This document shows, one piece after another, positions 1 to 38,178 of a DNA stretch of 38,178 bases. The notes beneath the pieces were generated by a model. That model saw only the letters and a program-made list of their open reading frames with translations. It did no database searches and was not told where the DNA came from. Origin of the DNA: a virus. The stretch covers positions 1 to 38,178 of the IMG/VR virus record IMGVR_UViG_3300042430_001758; one strand, written 5' to 3'. Each line of letters starts with the position of its first letter. Position 1 is the stretch's first letter. A program made the translations under genes and the position numbers.

Positions 1-805
1 AGTGTTCTACAATTGCCTGTTTAGGTGTATAGCATTTAAAACCTGATTCTGCCAGTTTAACAGCACCAGCTCGGTTGCAGTCATTGATAGTCAGGGCAAT
101 GACACCGCCTGGTTTGAGTTTGTGAAACAACTCGCGTAGATATGCATTTACTATTTCCAACGGTTTAAAGTTAAAAAAGTTATAGATCAAACAAAATGCA
201 AACTGTCCAGACGGTAATTGTGTTAGGATGGGATCGTGCGCACTTTCTGTCACTGCATAGGTTCGCAATCGCCGTTGGTATTGATCATTAAATCTCAGCA
301 ATGCAGGATCCAATAACTCTTGATCTGTGTCAACAAGATACAACGGATCACATCCCACTAAGAAATTAATCCAATCTTCTCGTCCGGGCCGAATGATCAT
401 GCCAGCGTGGTGCCAATCGCCATATCGTTGTAGTCTAGCAATGATTAATTCTTTTACTGTAGCAGTCAACGACTGTCGACGATCTAGGATATATTCATTG
501 CTGTCATACTGCATCATTTGCCGATATAACTCGGTACTATTTTCGTAGTAGACTGACTCGTGCTGCTGAATCAGCAGCTCAATTTGACTTTTAATTTGGT
601 CAGCAGTCTGATCAAAATTGTCTAATTTTTTTAAAATGTCTTGGTAGTTGGCTTCCAGTTGTTCAGTTAAATGTGTAAATTGTATTTCATTTGATTGAAC
701 AGTGTACAACACCGGTGCCAGCTTGTCGTGAGCCAATGGCACAGTATCAAGGGGAATCATATCCTCTAGAAGACTTTTATAAGAAATTAACGAACTCAGT
801 TTCAT
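1..805 (-). CDS. Class I SAM-dependent methyltransferase-like protein, 3' end cut by the window
   Basis: The reading frame is open from an ATG at 805 to the window edge (268 residues seen). The N-terminal 100 residues are Gln/Glu-rich and probably helical. A GCDPLYLVDTD stretch near the middle and LKPGGVIALTINDCNRAG close to the visible end look like the strand 4-5 region of a Rossmann-fold methyltransferase; LKPGG is the usual post-motif turn. The substrate cannot be inferred. Its start overlaps the DNA polymerase stop as TAATG, so it is probably translated by coupling to polymerase. The assignment is by motif only; a GxGxG SAM-binding loop is not obvious. Confidence 0.65.
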   Translation of the reverse strand, partial: MKLSSLISYKSLLEDMIPLDTVPLAHDKLAPVLYTVQSNEIQFTHLTEQLEANYQDILKKLDNFDQTADQIKSQIELLIQQHESVYYENSTELYRQMMQYDSNEYILDRRQSLTATVKELIIARLQRYGDWHHAGMIIRPGREDWINFLVGCDPLYLVDTDQELLDPALLRFNDQYQRRLRTYAVTESAHDPILTQLPSGQFAFCLIYNFFNFKPLEIVNAYLRELFHKLKPGGVIALTINDCNRAGAVKLAESGFKCYTPKQAIVEH

Positions 806-3471
806 TAAAACTCAAACAATGATTGAAATGTGTTATCTGTGTTGGTTGCGCCAGCCAAATCCCAGTCCAGTACTCCCAACAAATTATCGACCTTGCCATC
901 AACTACAGTAGATTCCATTTCGGCATCGTCAAATGGCAGTTCACAAAACCACCTGGGTAAATGTTGCTCGTCGGTGGGATAAGCAATACTAGTCCAACCT
1001 AAAGGATTGCTACGTAATTTGCAAACAATAACTTTCATACCATCCACCACTTGTAAAGAATAATTATCGCTGTTCATTCTGCGCAGATTATTCCAGTTGA
1101 TAGCAGCGCGAACATGTCCTGGCATGTTGGTCTTGCCTTCTTTGATTTCTTTGTTGCCGTACATGGTCAAGTTGTTGACACGCTTTGGGCTGCCTTTTTC
1201 CCAAGCTGGTCGTTCCTTGAATTGATATTTGAACTCACGTATTTTTTCAATAATAGGTTCTTTCTCCGATCCATTGAGAACATCGTTAAGAATGTCGCTA
1301 AGAAATTCTTGGATAATCTTAGGAGTATCTGACCGCTTGAGATCTAGGCCCATGGCTTTGACCTTGCCAGGCTTGCCGCCTACGTCATACCGCTTGCCGT
1401 CCTTGTCGTAGAACAACACAGCATATCGTTTCTTGGTGATAAACAGACCCTTGATAGCAACAATTTCTCGACCACCTTGAATGATAGAACCCATGTCTCT
1501 GGGACAATGAAAAGCCTGTTCCATAAAGCCTGGGAAACTGAGATTGACCTGTTCTGCAATGCTGTCATACAAGGCCACTGCAACATCCTTGTTCCATTCC
1601 ATACGCCCTTGCGCAATTTCTTCTCGAAGTACAGGATAAGCAGAAAAGTAGCAAGAGTCTGTGTCACCGTATATAATGGCATTGCCCACATGATCGTACC
1701 GGCCTGTTATACACTCGTTGACATAGGCATCCATGTGCCGGGCAATGGTTCTACCTACCAAGGTTGTTGATTGTCCAATGCGTTTGTCAAAGAATCTACA
1801 ACCTGGATTTAGAATAGCACCATACAAGCTATTCAAGTTGATTTTCTTGACCAACTGACGCTTGTCCCAGTATTCTTCTTGTTCATGATTGCCTTCGTCT
1901 TTTACTCGTGTCAATGTGGCCTGCATTTCTTTACGTTCGGCATACCATCGAGCCAACAAGCCGGGAATGATACCTTCTTTGTCATAGGTAAAGATAGTGC
2001 CGTTGGCACTGAGCACCCATGGTTTGTTGCTGTCAAAAATCACATGCCAAAATTCTGCAGCTGACATGACATTGGTGGTACCATCTTCCCAGTCCACTGT
2101 CAATTCAAATCCGCGATTCTGTTCCATGACCGCTGTGTATTCCAAAGTACCAAACAGTCCTTCCCATGCTGCAGCAAAACTCATGTTCCGGCCGATACGA
2201 TCATTTATGTATTGGTCTGTGGCAATGGGTCTCAGTTGTCCCACAATAGTTTCCGGACCCATATTTAGGGCACGAATTGCTGACGGATACAAACTGTTGA
2301 TGTCGATTGATCCAATATAGTCGTGCAAACCTTTTTTAGGATAAGCAACATAAGCGCCGGCTGCCTGCGTGTCCTGATTGTCACCGTACTGCTTGCGATT
2401 TGGGACCACCATGCCATGTGCATGTGCTTCGTTGATAATGGCCTGTTCGGTCACAGCCACAGCACCAGTTGTGGTCGGCAACAGCACAGTATTTTCATGC
2501 GCAATTGAATTTGCCAAATCTAGAAACTTTAATTTTTTATCAATCTTGTTGACAAGCACCACGTCTTGTCTGTTGTATTCAATGAAAGTTCGAAAATTTA
2601 GATTGTACAGCTGATCCAGTGTACCTTCGAACGCTGTTTTGCTACCCAGATCTTCGTATTCACCAATGGCATCCAAGCTGTAGCTGTGTCGTTCTTCATA
2701 GGTGTATTTGCGATACAACTGCATATAGTCCATGTGGACTCGACCCACAAGATCAAATGTAAGACTTTCTTTTCCGAAGCGTTCAAATGTACGTGCCTTG
2801 GGCATTTGCCCCCACAGGCAAAATCTGCGTGTATCGTCCTTGCTCAGTATGCGAGTGACTCGATTCACTGTGTAAGGAATATCATAACCTTCGCTGTTCC
2901 ATCCCGACAATACGTCTGCATCGTCAATTAGATGCAAGAATGAATCCAACAAGTCTGCTTCACGTTCAAACATAAATGTGTTGTCAAAGTCAGCAGCAAT
3001 TTCTCTAGCAGTTTCCATGCTCATGCTCTTGGGAGGAATAGCCAAGGTAACCAACTGGTCCAGCCAATCCAAGTAGACTGTGATGGCTGTGATGGGATTG
3101 AACGCTTCCTCAGTGCTGCTAAAGCCGCGCACTGGATCAAAGTCTGTTTCAATGTCAAAGAAAGCTGTGTGTAATTTTGGAGCATCTGCGCCTAGATAGT
3201 TTTCAGCCAAGCATCGAAATACAGGATTGATATCACTTTCATAGACAGTTTTACCCGAATGCATGCGCAGCTCTTTGCGAAACTCCTTGTTGTTTCTGCT
3301 GCTGAATCTAGCCACTGGTGTACCAAAAATACTGCGAAACTTTCCTCTAGGATCGTCGTAGTAAAAAATGTATGTGGCTGGAAATTCTTGATATTTGCGA
3401 ACGCCATTAATGCGTTCAACTATGTGAATTCGATCTTTGTCTCGATCAAACAGTGCGTCGACGTATGATAT
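805..3471 (-). CDS. 43: T4-like family B DNA polymerase (gp43) with a non-canonical start
   Basis: Replicative DNA polymerase with 3'-5' proofreading. Numbered from the proposed start at 3471 (888 residues; T4 gp43 has 898): Exo I FFDIETDFD with D106/E108, Exo II SGWNSEGYDIPY, Exo III YNRQDVVLV, polymerase motif A SIDINSLYPS (D390), motif B KKINLNSLYGA and motif C IIYGDTDSCYF (D603/D605). All catalytic residues are present and their spacing follows T4 (D112/E114, D408, D621/D623). The first ATG/GTG/TTG in frame is the GTG at 3315, which would remove 52 residues of a good-looking N-terminal domain (SYVDALFDRDKDRIHIVER and onward). Upstream of it there is a strong AGGAGA ribosome site (3478-3483), then ATT, ATC and ATA but no canonical start before the in-frame stop. 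ATA at 3471 has the best spacing. Function is certain; the start is not. Confidence 0.95.
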   Translation of the reverse strand: MSYVDALFDRDKDRIHIVERINGVRKYQEFPATYIFYYDDPRGKFRSIFGTPVARFSSRNNKEFRKELRMHSGKTVYESDINPVFRCLAENYLGADAPKLHTAFFDIETDFDPVRGFSSTEEAFNPITAITVYLDWLDQLVTLAIPPKSMSMETAREIAADFDNTFMFEREADLLDSFLHLIDDADVLSGWNSEGYDIPYTVNRVTRILSKDDTRRFCLWGQMPKARTFERFGKESLTFDLVGRVHMDYMQLYRKYTYEERHSYSLDAIGEYEDLGSKTAFEGTLDQLYNLNFRTFIEYNRQDVVLVNKIDKKLKFLDLANSIAHENTVLLPTTTGAVAVTEQAIINEAHAHGMVVPNRKQYGDNQDTQAAGAYVAYPKKGLHDYIGSIDINSLYPSAIRALNMGPETIVGQLRPIATDQYINDRIGRNMSFAAAWEGLFGTLEYTAVMEQNRGFELTVDWEDGTTNVMSAAEFWHVIFDSNKPWVLSANGTIFTYDKEGIIPGLLARWYAERKEMQATLTRVKDEGNHEQEEYWDKRQLVKKINLNSLYGAILNPGCRFFDKRIGQSTTLVGRTIARHMDAYVNECITGRYDHVGNAIIYGDTDSCYFSAYPVLREEIAQGRMEWNKDVAVALYDSIAEQVNLSFPGFMEQAFHCPRDMGSIIQGGREIVAIKGLFITKKRYAVLFYDKDGKRYDVGGKPGKVKAMGLDLKRSDTPKIIQEFLSDILNDVLNGSEKEPIIEKIREFKYQFKERPAWEKGSPKRVNNLTMYGNKEIKEGKTNMPGHVRAAINWNNLRRMNSDNYSLQVVDGMKVIVCKLRSNPLGWTSIAYPTDEQHLPRWFCELPFDDAEMESTVVDGKVDNLLGVLDWDLAGATNTDNTFQSLFEF

Positions 3472-3535
3472 GATAATTCTCCTAGTGACTTGTGGCTCAC
3501 TGTTGCCGTGTACATGCCCGTTAGGCGAGCGAATC

Positions 3536-3835
3536 CTACAGCGTGATCAATCTAATCAATGCTGCTATATCGATACTTATTAACAAAATATAATTGCCCA
3601 ACATTCCGAGACTTTGCCGAGTCCATGCCGCCCAGGCAAATACAGCACACTGAGCAATGAACATGGGATACAGCAACAAGAACGGTGGATGTGGTAAAGT
3701 AAACGCCATGATTGTGGAACAAGCAATGCTAGTGACCCAGGCTGCCACTTCCAACACAAATCTCGCAGGCCATATTCGATAGTCCTTTTCTGCCCAGTCA
3801 ATAATGTCGTATACAATGCCGCGAACATCAATCAT
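3536..3835 (-). CDS. Small integral membrane protein
   Basis: 99 residues. A short amphipathic N-terminus with D/E/K/R residues is followed by about three hydrophobic segments (roughly residues 25-45, 50-70 and 78-97), so it should sit in the inner membrane. No enzymatic motif is visible. The start overlaps the dsbA stop as TAATG, so it belongs to the dsbA-polymerase transcript. Function unknown; a membrane anchor or holin-like role is possible but unsupported. Confidence 0.7.
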   Translation of the reverse strand: MIDVRGIVYDIIDWAEKDYRIWPARFVLEVAAWVTSIACSTIMAFTLPHPPFLLLYPMFIAQCAVFAWAAWTRQSLGMLGNYILLISIDIAALIRLITL

Positions 3836-4095
3836 TATAGAGTTTTACCCACTGTGGTCAGGATAGTTTCCAACAGTTCATGATCCTGCTGCTCACGACC
3901 AAATTCGGCCTTGTGTGCCAACTTGATTGCTTTTTTGAGAATAGCTGGTTTGATTTCCATTTCTTCGGCCACTGCTTTGATAGTGTCGTTTAGGCCGCCG
4001 TTGAGTGTTTCAACTTCGTGCATGATCTGCATGCCTTCGTTGATGATCTGTGTGAGTTTGGCTTTTTGTTCAGTACTGAATGCGCGATCTGACAT
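3835..4095 (-). CDS. dsbA: DsbA-like double-stranded DNA-binding late transcription regulator
   Basis: 86 residues, close to T4 DsbA (89). The protein is helical and charged, with the pattern LTQIINEGMQIMHEVETLNG followed by AVAEEMEIKPAILKKAIKLA, which matches DsbA-like proteins of aquatic T4-like phages from memory. In T4, DsbA binds DNA near late promoters and modulates late transcription. The start is an ATG preceded by CTAGGAGACATAC, a strong ribosome site. A TATAAT box lies 24-29 nt upstream of the ATG. It is first in a unit with the membrane protein and DNA polymerase. Confidence 0.8.
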   Translation of the reverse strand: MSDRAFSTEQKAKLTQIINEGMQIMHEVETLNGGLNDTIKAVAEEMEIKPAILKKAIKLAHKAEFGREQQDHELLETILTTVGKTL

Positions 4096-4118
4096 GTATG
4101 TCTCCTAGTGAAAATACA

Positions 4119-4124
4119 ATTATA
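4119..4124 (-). promoter_or_regulatory. Sigma70-like -10 box upstream of dsbA
   Basis: The minus strand reads TATAAT, 23 nt before the dsbA ATG. A weak -35 (TTGCTT) lies 16 nt upstream. The box sits inside a CTAGTG (4105-4110) / CACTAG (4125-4130) inverted repeat that also touches the ribosome site, so it may overlap an operator or an mRNA hairpin. This would make dsbA-polymerase an early or middle unit using host sigma70. Confidence 0.5.
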
Positions 4125-4163
4125 CACTAGTTATTACAGAAAGCAAGCCACAAACGAATAAAT

Positions 4164-4254
4164 CCCCCAGTTTATATCCGACGGTAGCGAATCATTAGAT
4201 AACGGTTGGGGGCACCGGACGCCTTAGGCACAGTGAACTGTGACGGTCCTAAGG
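4164..4254. other. Structured intergenic element with two inverted repeats
   Basis: Two potential stems lie between the 63-aa gene and dsbA. CCCCCA (4164-4169) can pair with TGGGGG (4207-4212). CCTTAGGCACAG (4222-4233) can pair with CTGTG (4238-4242) and, after an ACGGT bulge, CCTAAGG (4248-4254). There is no T-run, so it is not a standard intrinsic terminator. It may end or process the minus-strand transcript of the upstream genes, or be a small structured RNA. No tRNA fold was found. Confidence 0.4.
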
Positions 4255-4259
4255 GTATG

Positions 4260-4451
4260 CTATTTTCCTGCGGCCTGTAATGCTGCGCCTTTGTTGAAAC
4301 TGGGACTGCGACTATTGGGCACTGTTCCCTTGCGTTTACTCCAAGCATAACCTGCACGATGCCCAGAACAATCTTTAGTGCATTGGCTTCCTAAGAAATC
4401 AAGCTCGTTAACTTTTTTCCTATGTTTTCTAACAAATTCTGTTGCTCTCAT
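4260..4451 (-). CDS. Small basic Cys-containing protein, candidate internal head protein
   Basis: 63 residues, strongly basic. It begins MRATEFVRKHRKK, like the other MRxxEF proteins of this window, and has a VNE|L site at residues 14-17 that fits prohead protease specificity. The rest is GSQCTKDCSGHRAGYAWSKR (C24, C28, H31) and a Lys/Ser/Asn-rich tail, which looks like a nucleic-acid-binding module. Its ATG overlaps the stop of the preceding gene as ATGA. No enzyme motif is visible. The packaged-protein role is inferred from the N-terminus and composition. Confidence 0.65.
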   Translation of the reverse strand: MRATEFVRKHRKKVNELDFLGSQCTKDCSGHRAGYAWSKRKGTVPNSRSPSFNKGAALQAAGK

Positions 4452-4675
4452 CTTGCGCCTTTAAACCATAGCTGAAACCAAGCTTCGGTTCCCGGCTTGA
4501 TATTTTGTTGGCGTTGTATTGCACCGCGGTTGGTGCTGTCAATGTTGGGCAGACTCATACGTTCAGCTTCACGTGCTGCTAAATTGTTGTATATGGGATC
4601 ATCTGGAGGCATTATACAATCAGGAGCCGGAGAATGATTTAAATCAACAGTTGAAAAATTTATGCGGTCAATCAT
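4448..4675 (-). CDS. Hypothetical phage protein
   Basis: 75 residues, no recognised domain. It is proline- and asparagine-rich in the first half (PAPDCIMPPDDPIYNN) and ends with KPGTEAWFQLWFKG. It lies one base downstream of the Cys-rich protein gene, whose last codons supply an AAAGGAT ribosome site, and overlaps the next gene as ATGA, so it is clearly part of this operon. Function unknown. Confidence 0.65.
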   Translation of the reverse strand: MIDRINFSTVDLNHSPAPDCIMPPDDPIYNNLAAREAERMSLPNIDSTNRGAIQRQQNIKPGTEAWFQLWFKGAR

Positions 4676-4676
4676 G

Positions 4677-5084
4677 TTAATCCTTTATAGGTCCACCTTC
4701 AACCCAAGCGTCGCAAGTGCGCTTGGCCGCACACTTAAATTTTAAAAACTTGCAATAGCCCAGTGTACCAGCATCAATGGTACTGGCAGGATCTGATCCA
4801 GGTTCGCTGCCAATGCCTTTGGCAATGCACGACAGCATGTCGTCGGTTTCGTCAAATGCAGCACAGTTACCGCACAAGGCTGACTTGGCATCGTCGGGGT
4901 TGTCCATGTTCCATTCTTCGGCCTTTGCAGCCCAAAATTCTTCATTAGGTGCATTGGGATCTAAGGGACCGTAGCCATATTCATCTATGGCCTTTTGACG
5001 ATTCTCAAGATTCAGCTTGATGCTTTGTGTGGCTGGAGGACATCCTTTCTCAATTGCTTCGAACAAATTTAATAGGTCTCTCAT
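4677..5084 (-). CDS. Cys-rich hypothetical protein with MR..LFEAIE N-terminus
   Basis: 135 residues. The N-terminus MRDLLNLFEAIEKG resembles the capsid-targeting-like leaders nearby (possible cut after LFE or AIE). The second half contains C71xxC74, C86, C111, C118 and C124, with sequence around them CGNCAAFDE and LGYCKFLKFKCAAKRTCDAW. The spacing suggests a metal or iron-sulfur site of the HiPIP-like kind. The 23-aa ORF ends 2 nt upstream. Function is not known; the metal site is inferred from the cysteines only. Confidence 0.7.
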   Translation of the reverse strand: MRDLLNLFEAIEKGCPPATQSIKLNLENRQKAIDEYGYGPLDPNAPNEEFWAAKAEEWNMDNPDDAKSALCGNCAAFDETDDMLSCIAKGIGSEPGSDPASTIDAGTLGYCKFLKFKCAAKRTCDAWVEGGPIKD

Positions 5085-5086
5085 AA

Positions 5087-5158
5087 TTACACCGGTGAGT
5101 AAGGGTTACGCTTCCAGTCGCTATCTTGAGGATGTTCAGGATACACTGGATAGTCCAT
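5087..5158 (-). CDS. Possible 23-residue microprotein
   Basis: An ATG overlapping the lipoprotein stop as TAATG opens a 23-codon frame that ends TAA 2 nt before the next ATG. The product is MDYPVYPEHPQDSDWKRNPY plus three residues (SPV), hydrophilic and Pro/Tyr-rich. The tight packing is the only support. It could equally be a leader whose translation couples the lipoprotein to the Cys-rich protein. Confidence 0.4.
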   Translation of the reverse strand: MDYPVYPEHPQDSDWKRNPYSPV

Positions 5159-5385
5159 TATCTACAGACCCTGACATTGCGATTCACACGATATTGTGGA
5201 TCCCAACGCTGCACCCAATAACAACGAGGTGGAGGTGGCGGAGGTGGTCGATAATACACAGGAGGAGGAATGTACACTGGGCGAGGTTGTACATAAACTG
5301 GCTGTGGTTGTATATAATAGGGATCTGTTACTACACAACCTGTTAGGGCTGTGGCTGCTGCCAAAATGAGTATGATTCGTTTCAT
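5158..5385 (-). CDS. Proline-rich lipoprotein, o-spanin-like candidate
   Basis: 75 residues. It begins MKRIILILAAATALTGC, a lipoprotein signal peptide with lipobox LTGC (C17), so the mature protein would be lipid-anchored, and the +2 Val suggests the outer membrane. The mature part is dominated by Pro, Tyr and Val repeats (QPQPVYVQPRPVYIPPP) and seven consecutive prolines, then ends with two cysteines (RCYW..., VRVCR). Small proline-rich outer-membrane lipoproteins of phages are often the outer spanin (lambda Rz1). No inner-membrane partner is adjacent, so an exclusion or host-derived protein is also possible. An AAGGAT ribosome site and a sigma70-like promoter precede it. Confidence 0.8.
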   Translation of the reverse strand: MKRIILILAAATALTGCVVTDPYYIQPQPVYVQPRPVYIPPPVYYRPPPPPPPRCYWVQRWDPQYRVNRNVRVCR

Positions 5386-5406
5386 CAGTTTATCCTTAGA
5401 TTTCCC

Positions 5407-5435
5407 AGTGTAGCATCAATTTAGGTTGTGGTCAA
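5407..5435 (-). promoter_or_regulatory. Sigma70-like promoter for the lipoprotein operon
   Basis: The minus strand reads TTGACC (5430-5435), a 17-nt spacer, then TACACT (5407-5412). It matches the host consensus 5/6 and 4/6 with ideal spacing. It lies between the polyprotein stop and the lipoprotein ATG, with a predicted start near 5400. Confidence 0.6.
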
Positions 5436-5441
5436 GTTGCA

Positions 5442-7055
5442 TTATGCCTCATTTACATAGTCAGCATTTTTAGTTTTTGCACGACGGTGTGCGCAATACA
5501 TTTCGCAGGCCATTACAGCTTCATCTAAGTTCTTAAATTTACTAGCTGCGGGTTTATTCTTGATTGAGATACGGAATCCATCATCTTCGTTTCCGTGAAT
5601 TGAGATTTCGTGCCCGTCGTCTGTGGTCACAGTTTTAACTGGTGGACCCATTTGATCACCAGCAGGTTTGGCTGCTAACTTGTTAATAAGGTCGGGATCT
5701 TTACGAATCTCCTGGCCGATATCGCTCAAGTAATCGCCTAACCGGGCTTTTAGTTTAGTAATGATATCTTCTTTGGTTATAGATTCAACAGCAACCACAG
5801 GTTTACCTTGCGGTTTTGATCCACGGCCGGTACGACTTGCTCTTGCACCATCACCGCCACCACCGATGTGTTTGCTACCAAGACTTAGGCCTGGATTGCG
5901 TGGGCCGCGATTGGGTTTGACCTGTGTAATTTTTCCGCCACGTGCTAGGAAATCCGCTACGTCATCTTCTTTGACTGGTTTCTGGCCACGTGCAGCAATA
6001 CGCTTGCCCAAGGCTGCTAACTGTTCTTTTGACCACTTCTCGCCTTTATGGCGTTCGGCCATCTTGGCCAGTGCAGCTTGTACAGCAGCGGTATCCATTT
6101 CATTACGCTCGGCTTCTGCTACACTTTCGTTAGGCACACAGTTATTAACACGAACTCCGCCTTTGACTTTGGTTTTTGGAGTACCGATGTGTTTGCCTTT
6201 CCAGCACTTGGGATCTAGACGTTGTTTAACTGCTTCGGCTTCGTCCACTGATCGGGGTTTCTTACCTGCTTTCTTCATGGCAATAGCAATGGCGGCCTGC
6301 TGTGCTGAACTACTGGCTTCTGCAACACCTTGCTCTCTGATTTTTAATTTGCTGGTCAGTTCTGAAGAACTGCCACCAAACATACTACCAAAAGCATCAC
6401 GGGATTGTTGTTTAGTATCCGCTTTTTGTTGTTTTGCTACTGCTTTTTTACCAGTGATGCCTTTGAGCATCTTGTCAAATTTGGGGTCACCAGTTGCTTC
6501 CGCCACACCTTGCTCGGCAATACCATCATCTCTAGTAGCACCTTCTCCATCAGCGTCAAATGCTACCATTTCTATTTGGGGCCATACACGTGCCGGTGCG
6601 TACATAACGCCTGACGTTTCATCATGATCAATTACATCACCAAACCGCTTCATTACAGCCGTGTACGCTGCTTCTGTGTTGACAGAAAAACCAACTGTGT
6701 CAGTATCGTCGACTCCGGCACGGCCTTCGTCATAATGACGTGGTTGTGATTCGGCTTCGGCATATCCATCGTCCCATTGCTGGGCTTCTTTACTACCTGC
6801 TGGATAAGGATTTGATTCATTATGGCGAAAACCAGCACGCCATCCTTTTTCCCAAGGATCGTTGCGGTCGGGCCCTATACTTTTCTTACCTGGCTCTGCA
6901 CTTTCGTCAGCACCAACCATGTAACCTGCAAACGGATGCTTGGGATCAGTCTTGGCACCCAGCACGCTGATGTGCCGGGCCTTGGCCTGCGCTGGCAATT
7001 GAGGCACTGAACGTTGCTGTGCGTTTAAGCCTTCAACTAAGTTCTTTATTCTCAT
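5442..7055 (-). CDS. Modular internal-head polyprotein with repeated prohead-protease-like sites
   Basis: 537 residues from the ATG at 7055, which overlaps the Dps stop as ATGA; a longer frame to 7091 exists but runs into Dps. The N-terminus MRIKNLVE|G looks like a capsid-targeting peptide. Further sites of the same type are GVAE|A at about 186 and 246, SVAE|A at about 314 and YVNE|A as the last residues. Between them are distinct low-complexity, Lys/Arg/Gly-rich modules: a DPWEKGWRAGFRH segment, a KKAVAKQQKADTKQQ segment, a Cys module (RLDPKCW...GGVRVNNCVP) and a longer C-terminal region with an RGSKPQGK stretch and a small alpha/beta end. No catalytic motif. Inferred role: virion internal proteins cut from one precursor. 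Confidence 0.7.
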   Translation of the reverse strand: MRIKNLVEGLNAQQRSVPQLPAQAKARHISVLGAKTDPKHPFAGYMVGADESAEPGKKSIGPDRNDPWEKGWRAGFRHNESNPYPAGSKEAQQWDDGYAEAESQPRHYDEGRAGVDDTDTVGFSVNTEAAYTAVMKRFGDVIDHDETSGVMYAPARVWPQIEMVAFDADGEGATRDDGIAEQGVAEATGDPKFDKMLKGITGKKAVAKQQKADTKQQSRDAFGSMFGGSSSELTSKLKIREQGVAEASSSAQQAAIAIAMKKAGKKPRSVDEAEAVKQRLDPKCWKGKHIGTPKTKVKGGVRVNNCVPNESVAEAERNEMDTAAVQAALAKMAERHKGEKWSKEQLAALGKRIAARGQKPVKEDDVADFLARGGKITQVKPNRGPRNPGLSLGSKHIGGGGDGARASRTGRGSKPQGKPVVAVESITKEDIITKLKARLGDYLSDIGQEIRKDPDLINKLAAKPAGDQMGPPVKTVTTDDGHEISIHGNEDDGFRISIKNKPAASKFKNLDEAVMACEMYCAHRRAKTKNADYVNEA

Positions 7056-7495
7056 GCTCTGTTGTCCTTTAAGAAGGCTTTTAACATCCATTGATGTTTG
7101 CCATGTGCATCCAAGCGTTCGGCAACAAAGTTGGCAATGCCCTGTTGATTTTCTTGTTCAGCAGAACCGAAACATTGATTCAGCAAATCCAACATGGTTT
7201 GATTGTCAGCCAATAACTCTTCGATCATGAGTCGAGCACGTGGCACTTTGATCTGTCCCGGAATCAAGCTCAGGTTACCAAAGCGTTCAAAACTACCCGG
7301 AGCGTATTCGTCTAAGGTACGGATGTATTCGGCTGTGCGATCAATGGCGTTATCGTTGATTTCTGCGTAGAAGTCGCCAAAGAACTCGTGCAGTTGTGCA
7401 AAGTCTGGGCCCTCTACGTTCCAATGAAAGAACTGTGCTTTCACTGCCATGGCATATTCTGTTGCCAATAAAGTTTTTAAATCATCTGCGAGCAT
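7052..7495 (-). CDS. dps: Dps/ferritin-like protein
   Basis: 147 residues, the usual Dps length. Dps proteins form 12-mers that oxidise and store iron and often protect DNA. The ferroxidase pattern is present: H24 in QFFHWNVEGP, H36 twelve residues later in LHEFFGDF, and D52/E56 in DRTAEYIRTL. The four-helix core is predicted throughout; there is no Lys-rich N-terminal tail. It lies between the 56-aa internal-protein candidate and the polyprotein (overlapping both), so it is expressed with head genes and may travel in the capsid, although it lacks the MRxxEF leader. Confidence 0.88.
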   Translation of the reverse strand: MLADDLKTLLATEYAMAVKAQFFHWNVEGPDFAQLHEFFGDFYAEINDNAIDRTAEYIRTLDEYAPGSFERFGNLSLIPGQIKVPRARLMIEELLADNQTMLDLLNQCFGSAEQENQQGIANFVAERLDAHGKHQWMLKAFLKDNRA

Positions 7496-7652
7496 TTTGT
7501 TTGTTCCGTATTAAACTGTTTTTATATTTACCAGGTTTGCGGGTTTGTGTGCGAGTAATTACTGCCCCCATTGGCTGTGCTATTGCAGCAACACTGCCGC
7601 TGCTAGTAGCACCAGCAGATGCGTTTTCTTTTATAAATTCACGTGCTCGCAT
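7482..7652 (-). CDS. 56-residue basic internal head protein candidate
   Basis: It runs from an ATG with a GGAGATAACAC ribosome site to a TGA inside the Dps start region. The N-terminus MRAREFIKE|N is the closest match in this window to the T4 capsid-targeting peptide MKTYQEFIAE|A. The remainder is a Ser/Gly/Ala linker, AAIAQPMGAVITRTQTRKPG, then a basic tail rich in K, R and N. Short, basic and with a predicted cleavage after residue 9, it is like T4 IPII/IPIII in style. It overlaps the upstream gene by 14 nt and Dps by 14 nt. Confidence 0.7.
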   Translation of the reverse strand: MRAREFIKENASAGATSSGSVAAIAQPMGAVITRTQTRKPGKYKNSLIRNKQNARR

Positions 7653-7935
7653 GTGTTATCTCCAGCGTTTCGTCGTCAATCCAACTACCCGGCCCAGTTT
7701 CAATTTTGCGATTTCTCACTTTGAATTTGGTCTTGACAGGCCCAGCAGATTTGACTCGTATTTTATATTGCCCTGGTGGCGCTTGAATCTGCAGCATTTC
7801 TACCAGAAACACGTCGTGCCAAATATAGGTACGCTCTGTAAATAATTCGTCGTTGACAAATACTCGATAGATCGGAGGAGTTCCTTCCCAGTCGCAGAAT
7901 ATATCAAATGTTACCTTTACAAATTCGGTGTGCAT
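7639..7935 (-). CDS. Conserved hypothetical beta-rich phage protein
   Basis: 98 residues. The sequence is mostly alternating beta-strand (VKVTFDIFCDWEGTPPIYRV, IRVKSAGPVKTKF, DETLEITH) and resembles a small beta-sandwich like carbohydrate-binding modules. It is the first gene of the Dps/polyprotein unit and has a late-promoter-like box immediately upstream. It may be a structural or virion-decorating protein; no direct evidence. Confidence 0.65.
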   Translation of the reverse strand: MHTEFVKVTFDIFCDWEGTPPIYRVFVNDELFTERTYIWHDVFLVEMLQIQAPPGQYKIRVKSAGPVKTKFKVRNRKIETGPGSWIDDETLEITHAST

Positions 7936-7939
7936 TTGA

Positions 7940-7947
7940 TATTTAGC
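7940..7947 (-). promoter_or_regulatory. Weak late-promoter-like box upstream of the 98-aa gene
   Basis: The minus strand reads GCTAAATA, a 6/8 match to the T4 late box TATAAATA, four bases before the ATG at 7935. No ribosome site lies between, so a transcript from here would be nearly leaderless. Confidence 0.35.
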
Positions 7948-7984
7948 AAAAATGTATCTATATATTTGTACCTGATCACACTTA

Positions 7985-7992
7985 TATAAGTA
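7985..7992 (+). promoter_or_regulatory. Late-promoter-like box upstream of the radical SAM gene
   Basis: TATAAGTA matches the late consensus TATAAATA 7/8. It would place the start near 7998, giving a 13-nt leader that contains an AAAGGA ribosome site (7999-8004). It overlaps the perfect palindrome ACTTATATAAGT (7980-7991). Confidence 0.45.
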
Positions 7993-8010
7993 TTCAGCAA
8001 AGGATACATT

Positions 8011-8886
8011 ATGGCTGAACGCATACTTATAGATCGACTAGAATTTTATATTACAAATGTCTGTAACTTGACTTGCAGCGGGTGCAATCGTTACAATAAT
8101 TATAAATTTTCTGGTCATTGGCGCTGGGCAGATGCTGAACCTATACTGACACAGTGGGCAGAAAAGATTGAAATAAGACATCCGGTAATACTGGGAGGTG
8201 AACCCTTGTTGAATCCTGACATTGTAGATTGGATTACTGGCCTTAGACGCTTGTGGCCCCGTCTCAGTGGAGTACAGGTTCAAAGCAACGGTACTAGATT
8301 GGATCTAGTACCTGGGCTGTACGATGCAATAAATCATGACAACTGGATTGGGATTAGTCTACACTCTGTAGAACACAAAGAAACGTTGTTTACTCGTATA
8401 CGCAATTTTTTAAAACATCCAATAGCAGAAACAGAAAATCCCAACCATCCTGTCGGTAGCCGATATCAATTTATTGATGCCGATCAAAAATATATTCATG
8501 TTTGGGTCAACAATATTTTTTCTCAAAGCAACATTATTGAACAGGCCAACGGACGTTTTGGATTGTACAATAGCAATCCAGAAATAGCACATGAAGTCTG
8601 TGCTTATCGCAAATTTAAAAACTATCACATGATTCGGGGGCGTATATACAAGTGTGGACCTGTAGCACTGATGCCAGAATTCGACGACCAGTATCAGTTC
8701 GATTTATCAGATGAAGATCGCGTAATCATGAGAGGCTATCAAGGTTTAGGAGTAGACGAGTTTGATCAGCGTGGTCAAGAGTTTATGGACAACATTGATT
8801 CTGTGGTCCCACAATGTAAATTTTGTCCCGAAAGTTATGATTACAAACCCATTGTTTTTACCAATCTAAAACCTAACAAGATTTAG
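8011..8886 (+). CDS. Radical SAM enzyme with a probable second Fe-S cluster site
   Basis: 291 residues. C18xxxC22xxC25 (CNLTCSGC) is the radical SAM 4Fe-4S motif, and GGEPLLNPD at 72-80 is the GGEP SAM-binding motif. Four more cysteines near the C-terminus (C197, C215, and C269xxC272 in QCKFCPE) look like a SPASM/twitch-type auxiliary cluster. Substrate unknown; such proteins modify peptides, sugars or nucleosides. It stands alone on the plus strand between two minus-strand head/internal-protein units, with its own ribosome site AAAGGA and a late-like box. This isolated position fits a recently acquired gene. Confidence 0.88.
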   Translation: MAERILIDRLEFYITNVCNLTCSGCNRYNNYKFSGHWRWADAEPILTQWAEKIEIRHPVILGGEPLLNPDIVDWITGLRRLWPRLSGVQVQSNGTRLDLVPGLYDAINHDNWIGISLHSVEHKETLFTRIRNFLKHPIAETENPNHPVGSRYQFIDADQKYIHVWVNNIFSQSNIIEQANGRFGLYNSNPEIAHEVCAYRKFKNYHMIRGRIYKCGPVALMPEFDDQYQFDLSDEDRVIMRGYQGLGVDEFDQRGQEFMDNIDSVVPQCKFCPESYDYKPIVFTNLKPNKI

Positions 8887-8912
8887 GTATTTGTTGATAG
8901 CCTAACAATTGT

Positions 8913-9122
8913 TTATCGTAGTTTGATTTCTCGAGGTTGCCCCATCAGTATGCCGGGTACATTGTATTGTACTTGCACTATCTTGCGAGCCATTTGTGGA
9001 TTTAAAGCCATTACAGTGGTAAAGGTATTGGTCATGCCGCCGCCGAGGATTGGAATCTTAATACGTATCTCATAAGTCTTGAGCTTGGATTTCTTGGGTT
9101 GGGCAATTTCTATTAGTCGCAT
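8913..9122 (-). CDS. Small basic protein with MRLIEIA leader
   Basis: 69 residues. It starts MRLIEIAQPKKSKLKTYEIR, reminiscent of the MRxxEF leaders but without a clear cleavage Glu followed by a small residue. The rest is beta-rich with a helix (NPQMARKIVQVQYNVPGILM) and few acidic residues. It follows the acetyltransferase gene by 4 nt. Function unknown; possibly another packaged protein. Confidence 0.6.
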   Translation of the reverse strand: MRLIEIAQPKKSKLKTYEIRIKIPILGGGMTNTFTTVMALNPQMARKIVQVQYNVPGILMGQPREIKLR

Positions 9123-9126
9123 GGTG

Positions 9127-9684
9127 TTATTTACCAGACTTCATGTTGGCACACCAATGGTACATCTTTGCACGTTCTCCGGATGCTGCTTTGGCTCGTT
9201 TGCGTAGACTAGTAACTGATCCGTTGCAGCTGGCACCGGCACGTTTGACACGCCCAGGACGGCTTTTACCTTTAACTTTGCCATCTGCAAAGTTTTCATT
9301 CAACGAAGTGTTTAAGAACTGTTCGCCTGCGCCTGTGACATACCAATAACCATCATCATCTACAATGTAGCCATTGCTGCTTAAACTGTCTAACACGTTA
9401 TCGTAAGCAGTAGTTCGCGATTCATCTTCTTGAAAATCCATTCCTAATTGTGCTGCTGTATAAATGGCATGCAGCACTAGAATTTTACCTAGTCCTTGAC
9501 TACGAAATTCTGGGTCAATCTCTGCAATGCTACGGCCGGTGGCAGCATTGTATTGATACACTCCAACTGGTTCCCCATTCACTGTCATTTCTGTAGCAAA
9601 ATTATTGCGACTTTTTTTAACTCGAAAGGCAATCTTTTTATTGCCATCTGCAAAGTTTTCGATTATGAATTCGCTAGCTCTCAT
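9127..9684 (-). CDS. GNAT acetyltransferase fused to a basic Cys module, with two internal cleavage-like sites
   Basis: 185 residues. The leader MRASEFIIE|N is followed by a GNAT fold: beta strands to residue 56, then the acetyl-CoA loop FRSQGLGK (residues 60-67) and helix LVLHAIYTAAQLG. After the domain, TSLNE|NFADGKVKGK (residues 126-140) repeats the ENFADG sequence found right after the leader (residues 9-14). The last 50 residues are Lys/Arg-rich with two cysteines (ASCNGS, YHWCANMKSGK). Both LNE and IIE fit gp21-type specificity (L/I-x-E). Inferred: packaged enzyme released by protease, plus a separate DNA-binding-like peptide. Acceptor of the acetyl group unknown. Confidence 0.75.
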   Translation of the reverse strand: MRASEFIIENFADGNKKIAFRVKKSRNNFATEMTVNGEPVGVYQYNAATGRSIAEIDPEFRSQGLGKILVLHAIYTAAQLGMDFQEDESRTTAYDNVLDSLSSNGYIVDDDGYWYVTGAGEQFLNTSLNENFADGKVKGKSRPGRVKRAGASCNGSVTSLRKRAKAASGERAKMYHWCANMKSGK

Positions 9685-9687
9685 GTG

Positions 9688-12600
9688 TTATCTCATTACC
9701 GGATATACTTCCAGGTTCCCATCAAATCCGGTACGTTGGGCCCACTCACGTGCTACTCGGTTGGCATCACTTTGACTGTTACCAACACCGCTGAATCTAT
9801 AAACTTCTCGGTTCAGTCCATCCACTACTTTCCATTCACCGGAGAACTCACCACCAGTCTGTTGTGCTGCCGGAAAATTCTGAGGTTCTGTCTGGATCGG
9901 TGGAAAGTTCTGTGCTATGTCAAGTGGCACTTCAGGGATAGAATTGGACCGTGGCTCAGTAAATGCTGGACGAGGTTCGCCTATTGTGGCCCTAATAGGT
10001 GCAGCATTTAGTATCTCGGGTGGTACACCCGATATATGATCCAACCACACAGTACGACGCTCTATACCCTGAGCAGTGGTCCATTCACGTGCTGCTTCTA
10101 TCGCTGCCCTGTTGTTTGGAGCCGAAAATCTGTGCAACACTGCTCCTCTGCCTTCGGCGCCTTCTCTTTGTCGCAACACATAGTTGCCACGAGGATCATC
10201 TGCCACTGGAGCATTGAGTTGATCTGTCTGTGGAGTCTGTGTAGGAGGTGCAGTAGGTGCTGTGGCTAAAATCTCTGCTGGTACATTTTCGACGTGAGCC
10301 AGATGCACGGATGATTTCTCAATCCCACGTGCCTCTATCCATTGTTTTGCTTGTTCTATGGCAGCACTGGTACCAGTGGCACTAAATCTATGTAGTACAG
10401 AACCTTGGGGTTTTCCTTCAGAATCTTTACTACGTATCACATAATTGCCGTCGGGATCGTAATCTGTTGAAACTTTTCCGCTGGCTTTTTGTCGTGCCAC
10501 GTCACGACTGTACTGTATCTTTTTAATAAAGCCTTTGAGTTCTGACTTGGGCAACTCACCTGCTACAAAACGACTGAATACGGCAATGGCATCATTGTCA
10601 AGGCCGGGCACAACTTCTGTACGTTTTGTACCGGTCCGAGGATCCGTAATCTCTTGTGTTTTGACATCAGTCAGCATCTTGTACAGCTTCTTGGCATATT
10701 CTGGCTTGTCAGCTGCAGGATTCATAGCAATGTCCATGGCACGAGCATAACGCATCAAGGTATTTTGGATTTTATCCATGTCTTCGAAATAGTTGCTGCC
10801 GCCAGCTGATCGGAATTCGATGTATTTGCTCTTGGGATTGATACTGGTGTATTTGCCAAAGCCTGAAGGACTGGCTAAAGCACGTGAAGCAAACTGATCT
10901 AAATGCTTGCGCATGGCAGACATAACAGTCTCGGCATCAACCTTGCCTTTCTTGTCACGAATCTTGCTGATGGCACTCTTGGCGTAAGTGTTGGCTTCAC
11001 GTCCAAACTGCTTCAACACATACTCGTCGCCCAAGAACAAGGCCAGTTTTGTGTAATCCAGCATGTTTCCTTCGTGCTCGGGCATGCTGACACTCATGTG
11101 GAAACCAGTAGAGCTATTGGCATAAGCACCATTTTCTTCAGCCCACTCAAAAAACTTGGGCAGGATTTCCAGAGTTTTTGCTAGTGGCATAGGTGGACTC
11201 ACAATCTCCACTGGCATGTTGGCATCATCGTCGGCATCTAAGCTGCCGTCGGGTTCAAAAATCCAAGTACTTGTGTCACGAGTAGCACCGTGATAACCTG
11301 TGCTGACAGTGGTTGTAACATCTAACTTATCTGCCAAGTCATCAGCTAACCGTTGTGCTGCGTCTTCGTTGAATCCACCTTCGGAGCTGCCACCCGTCAT
11401 GGTCATGTGTGGCCATGTGACGTCAAAGTTGTAGGCTATATCACTCATGCTGCGCCAACCTCGATCACGCAACCAGTCGCTTTCGGACCGGTCCCAGTTT
11501 TCTCTAAATTCGTCCAAGGCACTTTCAAAGTCGCTGTTCTGTTCTGCTATGGCCATCTCTACACGTTCATCCAGCTGTCGTTCGACTTCTTGTTCGGCAC
11601 CCACATATTCTTCTACCAAGTCAGCATCAGCGGCAGTACCAGTGCCTTTAACCCGTCGTTCCATGGCTGCCAGTATCTCTTTCACACGGTCTTCTCTGTA
11701 TTCATCATCTAACGCACGTTCAATAAGGTCTTCTTCGTCCCAGTCATTGTCTTGAATCCATTCACGTACAGCAACAGGTGCATCAAACTCATCATACAGG
11801 GTCTGGTCATACCATTCCATATAGTCTTGCTCTAATGCCGCTTTTGTTTGGCGTGTCATGCCCTCAGCAAAATCGCCTGAGTCAAAAAAGTCTTCAATGT
11901 TCTCAAGGCTGTAGGCACGGGGATCATAGCTGTAGTCAGCTTCCCATTCGCCTTCTTCTTCGTCGCCGCCGATGCCAGTAAACACTAACTCAGCTTCAAA
12001 GCCGGCTTTCATGCCTGCAGCGGCTTCACTGTTGGCAAAGGACCGCAGGGCACTGGGACTCATGGCCACTTCTTCCAGCTCTTGTTCTTGTTCACTGACC
12101 AAAGGAAATCCTAAACCTTCTTTGACTAATTGTAACTTGCGTGTGAGTTCTTCAACAAGGCCATTGGTCCGGGCAGTAGGTGGTGTACCGGCAGCAGTAG
12201 TCTTCCAACCCAGCTTGGCAGCTTGACGTTTGGGTTCACCAGGTTTGATATCAACTGTGACAGCCATGCTGTAGCGTGGATCGCGAGCTTCTTTATCGTT
12301 GACAGGAATATAACCCGAAGCTTCTGCTACAACCTGTTGGCCATAATGTTCTCCGCGTATGGCTCGGTCAACATAATCATCACTGACCGGTTGTTCTAAA
12401 TCTACCTGAACTCCCAATTGTTTTGCCAATTTTAATATTTGAGATCGTGTTGAACGATCTTTGTATATTGCAGCCAAACTGCACTGACCTTCGCTGTATT
12501 CACTTTGATCTTGCAACAATGGTATTACACCTGGAATCTGTTGTAGTCCAAGATGCATTTGTTTTTGTAACTCAGGATCTGTAGCGTCAGGAAATTCAGG

Positions 12601-14091
12601 GTTGGCACATACAAATTCTATTTCTTTGTAGTCACTTTTGCCCGAGCCCTCTGCCAAGGCTTTCTTGTCAAACATGCCAGGATTCTGTTCACCATAACTA
12701 CGCATCAACACACCAGCTTTAGCATTGGCTTCATTTTCCCATTCACTGCCAGTGTCGCCAGCATGATACGGCATGGGTTCAATTTCGTCTTGACGGCGAT
12801 GCACTAACTCATGTGCTAGTGTACGCATGATATCCATGGGATGACGATTGGCCACAGATAATACTAATGTTTTAATCTCAGGGATATAACGCCCAAATGT
12901 AGCATTACGCTTTGACCATTCTGGATCTCGCTTTAATTGAATCTTAGGAGGATTCTCTATGCCTAATTTCTCACTGCAAAATGCAGCAAACTTTTCTAAC
13001 TGTGCTTGTATATTGTCAGCACCTTCGTTTACTTTAAATTCTGTTTCGCGATCCAGTTTCTTGCCAGCTGGGTCAATATCGTGTGTCTTTAGTCCTAGTC
13101 TTTCTAACTTCTTGATATACTTGTGTTCTAAAGGTTCGCTGCCAAAATTTATGATAGTCTGTGGTGCGCCTTGACCGTACATCTTGGGATTAGCATGATC
13201 CAGGTCACTGATGTCTTGACCCAGCTTGTACCAGTCGTATGTGTCCGACACATCGACTAGCACAGTGCCTGCTGGCATTGTCGGCTTGGACTCAGGACCA
13301 GGCGGCTCTTCATTGGGATGCCAGTCTTCCATAGGATTAAGGTCTTTGAAACCAAACTTGAATGGTTTCTTTTCCTGGGTTTCGTCTACACTGAGTTCTC
13401 GATCTTTGGCAGCTAATCGTGCTGCCCGCAATTGATCTAGGGTGCCATTGCTGCGCAGTATTTTAAAGGCCAAATTCTCAGGCCCAAACTCACCTGTTTG
13501 ATCTAGACCAGCCTGTCTGAATTCGCGTACTTTTTTACTGAGTGTTTCTAGATGTCGGGTATCGCCGGATTTGATAGCAGCTTCGATACGTTGGCCTAGG
13601 TCTTCGTATTTGCTCTTTACTGAAATGTCGTCTACTTCAGGTTTACGTCTCTTGGGTACACTAATCCATTCGTTGTTGAGAACCGAATAAATGCCTTGAC
13701 TCTTTGGATCTTCGTTGGCGTTTTGTACATAAAGCTCTACATCATATCCGCCAATTTTGAAATTGTGTTGATCATTGTACTGATATTTTTTGGCATCAAA
13801 CAGTTCGCGATAAACTTCGCTGGCATCTGCCCGGGGCAAGTCTGCCACTAGATGTAAATCAATGTCGCTGTGATCTGTGTAGGTGTAAGCTGCGTTACTG
13901 CCACTAATAGTGATGTCTTTGACTTCTAAGTCTAGACCCAGAAACTCTTTGAAGTCTTCGGCAATGGCCAATAGTTTTTGGCGAACCTCGGGCAGGAGGT
14001 GCTCGTCTGATCCCCAAATACGTGGGTTAAGAGAGTTGTGAAATTTAATAGCATCGCTAAGGCGATAATCTTGTAGCTCTTTGATGTCCAT
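9688..14091 (-). CDS. 1467-residue multi-enzyme protein: nucleotidyltransferase, metallopeptidase, amidoligase, C-terminal repeats
   Basis: Domains in order. Residues ~55-125: nucleotidyltransferase of the pol-beta superfamily (GSNAAYTYTDHSDIDLHLV, 64-82; D76, D78 and D117/E119 as likely metal ligands). ~360-475: metallopeptidase with HELVH (427-431) and a downstream Glu near 452-454. ~483-660: two unrecognised modules (one YIPVNDKEARDPRYS). ~695-1140: amidoligase-like fold, with GFEAEL (697-702), FEPDGSLDADDD (945), EIVSPP (962), TGFHMSVSMP (995) and FRSAGGSNYFED. ~1212-1466: three related repeats. V/L/A-x-E|G/A sites fall between domains: VNE356|G, LAE481|G, VAE590|A, VKE658|G. The N-terminus MDIKELQDYR is not an MRxxEF leader. 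It sits with GNAT and glycosyltransferase genes. Role inferred: ejected effector precursor. Virulence-type tail or capsid protein is the alternative. Confidence 0.8.
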   Translation of the reverse strand: MDIKELQDYRLSDAIKFHNSLNPRIWGSDEHLLPEVRQKLLAIAEDFKEFLGLDLEVKDITISGSNAAYTYTDHSDIDLHLVADLPRADASEVYRELFDAKKYQYNDQHNFKIGGYDVELYVQNANEDPKSQGIYSVLNNEWISVPKRRKPEVDDISVKSKYEDLGQRIEAAIKSGDTRHLETLSKKVREFRQAGLDQTGEFGPENLAFKILRSNGTLDQLRAARLAAKDRELSVDETQEKKPFKFGFKDLNPMEDWHPNEEPPGPESKPTMPAGTVLVDVSDTYDWYKLGQDISDLDHANPKMYGQGAPQTIINFGSEPLEHKYIKKLERLGLKTHDIDPAGKKLDRETEFKVNEGADNIQAQLEKFAAFCSEKLGIENPPKIQLKRDPEWSKRNATFGRYIPEIKTLVLSVANRHPMDIMRTLAHELVHRRQDEIEPMPYHAGDTGSEWENEANAKAGVLMRSYGEQNPGMFDKKALAEGSGKSDYKEIEFVCANPEFPDATDPELQKQMHLGLQQIPGVIPLLQDQSEYSEGQCSLAAIYKDRSTRSQILKLAKQLGVQVDLEQPVSDDYVDRAIRGEHYGQQVVAEASGYIPVNDKEARDPRYSMAVTVDIKPGEPKRQAAKLGWKTTAAGTPPTARTNGLVEELTRKLQLVKEGLGFPLVSEQEQELEEVAMSPSALRSFANSEAAAGMKAGFEAELVFTGIGGDEEEGEWEADYSYDPRAYSLENIEDFFDSGDFAEGMTRQTKAALEQDYMEWYDQTLYDEFDAPVAVREWIQDNDWDEEDLIERALDDEYREDRVKEILAAMERRVKGTGTAADADLVEEYVGAEQEVERQLDERVEMAIAEQNSDFESALDEFRENWDRSESDWLRDRGWRSMSDIAYNFDVTWPHMTMTGGSSEGGFNEDAAQRLADDLADKLDVTTTVSTGYHGATRDTSTWIFEPDGSLDADDDANMPVEIVSPPMPLAKTLEILPKFFEWAEENGAYANSSTGFHMSVSMPEHEGNMLDYTKLALFLGDEYVLKQFGREANTYAKSAISKIRDKKGKVDAETVMSAMRKHLDQFASRALASPSGFGKYTSINPKSKYIEFRSAGGSNYFEDMDKIQNTLMRYARAMDIAMNPAADKPEYAKKLYKMLTDVKTQEITDPRTGTKRTEVVPGLDNDAIAVFSRFVAGELPKSELKGFIKKIQYSRDVARQKASGKVSTDYDPDGNYVIRSKDSEGKPQGSVLHRFSATGTSAAIEQAKQWIEARGIEKSSVHLAHVENVPAEILATAPTAPPTQTPQTDQLNAPVADDPRGNYVLRQREGAEGRGAVLHRFSAPNNRAAIEAAREWTTAQGIERRTVWLDHISGVPPEILNAAPIRATIGEPRPAFTEPRSNSIPEVPLDIAQNFPPIQTEPQNFPAAQQTGGEFSGEWKVVDGLNREVYRFSGVGNSQSDANRVAREWAQRTGFDGNLEVYPVMR

Positions 14092-14675
14092 TATGTATTT
14101 ATTCGAAAAGGTTTTGCAGTGGTAGATGGACCACGTCGCGAGTTAAGTTCAACCAAATTCCAATCCCAGTGCTGCCAATGTACAAACTGTGTCCCTATAC
14201 ACTTGTCACTGGGTTTGACTTCTGTTGCTTGAATACCTGCAATCAGCGCAGCAGCCTGTTGAGGATTTAGCGCATAGGCATGTGCACCTTTGCTCCAAGT
14301 TCCTGTGGTGCCTGTTTTAGTACCGCGATCTTGGTGAAATTTTTGTATACCTAGTGATAAATCTAACTGGGGCATAGGGCCTCTTACAACAGCATCAGTT
14401 TCCAATACAACAATGGGTTCATTTAACTCTATACATCTGTGCCATAATCGCCAATGGCTAAAAAAACAGCCTTGGGCTCCAGGACGTTGATATATTTTGG
14501 TATTGGGATTAAGATAAAGCCCTGCACGTTTATAGTCCGGGGCTGTTACAGCAGTGCCTAATGTGGCTGGGAATGGCTCTGCTGACCATCCCCATTTTTG
14601 ACAACTGGAGATGCAGTCTTGTAATAATTTTTTACTGTGATCAGTATCTAAAGTTATTATATAAGACCGCATCAA
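14091..14675 (-). CDS. Glycosyltransferase family 25-like protein
   Basis: 194 residues. MRSYIITLDTDHSKK at the start, GAQGCFFSHWRLWHRCIE in the middle, NEPIVVLETDAV (the acidic metal-binding motif) and GAHAYALNPQQAAALI match the GT25 (LPS galactosyltransferase) pattern. It would transfer a sugar from a nucleotide donor. Two consecutive Met codons begin the frame. It overlaps the 1467-aa gene as TAATG and follows another glycosyltransferase by 5 nt, so the two probably act on the same glycan or protein. Confidence 0.8.
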   Translation of the reverse strand: MMRSYIITLDTDHSKKLLQDCISSCQKWGWSAEPFPATLGTAVTAPDYKRAGLYLNPNTKIYQRPGAQGCFFSHWRLWHRCIELNEPIVVLETDAVVRGPMPQLDLSLGIQKFHQDRGTKTGTTGTWSKGAHAYALNPQQAAALIAGIQATEVKPSDKCIGTQFVHWQHWDWNLVELNSRRGPSTTAKPFRINT

Positions 14676-14680
14676 TTGGC

Positions 14681-15496
14681 TTATTGCGCAGGGCTGTCTT
14701 CGTTAGATGCCAACACAACCGGCTCAGGCATCACAGCTGGTTCTGCAGCTGGTATTTTGTCTACCACTGGTTTAGCTTGCTGCAAGGCTTCGAACAGTTT
14801 TTCTTGTGCTGCAAAATCAAACACATAAGATCCCACGTGTCGTAACAATACTCTGGTATCTACCCAAATTTTGCCACCAAGATCACGCCAATTTTCGCAG
14901 AATGTCCAGTCTTCGCTGTAATATCGATTTTCGCGAACTGCAGTGTCATAGTAAGTGCGCAAGTGTTGATCTAACTCTTTGGGCAAGCCAATGTCATTGT
15001 TAAAAGGCTTAACTGCAGGATGTGCATTGAGTTTTTCAAACACATGACGTTTGACCAACATGAACCCTGTACCGGTCTTTGAAACTTCTTGTAAATTGTC
15101 CGGTCCAGTTTCGGCTCCTTCGAATCCATTTACTACCCATTTAATGGGCAGAGTCTTCATGGGATATAGGCCGCCGATCACATCAACATCACGATTTAAC
15201 AAGGCCAATAAATGCCAAGGTTCCCAGCCAATGTCAGCATCAACAAACATCAAGTGAGTTGAATCAGGATTATTGAGGAATTTGGCTACCAGAGTATTTC
15301 TGGCTCTGCTAATCAAACTTTCATTTGTCATGGTTTCTATAGTCCAATCAATGCCTAGTTGACGGCAAGTGTTGGCCCATTTGATATAGCTCATGAAAGT
15401 TTGTTCTGTCAACATGCCAGAGTAGCATGGCATACAAATATGAACTCGGGTAGTGCGTAAGTAATCTACATTTACTGTGATTTGCTGGTCAGACAT
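14681..15496 (-). CDS. GT-A type glycosyltransferase
   Basis: 271 residues. The N-terminal RVHICMPCYSGMLTEQTF, then SLISRARNTLVAKFL and HLMFVDADIGWEPW, contains a DxD-type metal/nucleotide-sugar site (VDADI). KTGTGFMLVKR and YYSEDWTFCENW match a family common in aquatic phages. The last 35 residues are Ala/Pro/Glu-rich and probably disordered. An AAGAGGA ribosome site precedes the ATG and a late-promoter-like box lies 24 nt upstream. Acceptor unknown. Confidence 0.8.
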   Translation of the reverse strand: MSDQQITVNVDYLRTTRVHICMPCYSGMLTEQTFMSYIKWANTCRQLGIDWTIETMTNESLISRARNTLVAKFLNNPDSTHLMFVDADIGWEPWHLLALLNRDVDVIGGLYPMKTLPIKWVVNGFEGAETGPDNLQEVSKTGTGFMLVKRHVFEKLNAHPAVKPFNNDIGLPKELDQHLRTYYDTAVRENRYYSEDWTFCENWRDLGGKIWVDTRVLLRHVGSYVFDFAAQEKLFEALQQAKPVVDKIPAAEPAVMPEPVVLASNEDSPAQ

Positions 15497-15519
15497 AACA
15501 TCCTCTTAAATTATGTGAG

Positions 15520-15527
15520 TATTTAAT
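15520..15527 (-). promoter_or_regulatory. Late-promoter-like box upstream of the GT-A glycosyltransferase
   Basis: The minus strand reads ATTAAATA followed by C (T4 late consensus TATAAATAC). With the T4 spacing the transcript would start at 15514 and have an 18-nt leader holding the AAGAGGA ribosome site of the gene at 15496. Confidence 0.5.
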
Positions 15528-15534
15528 GGAGATG

Positions 15535-16374
15535 TTAGTAGCTGATAGATTTCTCTTCTATGTAATCAGATTCCAATGATACCGGATCTTTTGCTGTTGC
15601 AGGATCAGATCCTGCCAACTGGTTCAATATATCACGAATTTCGTTGTTGACCAACGCTTGTGCTTGAGAAAAATCTTTGTGTTTGATGCTGGACACCAGG
15701 CTTGACAAGTGTGTGGTCAAGTCTGTCACCAAGGAACGCTCAGAATCCGTACTGAAAATACTGTCGGGTCCAATTGCTTCCACTGTGGTTTTGATTTCTA
15801 ATACACTGTCAAAAATTTCAATCAGCTTGTTGGCAGCAGATGGATTGCCGGCAGCCGCAGGATAAATGGTCTTGATCAAGTTGCTTTTTTGTGACGGTGT
15901 CATTTCAGGCCATTTGGCACGAATTTCAGTGGCACTGGTCATTCCAGGTCCAAACTGTGCCACAGGCAAGTAGGCCATGTATCCGTGCTGACTCATGGGT
16001 GCAAGTCCGGTACGTTTGTATGGCTGCAGATAAGCAGGTTCGCCATTCTTTTTAACGCCGCCGGCTCGTGGCTGTTGATCAGTATCCTTTTCACTGCGAA
16101 CAAAGATCAGTTGAGTGTCAGCAGGATCGTAAATCTGTGTGATTTCTTCGGCTTTAAACGGGCTCTTGACTTGAATAAATCTGTTGGCAGGTACACCAGC
16201 AGCTTGTGCCAGCATTTTTTTAAGATTAAACGGAAAAGGTCTAGAAGCAGTATCGGCCGTAGCAGCAACAAAAACATCCGCCGACGGAAATGCTGCTTCA
16301 GCAGCATGATACAATGCAGTATGTCCTGCATGCCAGGGATGGAATCCGCCGGGCATAATAACCAATTTTTTCAT
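15535..16374 (-). CDS. Cytidylyltransferase-like nucleotidyltransferase
   Basis: 279 residues. MKKLVIMPGGFHPWHAGHTA contains the HxGH-type signature (H15-A-G-H18 region) of the nucleotidylyltransferase superfamily (NadD, CoaD, TagD). The second signature is MTSATEIRAKW, in the position of the ISSTxIR motif. The domain occupies about the first 170 residues; the C-terminal 110 are helical and unrecognised. It may make an activated sugar, alcohol or NAD precursor for the neighbouring glycosyltransferases. The exact substrate cannot be read from the sequence. Confidence 0.8.
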   Translation of the reverse strand: MKKLVIMPGGFHPWHAGHTALYHAAEAAFPSADVFVAATADTASRPFPFNLKKMLAQAAGVPANRFIQVKSPFKAEEITQIYDPADTQLIFVRSEKDTDQQPRAGGVKKNGEPAYLQPYKRTGLAPMSQHGYMAYLPVAQFGPGMTSATEIRAKWPEMTPSQKSNLIKTIYPAAAGNPSAANKLIEIFDSVLEIKTTVEAIGPDSIFSTDSERSLVTDLTTHLSSLVSSIKHKDFSQAQALVNNEIRDILNQLAGSDPATAKDPVSLESDYIEEKSISY

Positions 16375-16398
16375 TTCGTGAAGCCTGTTTTGATCTTG

Positions 16399-16406
16399 TA
16401 TTTATT
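16399..16406 (-). promoter_or_regulatory. Late-promoter-like box upstream of the cytidylyltransferase gene
   Basis: The minus strand reads AATAAATAC, 7/8 plus the following C of the late consensus, in the 36-nt intergenic gap. The T4 spacing gives a start near 16393 and a leader of about 19 nt. Confidence 0.5.
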
Positions 16407-16410
16407 ATTA

Positions 16411-16848
16411 CTACATGTTTTCTAACATCCAAATATACAGCGGTGCAGAAAATTCAAATTTCACAATACCGTTGCAACCCATGTTGCCAAAAAATTTGTC
16501 AACAACAGGTGCCTGAGATCCGTTAAAATCGTGAGTATATTTACAATTATCAGTAAACAAATGCACCAGTGCAATTTCGTCTAGAGAAAACTCAGAAATC
16601 TCAATCGTGCAATCTTCAACAATGTTTCCTTGATCGTCGATCGCAGTGTGTTCTGGTAGCTTGCCAGACATCTCAATTTCCACAGTGTACTTTTCTTCAT
16701 CAACAGCTGAAAAGGTATGTTGTACTTTGATTTCGTTTTGAGACAATATTTGATCAAAAAATACATGACCGTTTAGTCTTGCAGTTAGTCTTAGATCATT
16801 TCCGGTGGATTTGGCCGTAAAAGCCAGAGTACTAGTATCTTGCGTCAT
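16411..16848 (-). CDS. Conserved hypothetical beta-rich protein
   Basis: 145 residues, alternating beta pattern (DLRLTARLNGHVFFD, KYTVEIEMSGKLPEH, DCTIEISEFSLDEI). It resembles a beta-sandwich or carbohydrate-binding-like fold found in tail-associated phage proteins, but no defined family was recognised. A GAGGC ribosome site precedes the ATG. It groups with the next two small genes, which are also structural in style. Confidence 0.6.
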   Translation of the reverse strand: MTQDTSTLAFTAKSTGNDLRLTARLNGHVFFDQILSQNEIKVQHTFSAVDEEKYTVEIEMSGKLPEHTAIDDQGNIVEDCTIEISEFSLDEIALVHLFTDNCKYTHDFNGSQAPVVDKFFGNMGCNGIVKFEFSAPLYIWMLENM

Positions 16849-16866
16849 GCAATAGCCTCAAATAGA

Positions 16867-17235
16867 TCAGTAACTCAACATGACCTTGGTAATTGTGCCA
16901 GTTTCGAAATCCTCAACTCTGGCTCGAATCCAGGTGAAATTTCCAGTTATGTTTTGGGAAAAATTTTCTGTTGTGGTTTCAGCGGTTGAATCAAAGTCAT
17001 AAACTTGAAACCATTCTTCGTCAACAACAGGAGTACTGGCCAAGGTAGCTTGAATTCGAATACGTCCCTGAAACGCATTCAGAAAAAATGCCACTGTTTG
17101 TAACCCACCAAATCCACCATAGTAATTGGCTGCTTGTTGCTCTACTCCATTCCAGTCTGCACTACTGCCGTCATAATTTCCTGACGGTGTTCCGTAGGTG
17201 GTAGTGGGCAGAAGTTGAAGGGTAGTGGTTTTCAT
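16867..17235 (-). CDS. Probable small virion protein
   Basis: 122 residues, beta-rich and Thr/Tyr/Gly-rich. The segment GGLQTVAFFLNAFQGRIRIQ, then EWFQVYDF and NFTWIRARVEDFETGTITKV, is a pattern often seen in T4-like structural proteins. It begins with an ATGA overlap to the 55-aa gene. Function not known. Confidence 0.65.
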   Translation of the reverse strand: MKTTTLQLLPTTTYGTPSGNYDGSSADWNGVEQQAANYYGGFGGLQTVAFFLNAFQGRIRIQATLASTPVVDEEWFQVYDFDSTAETTTENFSQNITGNFTWIRARVEDFETGTITKVMLSY

Positions 17236-17399
17236 TGTGCAGATTCAACTTCGACAACAACACCAGCGCCTGCCAACTCTTCAGCTACTTGAGCTAGAGC
17301 CGACACAATATCAGCAGTGGCGATAGTAGCACCCGAGTCTGATTCTTTAACCAGTTTGCTAAATGTAATTACAACAGATTCTGTGTGTATTTTGGCCAT
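17232..17399 (-). CDS. 55-residue conserved small phage protein
   Basis: The frame runs from an ATG with an AAGGAAT ribosome site to a TGA overlapping the next ATG. The product MAKIHTESVVITFSKLVKES continues to a helical TADIVSALAQVAEELAG and ends VVVEVESAQ. Alternating beta-alpha-beta periodicity and precise coupling on its downstream side support a real gene. Similar short proteins occur in aquatic T4-like phages from memory. Function unknown. Confidence 0.7.
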   Translation of the reverse strand: MAKIHTESVVITFSKLVKESDSGATIATADIVSALAQVAEELAGAGVVVEVESAQ

Positions 17400-17418
17400 G
17401 TTAATTCCTTATATACCA

Positions 17419-18129
17419 TCACTTATTTACCTCCACCACGGGCATGGTCTTCTGTAAAATACCCGGAGTGATCAAGTTCAGCATCACGACTTCGGACTCG
17501 ATATTGTGATCAACAAAATAGGATCGGCTCATCACCATGGGAGAAAATTTAGTTAAGCGTTTTAACAAAGCCTTACTTACACGCCATTCAGTTTGATTTT
17601 GTAAGAATGTCAACAACTGCTGTTTTTCAGTTTGATTTATGGATTTTTCTCGAAAATATGTACGGTATTGATGCGGACTATTGCGCAACGATACTGTGTT
17701 TTTTGGACGCACAATGCAAGCGTAACGCAAATGCTGGACATGCTGAGGAAAATTTGATATCACGGACAATAGCAACACAACGTTGTTTGTGTAGACATAC
17801 CCGTAACTGCCCGACACCACCAATTTGATTTCCGTCCGATGGGTATTCAGCAATTCTGCCAGTTTGTATAGCAACTCCAGTTTTTCATGATCGATTGCGA
17901 TTTGTTTTTCACGATCGCAATATGGATAAGACCATTGATATTTTTGATGATATCGTCGTGTTATTTCTTTGCAATAATCAGCAGGCAACTTGTCAAGACT
18001 ACGCATGCAGGATATATCTGTCATACGAAGATCAATTCCGTAATGATACTGATCGTAAAACAACCGATCAGTATCCTTGCGTTTGACTTTAACCTCGGGG
18101 TTTAAATCGATCAATGACGATAAATCCAT
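17419..18129 (-). CDS. Conserved hypothetical protein
   Basis: 236 residues from the ATG at 18129; a GTG at 18153 would add eight. It is basic and Tyr/Arg/His-rich with no membrane segment. The DRLFYDQYHYGIDLRM start and the middle RTEIKLVVSGSYGYVYTNN are beta-like; the rest is helical. No domain recognised. The start lies inside the last 41 nt of the ClpA-like gene, so the two are translationally linked. Confidence 0.65.
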   Translation of the reverse strand: MDLSSLIDLNPEVKVKRKDTDRLFYDQYHYGIDLRMTDISCMRSLDKLPADYCKEITRRYHQKYQWSYPYCDREKQIAIDHEKLELLYKLAELLNTHRTEIKLVVSGSYGYVYTNNVVLLLSVISNFPQHVQHLRYACIVRPKNTVSLRNSPHQYRTYFREKSINQTEKQQLLTFLQNQTEWRVSKALLKRLTKFSPMVMSRSYFVDHNIESEVVMLNLITPGILQKTMPVVEVNK

Positions 18130-20380
18130 TGTTATCCACAGTTGGTAAATCACTAGGTGTAATACCTAATACATCACTGACCAGTTTGAGTTCGCCGTCA
18201 ACAACATCAACTGATACTATGCAATCATGCAATTGATCAAACAGGATCTTTTTGCTAAGAGGTACACGAATCAATTGATCAATCTTGCGGCTCAAAGGTC
18301 TAGCACCCATTTTGTTATCGTAACCTTGTTCTGCCAGTAACTCAACAGCAGCTTCGGTCAAATTCAGCTTGATTTTTTTGTCAGACAAGCTTTGTCGCAA
18401 TTCGTCTACAAACTTGACAACAATTTTCTTGATCGAAAGAGAATCCAATTTGTTAAACTTACAAATCATATCAATACGATTACGCAGTTCAGGCTTGAAG
18501 AAATCTTTCACAGCACGATCTTCGCTGCCGGTGCGTTCAAGCTCTTGTCCAAATCCGATATTGTTGTTTTCGTTATCTCTAGCACCCAAATTTGATGTCA
18601 TGATCACAATGGTATTTTTGCAATTTACAGTTTTTCCGTTGCTGGAAGTAATTCTTGCTTCGTCCAACAACTGCAGCAAAATATTTGTAACATCCGGGTG
18701 TGCTTTTTCAATTTCATCAAACAACAAGATACTAAAAGGATTTTTGCTAATGTCACTGATCAATTTGCCGCCGCCTAGATTGCCATCTTCGAATCCCACA
18801 TAGCCCGGAGGTGCGCCAATCAAGCTGGAAACAGTATGCCTTTCTTGATACTCGCTCATGTCGTATTTCAACAACGGCATGTCCAAGTTGGCAGACAACA
18901 GTTTAGCAAGTTCAGTCTTTCCAGTGCCAGTTGGTCCCAAAAATAAGAAGCTGCTCATGGGTCGCTTTTCGTTGCCAATACCAGCCAAGCTGATATACAC
19001 ACGCTCCAACACCTGATCCACCACAGTGTCTTGTCCGTATAATTTTTCTTTGATGTTGGATTCTAGATCAACAATGCGTTGATTGCTCTTGGAATTTTCC
19101 AAACGATCAATTGGAATCCCGGCAATTCTACTCAGCTGCTCCATGACATGTGCAGCGGTAACCGAAACAGTGCCGGCGTCCTTTACACGTTCCCGAGCAC
19201 AGGCAGCATCAATTAGATCGATACTCTTATCAGGATTCTTTTTGTCTGTCATAAATCTGCCACTGAGATCTACAGCACTCACTATAGCATCTGTTTCGAT
19301 CAAGACATTGTGAAATTTTTCCAGCCTTGGACTTAATCCGATCAAGATCTTTTCAGTGGTTTCTGCATCAGGTTCGTCTACTGAAAGTCTATGGAATCTA
19401 CGCATCAGTGCGCGGTCTTTTTCAAACGATTCGTAGTACTCTTCCCAGGTGGTGCTTGCTACCACTTTGAGATTGCCTTTTGTGATTGCTGGCTTCAGCA
19501 TGTTGGCAAAATCTAAACTGGATTGACCATTTGCGCCTGCACCCCGCATGGTATGCGCTTCGTCAATAAACAGTACACAGTTCTTTTTGGTTTCGAGAGC
19601 TTGCAAAATCTGCTTGATTTTGTCTTCGAATTCTCCGCGATACTTTGATCCAGCCAACAAACTGCCAATTTCCAAGGTCCATACTTCGTGTCCTTTAAGG
19701 AAATCAGGAACTTGGTTCCGAGCAATGCGCTGACTGAGACCGTCAATGATGGCAGTCTTGCCCACGCCAGGATCGCCCACCATTAACACATTGGCCTTGA
19801 AGCGGCGAGCCAACACCGTGACCATTTCTTCAATTTCCTTATCACGGCCAATAACTGGTTCTAATCGATCTTCGGCTGCCAACTTGGTCAAATTGGTGCA
19901 GTGTTCTTCCAGTACTTCGTTGGCCTGTTCGGTGCTGATCTCGTAAGTGTTTTGTCCTTGATTTTGTTCCCAGAAGCGAATAAACTCTGTGCGTGTGACT
20001 CCGTGCTTGAGAAAAAAGTACTGAGCGTGACTGTTTGTTTCGCTCATGATGGCCAGATACAGATCTGCAGTGGTCACTGCTCTGCGTCCTGTAAACAGGA
20101 CCTGTGTAAGTGCCCGATTGAACACACGTTCAAGAGCATTGGTCTTGCGAGGTTGATTGTCAGTTGTTGTTTTCTTTGACGGCAGCGCATCTAGATAGGT
20201 CTGCACATCATGTTCAAAGGCAGCAACATCGGTTCCAAATTTTTGCAACACTGATCGAAATGGATTGTGCCGAATCAACGATAATACCAGATGTTCTGTT
20301 AGCACATATTCATGTCGTTTACTGGCAGCAATTCGAACTGCTTGTTCGATAATCTTTTCAATCTCTGGGTTGTTCTGCAT
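18089..20380 (-). CDS. clpA: ClpA-like AAA+ unfoldase with IGF loop
   Basis: 763 residues from the ATG at 20380, which is inside the last codons of def. It has an N-domain (about 1-140), a first AAA+ module (Walker A GDPGVGKT at 202-209, Walker B VLFIDEA at 269-275) and a second (Walker A GPTGTGKT at 482-489, Walker B LLFDEIE). There is no long ClpB-type middle coiled coil. NNIGFGQE (I608 G609 F610) lies where ClpA carries its IGL loop that docks on ClpP; IGF is the ClpX version. Expected role: unfold proteins and feed host ClpP. No phage ClpP is seen here. The gene follows def and dnaJ, a protein-quality group. Confidence 0.93.
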
Positions 20381-20810
20381 TTTGTTCCTTGTATCGATCC
20401 CACATTGTAATACCATTTAAGTGATCTAGCTCGTGTTGAAAACATCTGCTAGCCAGCCCTATTAATTCTTCTATATGTTCTTTTTGATAAGCATCGTAAT
20501 AGCGTACAGTTATTACATCTGGACGTTTTATTATACACTGTTCGCCTTTAAAACTCAAGCATCCTTCTTGAAATTCCACCTGGTTGTTGCCAAATGCCAA
20601 CACTTCTGGATTAAAACAGTCCCAATCACGGCCGTTGACGTGCATTACAAAACAACGGTCTCGCAACCCAACTTGATTGGCTGCCAGGCCAATTGCGTCT
20701 TGTTGTGTCATTAATTCTCGCAGCCGCCGTGCCAGGTTCAAGTTGTTTGTTGTATTACTGACAACCATGGGTTTCAGTACCAGTTTTAGTGTTCTACGAG
20801 TAAGTTGCAT
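20358..20810 (-). CDS. def: Peptide deformylase
   Basis: 150 residues. It removes the formyl group from the N-terminal Met of new proteins. All three signatures are present: GLAANQVG (41-48), EGCLS with C84, and QHELDH with H126, E127 and H130 that bind the metal. Length is typical of phage deformylases, which are shorter than bacterial ones at the C-terminus. It lies between the DnaJ-like gene (9 nt) and the ClpA-like gene (overlap). An AATAAATA box lies 6 nt before the ATG but contains the DnaJ stop codon, so it may be fortuitous. Confidence 0.95.
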   Translation of the reverse strand: MQLTRRTLKLVLKPMVVSNTTNNLNLARRLRELMTQQDAIGLAANQVGLRDRCFVMHVNGRDWDCFNPEVLAFGNNQVEFQEGCLSFKGEQCIIKRPDVITVRYYDAYQKEHIEELIGLASRCFQHELDHLNGITMWDRYKEQNAEQPRD

Positions 20811-20819
20811 ATTGAATAT

Positions 20820-21611
20820 TTATTGACCTCGAGACTTGCGTATGGCATCCTTGATTGAGTTGTCAATGGGAGTAATTAATTTACCTTGTAATTTAACCAA
20901 CAAATCGCCTGACGGATGTTTAGTAGCTGCACCCGGCAATTGTCGAACCGGTAGGCCTCGTCCACGTGCTCGCAGCACTGTGCCAGGTTGAGTTTCGGGT
21001 GGTACAGTTATGGCCAGTTCATTGCCTAACACATCTGAAAATGTAATTTCGCAACCCAATATCAAATCCCATATATCAACCGAACGTTCGGACAACAAGT
21101 TGGTGCCTTCCACTCGCCAAACAGCATCGGGTCTAATGCGATAGTTGACCACTAGATCTTGCCCGCCTGGCGCCAGTCCCGGATATCGTAAACTGTCATT
21201 GTCGTTGACTCCAACAGGAATATGTATTTCAACATTGGTTATGGCAGATCCAACTTGAAGTGCAATAGTTCTAGGTCCTCCAGTCATTACATCAGCCAGT
21301 GATATCCAAATAGAAACTCTAGGTGGCGGCCTACGTGCAGAGCGTAAATCTGCGCCAAACATGTCAAATATAGCATCAAAATCAAAATGTGTGCTGCCTG
21401 CGCTGCCAAACCTACCGGCAGCAGGATTGTCATATGCTTGTTTTTTTGCAACATCCGAAAGCACTGCATAAGCTTCTTGTATTTCTTGAAATTTAGAAAT
21501 ATCTCCGCCGCGATCTGGATGATGTTTCATGGCCAGACTGCGATATGCTCGTTTGATATCATCAGCAGAAGCTGTGCGTTCAACGCCTAAGGTGTTATAG
21601 TAATCTTTCAC
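20820..21611 (-). CDS. DnaJ/CbpA-like co-chaperone
   Basis: 263 residues. A J domain occupies residues 1-65 with the HPD motif at 31-33 (KHHPDRGGD), which stimulates Hsp70 ATPase. A short Gly/Ser/Arg linker follows, then a DnaJ C-terminal substrate-binding fold from about residue 95. There is no CxxCxGxG zinc finger, so it is of the CbpA type. Expected partner: host DnaK. It is upstream of def and clpA, in the same unit. Confidence 0.88.
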
Positions 21612-21642
21612 AATTTAATTATAGATGATTATCAACTGTGTG

Positions 21643-22299
21643 TCAAGGCTGATCTAGTATTTTTTTTGCAACTGGCAATATAATATCAGCTGCTGCAGCA
21701 TGAGCAGGATCCAATGGATGCCAACCGGCGCTGATGGGATAATTGTGTGATCGGCTCCAATCTAAAAAAGTCTGGTTGTCAAACAAGTGCAAGTATGGTT
21801 GTACGTATTGTTGCAAGGACACAATTGCATCACTATGGTGCCAGGTTTGATCCAACATCAACGGGTCCATGTAAGTCATTAAAAAAGGTATGCGTTTTTG
21901 ATTTAACACATCAATAGCTGTACGTATATGAATCAGTGTCGACAACTTGTCAACATATTCAGACTGTAATTTTCGATAATAAAATTCAGCTGCGGCAGAA
22001 TCGTCAACCGGCAAAAGAGTTTGCCAACAATCTTGTTCTTGATAATCAAATCGATCAATCCAGGTCCAGCTGATGACAAAAAAGTCTTGAACAGCAGATT
22101 CGGCTTGGTTTAACACCTGTTCTAAAATTCGCAAGTTTCCGATACCAGGAAAGGCATGACAATCATAGCGTATTTTTAGTTGACGAGATAGTACAGCGGG
22201 CCAGGCCATTCTACTGTAAGGGGCACATCCACCGATTCGGCCCGAGTCAGGTAAATCACTACCCCAGATGAAGCTACACCCAAAACTTTTGAGAATCAT
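21643..22299 (-). CDS. SGNH-type hydrolase
   Basis: 218 residues. KSFGCSFIWGSDLPD carries the nucleophile Ser (S9) block, FPGIGN the Gly/Asn block, and HPLDPAH near the C-terminus the Asp-His block of SGNH hydrolases. Substrates could be acyl or acetyl groups on glycans or lipids. The family is common in aquatic phages. A 26-nt gap separates it from the preceding gene. Confidence 0.75.
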   Translation of the reverse strand: MILKSFGCSFIWGSDLPDSGRIGGCAPYSRMAWPAVLSRQLKIRYDCHAFPGIGNLRILEQVLNQAESAVQDFFVISWTWIDRFDYQEQDCWQTLLPVDDSAAAEFYYRKLQSEYVDKLSTLIHIRTAIDVLNQKRIPFLMTYMDPLMLDQTWHHSDAIVSLQQYVQPYLHLFDNQTFLDWSRSHNYPISAGWHPLDPAHAAAADIILPVAKKILDQP

Positions 22300-22325
22300 A
22301 ATTTTGTAAATTCTATTGTGTAGTA

Positions 22326-22895
22326 TTATATACCGGCTGCTGCTTGTAACTGACGAATATCTTTTTCTCGTTCGTGAATTGCCACAGTATCTAGTCCGGC
22401 AGCAGATCTCATTTCATTTAGGTCTGATTCTTTTTGCTTGCGATAATCTTTGGGACTGAGCGGAACAGTGCGATCAAATACTTCGGAACTGAAGGGAATA
22501 TCTTTGCCGTCGTAATGCATGTTCCAATCTGTAGAGTCGTATTCTGTAAGTGTGGATAAATCATCCACAGCTTCAGCCAAGTTTCGACCGGCTGCACTGC
22601 GGCGGCGCAATTCAATATAGACCAAAAATCTTCCGGGTTTGATTTCGCCTGGACTTACATCTGCATCCAGCACCCAATCATAGCCTTTCTCGAACCAATT
22701 CATCAAGTCAGTAGCAGCCGCCTTGCTGCGTACAAAAAAACTGACAACAATAATGTCATCGTCGTCGCCCATTTTAGACGAAAATTCGTCAATATGCATG
22801 GTAGGCTTCATCATGCCTACCAAGTCCTTGTATTCCAGTCCTTCAAACAGCTGGTTGGATTGACGGTTGAGCGGCTGGTTGTTCATTGGTTTCAT
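22326..22895 (-). CDS. Conserved hypothetical T4-like phage protein
   Basis: 189 residues from the ATG at 22895, chosen for an AGGAA ribosome site 10 nt upstream; a TTG at 22919 and an ATG at 22886 are alternatives. The core FEGLEYKDLVGMMKPTMHID, DDDDIIVVSFFVRS and WVLDADVSPGEIKPGRFLVY look like an alpha/beta fold conserved in aquatic T4-like phages. The C-terminus is a charged helix. Function unknown. The start overlaps the preceding gene by about 50 nt. Confidence 0.65.
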   Translation of the reverse strand: MKPMNNQPLNRQSNQLFEGLEYKDLVGMMKPTMHIDEFSSKMGDDDDIIVVSFFVRSKAAATDLMNWFEKGYDWVLDADVSPGEIKPGRFLVYIELRRRSAAGRNLAEAVDDLSTLTEYDSTDWNMHYDGKDIPFSSEVFDRTVPLSPKDYRKQKESDLNEMRSAAGLDTVAIHEREKDIRQLQAAAGI

Positions 22896-23433
22896 CTTTT
22901 TTAAATTCCTGTTGATCAAGGTCTTCTTGGTATGCCGAATCGAGATCCTCTAGATCAATCAACTGGTCTTCCATTTCTATAGACCCTGTACGTATATCGT
23001 TCATGAGTGCTTTGGGTATAACGATTTCCACCAACCACACTTTTTTCTCTACCAATCGAGCTTTGTGTGTGCCTGGAACAAAATCATCAGGTTCTTCGAT
23101 CTTGATGGGAATTTTAATTGTGGTTTTTTTGTACTTTATGGTACAATCAAACGGCAGCAGGCGTCTGGCACCGCGTGGGTCCGGCATAAGCTTTTCAGGC
23201 CACATAAAAATACAAGCAACCTTGTATTTTCTGACTTCGGGGCCGGCAACCAATTCTCCCAATTGCCAGTTTTTAAACGCATATAGATCTAGTTCATCTA
23301 GCACACGCTCAAAATCCAACAACGTCAACAGACTACCGTCTGACAGATAGAGATTTTTAATGTTGTCGGCAACCATCCAGTAATCAGCATGGTCTTTGAA
23401 TATATCGGAATCGAGTTTTGAATTAAGTGACAT
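22843..23433 (-). CDS. Conserved hypothetical T4-like phage protein
   Basis: 196 residues. An alpha/beta N-terminal 140 residues (VADNIKNLYLSDGSLLTLLD, ELVAGPEVRKYKVACIFMWP) is followed by an acidic, Gln/Pro-rich tail. No recognised domain. It is the first gene after the strong late promoter box at 23439-23446, and its ATG coincides with the predicted transcription start, so the mRNA would have no leader; no ribosome site is visible. Confidence 0.7.
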   Translation of the reverse strand: MSLNSKLDSDIFKDHADYWMVADNIKNLYLSDGSLLTLLDFERVLDELDLYAFKNWQLGELVAGPEVRKYKVACIFMWPEKLMPDPRGARRLLPFDCTIKYKKTTIKIPIKIEEPDDFVPGTHKARLVEKKVWLVEIVIPKALMNDIRTGSIEMEDQLIDLEDLDSAYQEDLDQQEFKKDETNEQPAAQPSIQPAV

Positions 23434-23438
23434 AATGT

Positions 23439-23446
23439 TATTTATA
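23439..23446 (-). promoter_or_regulatory. Late promoter, perfect TATAAATA
   Basis: The minus strand reads TATAAATAACATTATG. The octamer is a perfect T4 late box, and the five bases after it place +1 on the A of the ATG at 23433. Confidence 0.7.
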
Positions 23447-23549
23447 ACAAAACTGCACTGTTGTATTTTTGAATTTGATGTAGCGTAGCCTAATACTTAT
23501 GACCAAATACAATCAATAACACAGCATATTAAACTGATTTGGTTCGGCA

Positions 23550-23557
23550 GTTAAATA
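23550..23557 (+). promoter_or_regulatory. Late-promoter-like box for phoH
   Basis: GTTAAATACTTTCATG. The box matches TATAAATA 6/8 plus the following C. The T4 spacing puts +1 on the A of an ATG at 23563. The same GTTAAATA octamer occurs before the plus-strand gene at 32606. Confidence 0.45.
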
Positions 23558-23562
23558 CTTTC

Positions 23563-24321
23563 ATGTTCAGAGGAGAAACTGATTTGAGCAGAGCACGCGG
23601 AGTTAAGGCGCAACGCCGGCAGCATGATACAGTAGTAGAAAACACCATAGATTTTGACAGAGCAAGACCCCGATCGAGAAATGTAGAAGTTGTTCCCAAA
23701 AGTAGGGGACAAGAAACTCTCGTGTTGGCGTTAAATGACGAAAGCTTGCATATAACTATAGCAGTAGGTCCTGCCGGTACTGGCAAAACTTACTTGGCCA
23801 TGCAAGCTGCAATACGTGCATTACGCACAGGTAAAATTGACAAGATCGTTCTAACTCGACCTGCAGTGGGAGTAGACGATGAAAAGCATGGTTTTCTGCC
23901 TGGTGACTTGAATCAGAAAATGGAACCATGGACCCGCCCTTTATTGGATGTCTTACATGAATACTATTCGCCTAAAGATGTTGCCAAAATGCTGGAGGAT
24001 CAAATTATTGAAATATCGCCCTTGGCATTCATGCGGGGTCGTACCTTTAAACAAGCCTGGATCGTGGCCGACGAAATGCAGAACGCCACTCCAAACCAAA
24101 TGAAAATGCTGTTGACTCGAATTGGTGAGGGCAGTAGAATTGTAGTGACCGGTGACGTAGAACAGGCTGATCGTAAAAATCCCGACAATGGCTTGTTAGA
24201 CATTGCTACCAGATTAGAACAGTCACCCACCGACGGACTTAGAGTGTGTCGATTGGGCGCCAAAGATGTTCAAAGACACCCAATCATTACTAGTGTGCTA
24301 AAGATCTACGGCAGCGATTAA
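23563..24321 (+). CDS. phoH: PhoH-like ATPase
   Basis: 252 residues from the ATG at 23563. A TTG at 23584 preceded by a strong AGAGGAG site (8-nt spacing) gives an in-frame 245-residue form and may be the main start. Walker A is GPAGTGKTYLA, Walker B is AWIVADEMQNA, and sensor region MLLTRIGEGSRIVVTGD follows. PhoH is a P-loop NTPase found widely in aquatic phages; its role is uncertain (RNA or nucleotide metabolism, phosphate-stress regulon in bacteria). It is a single plus-strand gene whose stop overlaps the 3' end of the converging HAD gene. Confidence 0.93.
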   Translation: MFRGETDLSRARGVKAQRRQHDTVVENTIDFDRARPRSRNVEVVPKSRGQETLVLALNDESLHITIAVGPAGTGKTYLAMQAAIRALRTGKIDKIVLTRPAVGVDDEKHGFLPGDLNQKMEPWTRPLLDVLHEYYSPKDVAKMLEDQIIEISPLAFMRGRTFKQAWIVADEMQNATPNQMKMLLTRIGEGSRIVVTGDVEQADRKNPDNGLLDIATRLEQSPTDGLRVCRLGAKDVQRHPIITSVLKIYGSD

Positions 24322-24932
24322 ACAGCAGTAACGATCTCGTAAATTTCCCGCCAGTTTCGAACTCGGGGAATTTCGGGATCTGTGTAATCCATGTTGTGAC
24401 CGTGTTCCATTAGTAGGCTTTTCAAACCTAAGTCACGTCCCACTTGGCAATTTACAATTTTGTCTTCAATCCAGTAGCAACCGGTGCCTCGATAAGGTTC
24501 CAGTGCCGCATCTTTGTCAGCACCAGTGTCGAGATAAACAAACTTTTCAAATGCTGTTTTTCCAAACAACTTCCGTAGGTTCATTGTGCGCAACTCACAG
24601 GCGTTGGGATCTTGGCTTAGACTTGTAATGGCATGAAAAACATATCCATGTTCTTCGTGCAGGCGTTTGACATAATACATGGCGTCACGCAAAGGCGGTA
24701 AGAAACCAATGTGTGCAGATTCGTTGAAAATCTTAATTAGTCGCTTGCCTTGCTCATTGGAGATATCGTAACGTGCGCCAATATTGTATTTTAACCCGCC
24801 GCCTTCTACACGGTTAAATCCATGCTGTTGCATGTAAACGTCAAACGCATACTCCCAGTCCAAGATCACGCCATCGCAATCAACTAAGATTAGCTTCTGG
24901 TTCAGATTCTGCTGGTTTAAATTTAATTCCAT
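24318..24932 (-). CDS. HAD-superfamily phosphatase
   Basis: 204 residues. LVDCDGVILDW holds HAD motif I (DxDG) near residue 18; AITSLS is in the place of motif II; IEDKIVNCQVG gives the acidic motif IV. A helical cap lies between (YAFDVYMQQHGF...). Likely a nucleotidase or small-molecule phosphatase. The only ATG before motif I is at 24932, which overlaps the preceding gene by 53 nt. Confidence 0.8.
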   Translation of the reverse strand: MELNLNQQNLNQKLILVDCDGVILDWEYAFDVYMQQHGFNRVEGGGLKYNIGARYDISNEQGKRLIKIFNESAHIGFLPPLRDAMYYVKRLHEEHGYVFHAITSLSQDPNACELRTMNLRKLFGKTAFEKFVYLDTGADKDAALEPYRGTGCYWIEDKIVNCQVGRDLGLKSLLMEHGHNMDYTDPEIPRVRNWREIYEIVTAV

Positions 24933-25173
24933 TTTCTTTGGCTAACCTATCAAATGTGGCAGCATAATGCTGATAATAGAATGACACAATTCTGTCCCAA
25001 TCTTTGGGCACTGTAGTACCATTCATACTACATTGTAGCACACTCTGAGTACGGAAGTCAAGTATTACTGCAGCAGTCTGGCGATCGCGTGTTCGTAACG
25101 ATCCTGCTACAGCCACAACTTCATCCATTTGACCGTTGGGTTTTTGGTAATAGCTAATCAAAAAGTATCTCAT
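24880..25173 (-). CDS. Conserved hypothetical protein in the gp62 position
   Basis: 97 residues. The beta-rich start MRYFLISYYQKPNGQMDEVV is followed by a predicted helix (WDRIVSFYYQHYAATFDRLA). It lies directly after gp44, where T4 has gp62, but is much shorter than T4 gp62 (187) and no similarity is evident. Probably an unrelated conserved phage protein. Confidence 0.65.
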   Translation of the reverse strand: MRYFLISYYQKPNGQMDEVVAVAGSLRTRDRQTAAVILDFRTQSVLQCSMNGTTVPKDWDRIVSFYYQHYAATFDRLAKENGIKFKPAESEPEANLS

Positions 25174-25176
25174 ATC

Positions 25177-26100
25177 TTATCTCAATTGAGCCAGTTCGCA
25201 AAGGCAAGCTGACAGGTTAATTTCTTGATCTGCAACCAGTGGAACATTTACCAATGCATTGCGTATAATGACAATTGCTAGATCTTGCTTTTCTGGTTCC
25301 GAACTCCATAATTCTAAATTATCGTACATCCATCGATAAACAGAATCCATATCTTCGCTAGTGGCTTGACTACAGATGGTCTTTCTTGCGTCTAGAATAC
25401 GACCTTGCTTGAACAAATCAACAGCATGAAATCTCCAATCTTGCGTGGACTGTGCTGAACCGCTTGGTTTGAGCAAAGTTCCGGAAATGCTGTTTTCTTG
25501 CAATAGATTCATGCATTTTCTCAAATCTGGATAGGTTGCTTTAACAAACAAATCTAATGTATCTAGATTAAACTCCACACTCTCGGCAACCAATACTGTG
25601 GCTGCTCTTGCAGTGAATTCAATTTGATCAGGTTTATCAATATGTACATTGGTGCATCGACTGTGTATTGCTGGCAAGATTTTGTTTGGATAGTTGCAGG
25701 TCAAAATAAATCTAACTGATTCGCTGTAGTCTTCCATCAAGGCTCGCAGGGCCGGCTGTACGCTGTTGGGATTCATGTAGTCAGCTTCATCGATCAGCAC
25801 AACCTTGAATTCACCGAATGGCATGGTCTGACAAAAATTGATCAGTTTATCTATCCATTCAATTTTACGTGCTTCCTTTGAACCGTTGGCATCCAAGACA
25901 TCAAATTCATCCACACCCAACTCGTTGATTAAAACTCGAGCTAGAGTAGTTTTTCCTGTGCCGGGACTGCCACTCAACAGCAGTTGAGGAATAGATCGGT
26001 CTGCAATCCAATGCTCAACCAAGTGCTTTAAATTTTCATCAGAGAAGGCATACTCAGACACTGTTTGAGGTCTATACTTGTCTTTCCATAATTGTTTCAT
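25177..26100 (-). CDS. 44: Sliding-clamp loader ATPase (gp44)
   Basis: 307 residues (T4 gp44: 319). Walker A GSPGTGKT (44-51), Walker B LIDEAD (102-107) and the arginine finger SRC (147-149) define a clamp loader subunit; KYRPQTVSEYAF is the usual start. It loads the gp45 clamp for gp43. The gp45 and gp62 genes are not in this window as far as can be seen. Its ATG overlaps the zinc-ribbon microprotein stop as ATGA. Confidence 0.95.
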   Translation of the reverse strand: MKQLWKDKYRPQTVSEYAFSDENLKHLVEHWIADRSIPQLLLSGSPGTGKTTLARVLINELGVDEFDVLDANGSKEARKIEWIDKLINFCQTMPFGEFKVVLIDEADYMNPNSVQPALRALMEDYSESVRFILTCNYPNKILPAIHSRCTNVHIDKPDQIEFTARAATVLVAESVEFNLDTLDLFVKATYPDLRKCMNLLQENSISGTLLKPSGSAQSTQDWRFHAVDLFKQGRILDARKTICSQATSEDMDSVYRWMYDNLELWSSEPEKQDLAIVIIRNALVNVPLVADQEINLSACLCELAQLR

Positions 26101-26267
26101 TGTTTGGTCTTAAAAAGTTGTTTGAAAAAGTTGATGATACCGTCGAGATGTGCAGGAAGGTGCGGACACCTTCCCTGCTGCCAATTGCAAGCAGGATCAA
26201 TTGCTTGCTTGCAAGTTTGACATTTTACTGGCGCTTGATTATGTCTACTAGACGTTGTTGTTCCCAT
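26097..26267 (-). CDS. 56-residue zinc-ribbon-like microprotein
   Basis: MGTTTSSRHNQAPV leads into KCQTCKQAIDPACNWQQGRC and PH, so C16xxC19, C27 and C34-P-H36 could bind zinc. The tail is a hydrophobic/basic helix (IINFFKQLFKTK). The stop overlaps the gp44 start as ATGA and the start lies in the last 43 nt of the upstream gene, the packing expected of a true coupled gene. Similar C-rich microproteins occur in aquatic phages. Possible helper of gp44 or of late functions; not known. Confidence 0.7.
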   Translation of the reverse strand: MGTTTSSRHNQAPVKCQTCKQAIDPACNWQQGRCPHLPAHLDGIINFFKQLFKTKQ

Positions 26268-26452
26268 TTTTCTTCACCTAAAAAAGTTGGTAAATCTTGG
26301 TAGACATCATCTATAAAGCATTTTAACTGATATAAATCATGTTTGCAACCGGAGGCTGTCCAACCGTCGTTACGACTGTCACATACCGCAGCGGATATTT
26401 TGTGAACCTCTCGATACAAAATATCAATGTCCCATCCTTTTTTAAATCCCAT
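26225..26452 (-). CDS. Conserved small helical phage protein
   Basis: 75 residues, starting MGFKKGWDIDILYREVHKIS and continuing through KHDLYQLKCFIDDVYQDLP to a charged C-terminus. It is predicted all-helical, with no known motif. It abuts the gp31-like gene (stop and start are adjacent) and overlaps the zinc-ribbon gene. Function unknown. Confidence 0.7.
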   Translation of the reverse strand: MGFKKGWDIDILYREVHKISAAVCDSRNDGWTASGCKHDLYQLKCFIDDVYQDLPTFLGEEKWEQQRLVDIIKRQ

Positions 26453-26830
26453 TTATCTTGATTGCGGACTGACTTGCACAGCTTCACTCATGGTACCATC
26501 GCTGGGCTGCTCATTTGACACCAACAGGATATCTTTTGGATCAATTTTACGAATGGTTTTGACACCGGTGGCATCTTCAATGTCGTGTCCTCGTGTCCAA
26601 CGCCCGTGTGCTACACAGATCCATTGCCCGACAGTGACATCCTGCTGTTCTGGACCAGTTGCATATACTTGCCCCCAGCGTGGTCTAATGCCTGCAGTGG
26701 TGCCGTTATCATTCAACAGTACAATACCACTGGCTAACTGGCGTCCGGTAAATTCCATGTCAGTGACCAATACCGAATCCTTGAGTGCTCGTAATTGATC
26801 AACCCGAGTTGCCGAAAATGCTGTTTTCAT
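26453..26830 (-). CDS. 31: gp31-like GroES co-chaperonin
   Basis: 125 residues (T4 gp31: 111). A beta-barrel pattern with a mobile-loop-like segment EFTGRQLASGIVLLNDNG (compare the GroES loop GGIVL), then PRWGQVYATGPEQQDVTVGQ and WICVAHGRWTRGHDI, fits phage co-chaperonins that replace GroES on host GroEL for capsid folding. The last 20 residues are unstructured. The ribosome site is AAGGAAC. The family call rests on the loop and on remembered similarity to such proteins in aquatic myoviruses. Confidence 0.75.
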   Translation of the reverse strand: MKTAFSATRVDQLRALKDSVLVTDMEFTGRQLASGIVLLNDNGTTAGIRPRWGQVYATGPEQQDVTVGQWICVAHGRWTRGHDIEDATGVKTIRKIDPKDILLVSNEQPSDGTMSEAVQVSPQSR

Positions 26831-26839
26831 TTGTGTTCC

Positions 26840-27241
26840 TTATTGAGATTTGACTTGGCGGGCTCGTGCAATTGCTGCTGCAAGACCGTCTTGAGCTGCT
26901 GCCTCCACTGGTGCTGCATTTTGTGCAGCAGGACGATCAAAATCATTTAATTTTTCAAATGTGTCATCAAAATCTTCGGGAGGTACTGGAATCTCTGCCG
27001 ACTTAGCAACAGCAGCGCGGCTGCTGTGAACTGTGCCGCTGTCGGTGTTGGTCACTTGCTTTTTGTATTGACGGCCCACCTGATTGTTTCGCGAATCAAT
27101 AGGACGGTTGTTACTGTCCAGCAAATCCCCGCGAGCGTTTACGTTCATGTTGCCAACTGCTCGTACATTTTCGTTTTTGAGTTGTAACGCACCCAGATCA
27201 ACAATTTTTCCTTGAGCAGTACGATATGTTTTTTGTGTCAT
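26840..27241 (-). CDS. Conserved hypothetical, possibly structural
   Basis: 133 residues. The N-terminal TYRTAQGKIVDLGALQLKNE and AVGNMNVNARGDLLDSNNRP is a conserved pattern in T4-like aquatic phages. The C-terminal half is Ala/Pro/Asp-rich and likely disordered. An AAGGAA ribosome site is present. Function unknown. Confidence 0.65.
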   Translation of the reverse strand: MTQKTYRTAQGKIVDLGALQLKNENVRAVGNMNVNARGDLLDSNNRPIDSRNNQVGRQYKKQVTNTDSGTVHSSRAAVAKSAEIPVPPEDFDDTFEKLNDFDRPAAQNAAPVEAAAQDGLAAAIARARQVKSQ

Positions 27242-27256
27242 AACTATTCCTTTATT

Positions 27257-27778
27257 TTAGCGTAAAAATTCTTTTGGGTCTAATTCATAATACATGCTGT
27301 CTATGCGGTGCACTCCCAGCAAGTATAAAACATAACTTGCCAAACTTGATCCGCGACCCACACCCCAAATTAGACGATTTTGTTGCATAACATCAACTAG
27401 ATATTTAAGGTAACGTAATAAATCAAAAAGATTTCGCTCTTGATATAACAACAGTTCTTCACCTGCTCGCTGCAACTGTTCTGGCGTGTCGCAAAGATCC
27501 AAAATGTGCTTGGCAATATCCAACTGCTGATATTGGACAGGCATGAACCAATTCTGTTGATTTCTATGATCAAACTCGGAAACAGTCAGTTGTTGTTCCG
27601 CCAATTTGTCGTATTGTATAAAAGTCGGCACATCTTCTAGTATTAGCGCAGCAGTTTCTAAATCCACAGGAGGGTCTACCACGACAGGTATTGTGCCAAA
27701 CTCCTGGCCCTGCATGATCAAATCAAACACATCATCGTGATCGAGAATTATTTCTCCAAATTTATTTGTCTTTGTCAT
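27257..27778 (-). CDS. DnaE/PolC-like palm fragment
   Basis: 173 residues from the ATG at 27778. The last 55 residues, with WGVGRGSSLASYVLYLLGVH and then IDSMYYELDPKEFLR, match the family C polymerase segment GxGRGSxxxSLVxYxLGIT followed by IDPLxxxLLFERFLN. The protein ends before the catalytic Asp residues of DnaE, so it cannot polymerise. It could be a nucleic-acid- or partner-binding derivative, for example a decoy of the host replicase. The start overlaps the previous gene by 17 nt. Confidence 0.7.
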   Translation of the reverse strand: MTKTNKFGEIILDHDDVFDLIMQGQEFGTIPVVVDPPVDLETAALILEDVPTFIQYDKLAEQQLTVSEFDHRNQQNWFMPVQYQQLDIAKHILDLCDTPEQLQRAGEELLLYQERNLFDLLRYLKYLVDVMQQNRLIWGVGRGSSLASYVLYLLGVHRIDSMYYELDPKEFLR

Positions 27779-28373
27779 TTTTAAACTCAGCAAATACCAA
27801 AATATTCTCCTGTGTCTCTATGCCTGTGTCGGTGTTCCATTCAAGGCCAACTTCTCTCCATAGTTTCCCTACAGGCAAAATAACCAAGTTATCGGGCTCA
27901 CCTTCTGCAGATTCTAATGCATGTGTGGGTTCGTGGTTGTTCCACCAGCCGGCGGTGTTTTCAAAAGGATGATTGTCCTCAGCAGAGTCATGTTCGTAGA
28001 TGATGTCATCGCCGGCTTCACTGGAAAGCAAGATTGATCTAACAAGCATGTTGCCTTCCATTATGGCATTGAATTTGGAAAATAATGCCATGCCAATGAC
28101 CTGGTCAACTGGTTCTTCGGGTAGTACAGTTACTCCAATGCCAGCTGCTTGTAATAGTTCAATTTGATCAGTTTCGCTGTCGCAGATAAAAACTGTATCA
28201 GTCAAACACTGTTCAACCAAGTACTTTACTCGATCCAGCGCAATGTTCTGATTGTTATGATCTGCAGTGATTGTCAGCAGTTTGAGAGTTGTGGTATAAT
28301 TGTTCATTATCAAGTGACTGTTGAACCAGGCACCAGCAGTGAATCTTAATGTACAGCCAATTTTTACATTCAT
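27762..28373 (-). CDS. Conserved hypothetical protein
   Basis: 203 residues. An alpha/beta first half (LKLLTITADHNNQNIALDRV, VFICDSETDQIELL) is followed by an acidic region with EHDSAEDNHPFENTAGWWNN. No domain recognised. The ATG overlaps the stop of the 79-aa gene as ATGA, which supports the long N-terminus. Confidence 0.65.
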   Translation of the reverse strand: MNVKIGCTLRFTAGAWFNSHLIMNNYTTTLKLLTITADHNNQNIALDRVKYLVEQCLTDTVFICDSETDQIELLQAAGIGVTVLPEEPVDQVIGMALFSKFNAIMEGNMLVRSILLSSEAGDDIIYEHDSAEDNHPFENTAGWWNNHEPTHALESAEGEPDNLVILPVGKLWREVGLEWNTDTGIETQENILVFAEFKNDKDK

Positions 28374-28609
28374 GATATGTTTATTTTGTCAGAGAAGTCG
28401 GGATCATTTCTGTTTTTAGAATCGTACATTTCTTTTGTCTTTTGTTGATAACGATTGGTAAATGTTTCAATTGCCATTCTGATTTGCCCGGCTAAATTTG
28501 CATTTCCGGATCGTTGAGCAAATGATAGCTTTTTATTGAGTTCGCTGATTTTTTCTTGCAATTGATCAATTGTAAGATTGTGAATGTCGTTTATTAAGGG
28601 ATGTTCCAT
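28370..28609 (-). CDS. Small coiled-coil phage protein ending in DFSDKINIS
   Basis: 79 residues, all helical, with a heptad-like LTIDQLQEKISELNKKLSFA and a polar C-terminus ending DPDFSDKINIS. It is conserved in aquatic T4-like phages from memory. It begins 8 nt after a perfect 14-bp inverted repeat, with no ribosome site between. Function unknown. Confidence 0.7.
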   Translation of the reverse strand: MEHPLINDIHNLTIDQLQEKISELNKKLSFAQRSGNANLAGQIRMAIETFTNRYQQKTKEMYDSKNRNDPDFSDKINIS

Positions 28610-28616
28610 AAATTAT

Positions 28617-28651
28617 AGGCCTTTGATGTTGTATATTAACATCAAAGGCCT
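28617..28651. terminator. Perfect 14-bp hairpin between the tail operon and the gp31/gp44 operon
   Basis: Arms AGGCCTTTGATGTT (28617-28630) and AACATCAAAGGCCT (28638-28651) enclose a 7-nt loop. There is no T-run on the minus strand; the next ATG follows after 7 nt. It can act as a weak terminator or a processing/stability hairpin at the 5' end of the next operon. Confidence 0.6.
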
Positions 28652-28671
28652 GGGGTTGTCAAGCAATTAGA

Positions 28672-29553
28672 TCAAGCAAATGTAGCAGCATTGTTGCCGA
28701 TACAAAACCATTTTGAATTGATGTACATGAGAGTACAGGCTTGCCCAACGGCAGTAAATGTAATGGTACCAGTACCAGATGTTTTCCATCCGGCATTGGT
28801 AACTGTGATCACCATGTCACCTGTGTCGGCGTACATGGCAAATACTTTGACCTGACCGGGCGATCCCGCTGCCAATGTTGCTGTTTCGGCTGCAGCGGTT
28901 GAAAAGTAACTGGTGGTTTTGGTAAGGCTTGCTGCAGCAGCATCAGCCAAATCTTCTGCACTTGGCAAATAGATCGGATCAAAGTTTTGATTGAGATCGA
29001 ATACAGAAATAGTTGCACCACCGGTGCTGGTTTCAAATTCGTATTCAAAAACTCCAGTGCGAGTAAATGTCAAAATATTGCTGTTCAAACCTTGAATGTT
29101 GCTGGTTCCTACAGAAACAGCCACAGGCAATGTCAGAGTGTATGACAAGTTGTTGACTGTGACCTGCAATCGACAACGTGCTGCTACGCCAGACGCCGGA
29201 AAGTTGGCAAAACTCAAGCTGACTGATCCGCCCAGTGTTAGTGTAAAATACGGACCGGCTTCGTAATTGAGAATTTGACTGCCAACTACAGATTGAAGAG
29301 CAACTTTGGTTTCGCTCATGTCTTGCAACTGAGCATTGCTCAAGACCGAGCCGCCCATGTCGTTGTTGAGAGTGGTTCCTGTTAGAGCCGATTTTAGCAC
29401 TGCCTTGTTCTGCAGATCTGTGATTTCTGCTGCAGCATAACTAAAATTAGTCTTAGTGTTGGTAAAGTTATCGCGGAATCCTTGGCTGTCGTTGTCTTGA
29501 CCGGCTACAGGATATGCACCATCGATGTTGTTTGGGTTAATAGTTGACGCCAT
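28672..29553 (-). CDS. Virion structural protein, tail or baseplate associated
   Basis: 293 residues. The start STINPNNIDGAYPVAGQDND and FRDNFTNTKTNFSYAAAEIT is a recurrent N-terminal module of tail fibre/baseplate proteins in T4-like phages. The rest is beta-rich and Ala/Thr/Ser-rich (YFTLTLGGSVSLSFANFPAS, GDMVITVTNAGWKTSGTGTI). It is the last gene of the tail operon, 3 nt after the 868-aa gene. Confidence 0.75.
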   Translation of the reverse strand: MASTINPNNIDGAYPVAGQDNDSQGFRDNFTNTKTNFSYAAAEITDLQNKAVLKSALTGTTLNNDMGGSVLSNAQLQDMSETKVALQSVVGSQILNYEAGPYFTLTLGGSVSLSFANFPASGVAARCRLQVTVNNLSYTLTLPVAVSVGTSNIQGLNSNILTFTRTGVFEYEFETSTGGATISVFDLNQNFDPIYLPSAEDLADAAAASLTKTTSYFSTAAAETATLAAGSPGQVKVFAMYADTGDMVITVTNAGWKTSGTGTITFTAVGQACTLMYINSKWFCIGNNAATFA

Positions 29554-29556
29554 TTT

Positions 29557-32163
29557 TTATCCTAAAATATTGGTTCTGGGGTATAGAATATATTTATCAA
29601 AGTCGTCGGTGAATGCGTAGGTATTTGCCGGCGCGATAAAATCTGTGCTTCCCCCATCAAAGTATGTGCCCAGTAGATCAGTGGGAGTGATATCAAAAGT
29701 GGTAGCTGCAGCCGGGTCTGGGATCCAGCGTCCAGATTCAACACTGTCGTCGTATGGCTCCCAAGCATAGGTCATTCTGCGATCTATTTCGTAGCGATCA
29801 GCTTTGAAATCAATCTTGTTTAGCTGATTGGCAAATTTCTGTTGTATATTATAGACCACTTGTCCACCCAGGCCAGGCTTGACATAAGCTATTACCCAGG
29901 CCGGAGTAAATCCTGGAACACGACCATCGGCTTGCTTGGATATCATCCATGTGGGCAGCATCGGACTAATTTGTCCCACTGTGTCAACCACCTGATCACG
30001 CATGTTAATCAGGCTGTTAGGGTATACAACATCAACTGAAGTGCTGTCGTCCAGTTCTACTGCATAAGGCAAGGTTATTTCTTTGCTGACACTTTGTCCC
30101 TCGGCGTTGACCTGGTCGTCGATAATTCTACTGTACACTGCTTCGTATATAACTTCTCCTGCAGCATTTCTCGCCTGGGCATATTCAACTGGGCCAAGAA
30201 TGAGATTTTTCCAGTAATGATTGATTTCCAATGCTGCCACATAGCTTTCTAAACTGGCAGCATTTAGACCAAATGCATGATCGTATACTACACTGCTTGC
30301 TACTCCAAAGTTTGGATCATCATTGCGATACACCATGTCCACTGGAATGATGTCTTGGTTAAGTATCAGCTGATCGATCAATGCACGGTCTGATTCTGAC
30401 GGCATGGCCTTGATATACAAGCCCTGATAAGGCTCGTTAAACAAGCGTATTACTTCCAATTCGAAGCGTCGATTTACTGATACTACATTTTTAATGGTGG
30501 CAATGTCAATTATTGATCGTGCGGCGGCAGCAGTACCGCCGCCGCCTGTGATGGTTATTGTGGGAACACCAATATAACCTCTGCCCATTTCGTCGATGGC
30601 AATGGCAGTAATAACTCCGCCAATTATGGTGACTGCTCCTGCAGTGGCTTGCACTGCTCCAACCACTGTAGGTGGTGCTGATATAGTGACAGTGGGAGTT
30701 GATGTATATCCGCTACCGCCGGATTGAACAACAATTGCCGATACTTTATATCCTGGTTGCTCCGAAGCAGGAGCATAGGCATTCACTGTAAATCTAAAAA
30801 CCATATCAAATGTAGTTTCTTTATTGATTGATCTGGTGCGTATGTTTTTATCGAAAGTGGTATAACCAGTGTCGACTGCAAAAGTGTTGAAACTGACACG
30901 CCCAACTAGGTTTCCAGTTGCAGTTAATCTTAGCCCCTGTGGTAATTTGCTATTGCTGCCCTGTACCAATCGGTACGACAGATCTCTACCAGCAGCATTG
31001 ACAGCTTGCACACTTATGGTGCTTATCGCGCCATTGTTGATTGTGCCTAGATCAGGATCGGTTAACCAAACTACGTCGGTTTCCACTGCACCAATGATGG
31101 TTAGAGTAAACAGTTTGGTATCTGAAATAACAGTGACGTCAGCGGCTTTTCTAACACGCACACCAAATTGATAGGTGTTTTCTGTTGCGCCTTGATCTGG
31201 AATGTAGCCATAAAACCAACCGGTATTGATATTGAGCACAAGGCCAGGCGGCAAACTAGATGACCCCACTGCAACAGAAACATATTCAATTGGATCACCG
31301 TCGAAGTCAATCCCTTCGAACTTGAATGCGTAAAAATTGTCAGATCTTACTTGTCCAAGATCTCCTGACTCTGTCAGTAATACAGGTGTTCTTGTTGGTG
31401 TTACATCAGCTGTAACAAATGTATTGTCCGCTGTGATATTGGTATTGTCAGCCGACAATTCATTGACACTGTAAACATAGATTTCAAAAATTCTAACGTT
31501 GGAATTTTTACCGTCGGTGATTTCCACTGCAAATTGATAGTTCTTGCTCAATGCCCGTGTTGAGAAATCAAATTCGTACTGATCAAACTCAGTGATGTCG
31601 TAACCGGCTGTTGCTGTACCCGGAGGTCCTGTCAGCGGTGCAATAGCACCTGATATCAATCCAGTAACTGGATTCAATACCAGCCCAGGTGGTAATGCAC
31701 CCGACAGCACAGACAATCTTAGATTATCATCGACGTCGGCATCAGTAAACAAAAGTTGTATACTGGCTTCGGTACCGTCGTAGAAAGTACCGATATTTCC
31801 TGCAGGGGTTATAAACTCCGGAACATCTTGGCCAGTGATGGTGAGTGTAAATGTTCTGTCATTCAATCGATCTACTAAAATTACACCATTGACTACCTTG
31901 GTAGTATAGGCACGTATGGCAAATTTGCTGACAACGTCTTGGTTGACTTCAGTGGGTACTCCCTGCACATTGATTATGTTTCTGGGTACACCTTCAATTA
32001 TGCCGCTATTGGTAATTTGCACGCCGTTGGGTAATTCTCCGGCTATGACCTGATAAAAAACATCCTCAATGCCGGCTGTGGCTGTTACTTCGATGCTGTA
32101 AAAAACACCTTCTGGAATGGTTCCTAAACTGCCAGCAGGAGTAATCCACTGTGGTTGTGCCAT
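29557..32163 (-). CDS. Large tail/baseplate protein with Ig-like (He_PIG) domains
   Basis: 868 residues. At least four Ig-like repeats of the He_PIG kind are visible, with the signature LPPGLVLNxxTGxxxG (ALPPGLVLNPVTGLISG near 155, SLPPGLVLNINTGWFYG near 305, KLPQGLRLTATGNLVG near 405) and an N-terminal one (ELPNGVQITNSGIIEG). Residues ~485-560 hold two GxGYxxxPTVTI strands rich in Gly. The last 270 residues are non-repetitive. Such proteins form fibres or baseplate parts that contact the host surface. Neighbours are tail-type genes. Confidence 0.8.
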   Translation of the reverse strand: MAQPQWITPAGSLGTIPEGVFYSIEVTATAGIEDVFYQVIAGELPNGVQITNSGIIEGVPRNIINVQGVPTEVNQDVVSKFAIRAYTTKVVNGVILVDRLNDRTFTLTITGQDVPEFITPAGNIGTFYDGTEASIQLLFTDADVDDNLRLSVLSGALPPGLVLNPVTGLISGAIAPLTGPPGTATAGYDITEFDQYEFDFSTRALSKNYQFAVEITDGKNSNVRIFEIYVYSVNELSADNTNITADNTFVTADVTPTRTPVLLTESGDLGQVRSDNFYAFKFEGIDFDGDPIEYVSVAVGSSSLPPGLVLNINTGWFYGYIPDQGATENTYQFGVRVRKAADVTVISDTKLFTLTIIGAVETDVVWLTDPDLGTINNGAISTISVQAVNAAGRDLSYRLVQGSNSKLPQGLRLTATGNLVGRVSFNTFAVDTGYTTFDKNIRTRSINKETTFDMVFRFTVNAYAPASEQPGYKVSAIVVQSGGSGYTSTPTVTISAPPTVVGAVQATAGAVTIIGGVITAIAIDEMGRGYIGVPTITITGGGGTAAAARSIIDIATIKNVVSVNRRFELEVIRLFNEPYQGLYIKAMPSESDRALIDQLILNQDIIPVDMVYRNDDPNFGVASSVVYDHAFGLNAASLESYVAALEINHYWKNLILGPVEYAQARNAAGEVIYEAVYSRIIDDQVNAEGQSVSKEITLPYAVELDDSTSVDVVYPNSLINMRDQVVDTVGQISPMLPTWMISKQADGRVPGFTPAWVIAYVKPGLGGQVVYNIQQKFANQLNKIDFKADRYEIDRRMTYAWEPYDDSVESGRWIPDPAAATTFDITPTDLLGTYFDGGSTDFIAPANTYAFTDDFDKYILYPRTNILG

Positions 32164-32164
32164 G

Positions 32165-32425
32165 TTAGAATGATAATCCTAATACTCGTTTCCAGATATC
32201 GCTGGACCCGTCATAGTCGCCGTAGCAATAGTAAAAATAATTGGTGTCATAGGCATACATTCCAGCGGTGTCACCGACGGTACCTAATGATGTGCTGGGA
32301 ACAGTTTCTTGAGTGCGGCTGCTCAGCTCAGCAAAGTTTATGTTGCATTTTTGAAATGCAGTTCGGATTGGATCTCCTAATCCGTCGTTGGGTACTGCCC
32401 CTATATTAATTGTTTCAAGTGTCAT
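32165..32425 (-). CDS. Small tail-associated protein
   Basis: 86 residues. ETINIGAVPNDGLGDPIRTA followed by FQKCNINFAELSSR is the short N-terminal module typical of T4-like fibre and baseplate proteins; the rest is Tyr/Gly/Asp-rich (YFYYCYGDYDGSSDIW). It is first in the tail operon, with an AGAGG ribosome site and a late promoter box upstream. Confidence 0.75.
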   Translation of the reverse strand: MTLETINIGAVPNDGLGDPIRTAFQKCNINFAELSSRTQETVPSTSLGTVGDTAGMYAYDTNYFYYCYGDYDGSSDIWKRVLGLSF

Positions 32426-32447
32426 GAGTTACCTCTCTCTCTGAATG

Positions 32448-32455
32448 TATTTATG
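32448..32455 (-). promoter_or_regulatory. Late-promoter-like box for the tail operon
   Basis: The minus strand reads CATAAATAC, 7/8 to the late box plus the C. The T4 spacing gives +1 at 32442 and a 17-nt leader (AGAGAGAGAGGTAACTC) with the ribosome site. Confidence 0.6.
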
Positions 32456-32555
32456 GAATTGTCTACACTACTCTAATTCCTTTATTTAAAAACCCTACAT
32501 TTCTTGTCGTTATGGGTAAAAATCACGGGGTTTTGTACTGGATTGCAAGTTAATT

Positions 32556-32563
32556 GTTAAATA
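32556..32563 (+). promoter_or_regulatory. Late-promoter-like box for the 76-aa membrane protein
   Basis: GTTAAATA, identical to the box before phoH (6/8 to consensus). The predicted start near 32569 is immediately before a hairpin. Confidence 0.4.
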
Positions 32564-32570
32564 TTTGTCC

Positions 32571-32587
32571 GTGAATTAATGATTCAC
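32571..32587 (+). promoter_or_regulatory. Hairpin at the predicted 5' end of the 76-aa gene mRNA
   Basis: GTGAAT and ATTCAC form a 6-bp stem with a 5-nt TAATG loop, ending 4 nt before the AAGGAG ribosome site (32592-32597). A 5'-terminal stem would protect the message from decay. Confidence 0.4.
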
Positions 32588-32605
32588 TTTTAAGGAGTCT
32601 ATAAA

Positions 32606-32836
32606 ATGGACAAAGCGTTTGATATGGTAAGCGGTTTCTTGGGTCGTGTCTGTGACATTGGTGTCAAGTTGATCGCAGTTGGTGTTGTACTTCAAATTTT
32701 ATTTGGAGCTGCAGTACCATTCTTAGGCATTGATGTTGTGGCTGGAGTTATTAAACTGGTTACTGCATTGGGTAGTCAAGGCCTAGTTGGCTTGGTTGCT
32801 GTTGCTGTGCTTTATTGGGCATTCAACAAAAAATAA
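32606..32836 (+). CDS. Small two-span membrane protein
   Basis: 76 residues. Hydrophobic segments at about 19-40 (VKLIAVGVVLQILFGAAVPF) and 53-72 (GSQGLVGLVAVAVLYWAF), a short amphipathic N-terminus and a KK end. It is very similar in build to class II holins and to small capsid or membrane proteins of aquatic phages; neither is proven. It stands alone on the plus strand with a strong AAGGAG site, a late-like box and its own terminator, which suggests high expression. Confidence 0.75.
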   Translation: MDKAFDMVSGFLGRVCDIGVKLIAVGVVLQILFGAAVPFLGIDVVAGVIKLVTALGSQGLVGLVAVAVLYWAFNKK

Positions 32837-32859
32837 TAGGCTCCGGTCTATATAACTCA

Positions 32860-32883
32860 AAGCTGCCTTCGGGCAGCTTTTTT
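32860..32883 (+). terminator. Intrinsic terminator with UUCG tetraloop
   Basis: AAGCTGCC and GGCAGCTT pair perfectly (8 bp) around a TTCG loop, followed by a T-run. It is 24 nt after the stop of the 76-aa gene and is the clearest rho-independent terminator of the window. Confidence 0.9.
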
Positions 32884-32922
32884 ATTTGTATTCTACGATA
32901 GTATCGTGTACAGTTTTATGAT

Positions 32923-33516
32923 TTACCAAATTTTAAGATTATATACAGTTTCGTGACGAGGGGTTAGATACCCTTTGATTATTGTGTAATTTAAAAAAGC
33001 GTCTGACAAATGCGGATTATTATCGTTATAATAGCAGAAGTTTTTAACATAGTATTGCACATCAAATTTCTGAGTTAAATCATTGAGATTGAAATTGGAT
33101 TTATGTATTTCGTATGCATTTCCACCATAATCATCTTGAGCCATATTGTTAGGCCAACAAACTATTATCCATTTACATTTGTATAAAAAATAATCAAGAT
33201 AATCCATGGCTTCGGATCTAAATAAATGTTCTAGTACATCTCCGAATATTGCCACATCGTATTGAAATTTATATTCGGTTTTAATAAAGTCTTGTATAGA
33301 AACTGGAAATACGGTATTGTATATGTTGGATAGATTAAATTCTTTTATGTATGATTCAGTTGGTTCGATTGCATCTAATATGCCAGTATATCCAGAGTTT
33401 TTAATTAAATTTCCATTTTTTCCAGAACCTACTCCTACATCTAAGATTCTAGAAGGCTTTAATCTACAAATGTGATCTACTAGAAAATTATCAAACGCTA
33501 TCGATGAATACGGCAT
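32923..33516 (-). CDS. Class I SAM-dependent methyltransferase
   Basis: 197 residues. RILDVGVGSGKNGNLIK (around 20-36) is the SAM-binding motif I, and DVAIFGDVLEHLFRSEAMDY the motif II/post-II region of small-molecule methyltransferases. Likely targets are sugars or lipids of the neighbouring glycosylation genes. It is more A+T-rich than its neighbours by eye, consistent with separate acquisition. It lies at the 3' end of the sugar/oxygenase island. Confidence 0.85.
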   Translation of the reverse strand: MPYSSIAFDNFLVDHICRLKPSRILDVGVGSGKNGNLIKNSGYTGILDAIEPTESYIKEFNLSNIYNTVFPVSIQDFIKTEYKFQYDVAIFGDVLEHLFRSEAMDYLDYFLYKCKWIIVCWPNNMAQDDYGGNAYEIHKSNFNLNDLTQKFDVQYYVKNFCYYNDNNPHLSDAFLNYTIIKGYLTPRHETVYNLKIW

Positions 33517-33610
33517 ATTTGTCCATTGGTTAAATTGTATTTTACAATCATTATATTAACAAACTATTGATCTAACGTCAATGATTTTGCATAGGTTTTG
33601 TATATATATT

Positions 33611-35644
33611 TCATTTCAGCAGATCGATCCAATGATGTATTACATTTGACCAGTCATATTTTTGAGCATGAGTCTGTGTGCTGAGACATTTTTCTCTGTA
33701 GGCTTCGGGATTGGCCATGTAAAATTCCAACAGCTTGAGTGTTTCGTCCATAAATTCTGCTTCTTCCATGGGCACAGTATGTCCACTGTTGCCGCTCTTG
33801 GTAATCCATAAGCCCACAGATGTGCTGATCACCAACTTGCCAGCGGCACTGGCTTCTAGTGCCGGCAGTCCAGCACCTTCTTCTGTACTGGCAATGACTA
33901 CAGCATCCACTGATGGATAGAATCCTGGCATGGTAGTAAAACTGTTGTTGTAGGTCTGGGCCACTTTGAACTCCAGGCCAGTCCGTCGGCACAGTTCTTC
34001 TACCAACCAACCACGTTTGATACTACAGTGAGCTCTAGCAAGAAAAGCACCTGCAAAGCCAATGGTTTTGAGTTCCTGTGAAGGCTCGGCCACAAACTGT
34101 TGATAGTTGATGCCAATAGGAGTAAGATCTGGCGTTCTTTGTATGCCCATGGCTGCACTTTGTTCCACTAACCATTCACTGACCACGCTGTACCGGTGCA
34201 GGCGTTGTAGTGTTTCTTGTGAGTAGTCTTGTAGGTGTGTGAGATCCAGGATGGCATGCACCACGGCCACACACTTTTCTGGAGGAATACCATAGGTGTT
34301 CAATAGATATCCCAGACCATGCGGAGTGCTCACAAACAGATCCACGTGAGCACTGAGTTCTTGTAGTTCCTGCACAGTATAAGGCTTGTTCCAAGGCACC
34401 ACAGTGGCATTGACACCGGCGGCAAACAAGTACTTGACCAATTCATAGTGTATGGCGCCAAAGGCCCATTCTGGTTCAATAAAGAACATGATATTCTTTT
34501 TGACTGGATGAGCAATCAAGGGATAATCTTTTTTGAGCCAATCAATGTTTTCTCTTTCAGGATGTGGTTCATACCAACCTTTGCCTTTATAAACGTCCAT
34601 CACACTCTGGAAATATTCTTCATACATGGGTGCCACCTGATCTAGGGTAAAATTTTCAGCCCAGGTTCTGCAATCTTGAGGACGTATAAGGTCGATGTTT
34701 TCGGCGGCCCACACAAACTGATCAAAGGTTCTACAACGATATCCTGTGACTCCGTGTATGTTGTTTTCTGTAAAACTGCCCCAGTCAGTGGTAATAGTGG
34801 GTGTGCCACTCATCAACAATTCAATCTGCACACCGCCAAACGGCTCCACATATTGGCTGGCCACAAATGCAGCCCGGGCATTGCTCATGAGTTCCCGGCG
34901 TTTAGCCACATCGGCATAACCTACAAATTCCACGTGCGGAGGAAAGGTTCTGTTTTCCGGATTCTGTCCGGCAATGACCAATCTGGCACCAATTTTTTCT
35001 GTGACTTGAACAGCTATGTCTACACCTTTACCTGCATATACTCGACCTAAAAATAAAAAATAATCTTGTTTTTTCTCATTGTATTCAAAATCCTCTGGAT
35101 CAAAGTAGTTGGGTATCACACAGTCATACCAGTCTTGTTTGCAAGTGCCCACGGCTTCGAGTCCATAGTAGGCATGATATATGGCATAGCTTTCAAAGAT
35201 CTTCCACCGTGCCCAATGTCCGCCGGCATATCCAATGCCAGGCTCGACCACAATCATGTCTGAGTGGGCATCGCATACCGGGCGAGTTCCTGCTCCCCAA
35301 AAGGGCAGTATGAAGTCATTGGGTTGTTTGCGTAGTCCAACTTCGTGAATAGCATTCTTAAAGAAAGTTTGATACGCATGATCCGCCATGTCATATGTAA
35401 AGAAATTCTTACGCCAATCGTAATTACCGTAGGCTATTTTAAAGTCTTCGTTTGTAAGCACCGATACATGCTCAGTACATACCAAATCACTATCTTCGTG
35501 CCCATAGTGAATAACAGTATGACCTCGTTCGGTCATCATCTTGCCAAACTTGACCACTTTTTGCGTGTAAGCACAAGCATTGTATTCTTTACTGCTGACT
35601 GTGTGTGGAAGACCCAAGATATGAAAACGAAACTTATTACTCAT
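33611..35644 (-). CDS. Double GT-B glycosyltransferase
   Basis: 677 residues. The first half carries a GT4-like C-terminal domain: [18 protein letters not shown] (about 190-208), [20 protein letters not shown] and [19 protein letters not shown] with the E-x7-E donor site. The second half repeats the plan: [40 protein letters not shown] and [10 protein letters not shown]. So two GT-B modules are fused, perhaps to add two sugars in sequence. An AAAGGG ribosome site and a TATAAACA box (35661-35668) lie upstream. Confidence 0.85.
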
Positions 35645-35679
35645 CGAATAACCCTTTAAATGTTTATAAAATTAAATTA

Positions 35680-36264
35680 TTACAGATTAAACACCACACT
35701 GGTTCTAGGTTCTGTACTTTGATTAGGTGGAACTTCGTGATACAACCAAGCTGGCCATAACAGCATCAGTCCTGGATAAGGTTTATATTGTGTTTTTTGC
35801 AAACTGTACCAATTGGGAGTTTCTTTGAGCATGAACATGTAGTCAAAAAAATCCTTAAAAGGTTGATTTGGATAAAATATAATTTCGCTTGACCCAGGAG
35901 GTGTCTTTAGATAATATATACCACTAATGGTGCAGCCGCTGTGCAAATGTTTGGGATGCGAACTGCCGTTGAGAAAACTGTTGGCAAAAAAATAAGGGCG
36001 CCACGGCACACGGCCGGCGTCAAATCCCTGCATCTCTAAGAAATCATAAGCCTTTTGTTTGGCAAAATCAATAAAAGGTGTAAACGCCGGATCATCCACT
36101 AGGCTTTTGGTACCATAGGTGGTTTCGCCATTGTAGTAAAAATTAGAATTGACATTTTTATCTGCCACGTTGAATATTTGATCCAACAAGGTATTCATTG
36201 GATCAATCCACTCGGGATGCTCGGACCGACCGATAACACTAGGAAACCAAAGATCAAGATGCAT
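35680..36264 (-). CDS. 2OG-Fe(II) oxygenase-like protein
   Basis: 194 residues. SHPKHLHSGCTISGIYYLKT (H106, H108), LLWPAWLYHEVPPN (H176) and EPRTSVVFNL (R187) fit the double-stranded beta-helix dioxygenase of the kind in aquatic phages; the first pair is HxH rather than HxD. Predicted to hydroxylate a substrate using 2-oxoglutarate. First gene downstream of its sister at 36268 (3 nt). Confidence 0.8.
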   Translation of the reverse strand: MHLDLWFPSVIGRSEHPEWIDPMNTLLDQIFNVADKNVNSNFYYNGETTYGTKSLVDDPAFTPFIDFAKQKAYDFLEMQGFDAGRVPWRPYFFANSFLNGSSHPKHLHSGCTISGIYYLKTPPGSSEIIFYPNQPFKDFFDYMFMLKETPNWYSLQKTQYKPYPGLMLLWPAWLYHEVPPNQSTEPRTSVVFNL

Positions 36265-36267
36265 GTG

Positions 36268-36789
36268 TTATTTGGTAAAAAATAGTTGAATACTCAGACG
36301 AGGAAATTCAGCTGCTAAAGTAATCATACTGGTGCTGTGCCACACAGGCGGCCGAAACCAGACCATTAAATTGGGATGCGGATAAACCCACCCTTGTCCT
36401 AAGTGCTGGTCGTCGTAGATAAAAAATCCGCCCCAATTCCAGTTCCATGCCTCGTTGATGTAGATAGTGCTGCTGAGTCGGTTGTAGGAATCATCGCTGT
36501 CGTGATGCCAATTGATTTGACTACCCGGCAGCCACACATGCATGAAACAGACTACATTGTTGAATTCAGCAAATACAGGATCAACTGTTTTGTATCGATT
36601 GATAAAATAATCAGCATATTCATCCAATTTCAATACCAAAACAGGTGCATAGCTGCCAGCTTCCAAGCCCTTGCCCCACCGACCCATGTGATTTATTTCA
36701 AATACACCTTGTCCGTGTGCATCCTCAAACTTTTTTCTAAGTGCCAACAGCATGTTTTGATCTAAAAAATTAGGAACCTGATTAATCAT
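36268..36789 (-). CDS. 2OG-Fe(II) oxygenase
   Basis: 173 residues. INWHHDSDDSYN supplies HxD (H95, D97), RPPVWHSTSMIT the distal His (H151), and PRLSIQLFF the 2OG-binding Arg (R164). Length and order match prolyl-hydroxylase-like dioxygenases. It sits between two further oxygenases on one transcript. Substrate unknown; amino-acid side chains or glycan components are both plausible. Confidence 0.85.
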   Translation of the reverse strand: MINQVPNFLDQNMLLALRKKFEDAHGQGVFEINHMGRWGKGLEAGSYAPVLVLKLDEYADYFINRYKTVDPVFAEFNNVVCFMHVWLPGSQINWHHDSDDSYNRLSSTIYINEAWNWNWGGFFIYDDQHLGQGWVYPHPNLMVWFRPPVWHSTSMITLAAEFPRLSIQLFFTK

Positions 36790-36799
36790 TTGATTTTTC

Positions 36800-37351
36800 T
36801 CAATATTGTGTAGTCAAAAAGAACAGTTGAAACAATCGTCCGTTTTGTAGGTCGGATCCAAAATAGTCAAGACTAGTGTGGAATAAATCGCTGCGGTACA
36901 TGGCCAACCGGTTGTATCGATTGCCAATACGGTCAATCAGATCCCACTTGGTCATGTCCTGCGATTCGTAGGATTCCAACTGATGCGACATGGTTGCGCC
37001 AGTTGCTTTGTGCCTAAAAAGCCCAGTTCCGCCTGTGTAAGGAGCGTCTGGTGTAAGATAACAAACCCCGGCCCAGGTGTTATAATGGTCAGTGTGTATC
37101 CAACTGCGATCAGCTGCTGTGGCTATTTCAAAACTGCCGGACAGGGCATCGGCTTGATTCCAATCGGTTACTTCACCTGCCACATTCCATAGTATGCTCT
37201 GCACAGCATCTTTGACATCTTGATTCAGGAAACTTTGTGTTCTTGAACCCGGAAAGTTTCCGCGAACCTTAAACTCCTGCTGCAAGGCAAAAGACCTGAC
37301 ACTGTCAGGATTGCTGTAAAAATCGTCGGTTATAATTGTGTTGGTTCTCAT
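36800..37351 (-). CDS. Third 2OG-Fe(II) oxygenase-like protein (DUF6445-like)
   Basis: 183 residues. RSWIHTDHYNTWAGVCYLT carries HxD (H86, D88), MYRSDLFHTSLDYF the distal His (H158) and NGRLFQLFF the Arg (R172). It starts MRTNTIITDDFYSNPDSVRS, as in DUF6445-type proteins. The ATG falls exactly at the predicted +1 of a perfect TATAAATA late box, with no ribosome site. Confidence 0.8.
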   Translation of the reverse strand: MRTNTIITDDFYSNPDSVRSFALQQEFKVRGNFPGSRTQSFLNQDVKDAVQSILWNVAGEVTDWNQADALSGSFEIATAADRSWIHTDHYNTWAGVCYLTPDAPYTGGTGLFRHKATGATMSHQLESYESQDMTKWDLIDRIGNRYNRLAMYRSDLFHTSLDYFGSDLQNGRLFQLFFLTTQY

Positions 37352-37356
37352 AGTGA

Positions 37357-37364
37357 TATTTATA
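37357..37364 (-). promoter_or_regulatory. Late promoter, perfect TATAAATA
   Basis: The minus strand reads TATAAATATCACTATG: perfect octamer, five bases, then the ATG at 37351. The geometry is identical to the promoter at 23439-23446. Confidence 0.7.
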
Positions 37365-37416
37365 TGTGGGTATATTATAGATTTATAAAATTCATAGGAT
37401 CTATCGCAAACGATCG

Positions 37417-38178
37417 TTAAATTACATCGGACAAGACTTGCTCAATGCGTTGATACACCGAATACTGCCAATAATGGCTGGCCAGGCGATAATTTTCTTC
37501 AACATAAGGCAGCATACGGTTGTAGTCAGCTGGAGTGATTGTGGACAGTATATCTGCCAACTGTTCGATAGAATAGAACTGCAGTACACCGCGAACATCA
37601 AAGTACTTGCTCAAGTTGGTACAACCAAAATAAATTGGTACTGTTTTGGTTTTAAAACAATCAAGAATTTTTTCTGTAAACATGTTTGGCAAAATTTGAT
37701 TTTCACATGCAATATTAAACTTAGCATTGGTAAAAAAGTCGTTCTTGGATGGTACACGAGGCGGACTACGATGCATGAGAAATTCAAATTCCCCGATGTT
37801 TTTGTAATGACTGTAGCGTCGCATGATCATAAATCGCATGCGATGAGCATTGGTAAACACCTTGCTACTCATTAGATAGGATATCTGATTGTACTTGTTG
37901 ATAACAACATCGTCGGCAATCCAGGAGCCCACTGGACAAAATTCTCGAGCATTGGGTAATTTCAGCAGGCGTTCATCGTAGGTCAGTATCAAATCAAAGT
38001 GTTGATAGTTGTCCTGCACCATGCCTGCAAATCTATAATACAGCTCAGGAGGCTCGCATTGAACCAAGACATTGAAATCAGCACCGGGATCATATTGAAC
38101 AGTATCAAAACTCACACTGATTTTTTTTTCAAATCGTTGTGAGAATTGATATGTGCTATCAACACCATATCCCGGCAG
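37417..38178 (-). CDS. GT10 (fucosyltransferase)-like glycosyltransferase, 5' end cut by the window
   Basis: The frame is open to the window end (253 residues seen); a GTG at 38115 is internal, since 21 further codons stay open upstream. FNIACENQ, MFTEKILDCFKTKTVPIYFG and the following NLSKYFDVRGVLQF match the GT10 donor-site block (FENSxxxDYITEKL...VPIYxG). It would transfer fucose or a similar deoxysugar. A 65-nt gap with a late promoter separates it from the oxygenases. Confidence 0.8.
   Translation of the reverse strand: MPGYGVDSTYQFSQRFEKKISVSFDTVQYDPGADFNVLVQCEPPELYYRFAGMVQDNYQHFDLILTYDERLLKLPNAREFCPVGSWIADDVVINKYNQISYLMSSKVFTNAHRMRFMIMRRYSHYKNIGEFEFLMHRSPPRVPSKNDFFTNAKFNIACENQILPNMFTEKILDCFKTKTVPIYFGCTNLSKYFDVRGVLQFYSIEQLADILSTITPADYNRMLPYVEENYRLASHYWQYSVYQRIEQVLSDVI

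What the first reader, a model, noticed from the sequence alone, without database searches (positions are those of the whole stretch)
35680..37351. Three consecutive 2OG-Fe(II) oxygenases in a glycosylation island
Three diverged dioxygenases (HxH, HxD and HxD variants) lie side by side, flanked by a double GT-B, a GT10-like transferase and a methyltransferase. They may modify a phage surface protein or sugar in steps, for example hydroxylation followed by glycosylation of residues in fibres.
Basis: partly seen in the sequence, partly recalled or inferred. Interest (0 to 1): 0.55.

Follow-up and report, generated by a model that had tools for sequence, protein, structure and literature searches.

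The report
Phage tail-fibre hydroxylation and glycosylation cassette
This virus of bacteria carries a conserved block of three oxygen-using enzymes among sugar-transferring enzymes beside its tail-fibre genes, and relatives of one of the three sit next to collagen-like genes in bacteria, which suggests that the block chemically finishes the virus's fibres, perhaps collagen-like ones.

Summary
Window 35680-37351 (minus strand) holds three adjacent genes: OxA (36800-37351, DUF6445), OxB (36268-36789, PF13640) and OxC (35680-36264, PF13759). Their metal and 2OG residues are invariant: HxD..H..R in 71 of 71 OxA, HxD..H..R in 35 of 35 OxB, HxH..H..R in 47 of 47 OxC. Predicted OxA and OxB structures match protein prolyl hydroxylases best, though a shared fold does not prove function. 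The trio is contiguous in 26 of 53 usable de-duplicated relatives, beside GT10, GT4 and sugar-synthesis genes.

New link: searching bacterial genomes with OxA alone, 14 of the 16 closer loci carry a collagen-like gene within 6 kb. In ten genomes 352 of 354 (Gly-X-Gln)6 matches lie at the OxA locus. Many phage relatives also carry the block beside collagen-like tail fibres, but there the statistics are weak (p=0.40), and the window itself holds no collagen repeat; its record ends on that side.

Best reading: a cytosolic cassette that hydroxylates and glycosylates a tail-fibre protein, probably collagen-like. Substrate and residue are inferred. Host-glycan modification remains the main rival.

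The parts
36800..37351 (-). OxA: DUF6445-family 2OG-Fe(II) oxygenase, H86-x-D88, H158, R172
   Evidence: PF20043 4.8e-16; triad and Arg invariant in 71 of 71; AF2 pLDDT 94.9, VIA Z 14-15 to PiuC, PHD2, OGFOD1, P. putida P4H
36268..36789 (-). OxB: P4H-like 2OG-Fe(II) oxygenase, H95-x-D97, H151, R164
   Evidence: PF13640 1.6e-7; invariant in 35 of 35; AF2 pLDDT 91.4, VIA Z 17.7 to P. putida P4H; profile hits 9ei6, 9blq, 4nhx, 6t8m, 4iw3
35680..36264 (-). OxC: PF13759/TIGR02466 2OG-Fe(II) oxygenase with H106-x-H108, H176, R187
   Evidence: PF13759 4.7e-19, TIGR02466 74.6 bits over cut-off 62.5; invariant in 47 of 47; solved relatives 3bvc, 2rg4
37417..38178 (-). GT10 (fucosyltransferase-like), 5' end lost at the record edge
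   Evidence: PF00852 1.1e-6; precedes the first OxA in 27 of 52 de-duplicated relatives
33611..35644 (-). Double GT-B (GT4 + second GT) in one protein
   Evidence: PF13692/PF00534 two stretches; phrog_3408 at 1-359, phrog_18799 at 402-676; N half belongs to the relatives' island GT4 family, 343 bits
32923..33516 (-). Class I methyltransferase-like protein
   Evidence: Methyltransf_12/23 and TehB only below Pfam cut-offs
32165..32425 (-). Short ORF like the N-terminus of fibre/baseplate connectors
   Evidence: phrog_677 1.5e-5, phrog_8859 5.2e-7; homologous ORFs near the OxA island in 13 loci
29557..32163 (-). 868-aa Ig-like (He_PIG) fibre-type protein, candidate substrate in this record
   Evidence: PF05345 6e-15; tail-fibre PHROG 2.4e-16

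Best explanation
The trio is the oxidative part of a soluble, phage-encoded protein-finishing cassette. OxA and OxB, and probably OxC, hydroxylate side chains of a tail-fibre protein with Fe(II), O2 and 2-oxoglutarate. GT4 and GT10 enzymes then glycosylate the fibre, in relatives with a deoxysugar made by their own Gmd and DegT-like genes. The likely substrate of OxA is a collagen-like Gly-X-Y fibre, because OxA's bacterial relatives are coupled to collagen-like genes. Shown: conserved block, invariant active-site residues, folds, genomic position, bacterial linkage. Inferred: catalysis, substrate, residue, order of steps and donor sugar.
For: Invariant catalytic residues. Best structural matches are mostly protein prolyl hydroxylases: P. 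putida P4H (EF-Tu), PHD2, OGFOD1, Dictyostelium PHD. The trio genes are nearly gapless in most relatives and no island protein examined has a strong hydrophobic segment by Kyte-Doolittle, max 1.37. Relatives add Gmd, DegT-like and hexapeptide transferase genes. Fibre neighbours: collagen-like gene directly upstream of the island in 12 of 38 representative loci that hold an upstream gene, elsewhere in the locus in 7 more. Isolates: DSL-LC02 has GT, methyltransferase and OxA between collagen-like and tail-fibre genes; ACG-2014f has oxygenase and GT between a tail fibre and a collagen triple-helix gene. Bacteria: of 20 OxA relatives, 14 of the 16 closer ones (38% identity or more) have a collagen-like gene within 6 kb, none of the 4 more distant; 352 of 354 (GxQ)6 matches of ten 5-8 Mb genomes lie there.
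Against: The window has no Gly-X-Y run of 6 or more triplets in any frame. In phages anchored on gp14, collagen upstream is not significantly commoner with OxA (11 of 14 groups) than without (7 of 12; p=0.40). GPQ collagens are no likelier than GTQ collagens to have an oxygenase nearby. Some OxA loci lie among non-fibre genes: S-SSM7, Sf-FS3, L053, L055-L058. One large record has OxA 101 kb from collagen. A T4 late-promoter motif is not conserved at the island (1 of 71 OxA, 2 of 34 GT4). In bacteria a radical SAM maturase and a small protein share the locus, so the collagen may not be OxA's substrate.
Confidence: 0.5

Rival explanations
1. The island modifies the infected host's surface polysaccharide (O antigen or capsule), for example to exclude other phages; the oxygenases tailor sugars or lipids of that glycan.
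For: This is the published reading of related islands: glycosyltransferases in pelagimyophage host-recognition clusters (PMC7029224, passages) and cyanophage GT clusters with 2OGFeDO genes read as capsule/O-antigen or secondary-metabolite systems (PMC7824862, passages). S-SSM7 and Sf-FS3 keep OxA among nucleotide-sugar, GT11 and GT25 genes away from fibres.
Against: No membrane-embedded polymerase, flippase or Gtr-like protein was seen in the island proteins examined (hydropathy). OxA and OxB fold like protein hydroxylases. OxA is coupled to collagen-like genes in bacteria.
Confidence: 0.2
2. The virion is glycosylated by the island, but the oxygenases act on the sugar (oxidation, epimerisation or hydroxylation of the deoxysugar) rather than on the protein.
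For: Gmd, DegT-like and hexapeptide genes show a tailored deoxysugar pathway in relatives. Sugar- or glycoside-modifying 2OG enzymes such as HygX and SnoN are among OxA's structural matches. Thr-rich collagens beside distant OxA already have hydroxyls.
Against: The bacterial OxA-collagen loci whose neighbours were scanned encode a PP-loop protein and a radical SAM maturase rather than a nucleotide-sugar pathway.
Confidence: 0.17
3. The oxygenases hydroxylate a host protein such as a translation factor, as P. putida P4H does with EF-Tu, and only happen to lie beside glycosylation genes.
For: OxB's best fold match is P. putida P4H, solved with EF-Tu.
Against: The conserved coupling with GT10 and GT4 genes and the nearly gapless spacing.
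Confidence: 0.07
4. The enzymes hypermodify phage DNA (oxidation followed by glucosylation).
For: Phages use base oxidation and glycosylation in other systems (recalled).
Against: Folds match protein prolyl hydroxylases best; the fibre position and the bacterial collagen linkage do not fit DNA modification.
Confidence: 0.03

Closest known systems
Mimivirus collagen modification (lysyl hydroxylase/glucosyltransferase L230; glucosyltransferase R699)
   Same: Virus-encoded 2OG oxygenase and glycosyltransferase acting on viral collagen (R699: abstract read; bifunctional enzyme: its title in a reference list; the name L230 is recalled).
   Different: Giant virus of amoebae; hydroxylysine chemistry. 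The phage collagen triplets counted here have almost no lysine, and the phage oxygenases are of other families.
Bacillus anthracis prolyl 4-hydroxylase and the glycosylated collagen-like protein BclA
   Same: Bacterial P4H that hydroxylates collagen-like peptides at both X and Y positions; BclA is glycosylated (review passages).
   Different: Host exosporium rather than virion; no DUF6445 or PF13759 partner is mentioned in the passages read.
Pseudomonas putida prolyl 4-hydroxylase (PPHD, 4j25/4iw3)
   Same: Closest fold to OxB, VIA Z 17.7, 2.8 A over 163 residues, 19% identity.
   Different: Solved with EF-Tu; no glycosyltransferase coupling is known to me.
Dictyostelium Skp1 pathway (prolyl hydroxylase PhyA, 6t8m, then cytosolic glycosyltransferases)
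   Same: Cytosolic proline hydroxylation followed by glycosylation of the hydroxyproline (recalled); 6t8m is a fold match of OxB.
   Different: Single target proline in a host protein; eukaryote.
PF13759/TIGR02466 proteins 3bvc and 2rg4
   Same: Closest solved relatives of OxC (3e-20 and 2.3e-18); the HxH motif is shared in the 3bvc alignment.
   Different: Uncharacterised bacterial proteins.
Burkholderiales collagen-like/PP-loop/OxA/radical SAM loci
   Same: OxA relatives at 42-46% identity in Pandoraea, Paraburkholderia, Roseateles and Massilia loci beside a collagen-like gene.
   Different: Chromosomal; with a cyclophane-type radical SAM maturase and a PP-loop protein instead of GTs.

Membership tests
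2OG-Fe(II) oxygenase superfamily (OxA, OxB) | Double-stranded beta-helix fold | tested here: met
   AF2 models matched to 2OG oxygenases; VIA best Z 14.8 (OxA) and 17.7 (OxB)
2OG-Fe(II) oxygenase superfamily (OxA, OxB) | HxD/E...H iron triad and 2OG-binding Arg | tested here: met
   Invariant in 71 of 71 and 35 of 35 sequences
2OG-Fe(II) oxygenase superfamily (OxC) | Canonical HxD/E...H triad | tested here: not met
   HxH...H in 47 of 47; the same HxH is in solved relative 3bvc, so it looks like a family trait of PF13759-type proteins rather than damage
2OG-Fe(II) oxygenase superfamily | Catalytic activity with 2OG, Fe(II) and O2 | not testable with these tools
   No assay
DUF6445 (PF20043), OxA | Score over curated cut-off | tested here: met
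   59.8 bits against 24
2OG-FeII_Oxy_5 / TIGR02466, OxC | Score over curated cut-off | tested here: met
   69.1 against 27; 74.6 against 62.5
Protein prolyl 4-hydroxylase (OxB) | Fold and profile similarity to P4H enzymes | tested here: met
   PF13640 over cut-off; 9ei6 8e-7; 4j25_F Z 17.7
Protein prolyl 4-hydroxylase (OxB) | Hydroxylation of peptidyl proline | not testable with these tools
   No assay; the fold alone does not show the substrate
Viral collagen hydroxylation-glycosylation system | Collagen-like substrate encoded in the same virus | tested here: inconclusive
   None in the 38-kb record, which ends on the side where relatives carry it; present in 5 of 5 large related records
Viral collagen hydroxylation-glycosylation system | Hydroxylase and glycosyltransferase encoded together | tested here: met
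   GT10, OxA, OxB, OxC and double GT4 in one run of genes
T4-type late gene | Conserved late-promoter motif upstream of the island | tested here: not met
   1 of 71 OxA, 2 of 34 GT4; positive control 25 of 27 for a structural gene

The most novel reading that the evidence does not exclude
The OxA-like branch of DUF6445 is a dedicated family of collagen-like-protein oxygenases shared by phages and bacteria. Phages have built it, with OxB and OxC, into a hydroxylation-plus-glycosylation line for collagen-like tail fibres. Gln at Y is frequent in every OxA-linked collagen set counted (24-96% of triplets), whereas X varies between Pro, Thr, Ala, Val and Met, so Y-Gln or its Gly neighbour, not only proline, may be oxidised.
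Probability: 0.35. Interest if true: 0.8.

Novelty: new variant of a known kind. Interest (0 to 1): 0.6.

Why it matters
It gives a testable role to a Pfam family of unknown function that PHROGs names 'minor coat protein', and a concrete substrate guess drawn from bacterial genomes. If true, tailed phages finish collagen-like fibres chemically, as mimivirus finishes its collagen. A 2012 paper on phage collagens states that bacteria and viruses lack the prolyl hydroxylases for this (PMC3368898, passage). It would affect how phage adhesins are produced and studied.

Tried and rejected
Proline-collagen specificity: the pooled contrast within gp14-anchored phages was striking (X-Pro 66% with OxA, 5% without), but a broader scan did not support it (7 of 94 GPQ loci against 8 of 97 GTQ loci have an OxA/B/C/D-type oxygenase). 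Window-type OxA always accompanies X-Pro 0.44-0.93 (51 of 51 loci, not de-duplicated) and distant OxA X-Pro of 0.04 or less (4 of 4; L150 likewise). This co-variation is confounded with phage lineage and is not used as proof.

Late promoter: the exact TATAAATA 5 bases before OxA in the window is not conserved and not above chance.

The PHROG labels 'minor coat protein' (OxA) and 'DNA endonuclease V' (OxB) were rejected as likely annotation carry-over. DUF6445 was in no paper of the library searched. No paper held 'phage', 'oxygenase', 'collagen', 'tail fiber' and 'glycosyltransferase' together (2012 on) except one on giant viruses. The searches returned nothing. Four papers were opened by passage and one by outline and abstract; none was read in full.

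A fold model of OxC was not made (2 of 2 jobs used on OxA and OxB).

Rows dropped: loci from one contig or sharing an exact 400-mer were merged, 133 to 74 groups; 2 of 55 OxA groups were too short for the order count; 1 GTQ locus (L386) was already in the GPQ set and was counted there; of the 120 and 119 scan loci, those with fewer than 10 triplets or under 4 kb were left out of the 94 and 97. The listings printed only part of their rows; all loci were analysed from the files. The composition pools were not filtered for antisense frames. An earlier count gave 51 usable loci for the order count; the right number is 53.

Full report
WHAT IS THERE. The window is a whole 38,178-base virus record with T4-type replication genes: DNA polymerase, clamp loader. 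The finding's span holds three genes transcribed right to left: OxA, OxB, OxC. Each belongs to a different Pfam family over its cut-off. Upstream lies a GT10 gene cut by the record end; downstream a 677-aa double GT4 and a weakly recognised methyltransferase, then a fibre-connector fragment and an 868-aa Ig-like fibre protein. The trio's gaps are 10 and 3 bases.

ARE THEY REAL OXYGENASES. In alignments of de-duplicated relatives the iron ligands and the 2OG arginine are invariant: OxA H86-x-D88, H158, R172 in 71 of 71; OxB H95-x-D97, H151, R164 in 35 of 35; OxC H106-x-H108, H176, R187 in 47 of 47 (roles of these residues by analogy with the superfamily). AlphaFold models of OxA and OxB have mean pLDDT 94.9 and 91.4. 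VIA-align places OxA at Z 14-15 to PiuC, PHD2, OGFOD1 and P. putida P4H, 2.4-3.0 A over 147-160 residues. It places OxB at Z 17.7 (2.8 A, 163 residues) to P. putida P4H, then PHD2 and others. Foldseek agrees for OxB and gives OxA a wider mix, with the okaramine enzyme OkaE first. A profile of OxB finds P4H-like solved proteins, including OGFOD1 and the Dictyostelium PHD. OxC has two solved but uncharacterised relatives, and 3bvc shares its HxH. A shared fold does not prove a substrate. PHROGs calls OxA a 'minor coat protein' and Pfam has it as unknown.

IS IT A CONSERVED BLOCK. Scans of viral contigs returned 80 kept loci for OxA (178 confirmed), 3 for OxB and 80 for OxC (85 confirmed). After merging, 55 OxA groups remained; of 53 with enough sequence, OxA-OxB-OxC is contiguous in 26, OxA is followed by a GT2 in 18, by a NUDIX gene in 4, by OxB without OxC in 4, and by something else in 1. 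GT10 precedes OxA in 27 of 52. Fuller islands run GT4, small gene, hexapeptide transferase, DegT-like, GDP-mannose dehydratase, unknown, GT10, one or two OxA, OxB, OxC. The window's double GT begins with the same GT4 family (343 bits). Some OxC relatives (L105-L131) lie without OxA or OxB in another gene context.

WHERE THE BLOCK SITS. The gene directly upstream of the island is collagen-like in 12 of 38 representative loci that hold an upstream gene; 7 more loci have a collagen-like gene elsewhere, and 17 further loci end before that gene. Others have fibres without Gly-X-Y, or non-fibre genes. In isolates, DSL-LC02 places GT, methyltransferase and OxA between collagen-like and tail-fibre genes. 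ACG-2014f places a 2OG oxygenase and the window-type GT between a tail fibre and a collagen triple-helix gene. S-WAM2 has OxA between a giant tail-fibre gene and neck genes. S-SSM7 and Sf-FS3 have it among nucleotide-sugar and fucosyltransferase genes.

TESTS OF THE COLLAGEN LINK IN PHAGES. Anchored on gp14 (38 loci with 4.5 kb upstream, 26 groups), collagen upstream was present in 11 of 14 OxA-positive and 7 of 12 OxA-negative groups, p=0.40. Five large records all carry collagen genes; OxA lies 3.2, 6.6 and 6.8 kb from one in three of them, but 15 and 101 kb in the other two. GPQ- and GTQ-collagen scans found an OxA/B/C/D-type oxygenase in 7 of 94 and 8 of 97 loci. So in phages the link is suggestive, not significant, and proline is not a general requirement.

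THE LINK IN BACTERIA. One scan of genome contigs with the OxA alignment returned 20 loci. Collagen-like repeats were seen in 13 of the 20 by frame scan, and in a fourteenth, Paraburkholderia, by eye: its contig begins in Gly-X-Gln repeats, separated from OxA by what looks like an inserted element. All 14 are among the 16 loci with 38% identity or more; the other two are a short phage-like contig (L522) and a Rhodobacteraceae contig (L533). None of the 4 more distant loci has one (14 of 16 against 0 of 4, hypergeometric p = 0.003, my arithmetic; two of the four hold only 2.4 and 0.2 kb upstream). In ten genomes with the (GxQ)6 DNA pattern, 352 of 354 matches lie in the OxA locus, with the array 0.2-1.7 kb from OxA; in two other genomes (L527, L536) the pattern was absent and their collagen-like genes, of other triplets, lie 4.4 and 2.6 kb away. 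The search was made with OxA only, so this coupling was not built in; eight of the ten genomes are Pandoraea, so the independent cases are fewer than ten. In the Pandoraea and Roseateles loci scanned a PP-loop protein lies between the two genes; a radical SAM maturase of the YhhB/FxsB type was identified in the Pandoraea locus. The collagen is therefore a likely, not a proven, substrate.

HOW IT MOST LIKELY WORKS. In the cytosol of the infected cell the oxygenases hydroxylate residues of newly made fibre chains before trimerisation, and GT4/GT10 add sugars from the phage-tailored deoxysugar pool; the fibre is stabilised or its surface changed. Shown: genes, residues, folds, order, linkage. Inferred: reaction, substrate, order, benefit. 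Y-position Gln is frequent in every OxA-linked set counted (bacterial 96%, OxA-only phages 54%, trio phages 39%, distant-OxA phages 66%, Poribacteria 74%, Ignavibacteria 24%), while X is mostly Pro, Thr, Ala, Val or Met. ACG-2014f, which has a different oxygenase, has only 6% Gln.

RIVALS AND NOVELTY. The published readings of related islands are host O-antigen or capsule change or secondary metabolites (PMC7029224, PMC7824862; passages). No membrane enzyme was evident by hydropathy in the island proteins examined, which leans against Gtr-like systems. Viral collagen hydroxylation and glycosylation is known in mimivirus, and bacterial P4H activity on collagen-like peptides and BclA glycosylation are known in B. 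anthracis (review passages). I found no paper in the library that names DUF6445, and the combined terms phage, oxygenase, collagen, tail fiber and glycosyltransferase returned only a giant-virus paper. I rate the system a new variant of a known kind, with a moderately supported substrate.

Noticed in passing
L524:3703-8146, L528:4495-8111 and the other Burkholderiales loci: Bacterial locus of a Gly-X-Gln collagen-like protein, PP-loop (WbuX/LarE-like) protein, OxA relative, in some loci a 116-120 aa protein, and (identified in L524) a YhhB/FxsB-type cyclophane radical SAM maturase: possibly an undescribed modification system for collagen-like proteins.
   Followed up: partly
L527:1788-6026: 1412-aa protein combining GT2, GT4, TPR and methyltransferase domains directly before OxA and after a collagen-like gene; resembles the window's GT and methyltransferase genes joined in one chain.
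   Followed up: no
L153:10699-12564: In S-SCSM2R the OxA homologue is the C-terminal part of a 621-aa protein annotated CcmH/NrfG.
   Followed up: no
L154 (S-SCSM1 58.8-83.3 kb): Six genes annotated as 2OG-Fe(II) oxygenases scattered among replication genes in one 24-kb stretch.
   Followed up: no
window 32606-32836 (+): 76-aa plus-strand ORF with a strong hydrophobic segment (Kyte-Doolittle 2.43), holin-like, between the methyltransferase and the fibre connector.
   Followed up: no
window 14091-14675 (-): 194-aa protein with a weak local match to a PHROG labelled 2OG-Fe(II) oxygenase (phrog_61, 1.6e-7, about 50 residues); not checked for a triad.
   Followed up: no
L028:3315-4004: DegT/DnrJ-type sugar aminotransferase homologue of only 229 aa, matching part of the 360-position profile; widespread in the islands.
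   Followed up: no
L018, L028, L030, L046 and others: Tandem duplication of OxA in many islands; the conserved residues hold in all copies aligned.
   Followed up: partly
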